Source: an uncultured Pelagibacteraceae bacterium (GTDB lineage Bacteria; Pseudomonadota; Alphaproteobacteria; Pelagibacterales; Pelagibacteraceae). From it: a stretch of DNA of 64,000 bases. The first letter of the stretch is position 1. Each line of letters opens with the position of its first letter. Below the pieces are notes generated by a model that was given only the letters and a program-made list of their open reading frames with translations, did no database searches and had not been told where the DNA came from. Of the stretch, positions 1 to 64,000 are shown one piece after another. The translations under genes and the position numbers were made by a program. The stretch spans positions 62,001 through 126,000 of the forward strand of contig CACJOA010000002.1 in assembly GCA_902594915.1 (NCBI GenBank). Reading direction: 5' to 3'.

Positions 1-282
1 TTAGCTAAAGATTGGAGAACGGACAAATATTTAAGAAGACTAGAGGCGCTTATGGCAATTGGTGATAAAGAAAATAGTTATATAATTTCTGGAACGGGTG
101 ATGTCCTAGAGCCTGAAGGTGACATAATAGGAATTGGTTCAGGCGGAAATTATGCTTTGGCTGCTGGTAAAGTTTTAATGGATACTAATATGAGTGCAGA
201 AGAGGTTGCTAAAAAAGCCATAAAGGTAGCCTCTGAGATTTGTGTGTTTACAAATGATAATATTAAAACAGAAAAAATATAA
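1..282 (+). CDS. hslV: ATP-dependent protease subunit HslV, C-terminal part (5' end outside window)
   Basis: The frame is open from the first base, so the gene begins upstream of the window; 93 codons remain, about half of a normal HslV. It reads [16 protein letters not shown] and then a MAIGDKE segment, both typical of HslV after its middle, followed by the conserved [18 protein letters not shown] stretch. HslV is the Thr-nucleophile peptidase that forms a double hexamer capped by the HslU ATPase; the N-terminal catalytic Thr lies outside the window. The stop overlaps the hslU start by one base (TAATG), so the two are translationally coupled. The ATG at 52 is internal, not the start. Confidence 0.95.
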
Positions 283-1655
283 TGAAAAAATCTAATGTAA
301 CTCCTCTTGTACCAAAAGATAAAGATAATACAGAAACTAGTTCCTTGGTAAGCTCCTTGTCACCAAGAGAAATAGTTTCAGAGTTAGATCGATTTGTTGT
401 AGGTCAAAATAAAGCAAAAAAAGCTGTAGCGGTAGCACTTAGAAATAGATGGAGAAGACAAGCTCTTAAAGGAGAAATGAAAAATGAAGTTTTACCAAAA
501 AATATTCTTATGATTGGACCAACTGGAGTTGGAAAAACTGAAATATCTAGAAGATTATCAAAACTTGCTGAAGCACCATTTGTAAAAGTAGAGGCAACAA
601 GATTCACAGAAGTTGGATATGTTGGAAGAGATGTTGAACAAATTGTTAGAGATTTAATAGAGATAGCAATTTCAATGGAAAAAGTTAAAAAAAGAAAAGA
701 AGTTAGAGCACAAGCACAAAAACTTGCTGAAGAGAAAGTTTTAGATGCTTTAGTTGGAAAAAAAGCAAGCGCGGCAACTAGAGAAAGTTTTAGGCAAAGA
801 CTAAGAAACGGTGATTTAGATGACAATGAAATCGAGATCGCAATAAGTAATACAGGAACTAATAGTACCTCCTTCGAAATACCAGGAATGCCTGGAGCAA
901 ATGTTGGTATGATTAATATTGGAGAAATGCTTGGTAAATCAATGGGAAAGCAAGAGAAAAAGAAAAAAATGAGTGTAAAAGAATCTCATGAAATTTTATT
1001 AAATGATGAGTCAGATAAACTCATTGAACAAGACAAAATAATTAAAGCTGCAAAAATTTCTACAGAAAACAACGGTATTGTTTTTTTAGATGAAATAGAC
1101 AAAATTTCGGGAAGGACTGATAGAGTTGGTGGAGACGTTTCAAGAGAAGGTGTACAAAGAGATTTACTACCTTTGATAGAAGGAACTACAGTTAATACGA
1201 AATATGGACCAATAAAAACAGACCATATTTTATTTATAGCATCAGGCGCTTTTCAATTGGCAAAACCCTCAGACCTACTTCCTGAATTACAAGGGAGATT
1301 GCCTATAAGAGTAGAGTTAGAAGCATTGACTAGTGATGATTTTAAAAGAATTTTAAAAGAGCCAGATTTTAGTTTAATAAAGCAATACGTTGCTTTATTA
1401 AAAACTGAAAATGTAGATCTTGAATTTTCAGAAGATGGTATCGATGCAATTGCCAATATTGCTTCAGAGGTTAATTCTACAGTAGAAAATATTGGAGCAC
1501 GAAGATTGCACACAATAATAGAAAAAATTTTAGATGAGATAAGCTTTACTGCGACTGACAGATCTGGTGAAAAAGTAGTTATTAACAAGGAATATATTAA
1601 TAAAAATCTAGATAACTTGATAAAAGATTCGGATTTATCAAAATTTATTTTGTAA
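282..1655 (+). CDS. hslU: HslU, ATPase/unfoldase of the HslVU protease
   Basis: AAA+ ATPase of 457 residues that unfolds substrates and feeds them to HslV. Walker A is GPTGVGKT at about residues 79-86, Walker B is VFLDEID near residue 270, the GYVGRD pore motif lies near 110, and the C-terminal domain ends near residue 457. The usual HslU opening ([12 protein letters not shown]) begins only at about residue 27, so this start adds about 25 polar residues. The TAATG overlap with hslV and the lack of another ATG support it, but an internal TTG start is possible. It faces a sulfotransferase gene convergently with an 11-bp gap. Confidence 0.97.
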
Positions 1656-1665
1656 TGCTACAAAA
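1648..1665. terminator. Weak hairpin at the hslU 3' end
   Basis: TTTTGTA (1648-1654) pairs with TACAAAA (1659-1665) around a 4-base loop, spanning the hslU stop codon and ending just before the convergent sulfotransferase stop. The stem is nearly all A/T, with T-rich flanks on both strands. It could act as a weak bidirectional terminator; chance is also plausible in DNA this AT-rich. Confidence 0.3.
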
Positions 1666-1666
1666 A

Positions 1667-2509
1667 TTACAAATACCCTAATTCTTTCATTTCTCTTGAA
1701 AAAACGATCTCAACTTCATCTTTAATACTTTTCTCAAGACTTTTCTCCCATTTGTTATCTGGACCCAAATTAAAAAAATTAATTTTATCACCATTTTTTT
1801 TTGTTTTAGCCTCTGAAAAACCAAATTCGTTTTCTAATTTTTTCAATCTTTCAAAACTTGTTGTTTCTATTGATTTTTTTATTTTACTTCTATTAATTTC
1901 AAATTCAGATTTGGATAACTTCTTGATAAAATTTAATACATTTTCAAAAACATTTTCAGTATTTTTGACAAGATCCTCATATTTTACCAATAAGTACTTA
2001 TCCAATTTTTTGAGCTGCTTCCAGGAGTTATAATTAAAATTCCAAGATCCCAAAAGTACAGGGAGATTATCATTAATTGTTTGTTTTATTGCGATATTTG
2101 ATTTTAGATCATTTAAAGACTCTATTAAAGTGCGCTGATAGTGATTTGAATAAGACATAATTACATTTCTTGGATCTCTTACAATATAAATTGCACCACT
2201 TGTATTTTCTAGGTCTGTAAAATCATATTTATTTTCAAATTTACAAAATGCATTATGTGTTTTCCAAAACTGGAGAGAATCCTTTTTTTTATTAATTATT
2301 TTTTGAGCTTCTATGTAATTTTTTTCTACCTCACTTTTTTTGGATAAATCAATTCCAAGTTCCTTGAAGATCTTAATATTTGGAAATTGATCTATCATTC
2401 TTAATAAATCAAAATTAAAATTTCCATCTTTTGTAAAAAAATAAGAAGTTAATAATGCCCTCAACATAGTATTTCCACTTTTAGGGTATGATGCTAACCA
2501 GATAATCAT
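1667..2509 (-). CDS. Sulfotransferase-domain protein
   Basis: 280 residues. The N-terminal WLASYPKSGNTMLRALL matches the 5'-phosphosulfate-binding loop of PAPS-dependent sulfotransferases, and IVRDPRNVIMSY near residues 108-119 matches the 3'-phosphate-binding motif. The family transfers sulfate from PAPS to hydroxyl or amino groups; the acceptor cannot be read from sequence, with a cell-surface glycan or lipid a guess. There is no signal peptide, so it should be cytosolic. It is last in a minus-strand set and overlaps the Smr gene by 4 bases (ATGA-type), indicating coupling. This place next to hslU usually holds other genes in alphaproteobacteria, so this one looks like an insertion. Confidence 0.85.
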   Translation of the reverse strand: MIIWLASYPKSGNTMLRALLTSYFFTKDGNFNFDLLRMIDQFPNIKIFKELGIDLSKKSEVEKNYIEAQKIINKKKDSLQFWKTHNAFCKFENKYDFTDLENTSGAIYIVRDPRNVIMSYSNHYQRTLIESLNDLKSNIAIKQTINDNLPVLLGSWNFNYNSWKQLKKLDKYLLVKYEDLVKNTENVFENVLNFIKKLSKSEFEINRSKIKKSIETTSFERLKKLENEFGFSEAKTKKNGDKINFFNLGPDNKWEKSLEKSIKDEVEIVFSREMKELGYL

Positions 2510-2922
2510 TTGTTATTTTTTTTTAAAAAAATATAAAAAGAGCCACTTCCGCCATCTTTTATATTTGCTTCCTCAATATTATTTATAATCTTCATTAATT
2601 CTAAATTTGTTTTTATATATTCTGGGACTGAATATTTAAGAATCCCTAAATCTTTTGATTTATACGGATTATTAAGATTATCTGAATGGATACCTTTTCC
2701 TGTAATGACAATAATTTTTCTTACTTTTTTTTCATAAGCCTTTTTTATGAATTCTTCAATTAAAGTATTTGCTTCATCTAAAGAGTAGCCGTGTAGATCA
2801 ATTGAAATTATTTTTTTGGAATCTTTTTTTAAATAACTATAATCCTTATCTGGTAAAGCTTGATCGCTCAGTAAAAAATTTTCCCAATCAATTTTATCTT
2901 TTCTTGATATTTTTTTTTTCAA
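2506..2922 (-). CDS. Smr-domain protein
   Basis: 138 residues with a stand-alone Smr domain: IDLHGYSLDEA near residues 41-51 (the LDLHG motif) and IVITGKGIHS near 71-80 (the TGxG motif), both hallmarks of the MutS2 C-terminal Smr family. Related stand-alone proteins are small nucleases or nucleic-acid binders; the exact substrate here is unknown. The basic N-terminal tail is typical of the alphaproteobacterial version found in the oriC neighbourhood. It sits 6 bases downstream of the TimA-like gene and overlaps the sulfotransferase by 4 bases. Confidence 0.85.
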   Translation of the reverse strand: MKKKISRKDKIDWENFLLSDQALPDKDYSYLKKDSKKIISIDLHGYSLDEANTLIEEFIKKAYEKKVRKIIVITGKGIHSDNLNNPYKSKDLGILKYSVPEYIKTNLELMKIINNIEEANIKDGGSGSFYIFLKKNNK

Positions 2923-2928
2923 ATAAAT

Positions 2929-3525
2929 TTAAGTTAATGTCTCAACTAATTCCCAATTAGGGTTGTTAGATCTTGTATCTCTTGAAAATACCCATGTATC
3001 ATATATTTTTTTAATTTTCTCTGGGTCTCCTGAAACAATTTTTTTCTCATTATCTCTAATACAAGTGATAACTTCAGCAACGAAATCAACCGTGACCTTT
3101 AATATTTGATTTATATTTTTATGTTCCTTAATTTTAGCAGAGTTAATGCCAATGAAAGTTATCTCAGCATGATGACCTCTTTTTGATCTATCCTTTAAAG
3201 CTTGATCAAACTGATCAAATATTTTTTTGCTTAATAACGGCTTCGCCTTTGTGAGTTTATTATCATCATCACTAAAATCAGTAATTATGGTTTCATAAGC
3301 AATTTTTGCTCCATTTAAAAATTCACTTTGGGCCTTTTCATCAAAATCTTTTTTTAAATTTTTTTTAAATTCGGGTTCTACATTTTTTAAAATCTCTTCA
3401 AATTGAGGAGGAGCCTTACCTTCGAAACCCGATCTTTTTCCTAAAATTCCTCTCAATCTCAAAAAAATAAAACCAGCAATCATAGCTAGTAAAATTATAT
3501 CTATATATTCAAAACTATAATTCAT
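2929..3525 (-). CDS. Tim44/TimA-family membrane-associated adaptor protein
   Basis: About 198 residues from the ATG at 3525, which places the single N-terminal membrane segment (YIDIILLAMIAGFIFLRL) at the start as in the family; an ATG at 3567 would add 14 residues that look unrelated. A Pro/Gly-rich linker and a C-terminal Tim44-like domain follow (FLNGAKIAYETIITDF, then VEVITCIRDNE-like strands ending NPNWELVET). This is the bacterial relative of mitochondrial Tim44, an inner-membrane adaptor. It diverges from fxsA and secB, matching the usual alphaproteobacterial order. Confidence 0.9.
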   Translation of the reverse strand: MNYSFEYIDIILLAMIAGFIFLRLRGILGKRSGFEGKAPPQFEEILKNVEPEFKKNLKKDFDEKAQSEFLNGAKIAYETIITDFSDDDNKLTKAKPLLSKKIFDQFDQALKDRSKRGHHAEITFIGINSAKIKEHKNINQILKVTVDFVAEVITCIRDNEKKIVSGDPEKIKKIYDTWVFSRDTRSNNPNWELVETLT

Positions 3526-3582
3526 AATATAATAGTAATTACTCTGTTGAATAATTTCAACCAACAATTAAATTAAAGACAA

Positions 3583-4008
3583 ATGAACACAGTATTATTA
3601 ACAATAATTTTGGTCCCAGTAATTGAAATTTACCTTTTTATTAAAATAGGTTCAAATATTGGTGCATTTAACACTATTTCGCTTATTTTTATAACGGCAA
3701 TAATAGGCATTATGTATGCGAGATATGAAGGTTTAAATAATTTAAAATCCGGTTTTAAACAGTTAGTAAAGAATGATGTTCCTGCATATGAAATTATTTC
3801 AGGTGCAGCAATAGCTTTTGGAGCATTACTACTTATAATTCCTGGCTTTGCGACAGATACTTTAGGTTTTTTAATAATATTTCCACTATCAAGAAAATTA
3901 ATATTCGGAAAGTTGTTTAATAAATTTAGAAAACAAACCTCAAAAAAAAATGATTTTATAGAGGGTGAATTTGAGGATATAGATGAAAATGATGACAAAA
4001 AAATTTAA
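3583..4008 (+). CDS. fxsA: FxsA-family inner-membrane protein
   Basis: 141 residues. It begins with hydrophobic segment LLTIILVPVIEIYLFIKIG, the family signature, and has three to four membrane segments up to about residue 105, then an acidic cytosolic tail. FxsA in E. coli affects phage T7 exclusion when overproduced; its normal role is not known. Its end overlaps the next gene (secB) by 26 bases in another frame, so the two are co-transcribed. Confidence 0.9.
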   Translation: MNTVLLTIILVPVIEIYLFIKIGSNIGAFNTISLIFITAIIGIMYARYEGLNNLKSGFKQLVKNDVPAYEIISGAAIAFGALLLIIPGFATDTLGFLIIFPLSRKLIFGKLFNKFRKQTSKKNDFIEGEFEDIDENDDKKI

Positions 4009-4414
4009 GATTTTAGCTAAATACGTGAAAGATATGTCAAGCGAAACACCAAATGTAGAAACTTTTTTATTTGTTAAAGAAAATATATCTAAATATCAAT
4101 TAAACATTGAGATTAGTTCTAAAGCATTAAAAAATAAACTAATCGAAATAAATACAACTCTTAAGTTTGAGGACAAAGAACCTAATGAAAAAAAATCATA
4201 TTATGAAATAGTTTACTCTACCATTGTAAAAATTAATGACGATATAAAAGAGAAAAAAGATTTAGAAAAAATAATTCTTTGTGACGTCCCTAATGCCATT
4301 TATCCAGATTTAGAAAATACTTTTTTAAATTTGATACATAACTCGGGGCATCCTGGAATAAAATTAGATAAAAAAATTGATTTTGATAAACTTTATAATG
4401 AAAGATATAATTAA
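3983..4414 (+). CDS. secB: SecB, export chaperone
   Basis: 143 residues. The FKILAKYVKDMSSETPN segment near residues 8-24 and ISSKALKNKLIEINTTLKFE match the SecB fold that keeps preproteins unfolded for SecA. The C-terminal half is weakly conserved; the zinc-associated SecA-binding tail looks reduced. Three ATGs occur in frame (3983, 3989, 3992); GAGGA at 3973-3977 lies 5 bases before 3983, which favours that start. It converges on dnaQ with a 4-base stop overlap. Confidence 0.85.
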   Translation: MKMMTKKFKILAKYVKDMSSETPNVETFLFVKENISKYQLNIEISSKALKNKLIEINTTLKFEDKEPNEKKSYYEIVYSTIVKINDDIKEKKDLEKIILCDVPNAIYPDLENTFLNLIHNSGHPGIKLDKKIDFDKLYNERYN

Positions 4415-5073
4415 AAATTATTTTTTTTGAGATTTGTTTTTAAGTAATTTTTATGACTTTTTATCTCATTTTCTGAAGGTAATATTATTTTCTTAAAATA
4501 AAGAAATTCATGGTCTTTAATATCTTTCTTTTTGGTTTGCTGTTCTTGAAAATTTAAAGTTGGCTCTTTTTGGTCAATTAAATTTATGTAAACTTTTGCT
4601 AATAAATCACAATCAACTAAAGCAGTATGTTGAACTCTCTTAGAATTATCTATTCGATAACGTTTACACAAAGAATCCAGACTAATAGAAGATCCTGGAA
4701 ATTTATCTCTTGCCAAAGCAAGAGTGTCAATTACTTCATTGTCAATTTTTCTTTTTCCTATCAATTTTAACTCGTTATTAATATGAGATAAGTCAAATTC
4801 TGCATTATGAATTATTAACCTTTTTTTTTCTATGAAAGATAAAAATTGGTCAGCAATCTCACTAAATTTTTTTTTACTTGATAAAAATTCATCAGTATAC
4901 CCGTGAACTTCAAGAGCTTTTTCTGAAACTTTCCTTTCAGGATTTAAATAGCAATGAAAATTTTTTTTTGTCAAAATTAAATTGTCTAATTCAATACACC
5001 CGATTTCAACTATTCTATGTCCATCTTTAACAGAAATACCTGTTGTTTCGGTATCTAATACAATTTCTTTCAT
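4411..5073 (-). CDS. dnaQ: DNA polymerase III epsilon subunit (3'-5' proofreading exonuclease)
   Basis: 220 residues. All three DEDDh exonuclease motifs are present: DTETTG near residues 7-12 (ExoI), HNAEFDLSHIN near 90-100 (ExoII) and HTALVDCDLLA near 147-157 (ExoIII). The last about 50 residues are lysine-rich and correspond to the alpha-binding tail. It edits replication errors in the polymerase III core. It is the last gene of the minus-strand chain ppsR-maf-aroE-coaE-dnaQ and overlaps coaE by 4 bases. Confidence 0.95.
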   Translation of the reverse strand: MKEIVLDTETTGISVKDGHRIVEIGCIELDNLILTKKNFHCYLNPERKVSEKALEVHGYTDEFLSSKKKFSEIADQFLSFIEKKRLIIHNAEFDLSHINNELKLIGKRKIDNEVIDTLALARDKFPGSSISLDSLCKRYRIDNSKRVQHTALVDCDLLAKVYINLIDQKEPTLNFQEQQTKKKDIKDHEFLYFKKIILPSENEIKSHKNYLKTNLKKNNF

Positions 5074-5642
5074 TTTAAAATCTTATTTAATATTTTTCTT
5101 ATTTCATTAGCAACAGATTTTTTTGTAAAATTATTTTTAATTATAAAATTTGAAACTTTTTTTTTATAACTTACCGAGAGTTGTATTTTTTTAAAAACTT
5201 TAATCAAATTTTCATTATAATTCTTCCTTAATTTAAGTTTTACAGCAATATCTTTTCTTTTAGAGTCAACAAATATTAAAATGTAATTTTTTTTATTAAT
5301 TCTATTTTCAAGTAAAAGAGGAATATCGAGAACAACTAGTTTTTTTTCTTTGTTTGTTCTTAAAAAAGAATTTAATTTTTTTCTAATTTCTAAATGAATA
5401 ATCTTAATAATTATTTTTAAATTTTGTTTATTAGATAAGATGGCTTTTATAATTTCTTTTTTATTTATTGGAAACGATTTAATGAATTTTGGTAATTTTT
5501 TTTTAAGTTTAATATAAATTAATTTATTTTCTTTATATAATTTACTTACTTCGTAATCTGCATTAAACACTGGGTACCCAAAATGTTTTGCAACATAGCT
5601 CTTGCCTGATCCAATATCTCCCAAAATACCAATTATGATCAT
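5070..5642 (-). CDS. coaE: Dephospho-CoA kinase
   Basis: 190 residues. P-loop GDIGSGKS lies at about residues 8-15, with GYPVFNADYEVSKL (adenine/CoA-binding Asp) and LVVLDIPLLLE (Walker-B-like DxPLL motif) following. It catalyses the last step of coenzyme A synthesis, phosphorylating the 3'-hydroxyl of dephospho-CoA. Its start overlaps the aroE stop by one base and its end overlaps dnaQ by 4. The protein is unusually Lys/Ile/Asn rich, reflecting the base composition. Confidence 0.95.
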   Translation of the reverse strand: MIIIGILGDIGSGKSYVAKHFGYPVFNADYEVSKLYKENKLIYIKLKKKLPKFIKSFPINKKEIIKAILSNKQNLKIIIKIIHLEIRKKLNSFLRTNKEKKLVVLDIPLLLENRINKKNYILIFVDSKRKDIAVKLKLRKNYNENLIKVFKKIQLSVSYKKKVSNFIIKNNFTKKSVANEIRKILNKILK

Positions 5643-6436
5643 TAGTTAATCATTTCAATTACGTTATTATCAACATTTGGCAAAATACCATGCCAAATTT
5701 TAAAAGCTAATGATGCCTGATAAATGAACATCATTTTTCCGTTCACAGTTAAATTTCCTAAAATTTTACCTTTTTTTAGAAAATTCGTTTCTTTTGGATT
5801 ATAGATTACATCATAAAATAATTTATTTTTTCCAACTTTTGATAAATCTAAATCTATACTATCATTTTTATTCAAACCTATGCTCGTAGCATTAATTACA
5901 ACATCAAATTCAGAAATACTTCCCCAGCTTATTATGCTAATATTTTTAAATAGATCTCTTAAACTTTCGGCTTTTTTGATAGTTCTATTGCTTATAGTTA
6001 TCTTAGATACTTGCATTTTATTTAAAGTATAAATAAGTGAAGACACTACTCCACCCGCTCCTAAAATAAGAATTTTTTTTCCAGCAAAATTAAATTTTAT
6101 TTTTTTAAGGCTAAGCTCGAAACCTCCTATATCGGTATTGTGGCCAATTATTTTTCCTTTTTCCAAAAAAATAGTATTGACTGACTGAGTATCTCTTGCT
6201 TGTAAAGTTAACTCATCAAGATAAGGAATAACTTTTTTTTTAAACGGAACAGTAACATTTATTCCATTAATTTCCTTTTTTCTCACTTGTAAGAGTAAAT
6301 CTCTAATTTGATTTTCTTTTATTTGTTTTTTTTCGTAAATTGCAAAAATATTATTTTTTTTAATCCAATAATTGTGTAATTTTGGAGACAGTGAGTGATC
6401 TATTGGATCTCCAATAACTAAGAATTTTTTTTTCAT
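5642..6436 (-). CDS. aroE: Shikimate dehydrogenase
   Basis: 264 residues. The N-terminal substrate domain has GDPIDHSLSPKLHN (shikimate-binding SLSP) and INVTVPFKKKV with the catalytic Lys; the NADP domain has ILGAGGVVSSLIY and the basic SNRTIKKAE strand typical of NADPH use. NATSIGL and the C-terminal GKMMFIYQASLAFKIW complete the match. It reduces 3-dehydroshikimate in aromatic amino-acid synthesis. It overlaps maf by 4 bases and coaE by 1. Confidence 0.96.
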   Translation of the reverse strand: MKKKFLVIGDPIDHSLSPKLHNYWIKKNNIFAIYEKKQIKENQIRDLLLQVRKKEINGINVTVPFKKKVIPYLDELTLQARDTQSVNTIFLEKGKIIGHNTDIGGFELSLKKIKFNFAGKKILILGAGGVVSSLIYTLNKMQVSKITISNRTIKKAESLRDLFKNISIISWGSISEFDVVINATSIGLNKNDSIDLDLSKVGKNKLFYDVIYNPKETNFLKKGKILGNLTVNGKMMFIYQASLAFKIWHGILPNVDNNVIEMIN

Positions 6437-7020
6437 TTATATTTATCCAGATATTCCTTAATTTTTTTAATTGGTAGACCCATAATAGTATCCTTATCTC
6501 CCTCTATATCTAAAAATAAATTCTTTCCTTCGCCCTCAATTTGATACACATTGTAAGAGTAAAGAGCCTCATCACTTATTTTAGACAAATAATCTTTTAA
6601 ATATTCATCAGTAAGTTTTTTCATTGTAAGTATCGCCCTATCAGTATAATTCCATATCATAGACCCATTTTTTGAAATACAAACTGAACTAATTAAAAAA
6701 TGTCTTTTTCCATTAAGCTTTTTTAAAATCTCTAAAGCTTCTATTCTATTTTCAGGCTTTGATATTAACTTTCCTTCTAAGTCTATAACGCTATCGGCAC
6801 CAATAACTATAATTTCACTTTTTAATTTACTTACTTTGTTTGCCTTAAGCTCGGCCAGATTCTTAGAAATAATCTCAGGTGTTGCATTTTCTTTCAAGAG
6901 ACTTTTTTTTATTGGTTCCTCATCAATGTTCGAGTGAACAACGTCGCAATTTATATTGTTGTTTTCTAATATGTTTTTTCTTACTTTGCTTTTTGAGGCT
7001 AAAATAATATTATTTAACAT
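6433..7020 (-). CDS. maf: Maf-family nucleoside triphosphate pyrophosphatase
   Basis: 195 residues. It opens with IILASKSKVRKNIL (Maf SxSpRR-type motif) and has GADSVIDLEGKLISKP (catalytic Asp) and YNVYQIEGEGKNLFLDIEGD near the C-terminus. Maf proteins hydrolyse non-canonical or modified NTPs. Its start overlaps the ppsR end by 11 bases. It is part of the conserved maf-aroE-coaE-dnaQ chain beside the alphaproteobacterial origin. Confidence 0.94.
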   Translation of the reverse strand: MLNNIILASKSKVRKNILENNNINCDVVHSNIDEEPIKKSLLKENATPEIISKNLAELKANKVSKLKSEIIVIGADSVIDLEGKLISKPENRIEALEILKKLNGKRHFLISSVCISKNGSMIWNYTDRAILTMKKLTDEYLKDYLSKISDEALYSYNVYQIEGEGKNLFLDIEGDKDTIMGLPIKKIKEYLDKYK

Positions 7021-7837
7021 TTTGTTTGAAAATTTCGTAAATTTTTATAATAGAAGCAGCTGTCTCTTCTACAGATTTCCTTGATACATCGATAATTGGC
7101 CATTCATATTTTTTAAAAGTGTTTTTTGCTTCCTCTGTTTCTTTCCTTATTTGATCAATATTGATGTAAGTCTTATTTTCATTATCTTTTATAGAATTCA
7201 TACGATTCTTTCTTAAATCATAAAGTCTTTCTGGTTCTGCATTAAGTCCTACAACACAGCAAATTTTTGGATTGTCTCTTAAGACTTTGGGCAAAGAGTT
7301 TTTATTTACTAATGGAATATTGGAAGTTTTAAATCCTTTATTAGCTAAATATATAGATGTAGGAGTTTTGCTTGTTCTGCTTACTCCTAACAGAATTATG
7401 TCTGCTAATTTTACATCTTTTACAAGATTACCGTCATCATGATTCATTGTAAATTGTATGGCTTCTATTCTCTCATAATATTGATCATTTAATTTATGTT
7501 GCGCACTTGGTTCATGTGAAGCTTGTTGATTTAATAATTTGGAAAAGCTTAAGATTAAATTACCTAAAATTCCAAAACATGGAATTTTTTTTTCACTACT
7601 TCTATTTGCTAAAAATTTAGCTAAATTATTATCAACAATTGTATATAATATTACTACTTTTTCGTTTTTTTCTGCATCAGACAATATCTTAAGAATTTGA
7701 TTTTGTGTTCTTGTAAATGAGTATGAGTGAATTTTATAATCAATATTTTTAAATTGCGCTTTTAAAGCTAAAAATATTCTGTCTAATGTTTCTCCTGTAG
7801 AGTCAGATATTAGATAAATTTGATATGTATCATTCAT
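7010..7837 (-). CDS. ppsR: PEP synthase / pyruvate phosphate dikinase regulatory protein (DUF299)
   Basis: 275 residues. YLISDSTGETLDRI at the N-terminus and the P-loop-like GVSRTSKTPTSIYLANKG near residues 152-169 are diagnostic of the bifunctional kinase/pyrophosphorylase that switches PEP synthase or pyruvate phosphate dikinase off and on by threonine phosphorylation. It is the first gene of the minus-strand set, next to the candidate oriC, as in many alphaproteobacteria. The target enzyme is not in the window. Confidence 0.94.
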   Translation of the reverse strand: MNDTYQIYLISDSTGETLDRIFLALKAQFKNIDYKIHSYSFTRTQNQILKILSDAEKNEKVVILYTIVDNNLAKFLANRSSEKKIPCFGILGNLILSFSKLLNQQASHEPSAQHKLNDQYYERIEAIQFTMNHDDGNLVKDVKLADIILLGVSRTSKTPTSIYLANKGFKTSNIPLVNKNSLPKVLRDNPKICCVVGLNAEPERLYDLRKNRMNSIKDNENKTYINIDQIRKETEEAKNTFKKYEWPIIDVSRKSVEETAASIIKIYEIFKQNVK

Positions 7838-8117
7838 GTATTAAATGTTAATAACTTTTTATTATTCTATTTATAATAGATAATTTTATGTTTCTTTAAT
7901 TAATATTGTAAAACAACGTTTTTATTAACATTATTAAACATGTGAATAAAGTTTTTAGAGCTTTTCATTAATATTAATAAGCTTCAATTTTTCTTATATA
8001 TTTAATAAATTTAAAGCACTAAATGTTAATAAATTGTTAAAAAAATGTTTGTAAAATTTAATCACCATTATTCACAAGACTTACTAATAATTCAACCTTG
8101 TATATTTAATTATTAAT
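7838..8117. other. Candidate chromosomal replication origin (oriC)
   Basis: A 280-bp gene-free, extremely AT-rich segment between divergent ppsR and hemE, the location of oriC in Caulobacter and Rickettsia. Two exact DnaA boxes TTATTCACA occur, at 8068-8076 on plus and 7941-7949 on minus. Three one-mismatch relatives TTATTAACA occur at 7922-7930 (plus), 7846-7854 (minus) and 8024-8032 (minus). A 13-bp direct repeat TAAATGTTAATAA is at 7842-7854 and 8020-8032. One CtrA-like TTAA-N7-TTAA lies at 8026-8040, overlapping a box; that motif is weak evidence in such DNA. The flanking genes' promoters must also lie here. Assignment is inference from boxes plus synteny. Confidence 0.8.
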
Positions 8118-9119
8118 ATGACACTAATTAATAAAGTAATAATAAACAAACAAACCGCTAAAAAGCCAATATGGATTATGAGACAAGCGGGAAGATATTT
8201 GCCAGAATTTAGAGAAATCAGAAAAAGAAATAAAGATTTTATAAAATTGTGTTTAAATGAAAAGTTATCTACTGAGATAACATTACAACCTTTAAAAAGA
8301 TTTGACTTAGATGCAGCTATTATATTTTCAGATATATTAATGGTTCCACATGGACTAAATCAAAAAGTGGAGTTCAAAAAAGGATTTGGTCCAATTTTAG
8401 ATGAAATAAGAATAAATGAAATGTCTACCTTAAATGAAGAAAAGTTTACCAAGAAACTCTCGCCTATTTACAAAATACTTAGCTTAGTTAAATCGAATTC
8501 AGTTACAAAAAACAAAAATATAATTGGATTTATAGGTGCACCGTGGACTTTATTAGTTTATATGATTAACAAACAATCACCTAAACTTAAACTTAAAAAT
8601 AATTTTCTTAACGATATTGCAACTAATAAGAAAATACTATCCTTGTTAGATAAATTTTTAAAAATACATATAAAAAATCAAATAAAACATGGTGCAAATA
8701 TTATACAAATTTTTGATAGTTGGGCTGGTCTTTTATCTGAAAAAGAATTGAAGGATTATGTTTATGACCCAACAATAAAACTTGTTGAATATACAAAATC
8801 CCTTAATGTGCCAGTGATATGTTTCCCGAGAAATATAAAGAATTATAAAAAATTTTGTGAAATTGTTAGACCAGATGTAATCAGTATAGACTATAATATT
8901 GATCCAAATTTAATCGTTAAAGACATAAAAATACCTGTACAAGGAGGGATGAACCCAGAAATTCTTTTATCAGATAAAGAAACATTAAAAAAAGAGGCAA
9001 AAAGATACATGGATATTTTTAAAGATCATCCATATATCTTTAATCTGGGACATGGTGTGCTGCCAGAAACAAATCCTGATATGATGAATTATTTGATAAA
9101 AACTGTAAAAGACTATTAA
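8118..9119 (+). CDS. hemE: Uroporphyrinogen decarboxylase
   Basis: 333 residues. PIWIMRQAGRYLPEFREIR near residues 17-35 is the conserved substrate-binding motif, followed by FSDILMVPHGL with the catalytic Asp, GAPWTLLVYM, and the C-terminal FNLGHGVLPETNPD. It decarboxylates the four acetate side chains of uroporphyrinogen III to give coproporphyrinogen III. It heads a plus-strand haem set with hemH (5-bp gap) and hemG (13-bp gap) and starts directly after the candidate oriC. Confidence 0.97.
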   Translation: MTLINKVIINKQTAKKPIWIMRQAGRYLPEFREIRKRNKDFIKLCLNEKLSTEITLQPLKRFDLDAAIIFSDILMVPHGLNQKVEFKKGFGPILDEIRINEMSTLNEEKFTKKLSPIYKILSLVKSNSVTKNKNIIGFIGAPWTLLVYMINKQSPKLKLKNNFLNDIATNKKILSLLDKFLKIHIKNQIKHGANIIQIFDSWAGLLSEKELKDYVYDPTIKLVEYTKSLNVPVICFPRNIKNYKKFCEIVRPDVISIDYNIDPNLIVKDIKIPVQGGMNPEILLSDKETLKKEAKRYMDIFKDHPYIFNLGHGVLPETNPDMMNYLIKTVKDY

Positions 9120-9123
9120 AAAA

Positions 9124-10242
9124 ATGACAAGACATTACGAGCATCCCAAAAGAAAAACAAAAGTTGTGTTTGTTCAACTAGGATCACCAAAAGAACCGAC
9201 AACCAAAGCTCTTAGAAAATATCTCCGTGCATTTTTGGGCGACCCAAGAGTGGTGGATATAAACCCGTGGCTTTGGAAAATAATATTAAATTTTTTTGTC
9301 TTACCTTTTAGACCACAAAAATCTGCAAAACTTTATGCTAGAATTTGGGATGGTAAGAGTTTTCCATTAATTACAAATACAATAGATTTTACTAAAAATG
9401 TAAGTGAAGAATTAAAAAAAATTGATCCAAATGGATATGTAGAAGTAAATCATGCTTTTCTCCTATCACCTCCTTATGTTAACCAGGTTTATGATAGTTG
9501 GGAAAAAGATTTAAGAAATGGAATTGGTGCTACAAAATTGCTTGTTATTCCTATGTTCCCCCAATATTCTGAAAGCACTATAGCTTCAGGTATAGACGCA
9601 CTTGCCAAAGAATTGTCAAAAAGAGTAAAAATACCAACATTTGAAGTCATAACAAATTTTCATAGAACTCATGCGTTTATCGATAATTCTGTTAATCAAG
9701 TTGACAAAAAAATAAGTGAATTAATAAAAAAAGGAAAAAAAATTGATAGCTTAGTAATAACTTTTCACGGGATGCAAAAAAGGCGAATAGTAAATAAAGG
9801 CGATGATTATTATAGACATTGTTACGAGACTTTTTGTTTGATAACTAAAAATCTCAAAAATATCAAACCAGAACAATGTATGATGAGCTTTCAGAGTCGT
9901 TTTGGGTCCGAGGAATGGATAACACCATATACAGATGATGTAGTTAAAAATTTAATATCAGAAGGGAAGAAAGAAATTGTCATATATTCACCAAGCTTCG
10001 TTGCAGATTGTCTAGAAACAACTGATGAATTAGGCCATGAATTAGTCGAGGAAGCAAAAGAACTGGGTGGTAATGTCTATCCGGTAGAATGCTTGAACAC
10101 TAATAAGGATTGGTGTAAAGATTTTGCTCAATATACTTTTACCCAAGCTGAAGGTTCGGCACAGGATAAAGAGGATATAGAATATAAACTTGAAAAAAAG
10201 TATTACCAGGAAATGCCTCAACAAGTAATGAATAAAACATAA
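9124..10242 (+). CDS. hemH: Ferrochelatase
   Basis: 372 residues. VQLGSPKEP near the N-terminus, ITFHGMQKR with the metal-binding His near residue 218, the FQSRFG segment and PSFVADCLETTDELG with the catalytic Glu are all ferrochelatase signatures. It inserts ferrous iron into protoporphyrin IX at the inner membrane. The last about 40 residues extend beyond the usual core. It lies 4 bases after hemE and ahead of the hemG-like gene. Confidence 0.96.
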   Translation: MTRHYEHPKRKTKVVFVQLGSPKEPTTKALRKYLRAFLGDPRVVDINPWLWKIILNFFVLPFRPQKSAKLYARIWDGKSFPLITNTIDFTKNVSEELKKIDPNGYVEVNHAFLLSPPYVNQVYDSWEKDLRNGIGATKLLVIPMFPQYSESTIASGIDALAKELSKRVKIPTFEVITNFHRTHAFIDNSVNQVDKKISELIKKGKKIDSLVITFHGMQKRRIVNKGDDYYRHCYETFCLITKNLKNIKPEQCMMSFQSRFGSEEWITPYTDDVVKNLISEGKKEIVIYSPSFVADCLETTDELGHELVEEAKELGGNVYPVECLNTNKDWCKDFAQYTFTQAEGSAQDKEDIEYKLEKKYYQEMPQQVMNKT

Positions 10243-10254
10243 TAGTATTTTTAG

Positions 10255-10779
10255 ATGTCCAACACCTTAATAATTTACTCAACTACAGATGGTCACACAA
10301 AAACAATTTGTAAAAGAATAACAAAATTTTTAATTGATGGAAGGGCAGCTAAGATGATATCTTTAAATGAGGTATCTAATTCTGATTTAAATGAATTCAA
10401 TAAAATTATCATAGGAGCTAGTATTAGATATGGACGACACTCCAAAAATCTTTATGAATTTATTAAGTTTAATAAAAATATCTTAGATCAAAAGCAAAGT
10501 ATTTTTTTTTCTGTGAATGTAGTTGCTAGAAAGCCTGAAAAAAATTCACCAGAAACAAATCCTTACATCCAAAAATTTTTAAAAATTTCTAAATGGAGAC
10601 CAAAAAAAATAGGTGTATTTGCAGGAAGAGTAGATTATCCAAATTATAATTTTTTTGATAAATATATAATTAAATTCATTATGTTTTTAACTAACGGCCC
10701 AACTGATACTTCACAATCATATGAATTTACCGACTGGGCTAAAGTCGATAATTTTGCAAAAGAAATATGCTCAATTTGA
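10255..10779 (+). CDS. hemG: Flavodoxin-type protoporphyrinogen IX dehydrogenase (HemG)
   Basis: 174 residues. The N-terminal LIIYSTTDGHTKTICKRI is the FMN phosphate loop of flavodoxins; IIGASIRYGRHSKNLYEFI and GPTDTSQSYEFTDW match HemG rather than electron-carrier flavodoxin. HemG oxidises protoporphyrinogen IX with quinone as acceptor. This step fits exactly between HemE and HemH products, and the three genes are adjacent. HemG is mainly known from gammaproteobacteria, while many alphaproteobacteria use HemJ, so transfer is possible. Confidence 0.88.
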   Translation: MSNTLIIYSTTDGHTKTICKRITKFLIDGRAAKMISLNEVSNSDLNEFNKIIIGASIRYGRHSKNLYEFIKFNKNILDQKQSIFFSVNVVARKPEKNSPETNPYIQKFLKISKWRPKKIGVFAGRVDYPNYNFFDKYIIKFIMFLTNGPTDTSQSYEFTDWAKVDNFAKEICSI

Positions 10780-10836
10780 TAAAAAATAGCCCAAAAAATA
10801 ACGTTTTTTAAAATTTATAGTATTTGAGGAACACTC

Positions 10837-10864
10837 TTGTAAAAGTTGTAATAGTATATATATT
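10837..10864 (+). promoter_or_regulatory. Possible sigma70 promoter of rho
   Basis: TTGTAA at 10837-10842 and TATATT at 10859-10864 with a 16-bp spacer, about 33 bp before the rho ATG. AT-rich sequence makes -10-like hexamers common, so the call is tentative. Confidence 0.4.
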
Positions 10865-10870
10865 AAATCT

Positions 10871-10890
10871 ATTATTAAGTTCTTAATAAT
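10871..10890. promoter_or_regulatory. Perfect 9-bp inverted repeat in the rho leader
   Basis: ATTATTAAG at 10871-10879 and its exact reverse complement at 10882-10890, separated by two bases and ending 7 bases before the rho ATG. The 2-base centre is too short for a full RNA hairpin loop, so it looks more like a DNA operator for a dimeric protein, though a slightly frayed RNA hairpin could also cover the initiation region. No Shine-Dalgarno sequence is visible before this ATG. Confidence 0.5.
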
Positions 10891-10897
10891 AATAATC

Positions 10898-12166
10898 ATG
10901 AATATCCAAGAATTAAAATTAAAATCTTCCGAGCAACTTATCACACAGGCCGAAGAGCTTGGTATCGAAAATGCTAGCACGTTAAGAAAACAAGAAATTC
11001 TCTTCGCAATTTTAAAGAAAGTAGCTGAAAAAGAGGAAATTACTGGCGCTGGAGTATTACAATTACTTCAAGATGGATTTGGATTTTTGAGAGCGATGGA
11101 ATCTAATTATCTGCCAGGACCTGATGATATATATGTTAGCCCAAGTCAAATTAGAAAATTCGGATTAAGGACAGGAGATACTGTTGAGGGGCCTGTTAGA
11201 GCGCCAAAAGATGGTGAAAGATATTTTGCCTTACTACAAGTTAGTAAAATTAATTTTGAGGAGCCTGATAAGTCAAGACATAAAATTGCATTCGACAATT
11301 TAACACCCCTTTATCCTGATAAACAGCTTGTAATGGAGGTAGAAATTTCTAAACCAGACAAAAAACAGGATTTAACACCTAGATTGATCGATTTAGTTAG
11401 TCCAATTGGCAAGGGGCAAAGATCAATAATTATCTCACCACCAAAAGCCGGTAAAACAATGATACTTCAAAGCATAGCTAACTCAATCGCTAAAAATTAT
11501 CCAGAATGTTATTTAATTGTACTGTTAATTGATGAGAGACCAGAAGAAGTAACTGATATGCAAAGAACGGTCAAAGGAGAGGTAATAAGCTCTACATTTG
11601 ATGAACCTGCTCAGCGTCATGTGGCAGTTGCTGAAATGGTAATTGAAAAAGCAAAAAGATTAACTGAGCATAAAAAGGACGTGGTAATTTTATTGGACTC
11701 TATTACAAGACTAGGAAGGGCTTATAACGCAGTAATACCAAGCTCGGGTAAAGTTTTAACTGGTGGAGTCGATGCAAATGCATTGCAAAGGCCCAAAAGA
11801 TTTTTTGGTGCTGCAAGAAATATTGAGGAAGGAGGATCATTGACTATTATTTCTACTGCTTTAATTGACACCGGGAGTAGAATGGACGAGGTAATATTTG
11901 AAGAATTTAAAGGCACAGGTAATAGTGAAACTGTTTTAGATAGAAAAATAGCTGATAAGAGAATTTACCCAGCAATTGATATAACAAAGTCAGGAACAAG
12001 ACGGGAAGAATTACTTTTTGATAAAAATGATCTTCAAAAAATGAATGTTTTAAGAAGAATAATTGCCCCAATGGGCACAATGGATGCTATTGAATTTATA
12101 AGTTCAAAACTTAAAGATACTAAAAATAATTCTGAGTTTTTTAATTCTATGAATAAACCTTCATAG
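10898..12166 (+). CDS. rho: Transcription termination factor Rho
   Basis: 422 residues. The N-terminal helical Rho_N segment is followed by the RNA-binding cold-shock domain ([22 protein letters not shown]). The ATPase has Walker A PPKAGKT near residue 184, [13 protein letters not shown], the Q-loop/R-loop [16 protein letters not shown] and the C-terminal [11 protein letters not shown]. It is a hexameric RNA helicase releasing RNA polymerase. It overlaps the convergent TPR-sulfotransferase stop by 6 bases, leaving no room for an intrinsic terminator. With so many overlapping convergent genes here, Rho-dependent ends are likely important. Confidence 0.98.
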
Positions 12167-13729
12167 TTTTTGGTGAATTATTTTTTTGATTTCTTCTAAT
12201 TCATTTTTGTAATTTTCCCAATTTTTAATTGAAGTTTTATAAATGGGAGATCTAACTTGGGCCAAACTTGCAGTAGCTACAGTTTTATTATTTTTGTGTG
12301 GGCTAAGACAATTTTCATCCCATTCAAGATCACAAAACTCAATCAAATCCTTTGTTACTTTCTCTTGATTATTAATGAGCTCCTCATAGGAGAGATTGAA
12401 TATATCTTCATCAAATTTTTCATTCCAAAAAGTCATTAAATCTTTGTACAAATTATAATATGCTCCCAGCTTCTTTAAATTGTAACAGAAACCAATTACT
12501 TTTGATGAAAAATTGTTTTTAAAATTTGAAAAACAAACATCCATAGGATCCCTCTGGCAATGAATAATTTTAGAGTTTGGAAAAATAATTTTAATAATCC
12601 CTATCCATTTAAAATTTAGTGGTGCTTTATCAACTAAAAATTCCTCTTTATAATCAAATAAATTGATACCTCTCATATAAGCTTCTTGTACATTGATAAA
12701 GGATTTAGAATCAAAGTCCCCAATTTTTTCTTTTATGAATTCATCGTTCTTCATTAAATTTTCTTTAATAGCAATGTCTAAATAGGCAAGTTCGCCGGCT
12801 CCATATATCTTATTATGACATGATAAAATTTGTTCAACAAGAGTAGTTCCTGATCTAGGCATCCCTACTATAAAAATAATTTTCTTTTTTGGTTCTATCT
12901 TTTTGTCAATTTTGCTATTTTCAAAAAGTTTTTTAATATCTTTAAAAAGTTTTCTTTGGTCTCCGATGTTATAATTAAATTTTTTGTCAGCTATTTTGTT
13001 TCCGTAACTAATATATTTAAATGATTTATCAAACTTTTTTAGATCCTCATATGCTTTACCAAGTGCAAAATAAAGATGTTGAAGATTTTCTTGATCTTTA
13101 ATTTTCTCTATTTTTTGTTCCATTAATTTTAAGTGAGGATCATTTTCATCGGTGTATTTGTGAACTAAACTTATTCCTTTATCTGCAATAACATTGATAG
13201 GGTTTATTTTGTTTACTGTGTTGAAACACTCAATTGCCTCTTTAAAATTTCCAACATATTGGTGATACTGTCCTAGTGCAGAATAGATGATAATATCAGT
13301 TTGATGAGATTTACTAAGAGATGCTGCTTTGTCCAAGAATGACTTTGCTTCATTTACTCTATTTTCTTTAAGATTTAAATTTGCTAAATTAACCAACGCG
13401 TCAATAAAGTTTTCATTAATAGATAACGCTTTTTCATAATAACTTCTTGCTAATTCGTTTTTATTTAAAATACCACTTATTAGACCTAAATTATTTAAAA
13501 CATGTATATTATTATTTTCTTGGTTAAGTGCATTTTTTAATAGTTTGAGAGCTTCTTCATTTTTACCAATTGCTGACAAAGATAAAGATGTGGCATTATA
13601 AAAAAGTAATTGATTAGGATATTTTTTTATTAGCAATTTACCTTTCTTGATAACATCTTCAAAATTTTTTGAGTTATAAAGATTTACAAGTGTTGAAGCT
13701 TGTTTTTTTAAATTTTCTGAATTTTCCAT
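12161..13729 (-). CDS. TPR-repeat sulfotransferase
   Basis: 522 residues in two parts. Residues about 1-250 hold several TPR units (for example [20 protein letters not shown] and [15 protein letters not shown]) that bind protein partners. From about residue 280 follows a sulfotransferase domain with the PAPS loop [17 protein letters not shown] and the 3'-phosphate motif [13 protein letters not shown]. Such fusions are common in marine alphaproteobacteria and resemble protein-tyrosine or glycan sulfotransferases; the acceptor is unknown. It is a second PAPS-dependent enzyme in the window, unrelated in architecture to the one at 1667-2509. Confidence 0.88.
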
Positions 13730-13801
13730 TAATTATAGAGAAATTTATAATTTTTATCTTCCTTATTCAATTTGATAGCATTGTAACTAGTTAGAATAAT
13801 G

Positions 13802-13830
13802 TTCAAACTGGACATAAATTAAAATATAAT
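13802..13830 (+). promoter_or_regulatory. Sigma70-type promoter of mnmE
   Basis: TTCAAA at 13802-13807, a 17-bp spacer and a perfect TATAAT at 13825-13830, giving a start near 13837 and a leader of about 24 bases before the mnmE ATG at 13861. Confidence 0.6.
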
Positions 13831-13860
13831 ATTAAAATAATAAATACTATACTAATTTAA

Positions 13861-15192
13861 ATGACAATTTATGCTCTATCTTCTGGCCCCGGAGTTTCTG
13901 GAGTTGCTATTGTAAGAATTTCTGGTTCTCAGGCTTCCAGTGTTATTAAATCTTTAACTGGTAAAGAAATACCTAAGCCAAGAGTGGCTACCCTTCGAAA
14001 AATAAACAATATCAACACTTCTGAGCTGATCGATGAAGGAATAATTTTATGGTTTCCGGGACCTGAGAGCTACACAGGAGAGGATATGGCTGAAATTCAA
14101 GTCCATGGAGGCAAGGCTGTGGTAATGGCAGTTCAAAATGAGATTTCTAAACTAAAAAATTGCCGTTTAGCTCAACCTGGAGAATTTACAAAGCTAGCCT
14201 TTCAAAATGGAAAGATAAATTTGTTAAAAGCAGAGAGTATAGCAGATTTGATCTCAGCAGAAACTGAAATTCAAAGATTACAAGCTATAAAAATTATGAG
14301 GGGAAAATCTTCTGATAAATTTAATGAGTTGAGAGATAAATTATTAAAAATTTTATCATTCGTTGAAGCTAAAATAGATTTTCCTGAGGAAGATCTCCCT
14401 GAGGAAAATTTAAAAAAGATAAAGGAAGATTCATCAAACGTCTTAGATGAGATTAATAAAATTTTAAATGATCAAAAGGTCGGAGAAATAATACGTGAGG
14501 GTTTTAAAATTGCAATTGTAGGACCTACAAATGCAGGCAAGTCTAGTCTATTAAATAATTTATCAAATAGAGAAGTTGCTATAGTCTCTGAAATTGCTGG
14601 TACAACACGAGATGTGGTTGAGGCACATTTAAACATAGATGGATACCCAGTTATTATTTCTGATACAGCTGGTATTAGAGATTCTAAAGATGAAATAGAA
14701 AAAAAAGGAATAAAATTATCTTTAAAAAAAGCTGAAAAAGCAGACTTAAAATTAGTAGTAGTTGACGCTAAAAGTATTGATATAAGCGGTTTTTTGAATG
14801 AATTTTTGAAAAATAATGCTATCTTAGTTGTAAATAAATCTGACCTTTTAAATGAAGAATTAAAACCAGAAATTAAAAAATTAAATCATGTTTTAATTTC
14901 TCTAAGAGACAACTTGAATATTGATAAGTTGATTGAAAAAATCAAAGAGAATTTAAAAAATAAATTTATATCTGAGGAAGATATTTTAATTACTAGGGAA
15001 AGACATAGACAACATTTAATTCAGTGTGTCGATCATTTAAAAAATTTTGCAGACAAGAATGATAAAAGTGATTTTGATAAAGCTGCTGAGGATTTAAGAC
15101 TTGCTACGAGACAATTAGGCATGATAGTTGGAAAAGTTGACGTAGAGGAGATATTAGGTAGTATTTTCAACGATTTTTGCATTGGAAAATAA
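13861..15192 (+). CDS. mnmE: tRNA modification GTPase MnmE
   Basis: 443 residues. The N-terminal folate-binding domain opens with TIYALSSGPGVSGVAIVRISG and has YTGEDMAEIQVHGG. The inserted G domain has GPTNAGKSSLLN near 220, IAGTTRD, DTAG and NKSD. The C-terminus is FCIGK with the conserved Cys. With MnmG it installs the (carboxymethyl)aminomethyl group on U34 of tRNA. The G1 loop reads GPTNAGKS where the family usually has GxPNxGKS. It is the first gene of the mnmE-mnmG-rsmG-parA-parB set. Confidence 0.97.
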   Translation: MTIYALSSGPGVSGVAIVRISGSQASSVIKSLTGKEIPKPRVATLRKINNINTSELIDEGIILWFPGPESYTGEDMAEIQVHGGKAVVMAVQNEISKLKNCRLAQPGEFTKLAFQNGKINLLKAESIADLISAETEIQRLQAIKIMRGKSSDKFNELRDKLLKILSFVEAKIDFPEEDLPEENLKKIKEDSSNVLDEINKILNDQKVGEIIREGFKIAIVGPTNAGKSSLLNNLSNREVAIVSEIAGTTRDVVEAHLNIDGYPVIISDTAGIRDSKDEIEKKGIKLSLKKAEKADLKLVVVDAKSIDISGFLNEFLKNNAILVVNKSDLLNEELKPEIKKLNHVLISLRDNLNIDKLIEKIKENLKNKFISEEDILITRERHRQHLIQCVDHLKNFADKNDKSDFDKAAEDLRLATRQLGMIVGKVDVEEILGSIFNDFCIGK

Positions 15193-15224
15193 TTGATAAT
15201 TTCTTGGATTTTTAGCACTTTTTT

Positions 15225-15295
15225 TTCGATTTTCGTTGATAAATAACGCTTATTTGAGCAATAAAACTCAAATCTTGTAAAAAACGTAATCGAAT
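15225..15295 (+). promoter_or_regulatory. Nested stem-loops in the mnmG leader
   Basis: The outer stem pairs TTCGATT (15225-15231) with AATCGAA (15289-15295), then CGTT (15234-15237) with AACG (15284-15287) across a small internal loop. Inside it a separate hairpin pairs ATTTGAG (15253-15259) with CTCAAAT (15268-15274) around 8 bases. The structure ends 13 bases before the mnmG ATG at 15309. It is not followed by a T-run, so it is not a standard terminator; a structured leader or a DNA element near the origin are both open. Confidence 0.4.
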
Positions 15296-15308
15296 ATAAA
15301 TTTACATC

Positions 15309-17180
15309 ATGAAAAAAGATTTATTTTTTGATGTGGTAATAATAGGTGGAGGTCATGCAGGCTGTGAAGCAGCAGCAGCATCCGCACGGCTTGGAGTTAA
15401 CACTGCCCTATTCACACACAATATAAATACCATAGGGGAAATGTCATGTAATCCTGCCATTGGCGGTTTAGGAAAAGGTCACCTGGTAAGAGAGATTGAT
15501 GCTTTAGATGGAGTTATGGGCGAGGTTGCTGATAAGTCTGGAATTCAGTTTAGACTTTTAAATAGAAGCAGAGGTCCAGCAGTTAGAGGACCAAGAACTC
15601 AATCTGACAGATCATTGTATCGTAAATTTATGCAAGAAAAACTTGTAAACTACTGTAATTTAAGCATTTTTTCGGATCCGGTAATTAAGTTTATTTTTAA
15701 TAATAATAAAATAAGTGGATTTTATACATTAAAAGGAAATAAAGTTAGTTGTTATAAGTTAATACTTACTACTGGCACATTTTTAAACGGTTTGATACAT
15801 ATTGGTAATGAAAGAACGCCTGCTGGTCGGTTTAATGAAAAACCGAGTACGGGCTTAAGTGAGCAATTAGAAAAGTATAGTTTCAAAATTGGAAGATTAA
15901 AAACAGGGACGCCTCCTAGACTAGATTCTAGAACAATTAATTTTGAAAATTTGGAAAAACAGTTTGCCGATGAAGATCCGTATTTTTTCTCTTTTTTGAC
16001 TAAAAAAAATTCAAACAAACAAGTGTCTTGTTCTATGACATTTACTAACATGAAGGTTCATAAAATAATCGAAAAGAATTTATTTAAAAGTGCAATGTAT
16101 TCTGGAAACATACAAGGTGCTGGCCCTAGATATTGTCCCTCTATTGAGGATAAAGTAGTAAAATTCGCTGATAAGACAAGACATCAAATATTTCTAGAGC
16201 CCGAGGGTCTAAATGATCATACTATTTACCCTAATGGCATATCTACATCTCTACCTGAGGTTGTGCAGCACGAAATACTCAATAATATCAATGGTTTAGA
16301 AAATGTAAAAGTAATTAGACCAGGTTATGCTATAGAGTACGATTATGTTGATCCAAGAGAGCTCTTTTTAACACTGGAGACAAAAAAAATAAAAAATCTG
16401 TATCTCGCTGGCCAAATCAATGGAACAACAGGTTATGAGGAAGCAGCTGCTCAAGGCCTTATCGCGGGAATTAATGCTGCTTTATCTTTAAAAAATATGG
16501 AACCTTTTATTTTAGATAGATCAGATGCTTACATCGGCGTTATGATAGATGACTTAGTTACCAAAGGTGTTGCTGAGCCTTATAGAATGTTTACATCTCG
16601 TGCAGAATATAGATTAAGTCTTAGGGCAGATAATGCAGACTTAAGGCTTACTCAGAAAGGAATTAAAATTGGTTTAATAGCAGAAATTAGAAAACAACTC
16701 TTTGAGGATAAATTTAATAAATTAAGTAAAATATCTCTTCAAATGTCTAATTTAAACATTTCACCTTCTAAGGCAGATAAATTTGGAATAAAAATAGCAA
16801 AAGACGGTGTTTTTAGATCAGCAGAGGAAATTCTTACCCAAAAAAGTGTTAACATGATAAAAATTAGGAAAATTTGGCCTGAAATTGCTGATTATGGAAA
16901 TGAAATTGATGAGCAGATAGAGATTAACTCCCATTACAGAGGTTATTTAAAGAAACAAAAGGCCGATATTTTAGCTTTTAAACGAGATGAGAATTTAACA
17001 ATACCAGATAATATTGATTATGATCAATTTTCAGGCCTATCTAATGAGGTAAAAGCCAAATTTAAAGAAATAAGGCCTAAAACTATGGGTCAGGCCTTAA
17101 GAATTGATGGAATAACACCTGCAGCCGTATATATTTTGTTGTCACACGTCAAAAGAAAGTCTATTAAGCATATAGCTTAA
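15309..17180 (+). CDS. mnmG: tRNA uridine-5-carboxymethylaminomethyl modification enzyme MnmG
   Basis: 623 residues. FAD-binding motif [21 protein letters not shown] lies near residues 9-29; [53 protein letters not shown] and [20 protein letters not shown] are MnmG signatures, and the helical C-terminal domain that binds MnmE is complete. It acts with MnmE on wobble U34. Its stop overlaps the rsmG start by one base. Confidence 0.98.
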
Positions 17181-17827
17181 TGGACAACTTAATTTTAAAT
17201 TCTTATTCCAAAATTTCCAATTTAAATGTTTCACGTGAAACTTGTAATGAGCTTGAGAGCCTAATTACGATGATACAGAAAAAAAATCAGAAAATTAACA
17301 TTATAAGTAAAAAAATGTATGAAAAAGAGGCAATAAGAGAGCGCCATATAATAGATTCTGCACAAATTATTGATTTTGTTGATTTAAATTGTAATACAAC
17401 CTCAGATTTAGGAACAGGGGGCGGAATGCCTGGATTAATAGTGGCTATAGTGATGAAAAAAATTAAAAATAACATGAAAATTAACCTTTATGAAAAAAGC
17501 TACCACAAATGTGTTTTCCTGAGAGAAGTTTCAAAAAAATTAAATTTAAATACAGAAATAATTCAGAAAGATATTTTTTCATTTAAAAATATTGAAACAG
17601 GAACAATTATGTCCAGGGCATTTAAGCCAATGCCAGTCATTTTAAACTTAGTTAATGAAAATTTTAAAAAATATAAAAATATTATTTTTTTTATGGGAAG
17701 TAGTGGAAGAAAAATTCTTAATGAAACGCTTCAAGAGTGGGATTTAGATTATGAGGAAAAAAAAAGTTTAACAAGTGACGACTCATTTATATTAAATATT
17801 AAAAAATTTAAAAAAAAAATTTCATGA
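17180..17827 (+). CDS. rsmG: 16S rRNA (guanine527-N7)-methyltransferase RsmG
   Basis: 215 residues. The N-terminal helix includes NVSRETCNEL, then INIISKK and ERHIIDSAQII; the SAM-binding loop is DLGTGGGMPGL near residues 74-84, and ISRAFKP-like motif MSRAFKPM lies near 150. It methylates G527 of 16S rRNA. Its fourth block of codons contains a parS site (17227-17242). It overlaps mnmG by 1 base and parA by 4 bases. Confidence 0.95.
   Translation: MDNLILNSYSKISNLNVSRETCNELESLITMIQKKNQKINIISKKMYEKEAIRERHIIDSAQIIDFVDLNCNTTSDLGTGGGMPGLIVAIVMKKIKNNMKINLYEKSYHKCVFLREVSKKLNLNTEIIQKDIFSFKNIETGTIMSRAFKPMPVILNLVNENFKKYKNIIFFMGSSGRKILNETLQEWDLDYEEKKSLTSDDSFILNIKKFKKKIS
17227..17242. promoter_or_regulatory. 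parS: parS centromere site inside rsmG
   Basis: TGTTTCACGTGAAACT matches the bacterial parS consensus TGTTTCACGTGAAACA at 15 of 16 positions, including the whole central palindrome. ParB, encoded 1.4 kb downstream, nucleates here and spreads. In this frame the site encodes Asn-Val-Ser-Arg-Glu-Thr, so the peptide and DNA motif are constrained together. It lies about 9.2 kb from the candidate oriC. Confidence 0.92.
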
Positions 17828-18618
17828 AAATTATTTCAATTATAAATCAAAAGGGTGGGGTTGGAAAAACAACAACTGTAATTAATTTAGCGTCTGCGTT
17901 ATCCCAACTTGGAAAAAAAATTTTAGTAATCGATTTAGATCCTCAAGGGAATGCTACTACAGGACTGGGATTATCCAACACCTCTCAATCCGATCAGACA
18001 ATTTATGGAATTCTTAATGGCACAGTGTCAATTTCTAACGTAATTAAACAAACCAAGTTTCAAAATCTTCATTTAATAACATCCAATGTTGATTTATCGG
18101 GATTAGAGGTTGAAACTGCTGGTGATAGTGGTAGAGCGTTCATATTAAAGACTAAATTGACCGCATATTTAAATGATTCTAGCGAATTATACGATTATAT
18201 ACTTATAGATTGTCCCCCATCTCTTAGTTTACTAACTGTGATGGCTTTAGTAGCATCAAACTCTTTACTTGTACCCCTTCAAACAGAATTTTTTGCACTT
18301 GAGGGATTGACACAACTAATGAAAACTATTGAAAGAATTAAAACAAACTTAAATCCTAATTTAGAGATTCAAGGCATACTACTAACAATGTATGATCGAA
18401 GAAATAAACTCTCCTCCCAAGTTGAACGTGAAGCCAGGGATTATTTTAAGGAAAAAGTTTATCAAACGGTGATACCTAGAAATGTAAGATTATCAGAAGC
18501 ACCTTCTCATGGTATGCCTGTTCTGATTTATGATAAAAATTGTCCTGGAAGTCAATCGTACTATAATTTCACAGACGAATTTATTAATCAGGAGAATAAT
18601 ATTGGGAGCGCAGCTTAA
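17824..18618 (+). CDS. parA: Chromosome partitioning ATPase ParA
   Basis: 264 residues. Deviant Walker A NQKGGVGKTTT near residues 8-18, DLDPQGNATTGLG near 39-51 and LIDCPPSLSLLT near 125-136 identify a ParA-type ATPase without an N-terminal DNA-binding domain, the chromosomal type. It binds DNA non-specifically and moves ParB-parS complexes from the origin region. It overlaps rsmG by 4 bases and parB by 1 base. Confidence 0.97.
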   Translation: MKIISIINQKGGVGKTTTVINLASALSQLGKKILVIDLDPQGNATTGLGLSNTSQSDQTIYGILNGTVSISNVIKQTKFQNLHLITSNVDLSGLEVETAGDSGRAFILKTKLTAYLNDSSELYDYILIDCPPSLSLLTVMALVASNSLLVPLQTEFFALEGLTQLMKTIERIKTNLNPNLEIQGILLTMYDRRNKLSSQVEREARDYFKEKVYQTVIPRNVRLSEAPSHGMPVLIYDKNCPGSQSYYNFTDEFINQENNIGSAA

Positions 18619-19460
18619 TGAATTCAAAAATAAAAAAAGGTTTAGGAAGAGGTTTATCATCTTTAATTGGTGAAACAAAAGTTGAGGATAAAACCAATAA
18701 GTTGCCGTTAATTGATATTCTTCCTAATAAAAATCAGCCGAGAAAAAATTTTGACGAAGTAAATTTAAATGAACTATCCAATTCAATTAAAGAAAGAGGA
18801 GTTATTCAACCAATTATTGTTAGAAAGTCTAACTCGAATAATTCAAAATATGAAATTATTGCGGGTGAAAGGAGGTGGCTAGCAGCTCAAAAAGCTGGCC
18901 TACATGAAATTCCTGTAGTTGTTACTGAAGCAGACGATCTTAAATCCCTTGAATTTGCAATTGTAGAAAATGTTCAAAGAAATGACCTTAACCCTTTGGA
19001 GGAGGCTTTAGGTTATAAAAAATTAATAGACGATTTCTCATATGATCAAGAGAAAGTTTCTAAGTTTATTGGTAAAAGTAGAAGTTATATCGCTAATTCT
19101 TTAAGGTTATTAACTCTTCCTCAAGAAGTAATTGAATTAATCAAAAATAAGAAGATCAGTGCGGGGCATGCAAAAATTTTGGTCGGTTTAGAAAATGCAG
19201 AATTTATAGCTAATAAAGTCATAGAAAGGAAATTATCAGTTAGACAGACTGAAAACTTTGTTAAATTATTTAAAAAAAAACCAGTATATAAATCACTTAA
19301 AGATCCAAATATTCTATCCTTAGAAAAGGATATAATTGAAAAAATAGGCTTAAATGTGATTATTAAAAATAAAAAAAATAATAAAGGCTCAATCTCATTT
19401 GATTATGCTGATTTAAATCAATTGAATAAAATAATAGATATAATCAAATCTAATTATTAA
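18618..19460 (+). CDS. parB: Chromosome partitioning protein ParB
   Basis: 280 residues. The N-terminal KKGLGRGLSSLIGE motif stimulates ParA; the CTP-binding ParB/Srx domain holds IIVRK, GERRWLAAQKAG and ENVQRNDLNPLEEA; a helix-turn-helix follows (KVSKFIGKSRSYIANSLRLL) and then a dimerisation C-terminus. It is a CTP-dependent clamp loading at parS. Its 3' end overlaps convergent holA by 11 bases. Confidence 0.97.
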   Translation: MNSKIKKGLGRGLSSLIGETKVEDKTNKLPLIDILPNKNQPRKNFDEVNLNELSNSIKERGVIQPIIVRKSNSNNSKYEIIAGERRWLAAQKAGLHEIPVVVTEADDLKSLEFAIVENVQRNDLNPLEEALGYKKLIDDFSYDQEKVSKFIGKSRSYIANSLRLLTLPQEVIELIKNKKISAGHAKILVGLENAEFIANKVIERKLSVRQTENFVKLFKKKPVYKSLKDPNILSLEKDIIEKIGLNVIIKNKKNNKGSISFDYADLNQLNKIIDIIKSNY

Positions 19461-20442
19461 CTTTCTCTGTCTGTGAAAAAATAAAGTCTAGTAAAATATT
19501 TAACGAATTAGCAAAATTTTTTTTTAGCAATAATTCTGTGTCGTTTATTTCAGATAGCAATATTTGAATTTTCTCTTCAGACCAATTTTTTATTTGTTGT
19601 TTTATAATATCCCTATCTTTCCAAAAGATTGGTGGTTTAAATTCTGAAATAGCTTTTTCAACATTATTATTCTGTTGGCAATTTTTTTTTAATTTATATA
19701 ATCTTTTTGCTTTAGTTAAAAATACTCTAATTATTGCTATTACGTCTTCATTTGAAAAGTTATTCTCATTAATTATTTTATTTAATTTTATCTTATTTTT
19801 GGCCAAACAATGATCCACTAGTTCTGAGAAATGATAATTAATGCTTAAATTTGTAAGTTGTTGTGCTTCTTCAAAACTTAATGTTTTTTTATTAAGTAAA
19901 AAACTTTCTATTTTTTCAAGTTCTTTTTTTAAATGTTCACGACTTCCATTAGACCTTTCAATTAATAAATTGACAATTTCTCTTGATATTGAAATTTTTT
20001 TTTCTTTTAAAAAATTCATTAAAATAATATTTAATGATTTACTGTTGTCTGAATAAAATGGCACACATACTAACTTTGTTTCTTTTTCAAACATGTTTCT
20101 CAATTTTGATTTTTTCGTTAATTCTTCTGCATCGATAATTATCATTATTTCCTCAATTTTTTTTTCTATAATTTCGTCTATTATTTTTTTAATTTTATCA
20201 CTCGATTTTTTTATAATTATAATTTTTTCATTTTCAAAAAAAGATCTAGTTAAAACTGTTTCGTAAAAATTATTCGGATTATTTAAAATCTCAGTCTCAT
20301 AATATGAAAATTTTTGTGATTTTTTTTTTTCACATATTTTTTGGATAATCTCATTTTTGTATCCTTGATTATCTCCATAAAGTAGTATGAATTGACTTTT
20401 TTTAATGATTGCATCATTGATTTCATAATTTTTTATTATCAT
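19450..20442 (-). CDS. holA: DNA polymerase III delta subunit
   Basis: 330 residues. The sequence is divergent but has the delta features FILLYGDNQGYKNE (vestigial P-loop strand), a middle stretch of lysine-rich AAA+ fold, ERSNGSREHLKKELEKIESF near the middle, and a helical collar domain at the C-terminus. Delta opens the sliding clamp within the clamp loader. It is last in the minus-strand chain DUF3576-leuS-lptE-holA, the normal alphaproteobacterial order, which supports the call. Confidence 0.9.
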   Translation of the reverse strand: MIIKNYEINDAIIKKSQFILLYGDNQGYKNEIIQKICEKKKSQKFSYYETEILNNPNNFYETVLTRSFFENEKIIIIKKSSDKIKKIIDEIIEKKIEEIMIIIDAEELTKKSKLRNMFEKETKLVCVPFYSDNSKSLNIILMNFLKEKKISISREIVNLLIERSNGSREHLKKELEKIESFLLNKKTLSFEEAQQLTNLSINYHFSELVDHCLAKNKIKLNKIINENNFSNEDVIAIIRVFLTKAKRLYKLKKNCQQNNNVEKAISEFKPPIFWKDRDIIKQQIKNWSEEKIQILLSEINDTELLLKKNFANSLNILLDFIFSQTEKVNN

Positions 20443-20898
20443 TTAAAGTGTCCTTAATTTTAATAAAAATTTCTCAAAAATTTTATTAGTTAATTCTGAC
20501 TCTATACTTTTCTTATATTGTTCTAGTTCAAATTTGTTTGATTGATTATTAAAGCTAAATTTTTCTGTAAAATCAAATTCTCTAATCTCAGTATACATAG
20601 AAATTATTTTTATATTAGTTTTAATTATAATTTCATAGACAGCTGGATCTCCCTTAGAGTCTTTAGCAATAATTTCTAATTTTTTTTCAGATGAAATTTC
20701 TAAATTTATTATATCTTTTTTTTCGTTTGACTGTGTATATGGTTTTAATTTTTTTTTAATTACTTGTGAAATTTTATCATCATTAATCAATTTAATTTTA
20801 TTAATGCTAAAATCAATATCTTTAGATGAAAAAATAGGTTTGTATCCATTACAACTATATATAAATAGTAGAAAAACTAATGCTAACTTTTTTTTCAT
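20443..20898 (-). CDS. lptE: LptE-like LPS-assembly lipoprotein
   Basis: 151 residues. An N-terminal signal with lipobox-type end ([15 protein letters not shown], acylated Cys at about 16) followed by the CGYxP motif and an alpha/beta sandwich-like remainder. LptE plugs the LptD barrel that places LPS in the outer membrane. Identity rests mainly on CNGYKP, size and position between leuS and holA; sequence similarity in this family is low. It abuts holA and overlaps leuS by 4 bases. Confidence 0.78.
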
Positions 20899-23453
20899 TT
20901 TAAAATAAAATTAATAATTTTGTTTTTAACATAAATATTTTTTATAATCTTTTTATTATTAAAGTATTTTCCCATTTCAGGTTTTTTTTGAATTAAATTA
21001 ACTATATCTTTTTCAGCAATATCCTTATCACACTCGATAGTTCCTCTTTTTTTACCATCAAATTGTACTGCAATAACAACTGTTTTTTTCTCTAAATATT
21101 TTTTTTCAATTTCAGGCCAGCTTATAGATGGTTTTTCTTTTATATCAGTTAAGCATTCAGAGATAATATGTGGTAGAACCGGGTGCATAATTTTTAAAAT
21201 TTTAATATAATTGTTTCTCATATCTATCTCATCAATATCGATGCTATCTTTTATCTTATAGTAATAATTGTAGATTTCATGAAGGTTAGCAATAATAACG
21301 TTGTAATTAAAATTTTCTAAACTTGAGTTTATCTTATAAATAATTTGATTAGTGAAAATATTCATTTCATTATTTAATTTACAATCTTTTTTTAATTTTT
21401 TGTTTTTTGCAAAAAAATTTTCTTTGATTTGACAATGTAACGCCCAAAATTTTTGAATAAATTTATATGAAGCTTGCATCCCCTGTTCTGACCACTGTAT
21501 ATCTTTTTCTGGAGGGCTGTCTGATAAAATAAAAAATCTTACAGCATCTGCTCCATAATTTTTAATCATTAACCCTGGATCAATCGTATTCTTTTTAGAT
21601 TTCGACATTGATTCTGATGGGCCGACAACTACCTTCTGTGTTATGTCTTTTTTAAGAAAAAAATCCCTTCCATTTTCTGAAGTTACATCCTCTGGACTTA
21701 TCCATTGATTGTTAATCTTATAAGTTTCGTGGCAAACCATTCCTTGGGTAAAAAGACCATTAAAAGGTTCTGATACTTGAATATCCTCATTTTTATATGA
21801 CAAAGCTTTAGTAAAAAATCTTGAATATAATAAATGAAGAATAGCATGTTCAACACCACCGATATATTGGTCTACCGGCATCCAATATTTTATGTCATCT
21901 AAATCGAAGGCTTTATCTTTAATTGTTGGGGAGCAAAATCTTAAAAAATACCAAGAGGAATCTACAAATGTATCTAAAGTGTCTGTTTCCAGTGTGCATT
22001 CCTCATTGTTTATAATAATTTTTTTCCAGTCATCTTGATGATCAAGAGGATTACCGGGAACATCTAAATTAATTTTTTCAGGCAATTTTATTGGAAGCTT
22101 ATTTTCTGGAATTTTTATCAGTTCTCCTTCAGAATTATATGCAATCGGAATAGGACATCCCCAATATCTTTGTCTGGAAACTCCCCAATCTTTAAGTCTG
22201 AAATTAATTTTCCTTTTACCTATATTTTTTTTTTCTAAGATGTTAATCGTTTCATCAATAGACTCATTTGGTACTTTTAAGCCATTTAAAAAATCAGAAT
22301 TAAATATAATTCCTGGCCCTGTATAAGCTTTGTGATTAATTTTAAAATTTTTATTTTCACTAAGTGGTTTTACTACAGGTATTATTTTCAATTTATATTT
22401 TAAAGCAAAATCCAGATCTCTCTGATCATGAGCAGGGCATCCAAAAACTGCACCGAATCCATAATCCATTAATACAAAATTTGCAAAATATACAGGCACT
22501 TTTTTAGTTTTGTCTAAGGGATTTAGTGCAAATAAATTTGTTTTATAACCAAGTTTGTCTGCTTGGGAAATTGATTCTTCTGTAGTCCCTGATTTGGAGC
22601 ATTCAATTTTAAATTCTTCAAATTTGTTGTCATTTTTATAAAGTGATGCTATCGGATGATCAACAGAAACTGCGAGAAAAGACATTCCAAACAATGTATC
22701 TGGTCTTGTAGTAAAACATTTAATTTTATTTATCTTAGGATTTCCAATAATCTCAAATTCAAGTTCACAACCAAAAGATTTACCAATCCAATTTTTTTGC
22801 ATAGTTTTTACTTTTTCTGGCCATTGTTTCAATTTTTCTAAATCTTCAAGAAGTTCATTGGAAAATTTAGTGATATTGAAGAACCACTGATTAAGTTTTT
22901 TTCTCTCAACGTCAGCTCCTGATCTCCAACCTTTTCCATTAATGACTTGCTCATTTGCAAGCACTGTTTTATCTATTGGATCCCAATTTACATAATTTTC
23001 TTTTTTATAAACAAGACCTTTATCAAATAATTCTAAAAAAAATTTTTGTTGGTGCTTGTAATATTCTGGAGAGCAAGTGGAAATTTCTCTCTCCCAGTCA
23101 ATCGAAAGTCCCAATTCTTTTAATTGGGATTTCATATTTTCTATGTTTTTATTTGTCCAATCTTTAGGATCTAAATTGTTTTGTTTAGCTGCATTTTCAG
23201 CTGGCATTCCAAAAGAGTCCCAACCCATAGGATGCAATACATTAAATCCTTTAGCCCTTTTATATCTTGAGAGAACATCGCCTATTGTGTAATTTCTCAC
23301 ATGGCCCATGTGAATTTTACCTGACGGGTATGGGAACATTTCTAAACAGTAAAATTTTTTTTTATTTTTATTTTTTTCTGCTTTAAATGATTTATTTTTT
23401 TCCCAATATTCTTGCCATTTTTTTTCAGTATCTTTAAAATTATATCTTCTCAC
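20895..23453 (-). CDS. leuS: Leucyl-tRNA synthetase
   Basis: 852 residues. HIGH-type motif [15 protein letters not shown] lies near residues 41-55, the CP1 editing domain contains TTRPDTLFG, and [11 protein letters not shown] near residue 618 is the KMSKS loop. [15 protein letters not shown] and the anticodon-binding C-terminus are present. It charges tRNA-Leu and edits mischarged products. It is co-transcribed with the upstream DUF3576 lipoprotein gene (14-bp gap) and downstream lptE. Confidence 0.98.
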
Positions 23454-23467
23454 TAAACAAAATTGAT

Positions 23468-24028
23468 TTAATCATCTGGATATTTTTTTTCAGGTTTATT
23501 TTTTCTCTTTCTCTCTTTTAATTCTTTAGAATATATAGCTGCTTTTTTTAAAATCTTGTTTTTAATCTGAGAATTTAAATCAGAATCAATTTTATTAATC
23601 ACACATTGATTAACATTTGAGCAAACTTTTTTATGAATATCAACTTTCATTGCATCAACTCTGACCTCGTTATCAAAAAACTTAATTGTAATTTTAACAG
23701 ACTCAGATGATGAATTATCACTATACCAATCTGTAATTATTAAGCCTCCTGCATAATCCACTGTCGACAAAGACATAAAGTCGATTGTTTCTAATGAAGC
23801 TCGCCACATTGGATTTGATGATGCAAATAAAAAATCGCCCCCTTTTTGTTTTCCAAATCCAAAGTCTATTCCTTTACCCTCTTTTACATTTTGACGAGCC
23901 CGTTCAATACCACTAGGATTTGCTGTCTCTGACCAATCGGGTTTTAAAGCTCCACAAGCATTAAACATCGCTAAAATTATGGAAAAAAAAGCTATTTTTT
24001 TTAGAATTTTTAATTTAATGAAATTCAT
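23468..24028 (-). CDS. DUF3576-family lipoprotein
   Basis: 186 residues. N-terminal signal ending [11 protein letters not shown] places the acylated Cys at about residue 25. The body has [38 protein letters not shown], the signature of the alphaproteobacterial DUF3576 family found directly upstream of leuS. Its function is unknown; export to the envelope is clear. It diverges from the porin gene. Confidence 0.85.
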
Positions 24029-24077
24029 TTTTAACGGTCTTATATTGCTAAATTAGATAAATAAAACAATAAATTTA

Positions 24078-24095
24078 TGTTGCTTTTTTGCAACA
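24078..24095. promoter_or_regulatory. Inverted repeat upstream of the porin gene
   Basis: TGTTGC (24078-24083) and GCAACA (24090-24095) flank six Ts. It lies in the 167-bp spacer between the divergent DUF3576 and porin genes, about 100 bp before the porin start, and could be an operator or a hairpin. No known regulator motif is recognised. Confidence 0.35.
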
Positions 24096-24155
24096 CTACG
24101 TAAAAAAAAAGCCTAAATAATATATAAATTACGCAATATTTTCTCAAAAAGGGTA

Positions 24156-24190
24156 ATTATTCAGCATTCATATGAATAATAACAAAAGGA
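24156..24190 (+). promoter_or_regulatory. Porin leader: hairpin plus strong ribosome binding site
   Basis: ATTATTCA (24156-24163) can pair with TGAATAAT (24173-24180), and a nested 12-base palindrome ATTCATATGAAT lies at 24166-24177. AAAGGAG at 24184-24190 follows and sits 5 bases before the ATG at 24196, one of the few strong Shine-Dalgarno sequences in the window. This fixes the porin start at 24196 rather than the in-frame ATG at 24172. Confidence 0.55.
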
Positions 24191-24195
24191 GTACT

Positions 24196-25239
24196 ATGAA
24201 TAAATTAAAAACAATCGGACTTTCAGCACTTGCTGGGTCTTTAGCGGTTGCTACAGCAGCTAATGCTGTAGAGTACTCTGTATCAGGAGATGCGTATGTG
24301 AGTTACTCAACTGAGGATTCAACTACGACAGATACTGCAAGTGGTAAAATTTTTGCAGCAGATACAGACTTGTATTTTAACGCTTCAGGAGAATTAGATA
24401 ATGGTTTCACCGTTTCTTTCTTTCAAGCAGCTAATACAAATACCGCAATGTCAATTACATCATCGCAAATTACGTTAGGAATGGGTTCATTAGGAACACT
24501 ACAACTTAACGAGGACTTTGGTTCAAAAGCGAATGCAATTGACGACGTTATGCCAAACGCGATGCAAGAAACTTGGGATAGAGTTGCAGATATAAACATA
24601 ACTAACCCATCTTTCTTCGGTGCAGCAACAGCACAAGGATCAGTTGATTACAGAATCCCAACACAAGAATTAGCGGGAGTAACAATCAATGCATCTTACA
24701 CTTATGACCCAAACACAAGCGAAGAAGCAGCAAACGCTTCATCTGGTAATATTCAGACGAACGTTTCTGGTTCAGCTATAGTATTACAAGTTTCAGCAAT
24801 GGGACTTGAAATTGGTTTAGGTGAAGAAACAGTCGAAAATGCAGCTGGTATCGCAAGTTCATCTGATGAGGTAAACACTACTGGATACATTAAATATTCT
24901 AATGGTCCAATTAGCGTTGGTTATCAAGAAGCTTACGGTAACGAAAGAAATGGAACAGGCACAGTAGGTAGAGATAATGAAGCTGAGTTCTGGGGTATTG
25001 CTTATACTGCAGGTGATCTATCAGTATCTTACGCTGAGTCAACGTACATTAACAAAGCTATCGGTGATACAGCAGCGTCTAAAGAACAAGAGTTAGAAGC
25101 TATCCAAGCGTCATACACAATGGGTGCAATGACAATTATGGCTTCTTTATCTGAAGGTTCAAACATCGCAGCTCCAGCAGCAACTGCTACTGGTCAAAGC
25201 TACGAAGAAACTTCAATCGCAGTTAACTTCGCGTTCTAA
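24196..25239 (+). CDS. Outer-membrane porin
   Basis: 347 residues from the ATG with the strong ribosome binding site. A signal peptide (MNKLKTIGLSALAGSLAVATAANA) is cleaved after ANA; the mature part is alternating amphipathic strands rich in Ser, Thr, Gly and Ala, with DLYFNASGELDNGFTVSFFQ resembling the first strands of alphaproteobacterial general porins. It ends NFAF, the C-terminal aromatic residue needed for barrel assembly. Codon use is less AT-biased than neighbours, as expected for an abundant protein. It would be the main passive channel for small nutrients. Confidence 0.9.
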   Translation: MNKLKTIGLSALAGSLAVATAANAVEYSVSGDAYVSYSTEDSTTTDTASGKIFAADTDLYFNASGELDNGFTVSFFQAANTNTAMSITSSQITLGMGSLGTLQLNEDFGSKANAIDDVMPNAMQETWDRVADINITNPSFFGAATAQGSVDYRIPTQELAGVTINASYTYDPNTSEEAANASSGNIQTNVSGSAIVLQVSAMGLEIGLGEETVENAAGIASSSDEVNTTGYIKYSNGPISVGYQEAYGNERNGTGTVGRDNEAEFWGIAYTAGDLSVSYAESTYINKAIGDTAASKEQELEAIQASYTMGAMTIMASLSEGSNIAAPAATATGQSYEETSIAVNFAF

Positions 25240-25260
25240 TATTGTAGTTTAACAATTCTA

Positions 25261-25295
25261 AACTGGCCTATTTAAATATAGGCCAGTTTTTTTTT
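25261..25295 (+). terminator. Strong intrinsic terminator of the porin gene
   Basis: AACTGGCCTAT (25261-25271) pairs perfectly with its complement at 25278-25288 around a 6-base loop, followed by a run of nine Ts to 25295. It is the clearest terminator in the window. The stop codon and last codons of the convergent ThiE-like gene lie inside the hairpin. Confidence 0.93.
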
Positions 25296-25819
25296 ATCCA
25301 AGTTATTGAAGCAAATCCTTTAATTTTTGTACTTAAGAGTTTTCTAAAATTATTTTGATTAATACCACCTAATGCAACAATATTTCTAGAACTATTTAGA
25401 GCAAGCAAATTAAATCTTACAATACCTAAGAAATATTTATTTTTTTGGTTTTTAAATAGAGGTGATAAAAAAATTGATTTACATTTTTGCTTCTCTTTGA
25501 TCTTAATTTCTTTAATATTATGAGCAGAACCAATTATTTCAAAATCCTTTTTAAAATTAATATTTCTATAATTTAACTTTCTATTAAAAGAGGGAATATA
25601 TAAACCGTCTAATTGATATTTAATTGCAATTTTAAGATTATTGGAAATAAAAATTTTACGTTGATTATTTCTACAAAAATTTTTTATTTTTTTTATTTCT
25701 TCCTCAATATTTTGACTTTCGTAGTTCCTATAAATTAGAATGATATTTCTTTTTAATTTCGAAATTTCTTTACTATCAAATTTATCTATAAAATAGTAAA
25801 TATTATAAATATGATACAT
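25268..25819 (-). CDS. ThiE/TenI-like (thiamine phosphate synthase fold) protein
   Basis: 183 residues, near the short end of the family. It shows a TIM-barrel TMP-TENI pattern: DGLYIPS near residue 72, IGSAHNIKEI, SIFLSPLFK near 115, and IVALGGINQNNF near 147. The catalytic HLG/HVGQ motif expected after DG is replaced by YIPS, so thiamine phosphate synthase activity is doubtful. Its last eight codons form the stem of the porin terminator. Its start codon overlaps that of divergent yggS by 9 bases. Confidence 0.75.
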   Translation of the reverse strand: MYHIYNIYYFIDKFDSKEISKLKRNIILIYRNYESQNIEEEIKKIKNFCRNNQRKIFISNNLKIAIKYQLDGLYIPSFNRKLNYRNINFKKDFEIIGSAHNIKEIKIKEKQKCKSIFLSPLFKNQKNKYFLGIVRFNLLALNSSRNIVALGGINQNNFRKLLSTKIKGFASITWIKKNWPIFK

Positions 25820-26458
25820 AATACTATAAATAATCTAAATATTATAAGGAATGAACTAGATTCAATAAATAAAAAAATAAATATTATCGCAGTGTCAAAA
25901 ACATTTCCTGTAGAAAATATCAAGCCACTTATAAGTCAAGGGCACATTCATTTTGGTGAAAATAAAGTTCAGGAGGCTATGGAGAAATGGACTGACTTAA
26001 AATCAAAATTTAAGGACATAAAATTACATTTGATTGGAAAATTACAAACTAATAAAGTTAAATTTACCTTACCACTATTTGATTATATCCATAGTTTGGA
26101 TAGTCTGAAATTAGCCGAAAAACTTTCGATACAACAAAAAAAAATTGGATTCAAACCTAAAATATTTATTCAAGTAAATATCGGAGATGAAATACAAAAA
26201 AATGGAATTAAAAAAGGGGATTTAGAAATTTTTTTAAAAAGGTGTAAAAAAGATTTTGATTTAAACGTAGTGGGCTTAATGTGTTTGCCACCAAATGATG
26301 GTAAACATGAATTATATTTTAAAGAGATGAATTATTTAAATAAAAAATTTCATTTAACAGATCTTAGTATGGGTATGTCTAATGACTATCAATCAGCTAT
26401 TTTATATGGAGCAACTTTTGTAAGAATAGGATCTAAAATATTTGGAAGTAGAAATTAG
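25811..26458 (+). CDS. yggS: YggS/PROSC-family pyridoxal-phosphate-binding protein
   Basis: 215 residues. The PLP lysine is in IIAVSKTFP near residues 25-33; HFGENKVQEA, HLIGKLQTNKV, VNIGDEIQKNGI, GLMCLPP and the C-terminal LSMGMSNDYQSAI and VRIGSKIFG complete the family pattern. It carries PLP and is involved in vitamin B6 homeostasis rather than catalysis. No Shine-Dalgarno is visible. The stop overlaps the convergent L,D-transpeptidase stop by 4 bases. Confidence 0.94.
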   Translation: MIHNTINNLNIIRNELDSINKKINIIAVSKTFPVENIKPLISQGHIHFGENKVQEAMEKWTDLKSKFKDIKLHLIGKLQTNKVKFTLPLFDYIHSLDSLKLAEKLSIQQKKIGFKPKIFIQVNIGDEIQKNGIKKGDLEIFLKRCKKDFDLNVVGLMCLPPNDGKHELYFKEMNYLNKKFHLTDLSMGMSNDYQSAILYGATFVRIGSKIFGSRN

Positions 26459-26964
26459 ACAATTTTAATTTTAGTCCTTTTATTGATGAGTTTCAAAAGA
26501 ATTAAAAAATCATTTTTTTTTATTGCTATACATCCTGCAGTAGGTTTAAAATTTTTAGTTATATGTAAAAAAATTGCACTACCTTTTCCAATTTTTGGAT
26601 TAGAGAAATTATATTTTATAGGTATTAATAAATCATATTTACAGTCACGTCTGTATAATTTTTCATGTCTTATATATTTTTTTATTTTGATTAGTTTATT
26701 ATATTTTTTAATTTTTTTAATATCATTGCACCAACCCATATTTTTTTTAATAGCAATTTTTTTTAACTTTGTTTTTGGATTATTATTTCTGTCTTTTCTA
26801 AAGTAAAGATTTTCTAAATAAAAAGTTCCTTTAGGAGTTTTAAAATCACCTTCTATTTTATTTGAACTTAAACCATTTTTTCCAATACAACATTTAAATG
26901 TAAAATCATCGACCTTAAGTCTATCTTTATTTTTTCTAAGAATTATCATATCTTTATTATACAT
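26455..26964 (-). CDS. L,D-transpeptidase (YkuD) family protein
   Basis: 169 residues. GDFKTPKGTFYLE near residue 39 and FLHITKNFKPTAGCIAI near residues 132-148, with the catalytic His and Cys (HX-n-GC), identify a YkuD domain, which cross-links peptidoglycan or attaches proteins to it. No signal peptide is visible at MYNKDMIILRK, so export is unclear; ATG codons at 26964 and 26949 are both possible. The first ATG forms CATG with the ATG of the divergent regulator gene. Confidence 0.85.
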   Translation of the reverse strand: MYNKDMIILRKNKDRLKVDDFTFKCCIGKNGLSSNKIEGDFKTPKGTFYLENLYFRKDRNNNPKTKLKKIAIKKNMGWCNDIKKIKKYNKLIKIKKYIRHEKLYRRDCKYDLLIPIKYNFSNPKIGKGSAIFLHITKNFKPTAGCIAIKKNDFLILLKLINKRTKIKIV

Positions 26965-27526
26965 GAATCATAAAAAACTTATATTTAATGATTATCTAGA
27001 ACTATATAAAATTTTTTTAGAGGTAAAAAGTTTTTATGATTTTGAGGTTATTAATATTAAAAATTTAGAAGATCTAAAATCCGAAATAAAAAAATCAGAA
27101 AATTATTTAATCATGACAAAAAATAAAAATTTGAAACTTGATAATCTTATAGTTTTAAAAAATTTACCAATTAAATTTCGAAAATTAATCGAAAATATTA
27201 ATATTGAATTTTTAAAAAATAATTTTTCAAAAAAATCGAGTATAAAAATAGGTATTTATGAAATTAATTTAAATTCAAGACAAATTTCAATTAAAAATAA
27301 TTCTCTTAGATTGACTGAGAAAGAAATTAAAACAATTATCTATATTGCAAAATCATCTAATCCGGTGACTATTAACGAATTACAAAAAAAAATCTGGAAA
27401 TACAAGTCTGAATTAGAAACCCATACTGTAGAGACTCATATACATAGACTAAGGAAAAAAATTCTCGAAAAATTTAAAATTGAAAATTTTATTATCAGTA
27501 CTAAGAATGGTTACAAAATTAATTAA
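26963..27526 (+). CDS. Winged-helix (OmpR/PhoB-type) regulator with degenerate receiver domain
   Basis: 187 residues. The C-terminal about 95 residues match the OmpR-type DNA-binding domain: NSLRLTEKEIKTIIYIAKS, then the recognition region THTVETHIHRLRKKI and FIISTKNGYKIN. The N-terminal about 90 residues have alternating strands and helices like a shortened receiver, but the position expected for the phospho-acceptor Asp reads LIMTKNK and the usual acidic pair at the N-terminus is missing. Phosphorylation is therefore unlikely. No histidine kinase lies nearby. Its last codons overlap the start of the small ArfA-like gene. Confidence 0.85.
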   Translation: MNHKKLIFNDYLELYKIFLEVKSFYDFEVINIKNLEDLKSEIKKSENYLIMTKNKNLKLDNLIVLKNLPIKFRKLIENINIEFLKNNFSKKSSIKIGIYEINLNSRQISIKNNSLRLTEKEIKTIIYIAKSSNPVTINELQKKIWKYKSELETHTVETHIHRLRKKILEKFKIENFIISTKNGYKIN

Positions 27527-27626
27527 AAAAAATTTTATTGTAAAAGATCTTTATACCAGAAAATATAAGCCTCGTATTATTAAACCAAAAAAAGGGAAGG
27601 GAAGTTTTAAAAGAAAGAAAAATTAA
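27507..27626 (+). CDS. Small basic ArfA-like protein (alternative ribosome rescue)
   Basis: A 39-codon frame starting inside the last codons of the winged-helix gene. It reads LYTRKYKPRIIKPKKGKGSF and then KRKKN. This resembles the conserved core of ArfA (LFRQRV, then KKGKGSYxRK), the protein that places RF2 on ribosomes stalled without a stop codon. E. coli ArfA is about 72 residues with a hydrophobic tail removed in the active form; here the tail is absent and the gene ends with a normal stop. Residue conservation and length fit; homology remains to be tested, and the start could differ by a few codons. Confidence 0.65.
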   Translation: MVTKLIKKNFIVKDLYTRKYKPRIIKPKKGKGSFKRKKN

Positions 27627-27633
27627 TATTTCT

Positions 27634-28224
27634 TTAACATACTAGATTAAAACTGATAACTATCCTATCATCATCAGATAAATTTTCCTCGACAGCATGG
27701 TTAAGATATGATGGGAATATCAAAAGTTTACCTTCTTCTGGTTGTATCTTAATTATTTCAGCTGATATTTCATTATAATTTTTAATTGGTGGATGATACA
27801 TTACCTTCATTTCTTTAGGATCAAAAAATTTTATCTGGCCAGAATTTTCTTTTGCTTTTACGTAATAGGCAGCGCTTAATAATGAATTCGGATGTGAATG
27901 TTGAACATTAAAAGTATTTTTACTGTTTATAACAGACCACATGTCAAGAATAGTTATTCTTTCTTTATTAATCTGCCATCCCATATGCTCAGACATTATC
28001 TCTGGTAAGTACTTGGTAAAACTTGTTATAAATTTTTTAACTAAATCAGAATCTTTCATATTAAAAAAAGGTGAGTGCCAACCACCTGCATTAGATCTTT
28101 TCTGCCCTTGAGGATCTTTTTTTTTTAAATCGTAGATATATTTTTCAAGTTCTTTATTCAGTTCTTTATAGTTATCTAATTTTTTTTCAAAAACTGGAAC
28201 TGGAAATAACTTATGAATTTTCAT
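27634..28224 (-). CDS. Putative 2-oxoglutarate/Fe(II)-dependent oxygenase (TIGR02466-like)
   Basis: 196 residues. KIHKLFPVPVFEKKL at the start, NVQHSHPNSLLSAAYYVKA near residues 105-123, LLIFPSYLNHAVEEN near 166-180 and RIVISFNL at the end match the TIGR02466 family of uncharacterised oxygenases. The usual HxD metal motif reads HSH here, with distal His and Arg present. The substrate is unknown. It is last in the minus-strand run from grpE, with 13 bp separating it from the PfkB kinase. Confidence 0.82.
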   Translation of the reverse strand: MKIHKLFPVPVFEKKLDNYKELNKELEKYIYDLKKKDPQGQKRSNAGGWHSPFFNMKDSDLVKKFITSFTKYLPEIMSEHMGWQINKERITILDMWSVINSKNTFNVQHSHPNSLLSAAYYVKAKENSGQIKFFDPKEMKVMYHPPIKNYNEISAEIIKIQPEEGKLLIFPSYLNHAVEENLSDDDRIVISFNLVC

Positions 28225-28237
28225 TATAAAATATTAT

Positions 28238-29167
28238 TTACAATCTTGCTCCTAATTTTTGAATAATTTTTGCAGATAAAATTGTACCTTGTTCTAAACA
28301 TTTGTGAACTGAAAAATTATTTATTTCTCCATGCAAATAACCGGCAGCAAATAAATCACCAGCACCTGTAAGATCCATTATTTGTAAATCTTTAGCTGCA
28401 GAATGTTCTATCACTTCTCCTTTTTTAATAACAACAGCTCCTTTTGAGCCACGTGTTATAACAATATGTTTACCAATTTGTTTCCCAAAAGAAATAACCT
28501 CATCAAACGATTTAGCATTTATCAATGATTTTATTTCATCCTCGTTTGCAAATGTAATATCAAGTTTATTTTTTACAAGTTCATTAAAATGAGTTTTATG
28601 TCTCTCAACGCAAAACTTATCAGATAAAGACATAGCTATCTTATTCGAGTTATTAATCGCTTTATCAAAAGCTTTTCTTGGCTCACCCTCGTCCCACAAG
28701 TAACCTTCTAGAAATATCATTTCACTTTTATTTATTGAGACAATATCGATGTCATTTTCATTTATTTTTCCTGAGATACCTAAAAAAGTACACATAGTTC
28801 TTTCTGAATCAGGTGTAATTAATATCAAACATGTACCCGTTGGTAACTTTTCTTTTTTTTTTGAATAAAAGAATTTTACATTTTCTTTTTTTAATCCTTC
28901 TTCATATTTTTTACCAAACTCATCATCAGAAATCTTACCAATGAATCCCACGTTGTTATCTAATTGAGATAAACCAACTATTGAATTAGCAACAGATCCA
29001 CCTGAAATAGTTTTTTCAATCTTGATACTTTTGATCATTTTTTTAAATTCATTTTCATTAAATACAAGTTTCATAGAGCCTTTTGTCAAATTATTCTCAG
29101 AAAGAAAACTATCTTCTACTTTACAGATGACATCGATAATAGCATTTCCAATACCTAAAATTTTCAT
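28238..29167 (-). CDS. PfkB-family sugar/nucleoside kinase (adenosine kinase-like)
   Basis: 309 residues. ILGIGNAIIDVICKV at the N-terminus, TISGGSVANSIVGLSQL near 53, PTGTCLILITPDSERTMCTFLG near 108 and the catalytic DLTGAGDLFAAGYLHG near 263 fit the adenosine kinase branch common in alphaproteobacteria. It probably phosphorylates adenosine or a related nucleoside or sugar with ATP. Together with SAM turnover, adenosine salvage would make sense, but the substrate is inferred. One base separates it from nth. Confidence 0.88.
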   Translation of the reverse strand: MKILGIGNAIIDVICKVEDSFLSENNLTKGSMKLVFNENEFKKMIKSIKIEKTISGGSVANSIVGLSQLDNNVGFIGKISDDEFGKKYEEGLKKENVKFFYSKKKEKLPTGTCLILITPDSERTMCTFLGISGKINENDIDIVSINKSEMIFLEGYLWDEGEPRKAFDKAINNSNKIAMSLSDKFCVERHKTHFNELVKNKLDITFANEDEIKSLINAKSFDEVISFGKQIGKHIVITRGSKGAVVIKKGEVIEHSAAKDLQIMDLTGAGDLFAAGYLHGEINNFSVHKCLEQGTILSAKIIQKLGARL

Positions 29168-29168
29168 G

Positions 29169-29825
29169 TTAAGCTTTTTTAGTTATTATAGGTCTTTTTC
29201 TATTAGGATAACAAGTGGTACAAATTTTACAAGTTATTCCATAACAGTCTCTCGCTTTACAGTACTCTCTTCCATAAAAAATAATTTGCAAATGTAGTTT
29301 GTTCCAATTTTTTTTCGGAAATATTTTTTTTAGGTCTTTTTCGGTTTGTACAACATTTTTTCCATTGGTAAGACCCCATCTTTGTGCCAGTCTGTGTATA
29401 TGAGTATCTATTGGAAATGCCGGATGACCAAATCCTTGAGACATTACAACACTGGCAGTTTTGTGTCCTACACCTGGTAGTTTCTCTAATTCATCAAACG
29501 TTCTTGGAACTTTACCACCATGTTCACTGATTAATATTTTTGATAAATTGTATATACTTTTTGCTTTAATTCTAAAAATACCTATTTTTTTAATTAATTT
29601 TTCAATTTTTTTACGTCCTAATTTTACAAAATGTTTTGGATGATTGTATTTAGGATAAATATTTTTGGTTACATTATTCACATTTACATCAGTGCATTGA
29701 GCAGAAAGTAAAACAGAGATTAATAATGTAAAAACATTTCTACTTTTTAATGGTACTTTAATTCGTGGATAAATTTCGTTTAAAATTTTTGATATTTTTT
29801 TTGCTCTTTGAATATCATCCATCAT
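29169..29825 (-). CDS. nth: Endonuclease III (DNA glycosylase/AP lyase)
   Basis: 218 residues. Helix-hairpin-helix ELEKLPGVGHKTASVVM near residues 110-126 includes the catalytic Lys, and PIDTHIHRLAQRWG carries the catalytic Asp. It removes oxidised pyrimidines. The iron-sulfur region near the C-terminus reads C-X4-C-X4-C-X2-C-X2-C, five cysteines that do not fit the usual C-X6-C-X2-C-X5-C spacing. It overlaps dapB by 4 bases. Confidence 0.94.
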   Translation of the reverse strand: MMDDIQRAKKISKILNEIYPRIKVPLKSRNVFTLLISVLLSAQCTDVNVNNVTKNIYPKYNHPKHFVKLGRKKIEKLIKKIGIFRIKAKSIYNLSKILISEHGGKVPRTFDELEKLPGVGHKTASVVMSQGFGHPAFPIDTHIHRLAQRWGLTNGKNVVQTEKDLKKIFPKKNWNKLHLQIIFYGREYCKARDCYGITCKICTTCYPNRKRPIITKKA

Positions 29826-30598
29826 TTAAAGTTAATAAGATCTCTCATTGAATAAAGACCCGGTTTTTTTTTCATCAACCACTTTGCAGCTGACAAAGCT
29901 CCTTCAGAGTATAAAGCTCTATCAAAAGCTTCATGATTTAAAGTTATAATTTCCTTACCACTAGAAAATTTAACTTCATGTTCACCAATAATTTTACCTT
30001 TTCTTATTGAATTAAAATTTATTTTATTACTGTAAGGAAAAGATTTTTTATTAAGATATTTTTTTCCAATTAATTCATAAAAATTCCTGTTTTTTCCTAA
30101 AGCAATTCCTTTACCAAGCATTAATGCAGTTCCAGATGGGTAATCTTTCTTATGTTTATGGTGAACTTCGTAGATCTTGCTTAAAAAATTTTTTCCTAGT
30201 GAGTTTGAAGTTATTTCTGTTAAATACATAAGAAGATTGATCCCAAGACTCATATTTCCAGCTTTTAAGATAGGTATTTTTTTTGAGTATCTTTCAATTG
30301 TAAATTCTTCTTTTTTTGTGAAACCTGTAGTGCCAATAACTACCTTTTTTTTTAATTTAGAGGCAATTTTTAAAATTTGAAAAGTACATTTTGGAACTGT
30401 GAAGTCTATAATTATATCAGCTTTTTTTAATGATTGTTCTGAGTTTAAATCAATATTTATACCATTAATTTTTTTATTAATTTTCTTATTTTCGGTTAAA
30501 GCGATTAATTTAAATTTATTATCTTTTTTTACTGATTTTATAATTTGTTGCCCCATACGACCCATACACCCTGTGACAGCTAAATTTATTTTTTTCAT
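29822..30598 (-). CDS. dapB: 4-hydroxy-tetrahydrodipicolinate reductase
   Basis: 258 residues. NAD(P)-binding VTGCMGRMGQQI near residues 8-19, IGTTGF near 89, the active-site region YEVHHKHKKDYPSGTALMLG near 143-162 and FDRALYSEGALSAAKWL near the C-terminus are all DapB signatures. It acts in lysine and meso-diaminopimelate (peptidoglycan) synthesis. It overlaps nth by 4 bases and the small membrane protein gene by 4 bases. Confidence 0.96.
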   Translation of the reverse strand: MKKINLAVTGCMGRMGQQIIKSVKKDNKFKLIALTENKKINKKINGINIDLNSEQSLKKADIIIDFTVPKCTFQILKIASKLKKKVVIGTTGFTKKEEFTIERYSKKIPILKAGNMSLGINLLMYLTEITSNSLGKNFLSKIYEVHHKHKKDYPSGTALMLGKGIALGKNRNFYELIGKKYLNKKSFPYSNKINFNSIRKGKIIGEHEVKFSSGKEIITLNHEAFDRALYSEGALSAAKWLMKKKPGLYSMRDLINFK

Positions 30599-30765
30599 TT
30601 AAAGATAAGTTGTGAAACTACCATAACACAGAGAACAATTATAGACCAAATGAATAGATTCTGGAAAAATTGTTTAAATTTTGAATTAGATCTTAAAAAT
30701 CTAGGAACTATTAGAAATAAAACTGCCAATAAGAATATAGATGGAATAATCTTTTCTAATTCCAT
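30595..30765 (-). CDS. Small two-helix membrane protein between dnaJ and dapB
   Basis: 56 residues from the ATG at 30765, just past the dnaJ stop; an ATG at 30780 would overlap dnaJ by 13 bases. Two hydrophobic segments (IIPSIFLLAVLFLIVP and LFIWSIIVLCVMVVSQLIF) flank a short basic loop. It exactly fills the space between dnaJ and dapB with a 4-base overlap to dapB, and the frame is clean, so it is likely real. I recognise no family or function. Confidence 0.7.
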   Translation of the reverse strand: MELEKIIPSIFLLAVLFLIVPRFLRSNSKFKQFFQNLFIWSIIVLCVMVVSQLIFK

Positions 30766-30767
30766 TT

Positions 30768-31901
30768 TTAACCATTCCAAAAACTTTTAGCTTTTTGAAA
30801 AAATTTTCTTATGCTTGGATTAGATTTTTCATTTTCGATCTTTCGAAATTTTTCCAAAAGTTCTTTTTGTTCTTTATTTAAATAGACTGGTATTTCTGTT
30901 TTAACTTGTACGTATAAGTCTCCATAATCTCCTCTTTTTATAAAAGGCATTCCTTTTCCCTTAAGTCTAAACTGTTTTCCATCTTGAGTGCCATCGGGTA
31001 TTTTTATTTTTGCTTTTTTTCCATCAATAGTTGGAATTTCTATTGTTGTTCCTAGTGCAGCATCTGCCATAGAGATTGGAAATTCAAAAAATAAATTTAC
31101 TTCTGATCTTTTGAAAAGCTCATGTGATTTCACACTGATAAATAGATATAAATCTCCTGCAGCACCTCCTCTTATACCAGCCTCACCCTTCCCTGCGAGT
31201 CTAATTCTTGTTCCATCATCCACACCTTTCGGAATTGTTACTGATATTTTTTTTGAAGCTTGTTTATTTCCTTTGCCATTACAATCAGAGCAAGGATTAG
31301 TAATTTCCTCACCGCTCCCTGCACACTGAGGACAAGTTTGTTGGACTGTAAAAAAGCCTTGATTAGAACGTACTCTGCCATTGCCACCACAATACGTACA
31401 TCTGTCAGGATTGTATCCTGGTTTTGATCCATTTCCTTTACAAGTGTTACACCTTTCCGAAGTTGAAAATTGAATATTTTGTTTTTTTCCTAAATATGCA
31501 TCTTCTAATGAAATTGATAAATCATATCGTAGATCAGAACCTCTATTATTTGATCGTCCTTTAGAACTGCGTCTTCCACCACCAAAGTCCCCAAAAAAAT
31601 CCTCAAAGATATCTGAAAAATCTGTACTACTGAAACCGCTAAATCCACCAAATCCTCCCTGACCTCCACTGCCATTTTCAAACGCAGCATGTCCAAAGTT
31701 ATCATAGTTTTCTTTTTTTGATTTGTCTGAGAGAACTCCATATGCTTCACTAGCTTCTTTAAATTTATCCTCTGCTTTTTTATCTCCAGGGTTTTTATCA
31801 GGGTGGTATTTAACTGCTAGTTTTCTGTAAGCTGCTTTGAGTTCATCTGCATTTGCAGTCTTTGAAACGCCCAGCACATCATAATAATCTCTTTTAGCCA
31901 T
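30768..31901 (-). CDS. dnaJ: Chaperone protein DnaJ
   Basis: 377 residues. J domain with HPD ([10 protein letters not shown] near residue 31), a Gly/Phe-rich linker around 77-105, four CxxCxGxG-type zinc repeats ([32 protein letters not shown]) near 150-215, and the substrate-binding C-terminal domains. It delivers substrates to DnaK and stimulates its ATPase. It lies 28 bp after dnaK on the minus strand. Confidence 0.98.
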
Positions 31902-31929
31902 TTAAATAACCTGGACAAATAGATGTAAG

Positions 31930-33855
31930 TTAAGCGCTTTTTTCTTTGTTTTCGTCTTTTACTTCTTCAAAATCCGCATCAACAACATTATCGTCTTTCT
32001 TTTCCTTATCGTCTTTTCCATCGTCTTTTTTAGATTCTGGTTTAGTGTTTTGTTGTGACTTATAAATTGCCTCTCCAAGTTTCATTGAGGCTTGGACTAA
32101 TGCTTCAGTTTTTTTCTTAATCTCGTCAATATTTTCACTTTTTAAAGTTTCTTTTAACGCATTTGAACTGTCTTCAATCACTTTTCTTTCCGCATCAGAA
32201 ATTTTTGATCCATGTTCTTTTAAGTTCTTTTCAGTAGAGTGAATAAGAGTATCAGCTTGATTTCTAACATCAACAGACTCCCTTTTCTTTTTGTCAGCTT
32301 CTTTATTCGCTTCAGCATCTTTTACCATCTTTTCAATTTCTTCATCACTAAGACCACCAGAAGCTTGAATTTGAATCTTTTGTTCTTTACCGGTTCCTTT
32401 ATCTTTTGCTGATACATTAACAATGCCATTAGCATCAATATCAAACGTAACTTCAATTTGCGGTACCCCTCTTGGCGCTGGAGCTATTCCGACTAATTCA
32501 AAGTTCCCTAACAATTTATTGTCAGTAGCCATTTCCCTTTCCCCTTGAAGAACTCTAATTGAAACAGCTGGTTGATTATCTTCAGCTGTTGAAAAAACTT
32601 GACTTTTTTTGGTAGGAATTGTTGTATTTTTTTCAATAAGTTTTGTTGATACTCCTCCAAGAGTTTCTATTCCAAGAGATAATGGAGTAACGTCTAACAA
32701 CAAAACATCTTTTACGTCACCTTGTAACACACCAGCTTGGATTGCAGCACCCATTGCAACTACTTCGTCTGGATTAACACTTTTATTTGGCTCTTTTCCA
32801 AAAAAGTTCTTAACTTCATTAATTACTTTTGGCATTCTAGTCATTCCACCAACCATAACTACTTCATCAATTTCACTAGCAGAGATACCAGCATCTTTAA
32901 GCGCTGTTTTACATGGCGGAATTGTTCTTGCTATTAACTCTTCAACTAAGGCTTCTAATTTAGCTCTAGTCATTTTAAGATTTATATGTTTGGGGCCAGT
33001 TTTATCAGCAGTAATAAATGGTAAATTTATATCTGTTTGTTCAGCTGCAGATAACTCAATTTTTGCTTTTTCAGCAGCTTCCTTTAATCTTTGTAAAGCC
33101 AACTTATCTGATTTTAAATCTATACCACTGTCCTTTTTGAATTCTGATATTAAATATTCAACTATTGAATTATCAAAATCTTCACCACCTAAAAACGTAT
33201 CTCCATTAGTAGATTTTACCTCAAATACTCCATCTCCAAGTTCAAGTATTGAGACATCAAAAGTACCACCACCTAAATCATAAACTGCAATTTTTTTATT
33301 TTGTTTCTTATCCAACCCATATGCTAATGAAGCCGCTGTTGGTTCATTTATAATTCGAAGAACTTCAAGACCCGCAATTTTTCCAGCATCCTTTGTTGCT
33401 TGTCTTTGAGCATCATTAAAATAAGCTGGAACTGTGATTACTGCTTTTGTGACGGCTTGCCCGAGATATTTTTCAGCAGTTTCTTTCATTTTCTGCAGAA
33501 TGAATGCAGAAATTTGAGAAGGAGAATACTTTTCACCTTTGGTTTCTATCCAAGCATCACCTTTTTCAGAATTAACAATTTTAAATGGGGCTGCCTCAAT
33601 ATCTTTCTTGACTGTAGGATCGTCAAAATTTCTACCTATGAGTCTTTTGACAGCAAAAATAGTATTTTCTGGATTTGTTACAGCTTGTCTTTTAGCTGGT
33701 TGACCAATTAATTTTTCTTTATCATCTGTAAAAGCAACCACAGAAGGTGTAGTTCTTGCTCCTTCCGCGTTTTCTAGTACTTTAGCTTGGCTACCTTCCA
33801 TTATAGCAACACATGAATTGGTAGTTCCAAGATCTATTCCAATAATTTTGCTCAT
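31930..33855 (-). CDS. dnaK: Chaperone protein DnaK (Hsp70)
   Basis: 641 residues. [13 protein letters not shown] at the N-terminus, [36 protein letters not shown] and [10 protein letters not shown] in the ATPase domain, a substrate-binding domain with [17 protein letters not shown], and an acidic C-terminal tail. It is the major Hsp70 foldase. A heat-shock-type promoter lies directly upstream (33880-33907), so it can be induced separately from grpE. Confidence 0.99.
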
Positions 33856-33879
33856 ATTATTAACCTTTTTTTTATGTTC

Positions 33880-33907
33880 ATATAGGGGTTAAATTTTATT
33901 CTACAAG
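33880..33907 (-). promoter_or_regulatory. RpoH (sigma32)-type heat-shock promoter of dnaK
   Basis: On the minus strand CTTGTAG (33907-33901) and CCCCTATAT (33888-33880) are spaced so that CTTG and CCTATAT are 17 bases apart. This matches the alphaproteobacterial RpoH pattern CTTG-N17/18-CYTATnT as I recall it. It leaves a leader of about 20 bases before the dnaK ATG. No CIRCE repeat is seen, and hrcA is not next to grpE. Confidence 0.75.
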
Positions 33908-33916
33908 CTATTGTAT

Positions 33917-34561
33917 TCATTTTTTAATCTCTGATTTATCTTGGTTTTCAGTCAATTTTTTCTCAGTTTTTTCATCTTTCTTTGATACAGCTACTAAAGA
34001 TGGTCTTAACAGTCTATCTTTTATGGTAAACCCTTTTTGAATTTCTTGAATTATAGTTCCTGGTTCTTTTTGGCTGTCCTCAACTTCCATCATTGCTTGA
34101 TGATAATTAGGGTCTAATTTCTTATTCAAACTTTCGATGGGTTTTATGTCATTTTTTAAAAAAATTGACATTAAATCTTTATTGATAATATCAAAATGAT
34201 CTAGTGTTTTATTTAAAGCATCTGAATTTTTTAAGGTCTCGTCATTTTTTAAAATTTGTCTGGATCTTTCAAGATTATCAATTAAACTTAAAGCCTCTTT
34301 AGCAAAAGTAAAACCACCGTATTCAAAAGCTTCTTCTTTTTCTTTTTCAAACCTTCTTCTTTGATTTTCCATCTCTGCAAAAGTTCTTGCCAATTTGTCC
34401 TCAAGTTCTAAAATCTTCTCCTCAACATTTTTTTCTGCTGAATGTTCTAAATTTTTTTCTGAGCTATCCTTGAGCCCAGTCTCATTCTCTGAAATCGGCT
34501 GATCGATTTCTTTTTCTTCAGTCGTTATATCACCTGATTTTTGGTTTTGTTCTTTTTCCAT
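33917..34561 (-). CDS. grpE: Nucleotide exchange factor GrpE
   Basis: 214 residues. An acidic, disordered N-terminal about 50 residues, then the long coiled-coil (KILELEDKLARTFAEMENQRRRFEKE) and the C-terminal beta domain with DPNYHQAMMEVEDSQKEPGTIIQEIQKGFTIKDRLLRPSLVAVSK split across it. It exchanges nucleotide on DnaK. A further acidic/lysine tail of about 20 residues follows the usual end. It diverges from rdgB across a 36-bp spacer. Confidence 0.96.
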   Translation of the reverse strand: MEKEQNQKSGDITTEEKEIDQPISENETGLKDSSEKNLEHSAEKNVEEKILELEDKLARTFAEMENQRRRFEKEKEEAFEYGGFTFAKEALSLIDNLERSRQILKNDETLKNSDALNKTLDHFDIINKDLMSIFLKNDIKPIESLNKKLDPNYHQAMMEVEDSQKEPGTIIQEIQKGFTIKDRLLRPSLVAVSKKDEKTEKKLTENQDKSEIKK

Positions 34562-34597
34562 TATCTAATATATGGTAAGAAAATTTAAAATTTCTAG

Positions 34598-35200
34598 ATG
34601 TTAAATAAAAAAATAAAAAAATTACTAATAGGCACAAATAATAAGGGAAAATTAAGGGAAATTAGAGATTTGCTTCCTAAGAATATCCAAACAATTCCGA
34701 CGTCAAAATTTAACATTAAAAGCCCCAAAGAAACTGGTAAAACTTTTGAACAAAATGCTTTAATTAAGTCTAGGTATTTTTCAAAAAAAACAAAATTAAC
34801 ATGTCTTGCTGATGATTCAGGACTTGAAATAGATATTCTTGATAATAAGCCAGGTATTTACTCTGCAAGATGGGGAGGTAAAGATGTAAATTTCGATAAA
34901 GCTATAAATAAAGTCTATAAAGAGTTAAGTAAAAAAGATAAAAATTGGAGAAATAAAAAAATAAAGGCAAGATTTGTTTGTGTTTTGTCTTTAAGCTACC
35001 TAAATAAAAAAATTGCCTTGTGTAAAGGTAAAGTTGAGGGATCAATTTCAAAAAAACCAAGAGGCAAAAATGGTTTTGGATATGATCCAATATTTATACC
35101 TAATGAGAAATTTAAAACATTTGGGGAAATGAGTCCAAGACAAAAATATAAAATTGATCATCGAAGCAAGGCTTTTAAAAAGATTAAAAAATTTTTTTAA
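34598..35200 (+). CDS. rdgB: XTP/dITP diphosphatase (RdgB/HAM1)
   Basis: 200 residues. LLIGTNNKGKLREI near residues 9-22, LADDSGLEIDIL near 68-79, GIYSARWGG and GKNGFGYDPIF near 153-163 are the Ham1 family motifs. It removes non-canonical purine nucleoside triphosphates from the pool. Its 3' end overlaps the convergent LpoA-like gene by 17 bases, so no separate terminator fits there. Confidence 0.95.
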   Translation: MLNKKIKKLLIGTNNKGKLREIRDLLPKNIQTIPTSKFNIKSPKETGKTFEQNALIKSRYFSKKTKLTCLADDSGLEIDILDNKPGIYSARWGGKDVNFDKAINKVYKELSKKDKNWRNKKIKARFVCVLSLSYLNKKIALCKGKVEGSISKKPRGKNGFGYDPIFIPNEKFKTFGEMSPRQKYKIDHRSKAFKKIKKFF

Positions 35201-36338
35201 GTTGGTTTTCTGAAATTTCATAAAAATTTAATATGTGGTTAATTTTGTTATTTTCAATTTCAAAAATTCCAATTTTTCCTTTAAACACATTCTTTTTTTT
35301 GAATATTTTATTTAAATCTGTAAGATTATCTTTAATAGCCAGGTAATAAGTGAGTCCAACTAAATCATAACTTAATAATGACAAGTAATTTGGATTTTCA
35401 TTAAATTCTTTTAAAAATTTTCTTTTAAAGTTCTCTAAATTTTCCTTATCTATAGATGGATAGTAGATTGGTTGAATGTTTTTTTCGCGCATAAGACTCT
35501 TATCAAACCATTGATTAAAAGTGATTATATACTTATTTTTCGGCGATACATCTGTGTATAAAAGTGAAGTTATTACACTCTTTAAACTCTCATCAAAATC
35601 AGAAATAATTACAGAATTAAAATTTACCTTTCCTATGGTGTATTTTTTGTTCAATTTTTCTAGTTGCTTTTCTTTGTCAATAAGATCTGAGTTTTCTACA
35701 CGTTTTATTTCATCTTTAAGATTTTGTTTTCTAATTTTATAATTTGTAATCTTTTCTATTTGAGCTGTGAGTTTAGTTGGCTCTGTATCATAAATATGGT
35801 ACTTCAAAATTTTTATTTTGGACTGTTTTACTGCTTTTCTAATTTCATTTTCGTAATCGACTTTGGGCGTGAGTAAAATCGTTTTTTGTATTTCATTTTT
35901 TTCTATAAATTTTTTGATTGCATTTAATTGTGAAACTGCATTTACACCAGTGCTTATTACATTATCAGGAAGGTCAAGTGTTTTATTTGTTAGTGATAAA
36001 AAAGTAATTTCTTTAACTTCACCTAAAAATTCTAAACTTTTATAAAAGACGGGCCCAATAACAATTTTTATTCCAGCTTCTTTAAGTTCCAATGCAGCTT
36101 TAAGTGCTTGATTAGGATTTGAATTTGTATTTTTAAGATAGATTTCTATTTTTTTCGTATTTAGGTCTTTTAAGGCAATTCTAGATGATTTTATAATTTG
36201 TTGTCCTAGTTGTTTATTTGTTCCAGTTATTGGAACTAATAAACCAATTTTAATTTTCTCTTCCGCAATCGAAAAAGAAGAAATAAAGTAAAAAAAACTA
36301 AAAAATATAATTAAAATTATTTTTAAAATTTTATTCAT
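35184..36338 (-). CDS. LpoA-like penicillin-binding-protein activator / periplasmic binding-fold protein
   Basis: 384 residues. Signal peptide to about residue 26 (FFYFISSFSIAEE), then a type-1 periplasmic binding fold: KIGLLVPITGTNKQLGQQII, NPNQALKAALELKEAGIKIVIGPVF and LSLLSYDLVGLTYYLA near 340. Next to rsmI, alphaproteobacteria have an LpoA-type activator of peptidoglycan synthases, which is the favoured reading. No lipobox Cys is visible at the signal end, so it may be periplasmic or anchored otherwise. An amino-acid ABC-type binding protein is the alternative, but no transporter genes are nearby. Confidence 0.78.
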   Translation of the reverse strand: MNKILKIILIIFFSFFYFISSFSIAEEKIKIGLLVPITGTNKQLGQQIIKSSRIALKDLNTKKIEIYLKNTNSNPNQALKAALELKEAGIKIVIGPVFYKSLEFLGEVKEITFLSLTNKTLDLPDNVISTGVNAVSQLNAIKKFIEKNEIQKTILLTPKVDYENEIRKAVKQSKIKILKYHIYDTEPTKLTAQIEKITNYKIRKQNLKDEIKRVENSDLIDKEKQLEKLNKKYTIGKVNFNSVIISDFDESLKSVITSLLYTDVSPKNKYIITFNQWFDKSLMREKNIQPIYYPSIDKENLENFKRKFLKEFNENPNYLSLLSYDLVGLTYYLAIKDNLTDLNKIFKKKNVFKGKIGIFEIENNKINHILNFYEISENQLKKIF

Positions 36339-36371
36339 TTTAATTATACTATAATATCTTATTCTTAAATT

Positions 36372-37232
36372 ATGGGCACAAATTCTGACTCTCTTAAAAA
36401 AGAAACTGAAAAAGGGCTTTATTTAGTACCAACTCCTATTGGAAATTTACAGGATATCACTTTAAGAGCAATTAATATTTTAAAAAATTCTGACTATGTT
36501 TTGTGTGAGGATACTAGAGTATCAAAAATTTTATTAATGAAATATGATATTAATTCAAAACTTATATCTAATCATAAATTTAACGAAAAAAAAAATATTC
36601 CAAAAATTCTTAGATTATTAGATAAAGGTTTAACCATCTCTCTTATTACAGATGCAGGCACTCCGTGTATATCAGACCCAGGCAAGCTATTAGTAAGAGA
36701 GTGTTATAAAAATAATATCAAAATTATTCCTTTACCAGGTGCATCTTCAGTGCCTTTAGCTATATCGATGAGTGGTTTTTCTGAAAAATTTTTTTTCTAT
36801 GGTTTTTTTCCTGAAAAAAATAAAATTATAAATAATGATTTATCTATCTTATCAAAACTTGACACATCAATAGTTTTTTTTGTTTCAGCAAAAAAGATTT
36901 ATAAAATCATTCCGTATTTAAAAAAATTTTTTTCTGGTAGAAAAATTCTAATCTGTAGAGAAATGACAAAGCGATTTGAGGAGTTTATTCGCGGAGATAT
37001 CGATACAATCGATAAAATTGATCGCAATTTAAAAGGTGAATTGACGTTAGTTGTTTCCGATAAAGATAATATTAATACTTCCCAAATACTCAGTGAATCA
37101 GATAAAAAGTTGATTAAAAGTATGATTAATAAATTGACTGTTAAAGAAATTGTAAGGTTCGTGAGTCAGAAAAATGATATTAAAAAAAAAGAAATTTATA
37201 ATTATTGTGTAAAATTAAAAAATGAAAAATAA
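36372..37232 (+). CDS. rsmI: 16S rRNA (cytidine1402-2'-O)-methyltransferase RsmI
   Basis: 286 residues. LYLVPTPIGNLQDITLRAI near residues 17-35, LCEDTRVSKILL near 48-59, ITDAGTPCISDPG near 85-97 and FVSAKKIYK identify the tetrapyrrole-methylase-like fold of RsmI. It 2'-O-methylates C1402 in the ribosomal decoding centre. It overlaps the next gene by 11 bases; yraN, often next here, is absent. Confidence 0.95.
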   Translation: MGTNSDSLKKETEKGLYLVPTPIGNLQDITLRAINILKNSDYVLCEDTRVSKILLMKYDINSKLISNHKFNEKKNIPKILRLLDKGLTISLITDAGTPCISDPGKLLVRECYKNNIKIIPLPGASSVPLAISMSGFSEKFFFYGFFPEKNKIINNDLSILSKLDTSIVFFVSAKKIYKIIPYLKKFFSGRKILICREMTKRFEEFIRGDIDTIDKIDRNLKGELTLVVSDKDNINTSQILSESDKKLIKSMINKLTVKEIVRFVSQKNDIKKKEIYNYCVKLKNEK

Positions 37233-37815
37233 TTTTTTAATCTTTATTTTAATTGGTATTATTTTTTCTGGTTGTACAGGAGTATCTTCAAAAGGTATTT
37301 TTGGAACAGGAGTAAGTGTGGCTTTTGATCCGCGTTCGGTAGGAACTCAAATTGATGATTCAATAATGCAGAAAAGTTTAACTACAAAAATTTTGATTTT
37401 AGATAAGAGCTATTTTTTTTCTATTAACTCAAAAGTTTTGGATGGAAGAATTTTTTTGACAGGAAAAGTAGATGATCCAGAGGAAAAATTAAAATTAACA
37501 AAGTTGGCATGGGAAATTAGAGGAGTGAGATCTGTAAGGAATGATATAAAAGTTAAAGAAGATTTTAATTTTCAGCAATCAGCTAAAGATATTTTAATTA
37601 CATCACAATTAAGAGCGGCTTTAATTTTTAATAAAGATATAAAAGCAACAAATTATCAAATTGATACTTATAAAAAGAAAATTTACTTATATGGTATAGC
37701 AATGACTGCTGAAGAAAGAGATCTGGTTTTAAAAGAGGCTAAAGAAATTTTAGATGTAGAAGATGTGATTGCTAGTATTATATTAGTAGAAAATTTGAGA
37801 ATTCAAAAAAATTAA
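37222..37815 (+). CDS. BON-domain lipoprotein (YraP/DolP-like)
   Basis: 197 residues. Lipoprotein signal with FSGCTGVSS (Cys at about 18), then two BON domains: about 50-115 (LDGRIFLTGKVDDPEEKLK, GVRSVRNDIKV) and about 120-195 (DTYKKKIYLYGIAMTAEERD, DVEDVIASI). The outer-membrane relatives YraP/DolP maintain envelope integrity and bind phospholipid. It is co-transcribed with rsmI and overlaps the convergent maeB stop by 4 bases. Confidence 0.88.
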   Translation: MKNNFLIFILIGIIFSGCTGVSSKGIFGTGVSVAFDPRSVGTQIDDSIMQKSLTTKILILDKSYFFSINSKVLDGRIFLTGKVDDPEEKLKLTKLAWEIRGVRSVRNDIKVKEDFNFQQSAKDILITSQLRAALIFNKDIKATNYQIDTYKKKIYLYGIAMTAEERDLVLKEAKEILDVEDVIASIILVENLRIQKN

Positions 37816-40097
37816 TTTTTATTATACTTTATTACATCAGCTGAGTATGCAGCAATTGAGGCAAGATTTAAAATTTCAGATGTTGATGTTCTTAATGGAG
37901 CAATTTCAATTGGCAGACCTAAACCTATCAAAAGAGGTCCTATTAATTTCGCCCTACTCATTGATTTAATCATTTTATAAGAAATAGCCGCACTATGTTG
38001 ACTTGGCATTATTAAAACATTCGAATTTCCAACAATGTCAGAAAAAGGGTAAAGTTCTTTATATATTTCTTCTAAAGCAACGTCTGGCTGCATTTCGCCA
38101 TCAAATTTAAAATCAACCTTTTTTTTTTTTAGTATTTGTACTGCATCACTAATTCTTTTAGTTCTATCAGTTGCAGGTTCTCCAAATGTTGAGTGAGATA
38201 AAAAAGCAACTTTAGGATCAATACCAAAAAGTCTAACAACCCTAGCAGCTGAAGTAGCCATTTCAGCTAGCTGATTTGCGTCTGGATATTCAATAACAGA
38301 TGTGTCACAAATAAAAATTGTTTTACCTCTGTTAACAACTAAATTTAAACCAAACATAATTTCACCAGGTCTAGGGTCAACTACTCTAGTAATTTTTTCC
38401 AACGAAGATGAGTATCTACGAGTATTTCCTGTAACCATCGCATCTGCATCTCCACATGCAACCATACACGAAGCCCAGATTACTCTATCATTTCTTATTA
38501 GCCTGTCGCAATCCCTCTCTAGCATGCCCTGCTCTCTTTGAAGTCTTTTAAAGATATATTTTACGTACTTTTCTCTTTTTGAAGTATCTTTAGAGTTCAC
38601 TATCTCAATATCAAAATTTTCTTTATAACCAATTTTTTTAATCTGCTCTTTTATTTTTTCATTCTTTCCGATTAAAATTGGAATTCCTAATTTTGAATTT
38701 TTGAAAGCTATAGCTGCTTTTAACATATTTTCGTCCTCACCATCTGCAAAAACAACTCTTTTTGATTTTTTCTTTATATAATTATTTACACCTTGCATAA
38801 TAGTTACAGTTGGATCTAATCTTTGTTTGAGTTGTTCTTTATAGATTTCAAAATTATTAATTTTAATTCTAGCAACTCCAGTTTCGATTGCTGCTTTAGC
38901 AACAGCAACCGGAATTACACTAATCAATCTTGGATCAAATGTTGAGGGTATGATATAATCTTTACCGTAATGTGGCCTTTCACCACCCATAGCAGCGACT
39001 ACTTCATCTGGGACATCCTCTTTTGCTAAATTTGCTATTGCATGAGCTGCAGCAACTTTCATTTCTTCGTTTATAGTCTTTGATCTAACATCTAACGCTC
39101 CTCTAAATATATAAGGAAAACCAATTAAATTATTTACCTGATTAGGATAGTCAGACCTACCAGTTGCAATAATAGCATCATTTCTTACTTCTTCAATTTC
39201 TTCTGGAGTTATTTCAGGATCTGGATTAGCACAAGCAAAAATAATTGGATTTTTTGCCATTTTTTTAACCATTGCTTTTGTTAGGGCACCTTTAGCTGAT
39301 AAGCCTAAAAAAACATCTGCATTTTCTATTGCGTCAAGTAAAGTACGATCTTTAGTTTCAATTGCGTGGACAGATTTCCACTGATTTAAGTTTTCTCTTC
39401 CTTTAAATATAACTCCCTTTCTATCCACCATAATTAAATTATTTTGAGGAACACCACTTTTTTTGAATAAATTAGCACATGCCATAGCAGATGCCCCGGC
39501 CCCATTAACAACAATTTTCACTTTCTTTATTGATTTTTTACTTATATCTAATGCGTTTATAAGCGCTGCAGTAGTAATAATTGCAGTGCCATGTTGATCG
39601 TCATGAAAAACAGGAATATCTAAAATTTCTTTTAATTTTTCCTCTATCACAAAACAGTCTGGCGCAGCAATATCTTCAAGATTAATACCACCAAAACTCG
39701 GAGAAAAATTTTTAATACTATTAATTATTTCATCTGTATCCGATGAATCTATCTCAAGGTCAATTGAGTCGATATCTGCAAATCTTTTAAATAATACTGC
39801 TTTTCCCTCCATAACTGGTTTTGAAGCTAATGCTCCAAGGTTTCCCATTCCAAGAATTGCCGATCCATTACTTATAACTGCAACAAGATTACCCTTGCTT
39901 GTGTAGTCAAAAGCAGTTTCGGGATTTTCACTTATTGCTCTTACTGGGGCGGCCACACCAGGTGAGTAAGCTAAAGCAAGATCTCTCTTTGTAGTCATAT
40001 TTTTTGAGGAAGAAATTTCAATCTTACCTGGTTTATTGTGACTGTGAAATTCTAAAGCTTCTTTGTCAGTATAATGATCAATTTTTGTTTTTTTCAT
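37812..40097 (-). CDS. maeB: NADP-dependent malic enzyme with phosphotransacetylase-like domain
   Basis: 761 residues. The N-terminal malic enzyme part contains LALAYSPGVAAPV, GSAILGMGNLGALASKPVMEGKAVLFK, FHDDQHGTAI and GRSDYPNQVNNLIGFPYIFRGALD. Residues from about 430 form a phosphate acetyltransferase-like domain (RVVFADGEDENMLKAA, GLNLVVNRGKTIFICDTSV) that in this family regulates rather than catalyses. It decarboxylates malate to pyruvate, making NADPH. It diverges from murJ across 50 bp. Confidence 0.97.
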   Translation of the reverse strand: MKKTKIDHYTDKEALEFHSHNKPGKIEISSSKNMTTKRDLALAYSPGVAAPVRAISENPETAFDYTSKGNLVAVISNGSAILGMGNLGALASKPVMEGKAVLFKRFADIDSIDLEIDSSDTDEIINSIKNFSPSFGGINLEDIAAPDCFVIEEKLKEILDIPVFHDDQHGTAIITTAALINALDISKKSIKKVKIVVNGAGASAMACANLFKKSGVPQNNLIMVDRKGVIFKGRENLNQWKSVHAIETKDRTLLDAIENADVFLGLSAKGALTKAMVKKMAKNPIIFACANPDPEITPEEIEEVRNDAIIATGRSDYPNQVNNLIGFPYIFRGALDVRSKTINEEMKVAAAHAIANLAKEDVPDEVVAAMGGERPHYGKDYIIPSTFDPRLISVIPVAVAKAAIETGVARIKINNFEIYKEQLKQRLDPTVTIMQGVNNYIKKKSKRVVFADGEDENMLKAAIAFKNSKLGIPILIGKNEKIKEQIKKIGYKENFDIEIVNSKDTSKREKYVKYIFKRLQREQGMLERDCDRLIRNDRVIWASCMVACGDADAMVTGNTRRYSSSLEKITRVVDPRPGEIMFGLNLVVNRGKTIFICDTSVIEYPDANQLAEMATSAARVVRLFGIDPKVAFLSHSTFGEPATDRTKRISDAVQILKKKKVDFKFDGEMQPDVALEEIYKELYPFSDIVGNSNVLIMPSQHSAAISYKMIKSMSRAKLIGPLLIGLGLPIEIAPLRTSTSEILNLASIAAYSADVIKYNKN

Positions 40098-40147
40098 TTA
40101 CGTTAATTAGGTGTACAAATGGGGTAAAATTAAGACTAATATGATTT

Positions 40148-41677
40148 ATGAATTTAGTTAAGTCAACAGGGACTTTTGGTTTTTATACTATAATAAGCAG
40201 ATTACTTGGTTATTTAAGAGATGTATTGATTGCAATTACTCTTGGAACAAGTGTTCTTGCTGACGTATTTTTTGTAGCTTTTAGAATTCCAAACACTTTT
40301 AGAAGACTTTTTTCAGAGGGAACCTTTAATGCAGCATTTGTTCCAAGTTACACTTCAGAACGAGCTAAAAGTAAAACAAAATCAAATAAATTTGCGAATG
40401 AAATTTTTAATCTATTATTTTTAGGTCTAATGTTTCTAGTTCTTTTAGTTGAAATTTTTATGCCAGCTTTTGTTAAATTAATAGCTCCAGGATTTGTAGA
40501 TGATGAAGAAAAAATAAAACTTGTAACAGATTTAACAAGATTAACTTTCCCGTTTTTATTGTTTGTAAGTCTATCATCTTTTTTTGCTGCAATACTTAAT
40601 TCACATAATAAATTTGCTGCGGCTTCAGCAGCTCCTATTGTTTTAAATATACTGTTAATAATCATTCTTTTTTTTGGAAATTATTTTGGAGATAACTTGA
40701 TATATTATTTATCATTTAGCGTATCATTTGCAGGTCTTCTGCAATTATTTTTTTTATATAAATTTGTAAAAAAATTCTATACTTTAACTTTCACTTTTAA
40801 ATTTATTATTAATAACAAAGTAAAATTTTTTTTTAAAAAACTTTTACCAAGTATTTTTTCATCCGGTGTGACACAAATAAACATATTGATTGGCACTATA
40901 ATTGCTTCATTTCAAGCAAGTGCGGTTTCTTATTTATATTATGCTGACAGAATTTACCAAATAAACCTGGCAATTGCAGGTATAGCAATTGGTGTTGTAA
41001 TATTACCTCAGCTTTCAAAATATATTTATTCTAATAATAAAAAAAAGATAATAAAAATTCAAAATAAGGCTTTAGAGTTAAGCATGTTCATGAGTTTACC
41101 AGCATCAATCGCTTTGTTAATTGGGTCAGAAGAAATTATTTCAGCATTATTTGGTTATGGTTCTTTTACAGAAGATGCTGTGATTAATTCTGCAAAAGCC
41201 TTGTTTTATTTTGGCTTGGGTCTTCCAGCATTTGCATTAATAAAAATTTTTTCAACATTTTTTTTTGCTAATCACGATACCAAAAGTCCGTTTTATATAT
41301 CCCTAATTTCTGTAATTTTAAATATATCTATTAGTATTTATTTTTTTAAGAGTGTTGGATTTATAATTATTCCAATAGCTACAACTATTTCATCGTGGTT
41401 CAATTCGATATTATTATTTATTTATTTAAAAAATAAAGCGTTGTTTCAATTCAATAAATTATTTTTAATAAGTTTTTTTAAGATAATTTTTGCATCAATT
41501 TTAATGGGTATATTTTTTAAATTTTTGATGACTACATTTGAAAATTATTTAGCTTATGAACAAAGTTTTAAATCATTTTATTTGATTTTTTCAGTTTTAT
41601 TAGGTTTAGTTTTCTACCTTTTAACATCTTTTTTTATCAAAGCTTTTAATTATAAAGATCTTCAATTAAGATATTAA
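40148..41677 (+). CDS. murJ: Lipid II flippase MurJ
   Basis: 509 residues with 13-14 hydrophobic segments. LGYLRDVLIAITLGTSVLADVFFVAFRIPNTFRRLFSEGTFNAAFVP, here split across residues 21-67, is the MurJ (MviN) signature, and the middle has YYADRIYQINLAIAGIAIGVVILP. It flips lipid II across the inner membrane for peptidoglycan synthesis. It is 3 bp upstream of trpS. Confidence 0.96.
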   Translation: MNLVKSTGTFGFYTIISRLLGYLRDVLIAITLGTSVLADVFFVAFRIPNTFRRLFSEGTFNAAFVPSYTSERAKSKTKSNKFANEIFNLLFLGLMFLVLLVEIFMPAFVKLIAPGFVDDEEKIKLVTDLTRLTFPFLLFVSLSSFFAAILNSHNKFAAASAAPIVLNILLIIILFFGNYFGDNLIYYLSFSVSFAGLLQLFFLYKFVKKFYTLTFTFKFIINNKVKFFFKKLLPSIFSSGVTQINILIGTIIASFQASAVSYLYYADRIYQINLAIAGIAIGVVILPQLSKYIYSNNKKKIIKIQNKALELSMFMSLPASIALLIGSEEIISALFGYGSFTEDAVINSAKALFYFGLGLPAFALIKIFSTFFFANHDTKSPFYISLISVILNISISIYFFKSVGFIIIPIATTISSWFNSILLFIYLKNKALFQFNKLFLISFFKIIFASILMGIFFKFLMTTFENYLAYEQSFKSFYLIFSVLLGLVFYLLTSFFIKAFNYKDLQLRY

Positions 41678-41680
41678 TCA

Positions 41681-42682
41681 ATGGGAAAAAAAATTTTTTC
41701 AGGTGTTCAACCTACTGGAAATTTACATTTGGGTAATTTCTTAGGAGCTATAAAAAATTTCGTTAAATTAAATAATGATGATAATAATGAATGTATATTC
41801 TGTGTTGTTGATTTGCACTCCATAACAATACCTCAAAATCCCAAAGAGCTAAAAAAAAATATACACAACACTGTAGCTACTTTTTTAGCTTGTGGCATTG
41901 ATCCTAAAAAAAGTATTATTTTTAATCAATCTCAAGTTAGTGCACACTCGGAAGCTTCCTGGATACTCAGCTGTGTGGCAAGGATAGGTTGGTTAAATAG
42001 AATGACACAATTCAAAGAGAAAGCTGGAAAGGATAAAGAAAAGGCTAGTATAGGATTATATTCATATCCCATTTTAATGGCTGCTGATATATTACTTTAC
42101 GACACCACACATGTACCAGTTGGTAATGATCAAAAGCAGCATTTAGAACTTTGTAGAGATATAGCGCAAAAATTTAATAATGATTTTAATATGAAGGACT
42201 TTTTTAAAGAACCAGAACCTTTAATTCAAAAAGAGTTTTCAAGAATTATGAGTCTTAAAGATGGTTTAAAGAAAATGAGTAAATCAGAGCCGTCTGATCA
42301 AAGTCGAATAAACTTAAATGATAATGAAAGTCAAATAGTAACTAAAATTAAAAAAGCTAAAACAGACCCGCTGCCATTACCATCAACGATTAAAGAATTA
42401 GAAAAAAGACCTGAAGCCAAAAATTTACTCGGTATCTTTTCTAGTTTATCAGGACAAACTTTAGAAAAATCAGTTAACGAATTTTCTGGAAAAAATTTTT
42501 CTAAATTTAAAGAAAATTTATCACAATTATTAGTTGATAAAATTGTTCCTATTTCATCAGAAATTAAGAAATTATTAAATGACAAAAATTTTCTAGAAGA
42601 TGTTCTACTTAATGGCTGTGGAAAAGCGGATGCAATAGCTTCAAAAAAATTGAAAAAAATTCACGAAATCGTGGGTTTTTAA
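41681..42682 (+). CDS. trpS: Tryptophanyl-tRNA synthetase
   Basis: 333 residues. FSGVQPTGNLHLGNFLGA near residues 5-22 contains the HIGH-equivalent (GNLHLGN), VGNDQKQHLEL the adenylate/tryptophan region and KKMSKSEPSD near 195 the KMSKS loop. It charges tRNA-Trp. The murJ-trpS-nfu order is maintained with short spacers. A glucosaminidase follows nfu. Confidence 0.97.
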   Translation: MGKKIFSGVQPTGNLHLGNFLGAIKNFVKLNNDDNNECIFCVVDLHSITIPQNPKELKKNIHNTVATFLACGIDPKKSIIFNQSQVSAHSEASWILSCVARIGWLNRMTQFKEKAGKDKEKASIGLYSYPILMAADILLYDTTHVPVGNDQKQHLELCRDIAQKFNNDFNMKDFFKEPEPLIQKEFSRIMSLKDGLKKMSKSEPSDQSRINLNDNESQIVTKIKKAKTDPLPLPSTIKELEKRPEAKNLLGIFSSLSGQTLEKSVNEFSGKNFSKFKENLSQLLVDKIVPISSEIKKLLNDKNFLEDVLLNGCGKADAIASKKLKKIHEIVGF

Positions 42683-42734
42683 ATTTTTTTCAATAACAAG
42701 TTTAAATTTTGAAATTATTGATTATATATAAATT

Positions 42735-43274
42735 ATGTTTATTCAAACCGAAGTTACACCAAATCCAAACTCATTAAAGTTTCTTCCTGGGAAGTTAGTT
42801 TCAACTAAGGGTTCTATAGAGGTTACTAAGAAAGATAAAACTAACAATGAGTTAATAAAAAATTTATTTTCCGTCAATGGTGTTGAAAGTATTTTTCTAG
42901 GCAAAGATTTTATATCAATAAATAAAGTCGATACAATCGCATGGGATGATATCAAACATATAGTTATATCTTTAATAAATGATTTTTACTCTAGCGGAAA
43001 AAAAGTTGTTATAGAAAAAAATCTAGAGGAAGATGATAAAAATTTAGAAGAAATTGAAAAAAGAATTATTAAGCTTCTAGATGAAAAAATTAGACCTGCA
43101 GTAGCAAGAGACGGAGGAGATATTAAATTTAAAGAATTTTCTAAAGGAATTGTGAAAGTACAATTACAAGGAAGTTGTTCAGGCTGTCCGAGTTCCACTA
43201 TGACACTTAAACAGGGTGTTCAAAATCTATTATGTCATTATATCCCAGAAGTTAAAGGGGTAGAGGCAGTTTAG
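42735..43274 (+). CDS. Nfu-type iron-sulfur cluster carrier protein
   Basis: 179 residues. N-terminal Nfu_N domain opens MFIQTEVTPNPNSLKFLPG; the C-terminal NifU domain has RPAVARDGGDIKF and GSCSGCPSSTMTLKQGVQ, whose CxxC binds the 4Fe-4S cluster. It passes clusters to target proteins, for example lipoyl synthase and aconitase. The stop is one base before the next ATG, so they are co-transcribed. Confidence 0.94.
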   Translation: MFIQTEVTPNPNSLKFLPGKLVSTKGSIEVTKKDKTNNELIKNLFSVNGVESIFLGKDFISINKVDTIAWDDIKHIVISLINDFYSSGKKVVIEKNLEEDDKNLEEIEKRIIKLLDEKIRPAVARDGGDIKFKEFSKGIVKVQLQGSCSGCPSSTMTLKQGVQNLLCHYIPEVKGVEAV

Positions 43275-43275
43275 G

Positions 43276-44340
43276 ATGAAAAAAAAATTTTTATTTAATT
43301 TTGGTTTTCTTAATCAAAAAAGTTTCAAACCTATATCTAAAATTTTATTAAGTTCATTAATCGTATTTTCTTTTTTTTATATTGTCCCAATAGTAATTAC
43401 CTATTCTGAATACAAATCAAATGAGTATGAAAATAATTCTAAAGCTGTTTTAGCTTACACTTTAAATAATGATGGAAAAAATATAATTGATGATGACAAA
43501 GTTCTTAATGAAAGTGATTTGTTGAGAGATATATTTAGTTTAAATGAGATTGAAACAGATACAGTTAGATTAAATGCATCAACCATCAAACAACTTTTTG
43601 AAGATACTGATTATTCATTAAGTGATGTTAGGGAAAAAAAATTAGTAAAACCAGTTGCCCTAACGCTTCTACCGGCTGAAATAAAAATGATTGAAAATAC
43701 TAAACAAAGAAAAGATTTTTTTATTCAAATTGTACTACCTCTTATATTACAAGAAAATAATAATATTAAATTAGATAGAAAAAGACTCTTTAGTATCATA
43801 AATAAAAGCAACAATACTGACTTAGAAAAAAAATGGCTTGAAAAAAAATATAAACAGTACGGAGTTCAATCTAAGGATTTATCAACTTTAAAAATTAGAA
43901 TGGATGAAATTCCAGTGTCACTTGCTATAGCTCAAGCTGCAAAAGAAACAGGCTGGGGAACCTCGAGATTTGCGCAAGAAGGAAATGCTTTATTTGGACA
44001 ATGGACTTGGTCTGGAGAGGGTTTAAAACCAAAAGATGCAGAAAAAAGTCAAGGACATAAAGTAATGAAATTTAAAGTTTTGCAAGCATCTGTCAGGGCT
44101 TATCAAAGAAATTTAAATACTCACTCATCTTACAAAAATTTAAGAAAGGCAAGAGCTGAATTAAGAGATAAAGGCAAACCTTTAGACAGCTTAGTACTTG
44201 TTAAGTTTTTAAATGAGTACGCAGAAATAGGAGAAAAATATGTTGAAGTATTAACACAAATTATTCAACAAAATAACTTAAAAGATTTTGATGATGCCAA
44301 ATTATTACCATCAAGCATAAAATTAGAAAGCTTAATTTAA
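43276..44340 (+). CDS. Bax-like glucosaminidase-domain protein
   Basis: 354 residues. An N-terminal membrane anchor (ILLSSLIVFSFFYIVPIVITY) near residues 24-44 precedes a periplasmic region; from about 205 the glucosaminidase-type fold has LAIAQAAKETGWGTSRFAQEGNALFGQWTW, with Glu as likely acid (split around residue 220), and YAEIGEKYVEVL near 320. Such enzymes cleave peptidoglycan beta-GlcNAc bonds. It overlaps the convergent deacetylase stop by 4 bases; both act on polysaccharide. Confidence 0.88.
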   Translation: MKKKFLFNFGFLNQKSFKPISKILLSSLIVFSFFYIVPIVITYSEYKSNEYENNSKAVLAYTLNNDGKNIIDDDKVLNESDLLRDIFSLNEIETDTVRLNASTIKQLFEDTDYSLSDVREKKLVKPVALTLLPAEIKMIENTKQRKDFFIQIVLPLILQENNNIKLDRKRLFSIINKSNNTDLEKKWLEKKYKQYGVQSKDLSTLKIRMDEIPVSLAIAQAAKETGWGTSRFAQEGNALFGQWTWSGEGLKPKDAEKSQGHKVMKFKVLQASVRAYQRNLNTHSSYKNLRKARAELRDKGKPLDSLVLVKFLNEYAEIGEKYVEVLTQIIQQNNLKDFDDAKLLPSSIKLESLI

Positions 44341-45398
44341 TTATTTTTCACTGTGAACTGAGTACCAAACCATCTCCATTTACCTTTATCATTTAAAGAA
44401 CAATTAATTCTTCCTCTTCTGGGTAAAAATTTTTTATCAAAATCAATTATCAGCTTTTGTTTTTGAAATTTTAAATTTGATTTTTTCCAATTACCACCAT
44501 CATTTGAATAACAATTTATATTTCTTATATTTTTTTGCTCTTTAAAAAATTCTATTACAAGCTGAGGAGGATTATCTTTATCGGTTATCTTCTTTTCTTC
44601 AGGTTTTAAACTTTTATATTCTAAAGGGCTATAATTTATTAAAGAGTTAAATCTATTTAATTCACCATATTTTTCGTTAATTGGAAATCTAGGTAGTTCA
44701 AATTTGTCTTTATTAATATCGATGACACCAGAATGTTGACCGAAAGCTATTTTAAATTTTTTTGAAATATAATCTTTCATACTCTTAGAGTATTCACCGA
44801 AAGGATATGAAAAAATTTCAGGAACATATCCTAATTGATCTTGAAAAATTTTGGTTGCCTTTTCTATATCTTTTACAAAATCAGAGTAATTCATATCTAT
44901 GAGGTATTTATGAGTATGTGAATGATGCCCAATAAATCCGATTTCTGAATTTTCAATTTCTTTAATTTCATTCCAATTCATATATCCTTTTTTTCCAACA
45001 GGCTCAGTTGAAATAAAAAGAATAAATGGAATTTTATTTTTTTTTAAAAAGGGCCAAGCTTCGGAATAAAATGATTTAAATCCGTCATCAATTGTAATTA
45101 AAATTTTTTTCTTTTTTTTTGGATTGTCAAAATTTTTTATTAAAAAACTTGGATTATAATAATCATATTTTAGTTTTTTTATTATTTGCATTTGTTTCTC
45201 GAAAACATCCATCCGAATATTCGTAGATGGGTATTTGTTTTCATTAAATCTGTGATACATTATTGATAAAATCCCTTTATCTTCTGAATAATATTTGAAA
45301 TTATTTTCTTGTGCATTAGTATTTGATAAAGCTAAAAACTGTAAAATGAAAAAACTGATAATTGACGCTACTAAGGATAAAATTTTTTTTATGGTCAT
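44337..45398 (-). CDS. Exported polysaccharide deacetylase
   Basis: 353 residues. Signal peptide to about residue 29 (FFILQFLALSNTNA). NodB-type motifs: ILITIDDGFKSFYSEAWPFL near residues 95-114 (metal Asp), GFIGHHSHTHKYL near 155-167 (HxxxH metal site) and FSYPFGEYSKSM near 195. A C-terminal about 80-residue beta-rich extension with two similar halves (INCYSNDGGNW, INCSLNDKGKW) may bind glycans. It removes acetyl groups from a glycan, target unknown. The first 53 bases of its gene overlap the start of tsaB on the other strand. Confidence 0.86.
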   Translation of the reverse strand: MTIKKILSLVASIISFFILQFLALSNTNAQENNFKYYSEDKGILSIMYHRFNENKYPSTNIRMDVFEKQMQIIKKLKYDYYNPSFLIKNFDNPKKKKKILITIDDGFKSFYSEAWPFLKKNKIPFILFISTEPVGKKGYMNWNEIKEIENSEIGFIGHHSHTHKYLIDMNYSDFVKDIEKATKIFQDQLGYVPEIFSYPFGEYSKSMKDYISKKFKIAFGQHSGVIDINKDKFELPRFPINEKYGELNRFNSLINYSPLEYKSLKPEEKKITDKDNPPQLVIEFFKEQKNIRNINCYSNDGGNWKKSNLKFQKQKLIIDFDKKFLPRRGRINCSLNDKGKWRWFGTQFTVKNN

Positions 45399-45732
45399 TA
45401 CTAAGGATATTAATTACAACATTACACATGAAAATACCAAAGTTAACTTTGAGAAGATAATGGTTTTAGTAGATAATTTTTTGAATTCTAAAAATATCAA
45501 ATTAAGTGATATTTCTGAACTATATGTAAACAGAGGGCCAGGCAGTTTTGCTGGTATAAGAAATTCACTGTCTACTATAAAAGCAATCCATATGGTAAAA
45601 AAAATTGACTTTTATTGTTATAGTTTTCAGGATTTTAAAGGTGAAAAGTCTATAAAATATGAAAATATACCCAATCTATGCGATAAATTTGAAATTAAAA
45701 AAAATTTGATTAATCCTATTTATATAAGTTAA
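45346..45732 (+). CDS. tsaB: Short TsaB-like protein (threonylcarbamoyladenosine synthesis)
   Basis: 128 residues from the ATG at 45346, where the usual opening MKKLIIDATKDKIFF begins; an upstream ATG at 45295 adds an unrelated leader. VNRGPGSFAGIRNSLSTIKAI near residues 66-86 is the TsaB (YeaZ) signature. Normal TsaB is about 210-230 residues; here the second lobe is nearly gone, though the end NLINPIYIS resembles the usual C-terminal PxYxR. TsaB partners TsaD and TsaE in t6A37 synthesis. The 5' end overlaps the divergent deacetylase by 53 bases. It precedes the Fur gene by 12 bp. Confidence 0.82.
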   Translation: MKKLIIDATKDKIFFMVITKDINYNITHENTKVNFEKIMVLVDNFLNSKNIKLSDISELYVNRGPGSFAGIRNSLSTIKAIHMVKKIDFYCYSFQDFKGEKSIKYENIPNLCDKFEIKKNLINPIYIS

Positions 45733-45744
45733 AATTAAAAATAT

Positions 45745-46170
45745 ATGTCAGATACCATTGAACAAAAATGTTTATCTAAAGGAGTTAAACTCACAGATCA
45801 AAGAAAAATTATAGCTAGAGTAATTTCAGAATCTAAAGCAGAGTATGGTGAGTCAGACCATCCTGATGTTGATGAACTTTATAGTAGAGTTTCAAAAATT
45901 GACCCAAAAATAAGTATCGCAACAGTTTATAGAACAGTAAAATTATTTGAAGAGGCGGGAATTTTAACCAAACATGATTTTAAAGGTGGAAAAGCTAGAT
46001 ATGAAATTAATGATGATCATAATCACTTAATAGATATCAAAACAGGAGAAATAATTGAGTTTGTTGATGATGAAATTGAGGAATTACAAAAAAAAGTCGC
46101 AGAAAAGTATGGTTATAAATTAGTAGATCATAAATTAGAACTTTATGGGGTAAAGAAGAAACCTCAATAG
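45745..46170 (+). CDS. fur: Fur-family metal-responsive repressor (Fur/Mur type)
   Basis: 141 residues. Winged-helix part: VKLTDQRKIIARVI, then HPDVDELYSRVSKIDPKISIATVYRTVKLFEEAGIL (recognition helix), read here in two pieces. The metal-binding domain has NDDHNHLIDIKTGEIIEF and an HxE-type C-terminus; the structural CxxC zinc pair is absent. Alphaproteobacterial homologues at this place next to miaB are often manganese-sensing Mur rather than iron-sensing Fur; sequence alone does not decide. Confidence 0.9.
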   Translation: MSDTIEQKCLSKGVKLTDQRKIIARVISESKAEYGESDHPDVDELYSRVSKIDPKISIATVYRTVKLFEEAGILTKHDFKGGKARYEINDDHNHLIDIKTGEIIEFVDDEIEELQKKVAEKYGYKLVDHKLELYGVKKKPQ

Positions 46171-46171
46171 A

Positions 46172-47497
46172 ATGGATCAAAAAATTTTTATAAAAACTTT
46201 TGGATGTCAAATGAATGAATATGATTCTAATCGTATTTATGACACTGTAAAAAAGATTGGTTATATCAAAACAAACAAATATGAAGAAGCAAATTGTTAT
46301 TTATTAAATACGTGTCATATAAGAGATAAAGCTAAAGAAAAAGTTTATCATGAGATTGGAAGAGTAAAAAAAATTTTTAGATCTAAAAAAAAGCCATTAG
46401 TAATAATTACAGGTTGCGTTGCTCAAGCGGAACATCAAGAAATGTTAAAAAGAGAACCTTATATTGATTTAGTTATAGGTCCACAAGCATATCATAAGAT
46501 TAATGACTCAATTTTAAATTACACAGAAAAAAAAAAGATAGATGAAACAGATTTTGATGCTGTTAGTAAATTTGAATATTTGAGTAGAATAAAAAATCGA
46601 TCAGGTAAAACATCATCTTTCTTAACAATTCAAGAAGGATGTGATAAGTTTTGTCACTTTTGTGTTGTGCCATATACTAGAGGTCCAGAGTATTCAAGAC
46701 CATTTAATCAGATTGTTGATGAAGCAAAAAATTTAGCAGATCAAGGTGCTAAAGAAATAATTTTATTAGGTCAGAATGTTAACGCATATAATGATGATGG
46801 TTTGAGACTATCAAATTTGATCTTAGAAATTGAAAAGATAAATAAGATCGCCCGAATTAGATATACGACTTCACATCCTAGAGACATGACAGATGATTTA
46901 ATTGAGGTTTATAAAAATTCAAAAAAAATAATGCCTTTGATACATCTTCCTATTCAAAGTGGATCCGATAAAATTTTAAATTTAATGAATAGAAAACACA
47001 CAATAAAAGATTATTTAAAAATTTATGATAAAATTAAAATGATAAATCCATCGATTGAATTTTCCAGTGATTTTATCGTTGGATATCCAGGCGAGGAAGA
47101 GAAAGATTTTGAAAAAACATTAGAATTAATAAATAAAATTGAATTTATAAACTCATACTCCTTTATATTTAGCCCAAGACCTGGCACTGTGGCTGAAAAA
47201 CTAAAACAAATTGATAAAAGTATTTTACTAAAAAGGCTAAAAAAAATCCAAAAACAGTTATTTGATAATCAAATTAAAAAAAATAAATTTTTAGAAAATA
47301 AAATAATTGAAGTATTAGTTGAAAATCAAACTGATGATAAACTTAGACTTTTTGGTAGATCAGAGTACATGAACTCTGTCATTTTCGATGGAAACAAAGA
47401 ACTAATTGGCAAAATTCTTAAAATCAGAATTGAAAAAACAAATCAACACACTCTATTTGGACATATTCATCAAATCACCGGTAAAAAGGTAGCTTAA
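46172..47497 (+). CDS. miaB: tRNA-2-methylthio-N6-dimethylallyladenosine synthase MiaB
   Basis: 441 residues. N-terminal UPF0004 domain with cysteines in TFGCQMNEYDS, LNTCHIRDKA and TGCVAQAE; radical SAM motif EGCDKFCHFCVVPYTRG near residues 151-167 (CxxxCxxC); and a C-terminal TRAM domain ending GKILKIRIEKTNQHTLFG. It adds methylthio to i6A37 of tRNAs. One base after fur and 2 bases before phoH, it belongs to a long plus-strand operon. Confidence 0.97.
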   Translation: MDQKIFIKTFGCQMNEYDSNRIYDTVKKIGYIKTNKYEEANCYLLNTCHIRDKAKEKVYHEIGRVKKIFRSKKKPLVIITGCVAQAEHQEMLKREPYIDLVIGPQAYHKINDSILNYTEKKKIDETDFDAVSKFEYLSRIKNRSGKTSSFLTIQEGCDKFCHFCVVPYTRGPEYSRPFNQIVDEAKNLADQGAKEIILLGQNVNAYNDDGLRLSNLILEIEKINKIARIRYTTSHPRDMTDDLIEVYKNSKKIMPLIHLPIQSGSDKILNLMNRKHTIKDYLKIYDKIKMINPSIEFSSDFIVGYPGEEEKDFEKTLELINKIEFINSYSFIFSPRPGTVAEKLKQIDKSILLKRLKKIQKQLFDNQIKKNKFLENKIIEVLVENQTDDKLRLFGRSEYMNSVIFDGNKELIGKILKIRIEKTNQHTLFGHIHQITGKKVA

Positions 47498-47499
47498 AA

Positions 47500-48495
47500 T
47501 TGGTTAATATAATTAAAAAAAATTCAGATAAAAAATTAAAATTTGTTTACTCTGATAACGATACGCTTAGCGTAATATTTCAAGATAACAATTTATTGAT
47601 TGGTGTTGTTGGGGAGTTTAATAAAAATTTACAACAGCTAGAGAAAATTATCCAATGTGATATTTATTCTAGAGGAAACTCAATAGTTATTAAGTCGAGT
47701 CCAAGTAAAAATGAAATTGTAAAAAATGCTATTCAATTTTTAGCAGAGCAATATTTAAATAATGGGAGTATAGAAAGTAAAGATATAGTCTCATCAGTAG
47801 ATAACTTTATGATCAGCGAGAAGTTAAAAAAAAATAATGTAACCGATATCATTAAGACTCCTAAAAAATCTATTATACCAAGATCTGAAAAACAAAAAGA
47901 TTATGTTAGAGCTTTAAGACAGAGCGATATTATAATTTCGGCTGGACCTGCAGGAACAGGAAAAACTTTTTTGGCTGTTGCAATTGGATTAATGATGTTA
48001 TTAGAAAAAAAAATTGAGAGAATTATATTATCTAGACCAGCTGTTGAAGCGGGTGAGCGTTTGGGTTTCCTACCTGGAGATATGAAGGAAAAAGTAGATC
48101 CTTATCTAAGACCATTGTACGACTCACTTTATGATCTTTTTGATTTTGAAAAAATACAAAGAATGATTGAAATTGGGGATATCGAGATTGCACCATTGGC
48201 GTTTATGAGGGGCAGAACTTTAAAAAATTCTTTTGCCATTTTAGACGAGGCTCAAAATGCTACTGATACTCAGATTAAAATGTTTTTAACGCGAATTGGC
48301 GACAATTCAAAAATCGTTGTTAATGGGGATCCTAGCCAAATAGATTTACCAAATAAAAATATGTCTGGCTTAGAAAGATCAAAAAAACTATTAGGAGATT
48401 TAAGCGAAATATCAGTTATTGATTTTGATCATTCTGATGTCGTAAGACATCCCCTTGTTTCCAAAATAGTCAAAGCATATTCTAATAATGATTAA
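47500..48495 (+). CDS. ybeZ: PhoH-like ATPase (YbeZ)
   Basis: 331 residues starting with TTG at 47500. P-loop ISAGPAGTGKTFLAVA near residues 146-161, SRPAVEAGERLGFLPGD and FAILDEAQNATDTQIKMFLTR near 248-268 (Walker B) are PhoH motifs. It associates with YbeY in ribosomal RNA processing. The TTG start is supported by position 2 bases after the miaB stop and by N-terminal similarity in length. It overlaps ybeY by 8 bases. Confidence 0.95.
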   Translation: MVNIIKKNSDKKLKFVYSDNDTLSVIFQDNNLLIGVVGEFNKNLQQLEKIIQCDIYSRGNSIVIKSSPSKNEIVKNAIQFLAEQYLNNGSIESKDIVSSVDNFMISEKLKKNNVTDIIKTPKKSIIPRSEKQKDYVRALRQSDIIISAGPAGTGKTFLAVAIGLMMLLEKKIERIILSRPAVEAGERLGFLPGDMKEKVDPYLRPLYDSLYDLFDFEKIQRMIEIGDIEIAPLAFMRGRTLKNSFAILDEAQNATDTQIKMFLTRIGDNSKIVVNGDPSQIDLPNKNMSGLERSKKLLGDLSEISVIDFDHSDVVRHPLVSKIVKAYSNND

Positions 48496-48949
48496 TTTAA
48501 ATGTCTTCTCTGAAGAGAGGGCTTGGTCCAAAAAAATCAAAAATAAAAGTTCTTTTTTTAAAAATATTTGTAAATTTTTTCCTAAAAATTATAAATTTCC
48601 AAATAAAAGTGTAATTATAACATTACTATTATCAAACAATAAAAGAATAAAAAAATTGAATAAGTTGTTTAGAAATAAAGATAAACCCACAGACATTTTA
48701 TCTTTTCCATTTGATCAGAAAATTAGTATTTCAAAACAAACTTACTTAGGTGATATTATTATAAGTTATGATTTTATGGATAAACCAAAATCACAGAACT
48801 CTAAATTATTTAGAAAAAAAGTTATAAAAACTTTTATTCATGGGTTCCTTCATCTCTTGGCTTTCAATCATATTAAAGATAAAGATTATAGAAAAATGCT
48901 TAGAGAAGAAGAAATTATCTATAAATCTGTAATTTCAAAGATTAATTAA
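48488..48949 (+). CDS. ybeY: Endoribonuclease YbeY (rRNA maturation factor)
   Basis: 153 residues. RNKDKPTDILSFPF near residues 60-73 and the zinc-binding FIHGFLHLLAFNH near 117-129 (HGxLHLxGxxH, with the third ligand His) are diagnostic. It processes the 3' end of 16S rRNA. It overlaps phoH by 8 bases. A corC gene, usual between ybeY and lnt in alphaproteobacteria, is missing; lnt follows after one base. Confidence 0.95.
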   Translation: MINLNVFSEERAWSKKIKNKSSFFKNICKFFPKNYKFPNKSVIITLLLSNNKRIKKLNKLFRNKDKPTDILSFPFDQKISISKQTYLGDIIISYDFMDKPKSQNSKLFRKKVIKTFIHGFLHLLAFNHIKDKDYRKMLREEEIIYKSVISKIN

Positions 48950-48950
48950 A

Positions 48951-50489
48951 TTGAGTAAAAAATTTTATCTTGAATTTGTTTTTTTACTTTTTCTAGGATC
49001 AATAACATCTTTAAGCTTGCCTCCTTATAATTTTCTATTAATTAATTTTATAACATTTACTTTATTCTTTATTTTTCTAATACGTAAAACAAAAAAAAAT
49101 AAAAAATTAGCTTTTTTTTATGGATGGTTATTTGGATTCGGATATTTTGTAACAAATATATATTGGATCACAATTTCATTAACTTTTGATGAAACTTTCA
49201 AATTATTAATTCCAATTTCAATCTTACTAGTCCCGGGATTTTTGGCTATATTTTATGGGTTCATCTCGTATCTATTTATAATTTTTAAACCAAAAAAAAT
49301 TATAGCTTCTCTACTCTTTTTTTCACTAATTTTTGGTTTAATAGAATTTGTTAGAGGAAAAATTTTAACTGGTTTTCCATGGAATTTAATTGCGTATAGT
49401 TTTTCAAATCAATTAGAAATTTTAAGTATAACCTCAATCTTAGGAACCTATGGATTTAATTTATTTTGTATTTCATTATTTGTTAGTCCTGCCTTATTTT
49501 TTATAAATAACTCTAAGAAAGATATTCTATTAATAATTTTCTTTTCTTTAATAATAGGTTTTTTTTATTTTTATGGATCGTTAAAGCATTCAAATTTTGA
49601 AAAAGCCGACATTAAAAAATATAGTCATAAAATAAGAATTATTGGATCAAATATTAATTTGGATAGATTTTATCATAATGTGGACCCAACATTTATTATA
49701 ACTGAACTTATTCAGATAAGTGAACCAGCAAAAGACGAAAAAATAATCTTTATTTGGCCAGAAGGTATATTACCATCCATTTACCAAGATGAACTTAATG
49801 AATATTTTCAGTTATTCGAAAATAAATTTAACAAAAATCATTTTTTGGTAATTGGAATTAATAGTCGATCTCTAGGAGAAAGTGAAAAAAAATATTTTAA
49901 TTCGCTTGCAATTTATGACCATAAGTTAAAATTAATTAATTCTTATAGTAAAATAAATCTTGTTCCATTTGGAGAATTTTTACCATTTGAGAAAGTTTTA
50001 AAAAGATTTGGATTAAAAACTATAGCAAATGATTATCAATCCTTTTCTAGAGGGAGTGAGAGAAAAGTTATTAAAATTAATCAAGAAAATTTTTCAATAA
50101 AATTCTTACCACTTATTTGTTATGAGATAATTTATTCTGGTGAAATTTATGAAAATTTTGACTTTGATTTTATCGTGAATATTTCTGAAGATGGATGGTT
50201 TGGCAATTCTATTGGACCTAAGCAACATTTTGTTCACAGTATATATAGAGCGATTGAGAGTGGGAAATACGTTTTAAGGTCAGCAAATAATGGAATTGCT
50301 GCGGTAGTAAATCCGCTGGGCGTTATAGAAAAAAAAGTTGATTATTTCAATTCAGGATTTGTTGATTTTAGTCATGCAAGAAAAGTTCAACCAACAGTAT
50401 TTTCAAAATATGGAAATAAAATTTTTCTATTAATAATTTTGTTGTATATTTTTTTAATTTTTTCATTTATTAGAATTAATTATGAGTGA
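48951..50489 (+). CDS. lnt: Apolipoprotein N-acyltransferase
   Basis: 512 residues starting with TTG at 48951. Six N-terminal membrane segments include [16 protein letters not shown] and ITGFPWNL-type [11 protein letters not shown]; the periplasmic nitrilase-like domain has the catalytic triad in [11 protein letters not shown] (Glu), [15 protein letters not shown] (Lys) and [11 protein letters not shown] (Cys). It N-acylates lipoproteins, several of which are encoded in this window. The stop overlaps metK by 8 bases. Confidence 0.95.
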
Positions 50490-51651
50490 TTTAAAAAACT
50501 ATCTTTTCACGAGTGAATCAGTCTCTGAGGGACATCCAGATAAAGTTTCTGATAGAATTTCGGATATGGTGGTTGATAATTATCTTGCCAAAGATCCATT
50601 TTCAAGAGTAGCTTGTGAAACTCTAACAACAACAAATAAAGTGGTTTTAGCAGGAGAGGTTAGAGGTCCTGAAATAAAGGAAGATTACATTATTGAAAAA
50701 GTAAGAGAGTGCATAAAAGATATAGGATATGATCAAAAAGGTTTTACATGGAAAAATGAAACAAAAATTGAAAGCCATTTACATTCACAATCAAGCGATA
50801 TTGCAATTGGAGTAGATTCGTCAGGAAATAAAGATGAAGGTGCAGGGGATCAAGGTATCATGTTTGGATATGCTTGTGATGAAACAGATTTTTTTATGCC
50901 AGCACCAATTCATTATTCACATAAAATTTTAAGATTAATGGCAGAGGACAGAAAATCTGGAATTTTAAAAAATATTGAGCCAGATTCAAAAAGCCAGGTA
51001 ACGTTTGAATATATTGATGGAAAACCAAAAAATGTTAAATCAATTGTAATTTCTTCACAACATTCAGCAGACATTAATCAGTCTAAAGTCAGAGATTTAT
51101 TAAGACCTTATATATTAAAATCTATACCGAAAAATTTTCTTCAGGATTTCAATGAAGATGAGTTTTATGTGAATCCTACTGGAAATTTTGTTATAGGTGG
51201 ACCAGATGGTGATTGTGGTTTGACAGGAAGAAAAATCATAGTTGATACGTATGGTGGAGCGGCTCCTCATGGCGGTGGTGCATTTTCAGGTAAAGATCCA
51301 ACAAAAGTTGATAGATCTGCAGCCTACGCAGCAAGATATATTGCAAAAAATATTGTTGCTTCAAAGCTATCAAATAAATGCTTAATACAATTATCTTATG
51401 CAATTGGTGTTTCAAAACCTTTGTCTGTTTATGTAAATTTGTTTGACGACGACTTAGACAAAAATAAATTTGTTATTGAAAAAATTAATGAAAATTTTGA
51501 TTTGAGCCCAAGAGGCATAAGAGAGATGTTAAAATTAAATAAGCCCATATATCAAAAAACAGCGGCTTATGGTCATTTTGGCAGACTTCCAGAAGATGAT
51601 GGGTCTTTTTCATGGGAAAAAACTGATAAAAAAGATGTTTTTTCTAAATAG
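50482..51651 (+). CDS. metK: S-adenosylmethionine synthetase
   Basis: 389 residues. [20 protein letters not shown] near residues 9-28, [12 protein letters not shown] near 130 and [22 protein letters not shown] near 266-287 are MetK signatures. It makes SAM from methionine and ATP. The start overlaps lnt, so there is no room for a SAM riboswitch in front. trmB and rimP, which often separate metK from nusA in alphaproteobacteria, are not here. Confidence 0.98.
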
Positions 51652-51657
51652 TTTAGG

Positions 51658-51685
51658 TTGAATAATAATAAAACTTTACTATATT
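51658..51685 (+). promoter_or_regulatory. Possible promoter between metK and nusA
   Basis: TTGAAT at 51658-51663, a 16-bp spacer and TATATT at 51680-51685, predicting a start near 51692. It would make a short leader containing the hairpin at 51708-51729. Tentative, because similar hexamers are frequent in AT-rich DNA. Confidence 0.45.
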
Positions 51686-51707
51686 CCACTGACATTATTA
51701 ACTTTAC

Positions 51708-51734
51708 AAAATGGGCTTGGGCCCATTTTTTTTT
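51708..51734 (+). terminator. Intrinsic terminator directly in front of nusA
   Basis: AAAATGGGC (51708-51716) pairs with GCCCATTTT (51721-51729) around TTGG, followed by a T-run to 51734, ending 13 bases before the nusA ATG. It may end the lnt-metK transcript, act as an attenuator of a nusA leader transcript, or both. Confidence 0.85.
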
Positions 51735-51747
51735 GGAATAAAGAAAA

Positions 51748-53301
51748 ATGTTAAACAAAAGAGCAGATAAATTAGAATTATTGAGAATTGCTGAAGCTGT
51801 AGCATTGGAGAAATCAATTGATAAAGAGTTGATAATTAACTCCATGGAGACAGGAATTGCTAAAGCAGCAAAATCAAAATTTGGACAAGATAATGAGATA
51901 AAAGTTTTAATTAATAGAGATAATGGCGATATTGAAATATATAGAAAATTAGTCATTTCTGAAAATCCCGAGAATTCAAATACAGAAATTAAACTTGAGG
52001 ACGCTGTAAACTTAAATTCAACTAATAAAGATAAAAAAGTTGGCGATGAAATTTTACAACCTTTGCCATCATTCGATTTTGGTAGGATAGCAGCTCAAAC
52101 AGCAAAACAAGTAATAAGTTTTAACGTAAGAGAGGCAGAGCGTGAAAGACAGTATAACGATTTTAAAGATAAAAAAGACACAATCTTAAGTGGAATAGTA
52201 AAAAGATTGGAATTTGGAAATGTGATAGTCGACCTTGGACGAACTGAAGCGATAATTCAAAAAAATGAGCTAATTCCGAGAGAAAATATTAAACCTGGAG
52301 ACAGGATTAAAGCTTATTGCCACGATGTAAGAAGAGAACCAAGAGGTCAGCAGATCTTTTTATCAAGAGGTCATCCTAAATTTATGGAAAAACTTTTTGT
52401 GCAGGAAGTTCCTGAAATTTATGATGGATTAATTGAAATTAAATCTTCTTCGAGAGACCCAGGTAGTAGAGCTAAAATTTGTGTAAAAGCTGTGGATACC
52501 TCGTTAGATCCAGTTGGAGCGTGTGTAGGTATGAGAGGTTCAAGAGTTCAAGCAGTTGTAAACGAATTGCAAGGTGAAAAAATTGATATTGTAAATTGGT
52601 CTGAAGATCCAGCAATACTTGTTTCGAATGCCTTATCACCTGCTGAAGTACAAAGGGTGAATGTAGATGCTGAAAGAAAAAAACTTGATGTGATTTTAAG
52701 CGAGGAAAATTTAAGTAAAGCGATTGGTAGAAGAGGGCAAAATGTCAGATTAGCCACAAAACTTTTGAATTTTGAAATTAATATCATGACTGATCAAGAA
52801 GACTCTGAGCGGAGACAGCTTGAGTTCAAAGAGAAAACAGATAATTTTGTTAAAAATTTAGAACTTGACGAAACTTTAGGTCAGCTCTTAGTAGCAGAGG
52901 GATTTTCAACAATAGATGATATTAAAGATAGCACAACTGAAAATTTATCTAAAATAGAGGGAATTGAGGAAGACACGGCTAAAGCTTTAATAGAAAGAGC
53001 TAAAGAATTTCACCAAAAAGATCAAGAGGACATATCTAAAAGAATAAAGGATCTAGGTTTAACTGATGATTTAATAAATTTAAAAGGTTTAACACCAGGT
53101 ATGTTAGTAACGCTTGGAGAACAAAAAATTTTGAGTTTGGCAGATTTTGCTGACCTTGCATCAGATGAGTTAACAGGAGGTTTTGATATAGTAAAGGGTG
53201 AAAGAATAAAAATTCAAGGTTATTTAGAAGACTTTGCATTATCAAAAAGTGAAGCTGATGAATTAATTATGTCTGCCAGAAATATAGTTTACAAAGATTG
53301 A
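51748..53301 (+). CDS. nusA: Transcription termination/antitermination protein NusA
   Basis: 517 residues. N-terminal polymerase-binding domain, then an S1 domain (TILSGIVKRLEFGNVIVDLGRTEAIIQKNE, here in two stretches), KH domains with DPVGACVGMRGSRVQAV and LSKAIGRRGQNVRLATKL, and two C-terminal helix-hairpin-helix repeats (LSKIEGIEEDTAKALIERA; GFDIVKGERIKIQGYLEDF). It modulates pausing, intrinsic termination and Rho action. It heads nusA-infB-rbfA-rpsO-pnp; ylxR, usually next, is missing and infB follows after 10 bp. Confidence 0.97.
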   Translation: MLNKRADKLELLRIAEAVALEKSIDKELIINSMETGIAKAAKSKFGQDNEIKVLINRDNGDIEIYRKLVISENPENSNTEIKLEDAVNLNSTNKDKKVGDEILQPLPSFDFGRIAAQTAKQVISFNVREAERERQYNDFKDKKDTILSGIVKRLEFGNVIVDLGRTEAIIQKNELIPRENIKPGDRIKAYCHDVRREPRGQQIFLSRGHPKFMEKLFVQEVPEIYDGLIEIKSSSRDPGSRAKICVKAVDTSLDPVGACVGMRGSRVQAVVNELQGEKIDIVNWSEDPAILVSNALSPAEVQRVNVDAERKKLDVILSEENLSKAIGRRGQNVRLATKLLNFEINIMTDQEDSERRQLEFKEKTDNFVKNLELDETLGQLLVAEGFSTIDDIKDSTTENLSKIEGIEEDTAKALIERAKEFHQKDQEDISKRIKDLGLTDDLINLKGLTPGMLVTLGEQKILSLADFADLASDELTGGFDIVKGERIKIQGYLEDFALSKSEADELIMSARNIVYKD

Positions 53302-53311
53302 GGTATGAGAA

Positions 53312-55525
53312 ATGGAAAACAAAAAAACAAAATTAACTATTTCTGGAAATCCCAAAAAAACGTTTAAAAGTTTTGATACCTCAAAATCTCGGAGCAAAAA
53401 AACCGTAATAATTGATAAACAATCAAATAGATCTATTAGCAAAGGTATTTCAAATAAGTCTTTTGGAGCTAAGCAAACTTCATCTTTCAAAAGAGGTATA
53501 CAATTAAAAAGTAATTTTATTCATAAATCACCAAGTACAACAAGTGATTTTGAGAGGCGTAAACTTGCTGAACAGCGAGCCACAAAAAGACTTAAAGGAG
53601 ATAGTGAAAATAAAGAAAAAAAATCTAAACTAGGGCCAAAAAAAAGAGAATTAAAACTAACTGTTTCAAGGGCACTAAGCGATGAAATTGAAACAAGAGA
53701 AAGAAGTTTAGCGTCTGTAAAAAGAGCGAGACAAAAGGAGCTTAAAAATTCAATAAAAGATGAAAATCAGGAAAATTTAAAACCAATTAAAAGAAATATA
53801 AATATACCTGAAGCCATAACCGTTAGAGAGCTTGCAAATAGAATGGCAGAACAATCAAGCAATGTAATAAAGTATTTATTTGGCATGGGAGTCACGGTAA
53901 CTATCAATCAAACCTTAGCTGCAGACACTGCTGAATATTTAGTAAAAGAATTTGGACATAATCCAATTAGAGAAGAAAAAGCAGAGGAAATTATAAAAAA
54001 GATAAAAGAGTCTAGAACAGAAAACTTAAAAAATCGACCTCCTATAGTTACAGTCATGGGACATGTTGATCATGGAAAAACATCAGTATTGGATGCTCTA
54101 AGAAGTGCTAATGTTGTATCTGGAGAATTTGGTGGTATTACGCAACATATCGGAGCATATCAAATTGAACATGATGCTAAAAAGCTAACATTTATAGATA
54201 CACCTGGTCATGCCGCTTTCACGGAAATGAGGGCGCGTGGATCAAAACTTACTGATGTGGTTGTTTTAGTTGTAGCTGCAGATGATGGAGTAAAACCTCA
54301 AACTATTGAGTCTATAAAACATGCAAAAGCAGCGAAAGTTCCAATAGTAGTTGCTATCAATAAATGTGATTTACCTGAAGCAGACGTTCAGAAAATTAAA
54401 AATCAATTGTTAGAACACGAATTAATTGCTGAAGATTTATCTGGAGATACTTTAATGGTAGAAATATCTGCAAAAACTAAAATGAATTTAGATAAACTAG
54501 TTGAAGCAATAATTCTGCAAGCTGAAATTTTAGATTTAAAAACAGATTTTGATTCAAAAGCAACAGGAGTTGTTTTAGAATCAAAAATTGATATTGGAAG
54601 GGGTCCTGTAGCAACAATAATAATAACGACAGGAACTTTAAAAAAAGGTGATTTTTTTGTTAGTGGCTTAAGATGGGGTAAAATTAGAGCGATTATTAAT
54701 GATAAAGGAAAAAATATTAACGATGCGCTTCCTTCAACACCAGTTGAAATTTTAGGAATTAATGGAGCAGCTAAAGCAGGAGATGATTTTATAGTATTAG
54801 ATAGCGAAAAAGAGGCAAAATCATTAAGTGAAAATAGAACGCATGAGAGTAAGGATGGAAAAAATCCTTTATCTTTTGCTACACAAGAATCTGCGTTTTC
54901 AAATAAATCTTCTGAAGAGTTAAATTTAATCATAAAATCTGATGTTCATGGATCTTCAGAAGCGATTAAGAATGCTATAGCTCAAATAAAACACGACGAA
55001 GTAAAACCCAAAATCATATTAGCAGATATTGGAATGGTTACAGAGACAGATGTTACACTAGCAAAAGCTTCTAACGCTGTATTGATAGCTTTTAATGTGA
55101 AGCCAAGCAAAGAAGCAAAAAAATTAGCAGAGATTGAAAAAATCCAAATATCATCCTACAATATAATTTACGAAGTTTTGGATTACGTAAAAAAGAAAAT
55201 GTCTGGATTATTAACTCCAGACCTGGAGGAAAAAATTACTGGAACTGCACAGATCTTACAAATATTTAAGGTATCAGGTGCAGGTAGTGTTGCTGGCTCA
55301 AAAGTGACAGACGGTGAAATTTTTAGTTCATCAAGTGTTAGATTGATAAGAGATGGGGTAGTTATATTTACTGGCGAGATAGGAACTTTATTTAGAGAAA
55401 AAAACCAAGTAAAACAGGTTAATAATGGTCAGGAATGTGGAATAACTCTAAAAGATTACATGGATTTTAAGAAAGATGACACTATAGAAGCTTTTAATGT
55501 AACTTCAAAAGAAAGGTCAATTTAA
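53312..55525 (+). CDS. infB: Translation initiation factor IF-2
   Basis: 737 residues, shorter than most because the N-terminal linker is reduced. It begins with the alphaproteobacterial TKLTISGNPKKTF motif, has the IF2_N domain (ITVRELANRMAEQSSNVIKYL), then the G domain with MGHVDHGKTSVLDALR, DTPGHAAF and NKCDLP, and beta-barrel domains ending near 737. It brings initiator tRNA to the ribosome. Its stop overlaps the rbfA start by 1 base. Confidence 0.98.
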   Translation: MENKKTKLTISGNPKKTFKSFDTSKSRSKKTVIIDKQSNRSISKGISNKSFGAKQTSSFKRGIQLKSNFIHKSPSTTSDFERRKLAEQRATKRLKGDSENKEKKSKLGPKKRELKLTVSRALSDEIETRERSLASVKRARQKELKNSIKDENQENLKPIKRNINIPEAITVRELANRMAEQSSNVIKYLFGMGVTVTINQTLAADTAEYLVKEFGHNPIREEKAEEIIKKIKESRTENLKNRPPIVTVMGHVDHGKTSVLDALRSANVVSGEFGGITQHIGAYQIEHDAKKLTFIDTPGHAAFTEMRARGSKLTDVVVLVVAADDGVKPQTIESIKHAKAAKVPIVVAINKCDLPEADVQKIKNQLLEHELIAEDLSGDTLMVEISAKTKMNLDKLVEAIILQAEILDLKTDFDSKATGVVLESKIDIGRGPVATIIITTGTLKKGDFFVSGLRWGKIRAIINDKGKNINDALPSTPVEILGINGAAKAGDDFIVLDSEKEAKSLSENRTHESKDGKNPLSFATQESAFSNKSSEELNLIIKSDVHGSSEAIKNAIAQIKHDEVKPKIILADIGMVTETDVTLAKASNAVLIAFNVKPSKEAKKLAEIEKIQISSYNIIYEVLDYVKKKMSGLLTPDLEEKITGTAQILQIFKVSGAGSVAGSKVTDGEIFSSSSVRLIRDGVVIFTGEIGTLFREKNQVKQVNNGQECGITLKDYMDFKKDDTIEAFNVTSKERSI

Positions 55526-55893
55526 TGGCTGATAGAATAGGAAAACCAATATCGCAACGTCAACTAAGGGTTGGAGAAATGATAAAACAATCTTTAAGTA
55601 TGATTTTTTTAAGAAATGAGGCTAAAGTTCCTAATTTAGAAACAAATACAATTACAGTAACAGAAGTAAGAATGAGTCAAGATTTAAAAATTGCAAAAGC
55701 TTATGTTATGCCACTTGGAGGCAAAAATGCTGAGAAAGTCATCGAAATTTTAAAAGATCACTCATTTTTAATCAGAAAAATTTTGTCAAAAAAAGTTGTT
55801 ATGAAATTTTTACCAAAATTACTTTTTAGAAAAGATGAGTCATTTGAGTACGCAGAAAAAATTGAAAACTTGATAAAACAAACAAATAAATAG
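55525..55893 (+). CDS. rbfA: Ribosome-binding factor A
   Basis: 122 residues with a single KH-like fold: RQLRVGEMIKQSLSMIFLR at the N-terminus, ITVTEVRMSQDLKIAKAYVMPLG in the middle and the L.F..D.S-type LLFRKDESFEYAEKIENLI at the end. It aids 30S maturation. It is followed by rpsO after 8 bp; truB, normally between rbfA and rpsO, is absent. Confidence 0.95.
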   Translation: MADRIGKPISQRQLRVGEMIKQSLSMIFLRNEAKVPNLETNTITVTEVRMSQDLKIAKAYVMPLGGKNAEKVIEILKDHSFLIRKILSKKVVMKFLPKLLFRKDESFEYAEKIENLIKQTNK

Positions 55894-55901
55894 GAAAACA
55901 T

Positions 55902-56150
55902 ATGATAAAAAAAACACAAGAATTAGCAATGCATGATAAAGATACTGGATCTTCTGAAATACAGATTGCTTTGTTAACAGAGAAGATTGAAGTTCTCTCA
56001 AAACATATAAAACAATTTAAAAAAGACAAACATTCCTCAGTAGGTTTGTTAAAAGCAGTAAATAAAAGAAAAAAATTGTTAGATTATTTAAAGAGAAATA
56101 AAATGGACTCATACAAAAATGTACTGTCGAAATTAAATTTAAGAAAATAA
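55902..56150 (+). CDS. rpsO: 30S ribosomal protein S15
   Basis: 82 residues, 6-7 shorter at the N-terminus than the usual 88-89. The DTGSSEIQIALLTEKIEVLSKHIK region and KDKHSSVGLLKAVNKRKKLLDYLKR (each read in the normal order) plus LNLRK at the end are S15. It binds 16S rRNA helices early in 30S assembly. It is followed by pnp after 56 bp, the order found widely in bacteria. Confidence 0.96.
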   Translation: MIKKTQELAMHDKDTGSSEIQIALLTEKIEVLSKHIKQFKKDKHSSVGLLKAVNKRKKLLDYLKRNKMDSYKNVLSKLNLRK

Positions 56151-56206
56151 GAATTAAACTAGATGGAACAGAACTAAATGAATGAATATAATGAAATGGA
56201 AATGAA

Positions 56207-58279
56207 ATGTTTAAAATATACAAGAAGGAAATTGAAGTAGCAGGAAAAAAATTAAGTTTAGAGACAGGCAAAATAGCAAGACAAGCTGATGGAGCAATCA
56301 TAGCAAAATGTGGTGAGACTGTTGTTTTAGCTACAGTAGTAGGAGCTAAGAAAGTTAACCCTGAAGTGGACTATTTTCCACTATCAGTTAATTATCAAGA
56401 AAAATATTATGCAGCTGGAAAAATTCCAGGCGGATACTTTAAAAGAGAGGCAAGACCAACAGAGAGTGAAACATTAATTTCAAGATTAATTGATAGACCT
56501 ATTAGGCCGCTGTTTCCAGACGAGTTTAAAAATGAGGTGCAGTTATTACCAACAGTAATCTCCTATGATAAAGAAAATGAAGCTGATATATTGTCAATTA
56601 CGGCTTCATCCGCTGCATTAGCTATTTCAGGAATGCCATTTATGGGTCCAGTAGGAGCTTCTAGAGTTGGATATATTAATGGAAAATATATTTTAAATCC
56701 ATCTAAAGCAGAATTAGAAAAATCAAGTTTAGATTTAGTCGTAGCAGGAACAAAAGAAGCAGTTCTTATGGTTGAGTCTGAGGCCAATGGCCTAACAGAG
56801 GAAGAAATGTTAAATGCAGTCAAATTTGGTCATGAAGGCTTTGTGCCAGTGATTAAAATGATAGAACAACTTGCAAAAGAATGTAGAAAACCTGAGTGGA
56901 CTGTTGAAAAAAAAGACCTTTCGAAAGTAAAGAAAAAACTTGAAGAAAACTTTACAGATGATCTCAAAAAAGCCTTTGCTACAAAAGATAAACAGGATAG
57001 ATCAAATCAAATTTCAGAGATCACTGAAAAAGCAAAAAAACTTTATGAGGAAGATGAAAATTATACTGATCTTGATATTAATAGTCAGCTAAAAAATATT
57101 GAGAAATCTATCGTTAGAACAGACATACTTAAAAATAAAAGTAGAATTGATGGGAGAGGTTTATCAGATGTAAGAGCAATTTCATGTGAAGTTGGTGTTT
57201 TGCCAAGAACACATGGATCTGCTTTATTTACAAGAGGAGAAACACAAGCAATTGTTACAGCTACTTTGGGTACATCTGATGATGAACAAAGGATAGAAAG
57301 TTTAGATGGTCTTCAAAGAGAGCGATTTATGCTTCATTATAATTTTCCACCATTCTCAGTTGGAGAAACTGGAAGAATTGGAACTGGCAGAAGAGAGATA
57401 GGTCACGGTAAATTAGCGTGGAGAGCTATTCACTCCTCATTGCCTTCTAAAGAGAACTTCCCTTATACTTTTAGAGTTGTTTCAGAAATTACTGAGTCTA
57501 ATGGCTCTTCTTCAATGGCAACTGTTTGTGGTACATCATTGGCACTTATGGATGCTGGTGTGCCGATTAAAGAACCAGTTGCAGGTATTGCAATGGGATT
57601 GATCAAAGAAGGTGATGATTTCAGTGTTCTATCAGATATCTTAGGTGATGAAGATCATTTAGGTGATATGGACTTTAAAGTTGCTGGAACTAAAGATGGT
57701 ATAACTTCCCTACAAATGGATATTAAAATCACTGGTATTACATTTGAAATTATGGAAAAAGCTTTAAACCAAGCAAAAGATGGAAGAGTTCATATCTTAG
57801 GTGAAATGAACAAAGCATTATCAGCTTCAAGAGCAGACGTGGGAAAACATACACCAAAAATGGAGAAGATATCTGTAGATAAAAAGGATATTGCTGCTGT
57901 TATTGGAAAAGGTGGTGCAACTATAAGAGAGATAGTTGAAAAATCAGGAGCTAAAGTAGATGTAAATGATGAAGGTGTGGTAACAGTTGCTGCCCCTGAC
58001 GAGGAATCAAGAAACATTGCTATGCAAATGATAAAGGATATTACCGCAAAAGCTGAACTGAATAAAATTTATTCAGGTAAAGTAATGAAGATTATGGAGT
58101 TTGGCGCATTTGTGAATTTCTTAGGAAAACAAGATGGGCTTGTTCATATTTCAGAACTTGCAGATAAAAGAGTTGCAAAAGTTACTGACGTTGTAAAAGA
58201 GGGTGATGAAGTAAAAGTGAAAGTAATTGGTTTTGATAGAGGTAAAGTCAAACTTTCTATGAAACAAGCTGCAGAGTAA
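56207..58279 (+). CDS. pnp: Polynucleotide phosphorylase
   Basis: 690 residues. Two RNase PH domains (first with [23 protein letters not shown]; second with [24 protein letters not shown] and [16 protein letters not shown]), a KH domain ([20 protein letters not shown]) and an S1 domain ([17 protein letters not shown]). It degrades RNA 3'-to-5' by phosphorolysis. The start at 56207 follows several short upstream ATG frames in the 56-bp spacer and has only a weak Shine-Dalgarno. Confidence 0.98.
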
Positions 58280-58290
58280 TTCGAATTCGA

Positions 58291-58314
58291 AATAGGGGCT
58301 TATTTGCCCCTATT
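58291..58314. terminator. GC-rich hairpin after pnp
   Basis: AATAGGGGC (58291-58299) pairs with GCCCCTATT (58306-58314) around a 6-base loop. The following T-run is short, so it may stabilise the pnp mRNA end as much as terminate. The stop codon of the convergent DUF4177-like gene lies in the loop and its last codons in the stem. Confidence 0.7.
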
Positions 58315-58569
58315 TATCCACTCCCAAATAAATCTAAAGAAATCTAGGAAGTAATTTATTTTTCTTCTAAAATATAGCTTAACTAATATTTTTGGTTCTT
58401 GATCAACGGGTTCATTGTTGATGAAAAATAACTCCCATCCATTAATAGCCATTTTATCAATGAATTTTTCTTCAGAAATTTTAAGCTCATCTATATCGAA
58501 AACTTTATATTCAAACTGTCGCATAATCATCTCATCTATATTAATAACTTTTTCTTTTGACTGTTTCAT
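58300..58569 (-). CDS. DUF4177-like small protein
   Basis: 89 residues. QFEYKVFDIDELKISEEKFIDKMAINGWELFFI near residues 18-50 (given here as its motif: FEYKV at the start and GWEL after a helix) followed by a final strand LVKLYFRR matches the DUF4177 pattern of a small alpha/beta protein. The function of that family is not known. The last about 20 residues (INYFLDFFRFIWEWINRGK) are aromatic and hydrophobic. ATGs at 58569 and in the MIMRQ segment are both possible. It lies downstream of the HNH gene with a stable hairpin between them. Confidence 0.65.
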   Translation of the reverse strand: MKQSKEKVINIDEMIMRQFEYKVFDIDELKISEEKFIDKMAINGWELFFINNEPVDQEPKILVKLYFRRKINYFLDFFRFIWEWINRGK

Positions 58570-58578
58570 AATGATTTA

Positions 58579-58600
58579 CTTGGCCCTCGAAAGGGCCAAG
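58579..58600 (-). promoter_or_regulatory. Stable UUCG-loop hairpin before the DUF4177-like gene
   Basis: CTTGGCCCT (58579-58587) and its perfect complement (58592-58600) enclose four bases; on the minus strand the loop reads TTCG. It ends 10 bases before the DUF4177-like ATG and follows the HNH gene by 17 bases. With no T-run it is more likely an RNA processing, stability or translation element than a terminator. Confidence 0.6.
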
Positions 58601-58616
58601 AAGGTAACCGAAAGGA

Positions 58617-59051
58617 TTAGTTAACCTTTTTTAAACTTTCGGTTTGTATAATCTCTTTTCCAGAAATTACGTTTATACATTCATGTTGAGTTTGGTGGCA
58701 GTTATGACAAAGACTTTTAAGATCAATTCCAAGCCTTTCCATAAATAATACACCAAAATATTTATTATGGTGTACTACCTCTGCTGGCCTACTACAAAAT
58801 TCACATTCTGATGTTCTAGTCAATTGTGAGTTTCTCCTTTCTTGCCAATGCAAGGATTTTCTGTAATCCTCTTGCAGCATCATTTCAGCAAGAATTTGAC
58901 CATGAAAATTTAGTTCATCAACTAAGTTCCAGTCTTGATTAAAAATTGCCATTTGTCTCTGCCTGTAAATAGAATTAATAATCTCTAGCAATTTATATGT
59001 GTGTAGTTTCTTTTTAGAGTCTTCAAAAGAGACCGTATTATAATTAAACAT
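58617..59051 (-). CDS. HNH-type zinc-site protein (putative endonuclease)
   Basis: 144 residues. A helical N-terminal half (residues about 10-75) is followed by ECEFCSRPAEVVHHNKYFG near residues 82-100 and LCHNCHQTQH near 113-122: a CxxC plus HH plus CxxCH layout typical of HNH nucleases with a structural zinc. No methylase or restriction partner is nearby. A good ribosome binding site (AAAGGA, 5 bases before the ATG) is present. Less AT-biased than its neighbours and outside the conserved core order, it may be acquired. Confidence 0.68.
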   Translation of the reverse strand: MFNYNTVSFEDSKKKLHTYKLLEIINSIYRQRQMAIFNQDWNLVDELNFHGQILAEMMLQEDYRKSLHWQERRNSQLTRTSECEFCSRPAEVVHHNKYFGVLFMERLGIDLKSLCHNCHQTQHECINVISGKEIIQTESLKKVN

Positions 59052-59278
59052 ATTTTTCCTTTTATGTTTGGTTGGAATTTATGACCCAACTTTGTCATTC
59101 CTTTCTTTTGCAGCTCTCTCTGTTTTTATTTTATATAAGGAAAAAAAAATAATTTACAATAACCCAACGTTTGTTGTGGATTAATTTGTATAATTATTTT
59201 CGCTCGTAGATTTTAAAATTATAGATTTAATCAATTGTAAATAGTTTTAAAACTTGGGGATGTAAATATTTGTTTAGT
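59052..59278. other. 227-bp intergenic region between fabI and the HNH gene
   Basis: It must hold the fabI transcript end and the HNH promoter. On the minus strand TTGTAA (59159-59154), an 18-bp spacer and TATAAA (59135-59130) form a plausible promoter, leaving a leader of about 70 bases. That leader contains a GTTGG/CCAAC short hairpin and a 36-codon frame from an ATG near 59095 that overlaps the HNH start out of frame. I see no tRNA or recognisable non-coding RNA. Confidence 0.4.
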
Positions 59279-60064
59279 CTAACTAATATTTTTAGGATCT
59301 GGCATTCCAACCTTGTTATATCCAGCGTCTACGTAGTGAATTTCACCCGTAACACCATTCGCAAGATCGCTTAGTAGATATAATGCTGAATTCCCTACAT
59401 CATGAATATCTACATTTCTTTTTAATAAAGAATGGTCTTCATTCCATTTGTATAAGAATTTTGCATCTCCAATAGCTGATGCAGCTAATGTTTTAATAGG
59501 CCCTGCACTTATCGCATTTACTCTCATACCTTTTGCTCCCAAATCTCTTGCTAAATACTTAACGCTAGATTCAAGCGCAGCCTTACAGACACCCATTACA
59601 TTATAATTCGGAATAGCTTTGTTCGCTTCGTAACTTAACGTGATCAGATTTCCACCTTTTTTCATTATTTTAGAAGCTTCTTTTGCAACTTCGGTAAACG
59701 AAAAGCATGATATTAGCATACTTCGTAAAAAATTTTCTCTGGTCGTATCTAAGTATTCACCCGACAATTCTGATTTATCTGAGAATGCAATTGCATGAAC
59801 CACAAAATCAATTTCTCCCCAATGAGATTTTACATCTTCAAATAATTTTATTACGTCCTCTTTCTTTTCAACATCACAACTAAATGTAACTTTAGAATTC
59901 AATTTTTCTGCTAAAGGAACAACTCTTTTTTTTAAAGCGTCACCTAAATAAGTGAATGCAAGTTCTGCCCCAGCTTCAGCTAGTTTTTGTGAAATACCCC
60001 AAGCGATAGATCTTTCATTGGCAACACCCATGATTAATCCTTTTTTACCTTTCATTAAACTCAT
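59279..60064 (-). CDS. fabI: Enoyl-[acyl-carrier-protein] reductase FabI
   Basis: 261 residues. Short-chain dehydrogenase fold with GKKGLIMGVANERSIAWGIS near residues 5-24 (NADH site), FVVHAIAFSDKSEL, the catalytic Tyr-Lys region NYNVMGVCKAALESSVKYLA near 154-173 and MRVNAISAGPIKTLAASAIGD. It reduces enoyl-ACP at the end of each fatty-acid elongation cycle. It is third in fabA-fabB-fabI, three bases after fabB. Confidence 0.97.
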   Translation of the reverse strand: MSLMKGKKGLIMGVANERSIAWGISQKLAEAGAELAFTYLGDALKKRVVPLAEKLNSKVTFSCDVEKKEDVIKLFEDVKSHWGEIDFVVHAIAFSDKSELSGEYLDTTRENFLRSMLISCFSFTEVAKEASKIMKKGGNLITLSYEANKAIPNYNVMGVCKAALESSVKYLARDLGAKGMRVNAISAGPIKTLAASAIGDAKFLYKWNEDHSLLKRNVDIHDVGNSALYLLSDLANGVTGEIHYVDAGYNKVGMPDPKNIS

Positions 60065-60067
60065 TAC

Positions 60068-61279
60068 TTAAACTTTCTCAAAAACTAAAGCAGCATTTGT
60101 TCCACCAAAACCAAAACTATTTGACATTACAGTGTTCAAAGTTACCCCTGTTTCAGTTTTAGAAACTATTGGAAATTTTTTAGCATCTTCATCCATTTCA
60201 TTAATGTTAGCTGAAGCTGCAATAAAATTATTTTTCATCATTATCAAACAATAGATTGCTTCATGTACTGAGGCAGCTCCTAATGGATGCCCTGATAAAG
60301 ATTTTGTTGAGCTAATTTTAGGAATATTATTTTCAAAAGTATCTTTAACTGCATTTAACTCTGTAATATCTCCAACTGGTGTAGATGTGCCGTGAGTATT
60401 TATATAATCAATTTTATTTTTTGTTGTCGCCATAGCCATTTTCATACACCTTATAGCACCTTCGCCTGATGGTGCTACCATGTCATATCCATCTGATGTT
60501 GCTCCATAACCAGTCAATTCAGCATATATTTTTGCTCCTCGAGCTTTAGCATGTTCATACTCCTCTAGAACTAAAACTCCACCACCACCTGCAATTACAA
60601 AACCATCTCTAGTTTTATCATATGCTCTTGAGGCCGTTTTTGGAGTATCATTATACTTTGATGATAAAGCAGTCATTGCATCAAACATTGCGGTCATTGC
60701 CCAATGAATTTCTTCACTTCCTCCCGCAAATACAATATTTTGTTTACCCATTTGAATTAGTTCCATAGAGTTTCCAATACAGTGTCCGCTAGTTGCACAA
60801 GCCGAGCTCATTGTGTAGTTTGTTCCTTTTATTTTAAACGGTACAGCAAGTGTTGCAGAAGCTGTACTTGCCATCGTTCTAGGAACAATAAATGGTCCCA
60901 TTAATTTTGGAGTTTTAGCTCTAGTTTTGTCAGCTGCCAAGATTACATTTTCAATTGAGGGTCCTCCTGAGCCCATAACAATCCCAGTTTTAAAATCACT
61001 TACTTCTTTTTCTTCCAAGCCAGAGTCTTTAATTGCCTCTTTCATTGCAATATAATTATAAGCTGAGCCAGACCCCATAAACCTTATAGTCTTTCTGTCT
61101 ACATAATCCTCAAGTTTAATATTAGGTTTTCCATGAACATGGCTTTTCAAATTATGTTCTTTGTATTCTTCAGAAAAAGAAATCCCAGATTTTGAGTTTA
61201 AGAGTGACTGGTAAACCTCTTCTTGATTGTTACCTAAACAAGACACTATACCTAAACCTGTAATTACTACTCTTCTCAT
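60068..61279 (-). CDS. fabB: 3-oxoacyl-[acyl-carrier-protein] synthase I FabB
   Basis: 403 residues. [15 protein letters not shown] at the start, active-site Cys in [14 protein letters not shown] near residue 162, and the two catalytic His in [12 protein letters not shown] and [14 protein letters not shown]. The pairing with fabA makes it FabB rather than FabF. It elongates unsaturated intermediates. It overlaps fabA by one base. Confidence 0.97.
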
Positions 61280-61779
61280 TATTTAAAAAGTCCTACCTTT
61301 AAGCTCTCTGCCGAATATATTTTTTTACCATCTGCTATAACCATTCCATTTGCAAGACCCACGGTTGTTCCTCCTGGAGACATAATTTTTTTCATGTCTA
61401 TTTCATACTTAACTAACTTCACATTTTGTAAAACTTCGCCAGTAAATTTTACAGTTCCAACTCCTAAGGCCCTTCCTTTTCCTGGATTTCCAACCCATCC
61501 TAAATAAAAACCCACTAACTGCCACATTGCATCGAGTCCTAGACATCCAGGCATTACTGGATCGTCTTTAAAATGACAATCAAAAAACCAAAGATCATTC
61601 TTAATATCTAGTTCAGCTCTTAAAAATCCTTTTTTAAAAGTTCCTTTATTATCATTAATTTCTGTTATTCTGTCAAACATGAGCATAGGTGGAAGGGGCA
61701 ATTTTGCATTACCTGGGCCGAATAATTCACCATTAGCGCAATTAATTAGTTCATTATATGTAAATGAATTTTTTTTCAT
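61279..61779 (-). CDS. fabA: 3-hydroxydecanoyl-ACP dehydratase/isomerase FabA
   Basis: 166 residues. [15 protein letters not shown] near residues 27-41, [28 protein letters not shown] near 69-96 with the catalytic His and Asp (motif [14 protein letters not shown]), and the C-terminal [13 protein letters not shown]. It introduces the cis double bond for unsaturated fatty acids. First of fabA-fabB-fabI, it diverges from irr; a promoter TTGCCC-N17-TATATT lies at 61847-61819. Confidence 0.97.
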
Positions 61780-61818
61780 AAAACAGGTTTCTCTTATTAC
61801 TTGATTTTGATGATTTAT

Positions 61819-61847
61819 AATATACCTTTTACAGTTGTTAAGGGCAA
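61819..61847 (-). promoter_or_regulatory. Promoter of the fabA-fabB-fabI operon
   Basis: On the minus strand TTGCCC (61847-61842), a 17-bp spacer and TATATT (61824-61819), about 32 bases before the expected start of fabA transcription signals and 40 bases before its ATG. It lies inside the region where irr could begin if read from 61801, which argues for a later irr start. Confidence 0.55.
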
Positions 61848-61863
61848 TTTTAGATTATATTAT
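61835..61863 (+). promoter_or_regulatory. Promoter of irr, overlapping the fabA promoter
   Basis: TTGTTA (61835-61840), a 17-bp spacer and TATTAT (61858-61863). Transcription would begin near 61870, a few bases before the GTG at 61873, giving an almost leaderless irr mRNA. Its -35 element lies within the fabA promoter spacer. Confidence 0.5.
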
Positions 61864-61872
61864 ATTTTTGTT

Positions 61873-62271
61873 GTGAAATATATTGAAAAATTAAGAAATT
61901 CTGGATTAAGACCAACAAAACAAAGACTTCAAATATGTGAGGTCTTATTTGGCACAAGAAAAACATTCCATTTTACCATCAATGATCTAGTTAAAAAAAT
62001 TAAAAAACAAATTAATAATAATATTTCACTTGCGACCTTATATAATACTGTGCATGCTTTTGAGAAAAAAGGATACTTAAAACGAATTCCAATTAATTCA
62101 AATCAGACATATTTTGATACAAATATTTCTGAGCATCATCATTTTTATGATTTAAAAGAGGAAAGATTAATTGATCTAGAGAATGCTGATGTCGGGCCAA
62201 TAAATATTAAAAAAAAAATTAATGGAAAAAAAATTAAGTCGGTTGAAGTTCTTGTAAAACTTGAAGATTAA
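61873..62271 (+). CDS. irr: Fur-family regulator Irr (iron/haem response)
   Basis: 132 residues from GTG at 61873; TTG or ATG codons at 61801-61810 would add a poorly conserved hydrophobic leader and overlap the fabA promoter. LRNSGLRPTKQRLQICEVLF near residues 6-25 and SLATLYNTVHAFEKKGYLKRI near 55-75 form the winged helix; SEHHHFYDL near 93-101 carries the HHH haem/metal motif typical of Irr. Irr controls haem synthesis, iron uptake and iron-using enzymes according to haem status. Its place beside fabA is conserved in alphaproteobacteria. Confidence 0.88.
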   Translation: MKYIEKLRNSGLRPTKQRLQICEVLFGTRKTFHFTINDLVKKIKKQINNNISLATLYNTVHAFEKKGYLKRIPINSNQTYFDTNISEHHHFYDLKEERLIDLENADVGPINIKKKINGKKIKSVEVLVKLED

Positions 62272-62279
62272 TATTTGAT

Positions 62280-62294
62280 ATGACATTATGTCAT
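62280..62294. promoter_or_regulatory. 7-1-7 inverted repeat upstream of the katG promoter
   Basis: ATGACAT (62280-62286) and ATGTCAT (62288-62294) are exact complements around a single T, 15 bp before the katG -35 element and just after the irr stop. Its placement suits an activator or second regulator site. No known consensus is recognised. Confidence 0.5.
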
Positions 62295-62309
62295 GATAAG
62301 TTAAATTAT

Positions 62310-62338
62310 TTGACAGCTCTTTAGAATCATTATAAACT
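62310..62338 (+). promoter_or_regulatory. katG promoter with overlapping Irr-box-like operator
   Basis: A perfect TTGACA -35 at 62310-62315 is followed by TAAACT 17 bases later (62333-62338) or TATAAA 15 bases later (62331-62336). Over the spacer and -10 lies TTTAGAA-TCA-TTATAAA (62320-62336), which matches the Irr iron-control element TTTAGAA-N3-TTCTAAA at 13 of 14 arm positions. Irr is encoded immediately upstream, so repression of katG by Irr is a direct prediction. Confidence 0.6.
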
Positions 62339-62358
62339 AAACAGTAAGGAGACAACTT

Positions 62359-64000
62359 ATGAGTACAGAAAGTCATAAAAATAAATTATTTAAATCAGAA
62401 CAACTTAACAAATGTCCAATCACCGGAGCAGGAACTTCTGCAAAGTTTTCTGCTGGTAAAGGTCAAACGAATAGAGATTTTTGGCCGAATAGTTTAAACC
62501 TAAAAATATTAAGTTTACATTCAGAGTTGTCAAATCCAATGGATAAAAAATTTAATTATACCAAAGAATTTAAAAAACTTAACTTTAAGGCCCTTAAAAA
62601 AGATTTAAAAAAATTAATGACCGATTCCCAAGAGTGGTGGCCAGCAGATTATGGTCATTATGGACCATTATTTATTAGGTTGGCGTGGCATGCTGCTGGT
62701 ACTTACAGAACTGGTGATGGAAGAGGTGGGGCCGGTACGGGAAATCAGCGATTTGCACCACTAAACGCTTGGCCAGATAATGTAAATTTAGACAAAGCAA
62801 GGTTATTACTTTGGCCAATTAAAAAAAAGTATGGAAACAAAATATCTTGGGCTGATTTATTCATTTTAGTAGGAAATGTTGCTCTAGATTCCATGGGATT
62901 TAAGACATTTGGATTTGGAGCTGGTAGAAAAGATATTTGGGAACCTGAAGATGATATTTACTGGGGTTCAGAAAAAGAAATGTTAGCTGTAAATAGATAT
63001 AGTGGAGAAAGAGATTTAGAACAGCCACTGGGAGCTTCGCATATGGGTTTGATTTATGTAAACCCGCAAGGACCAGATGCTAACCCTGATCCATTACTTG
63101 CAGCACATGATATAAGAGAGACTTTTGGAAGAATGGCTATGAATGATTATGAAACAGCAGCTTTAGTTGCTGGTGGTCATACTTTTGGTAAGTCACATGG
63201 AGCAGCCCCAGAATCTCATAAAGGACCAGATCCTGAAGCCTCAAGAATACAAGATCAGGCGACAGGGTGGAATAGTAATTACAAATCTGGAAAAGGTGTT
63301 GATACTATAAGTAGTGGTATTGAGGGTGCATGGACTCAGAACCCGATTAAATGGGATATGGGATATTTAGATTGTTTATATGGCCATGAGTGGGAATTAA
63401 CAAAAAGTCCGGCAGGCGCTCACCAATGGACGCCTAAGAAAAATGGGCAAGAGATTAAAATGGTTCCAGATGCCCATGATAAGAATGTATTGCATCCTCC
63501 TATGATGCAAACAACTGATATTTCTCTTAAAGTTGATCCAAGTTACGGTCCAATAACTAAACATTTTCATGAAAATCCAAAAGAATTTCATGATGCATTT
63601 GCAAGAGCTTGGTTTAAATTAACTCATAGGGATATGGGTCCAAAAGCTTGTTATCTTGGTGGCGATGTTCCAAAGGAGGAATTAATTTGGCAAGATCCAA
63701 TAGATAAACCAAAATATAAACTTAAAAAAAAAGATATCAAAAATTTGAAATCTAGAATTTTAAAATCTAAAATTTCTATCTCAGAGTTAGTTTCTACTGC
63801 TTGGGCTTCAGCATCAACTTTTAGAGGTTCAGATAAGAGAGGTGGTGCAAATGGAGCTAGAATAATGTTAGAGCCTCAAAAAAATTGGGATGTCAATAAC
63901 CCAGCTAAATTATCAAAAATCATCTCTAATTTAGCTAAAATTAAGAAACAATTTGATAAGAAAAACAAATGTGTTTCTATGGCTGACCTGATTATTTTGG
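62359..64000 (+). CDS. katG: Catalase-peroxidase KatG, N-terminal part (3' end outside window)
   Basis: The frame is open from ATG 62359 to the window end (547 codons); full KatG has about 720-750. AAGGAG at 62346-62351 is a strong ribosome binding site. The distal haem residues are Arg107, Trp110 and His111 ([10 protein letters not shown]). The Trp-Tyr-Met adduct residues are Trp110, Tyr233 (GLIYVNP) and Met259 ([10 protein letters not shown]), and the proximal His is 274 (VAGGHTFGK). It degrades hydrogen peroxide and needs haem, made in part by hemE/H/G in this window. The second, non-catalytic half begins near residue 430. Confidence 0.97.

Follow-up and report, generated by a model that had tools for sequence, protein, structure and literature searches.

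The 87 bp gap between irr and katG, near the end of the 64,000-nucleotide stretch of Pelagibacteraceae (SAR11) DNA analysed here (the window), raises the question of whether the Irr box (ICE motif) lying in it is an operator through which the neighbouring regulator governs a haem peroxidase. The motif, TTTAGAATCATTATAAA, is found 4 bp past the TTGACA hexamer, 48 bp after irr and 22 bp before katG. It is one mismatch from TTTAGAANNNTTCTAAA and is the sole one-mismatch site in the window, in agreement with the near-perfect ICE claimed in the first-pass annotation. That annotation placed the motif over the spacer and -10 of a promoter with a perfect -35, directly downstream of irr; the coordinates hold, with the -10 corrected to TATAAA or TAAACT, both of which fall within the right half-site and give spacers of 15 and 17 bp, respectively. 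The features are collected in Table 1. The irr reading frame as listed starts at a TTG (61801) and its stop codon occupies 62269-62271. In the whole genome the katG frame comprises 751 aa, and the window KatG scores 824 bits against TIGR00198 (cat_per_HPI; cut-off 770.25). An Asp/Asn beta-hydroxylase-like gene (PF05118) lies directly after katG, just past the window (G000:C2:126624-127220, L308).

Table 1. Features of the irr-katG locus (positions in the window).
Feature	Position	Strand	Basis or remark
-35 hexamer TTGACA, perfect	62310-62315	+	read from the sequence
ICE / Irr box (site B) TTTAGAATCATTATAAA	62320-62336	+	13/14 to the ICE consensus
-10 region in the right half of the ICE: TATAAA (62331-62336) or TAAACT (62333-62338)	62331-62338	+	sequence
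Ribosome-binding site AAGGAG	62346-62351	+	sequence
katG (catalase-peroxidase)	62359-64000 (gene cut by the window end)	+	TIGR00198; ATG at 62359
irr, Fur superfamily, Irr clade, 132 aa from GTG	61873-62271	+	Pfam FUR, NCBIfam
Putative decayed irr self-control ICE TTTAGATTATATTATAT	61849-61865	+	relatives have a 12-13/14 site there, immediately past the irr -10
fabA, divergent from irr and conserved beside it	61279-61779	-	gene context

Taken from the window sequence alone, the ICE of the katG promoter is weak evidence, suggestive only, because pattern searches with mismatches allowed returned ~8 one-mismatch matches, mostly intragenic, from the whole genome containing the window (G000; 1.05 Mb, ~29% GC, 88.6% complete), and because a reversed control pattern was commoner than the ICE motif at up to 2 mismatches. 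In resampled copies of the irr-katG gap, a 13/14 match was obtained in 0.02%. It is the position of the motif, together with its conservation in relatives, that makes the observation convincing.

Conservation was assessed in 80 irr loci, of which 74 are SAR11 loci with katG (46) or the rubrerythrin gene rbr (28) directly after irr; two of the remaining six are SAR11 records, with neither katG nor rbr recognised. An ICE-like site (at least 11/14) adjoins TTGAC in all 74 irr-peroxidase promoters. The katG regions beside irr reach at least 12/14 in 46/46 cases and 13/14 in 43/46 (~1% and 0.09%, respectively, in the resampled null), and the rbr regions reach at least 12/14 in 27/28. In the katG alignment, whose rows were picked at 11/14 or better, so that column conservation is somewhat inflated, identity is 84% or higher in 16 of the 17 columns and 93% or higher in 15. 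The ICE is near-invariant outside its centre, while the stretch from TTGACA to the site is variable. Position 12 is A instead of the consensus C in 42/43 katG promoters, because this position belongs to the -10 hexamer. The first-pass annotation had named absence of the motif from relatives with irr-katG adjacency as the observation that would count against its proposal; the motif is kept in them, and also away from irr, in two genomes (G074 and G100) where katG follows a tRNA gene and is nevertheless preceded by CTTTAGAATCATTATAA(A). The region upstream of irr itself carries an ICE of at least 12/14 in 61/73 relatives, just after the irr -10, as would be expected of a self-repressing regulator.

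The ICE occupies two positions in these promoters. Site B covers the -10 and site A abuts the -35, with starts usually 30-32 bp apart where both are present. The 46 katG promoters comprise 26 with B only, 17 with both and 3 with A only, and the 28 rbr promoters 18 with A only, 9 with both and one with B only. Site B (43/46 katG versus 10/28 rbr) marks katG and site A (27/28 rbr versus 20/46 katG) marks rubrerythrin, an association that partly reflects shared ancestry. The katG promoter of the window has site B only (13/14), site A being decayed to 6/14. A perfect palindrome upstream of the -35, ATGACATTATGTCAT (62280-62294), occupies the place of the relatives' site A; it was considered as the true operator and rejected, for lack of conservation and because ~2% of resampled gaps contain a palindrome of this kind.

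The first-pass annotation had suggested a search for further ICE motifs at haem, iron-sulfur and iron-uptake genes. In the window genome, none of the other one-mismatch ICEs that were read is at the promoter of an iron, haem or peroxide gene, and most are intragenic; Sfu/FbpA and 1-Cys peroxiredoxin, sought there as ICE targets, gave no match (genome 88.6% complete). The best ICE score upstream of the window irr is 10/14, so that, with this self-site and site A both eroded, no good ICE promoter other than that of katG was found in the genome, within its 88.6% completeness. Among relatives, the 1-Cys peroxiredoxin gene has an ICE over TATAAT in five genomes of family f2 and in some of family f1, whereas other f1 genomes keep the TATAAT and have no ICE. 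The promoters with and without the motif provide a naturally occurring control for dependence on Irr (L252-L255 and L261-L269 compared with L249-L251 and L256-L260 share the TATAAT and differ in the ICE). A second peroxiredoxin-like gene in relatives is also preceded by an ICE motif. The f2 promoters of fbpA, which encodes the iron-transport protein FbpA, carry a GATAAT-type Fur box together with an ICE-like site close to where transcription starts (L271-L291), which suggests that they may be under dual Fur/Irr control.

The identification of the neighbouring gene as irr in the first-pass annotation stands. Its product has a Fur-family domain (PF01475, E 1.7e-19), and its best NCBIfam matches, both below cut-off, are IrrA (121 bits, cut-off 150) and Irr (113.5 bits, cut-off 170), ahead of the next match, PerRA (55.8 bits), by ~60 bits. 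The P. ubique-type Irr is likewise under cut-off (133.5 bits). The HHH stretch (HXH haem-binding motif) is invariant in 7 SAR11 Irr sequences. The Cys-Pro haem regulatory motif is present in some Irr only, and the window Irr has no CP. The fabA gene is near irr in SAR11 and also in Hyphomicrobiales whose Irr clear the NCBIfam cut-offs. By profile and context, the window regulator appears to be a divergent branch of the Irr clade, with Irr as its nearest family. Among PDB matches none is named Irr, so no solved Irr structure was found.

The genome was also described earlier as poor in regulators, and this agrees with the two Fur-family genes and the lack of any LysR/OxyR match (PF00126) in its 88.6% complete sequence. 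In relatives, the number of Fur homologues reaches three. The second Fur-family gene of the window (Fur-like, 141 aa) is located at 45745-46170 (+), upstream of a MiaB-like gene. OxyR was considered as the regulator and rejected: besides the window genome, 0/12 genomes of family f2 have any LysR, and the common LysR of family f1 has no cysteine and thus cannot be a thiol-based OxyR. A SAR11 LysR without cysteine is encoded beside the sfu/fbp iron transporter (L247, L248).

The slot after irr in SAR11 is nearly always filled with katG or rubrerythrin, never with both. Among 397 genomes of the SAR11 order, 232 have katG, 131 have the slot rubrerythrin and none has both; over all genomes searched the numbers are 246 and 143, with an overlap of 0. 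A simple estimate under independence gives an overlap of 77. The genomes are related, and therefore the number of switches is a better measure than the expected overlap: a FabA+Irr tree with 74 species gives at least 4 to 5 katG/rbr switches. Rubrerythrin is in the slot of about a third of relatives, which the first-pass annotation had overlooked, together with the second ICE of many promoters and the lack of other good ICE promoters among those found in the window genome. Each enzyme comes with its own cassette. The katG cassette includes the Asp/Asn-hydroxylase-like gene in 31/46 loci (never with rbr) and often a small membrane protein, the rbr cassette a GlpC/Hdr-like Fe-S protein (28/28) and DUF3501, and the two are mixed at none of the irr loci read. 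In most loci read the flanks are stable: irr precedes the slot, and an SH3 protein and a ThiF/MoeB-like gene are found at its other end. In four species whose FabA+Irr fall among those of rbr species, katG nests inside the katG of the window clade and the promoter keeps the two-site form of the rbr sisters, which points to cassettes being exchanged beneath a resident ICE promoter. The ICEs are retained with either cassette. Four deep species (L218-L221) have site B and, in the same irr slot, a KatG 53% identical to that of the window, a deeply separate lineage that perhaps represents an independent filling of the slot.

Haem-free Irr binds the ICE, and the position of the site decides between repression and activation (PMC7762939). 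We consider it probable that 62320-62336 is an Irr operator over the katG -10, at which haem-poor Irr blocks katG, and that the arrangement is the one conserved in the SAR11 slot. Irr binding, the haem effect and repression at katG would all follow known Irr biology. As the site lies on the -10, the prediction is repression by haem-free Irr, with katG expression confined to conditions of available haem; the sign given in the first-pass annotation, katG off in haem-poor cells, fits site B in this predicted direction. Haem-poor Irr would bind site B and keep RNA polymerase off the promoter, and plentiful haem, perhaps together with peroxide, would release it so that KatG is made. With katG turned off at haem shortage, no haem would be spent on an enzyme that cannot be filled. 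The proposed unit would consist of irr, an ICE-bearing promoter and an exchangeable cassette with either katG (haem) or rubrerythrin (di-iron), the latter with the Fe-S oxidoreductase and DUF3501. The ICE in 74/74 promoters, its presence in G074 and G100, the self-ICE of irr, the ICEs at peroxiredoxin and iron-transporter genes and an Irr-like regulator next door all argue for this operator; the scores of that regulator below the NCBIfam cut-offs argue against it.

On the direction of control, a single response is published for an orthologous promoter, a mild induction of rbr in P. ubique. The rbr promoter in the genome that we take to be that of the P. ubique strain has both sites, with a site B of only 11/14. 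P. ubique encodes Fur and Irr, its Irr transcript and protein show no clear change with iron, and its rbr (SAR11_0399) rises 1.57-fold on iron limitation (PMC2864753). This rise runs against simple repression by Irr in a haem-poor state; given the weak site B and the additional site A, the response may not carry over to the window. Either site A activates there, or Irr answers mainly to another signal, e.g. peroxide. If the site set the sign, with activation from A and repression from B, haem shortage would raise rubrerythrin and lower KatG, as the distribution of A and B between rbr and katG, the rbr rise itself and the known ability of Irr both to activate and to repress (PMC7762939) would allow. 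However, 17 katG and 9 rbr promoters have both sites, the association is partly one of ancestry and the expression effect is single and small, and we regard this version as rather unlikely. The other branch, in which SAR11 Irr is mainly a peroxide-defence switch replacing OxyR/PerR, and oxidation destroys haem-bound Irr to free katG, rbr and peroxiredoxin, we hold to be unlikely. The ICE targets found are mostly peroxidases, no LysR is found in 12/12 f2 genomes and the common f1 LysR is cysteine-free, and ROS-promoted degradation of Irr is reported in Bradyrhizobium (PMC3413700, PMC7762939); on the other hand, the window Irr is without the CP-type motif, and Pelagibacterales rubrerythrin is in the metaproteome day and night and not obviously oxidant-induced (PMC8707726).

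The site might also be read by another Fur-family protein, either the Fur at 45745-46170 or the third homologue of relatives, as the genome has a second such gene. This is very unlikely, since the motif is of the Irr-clade type and is concentrated around irr, and in f2 the GATAAT-type Fur boxes lie separately beside the ICEs, so that the two are distinct motifs. That no regulator is involved and the promoter is merely a conserved AT-rich one is an idea encouraged by the ~29% GC of the genome and its chance one-mismatch matches. It is hardly credible, given that the half-site TTTAGAA in the spacer is near-invariant while the bases preceding it vary, that some peroxiredoxin promoters share the TATAAT and have no ICE, and that in G074 and G100, where katG has another promoter, the ICE again lies ahead of it. 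The Irr operator over the katG -10 may also be part of a broader scheme, in which cassettes are recombined under the resident ICE of one Irr-governed slot and Irr, at haem shortage, stops the haem enzyme and sustains the di-iron enzyme, so that Irr takes over peroxide defence from OxyR/PerR in the most abundant bacteria of the ocean; as a whole this scheme is rather doubtful.

In other bacteria, peroxide-defence genes are under a dedicated regulator, as in OxyR-katG and PerR-katA, whereas in SAR11 the regulator belongs to the Irr clade and OxyR is absent or not thiol-capable. In R. sphaeroides, mbfA and the haem peroxidase gene ccpA have promoters to which Irr binds (PMC3413700). An Irr box at a haem peroxidase promoter is thus common to both, with direct binding shown there; the enzyme there, however, is the haem-containing cytochrome c peroxidase CcpA in place of KatG, and katE was not bound by Irr (PMC3413700). 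In SAR11, unlike in R. sphaeroides, the target has a fixed place beside its regulator, in a slot whose content can be exchanged. The ferritin-like target also has a counterpart: as cited in PMC3413700, Bradyrhizobium bfr (bll6680) and the rubrerythrin-like blr7895 are Irr-repressed under iron-poor conditions, with the ICE at the transcription start or promoter core. In Bradyrhizobium, Irr regulates iron metabolism globally and has many targets, in contrast to the one good ICE promoter found in the window genome. Both a haem peroxidase gene and a rubrerythrin-like gene with an Irr box are already known, and the SAR11 slot is a variant of known Irr control.

SAR11 katG is published as an offshore trait (PMC12636525) and P. 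ubique is stated to lack catalase (PMC3033426); both concern the same gene and clade, and the passages found mention no Irr slot, ICE or rubrerythrin exclusion. Among gyre SAR11, a minority has rubrerythrin (PMC11366302). In the literature searched, no description of the slot in SAR11, of its ICE or of the katG/rbr exclusion was found, and an earlier prediction in Rodionov 2006 or Rudolph 2006 is possible. SAR11 bacteria have very few regulators and are described as catalase-less, and in most genomes one peroxidase or the other, and no more than one, lies beside a predicted haem sensor, under a promoter with an operator-type motif. Through this slot, the supply of iron and haem is linked to peroxide defence in a concrete way that can be tested, and the distribution of KatG and rubrerythrin would reflect exchange at one locus and not scattered gain and loss. 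Among the katG genes, one genome (G399) has two katG matches, and in another the gene contains an in-frame TAG (G324:C3:73450-75069).
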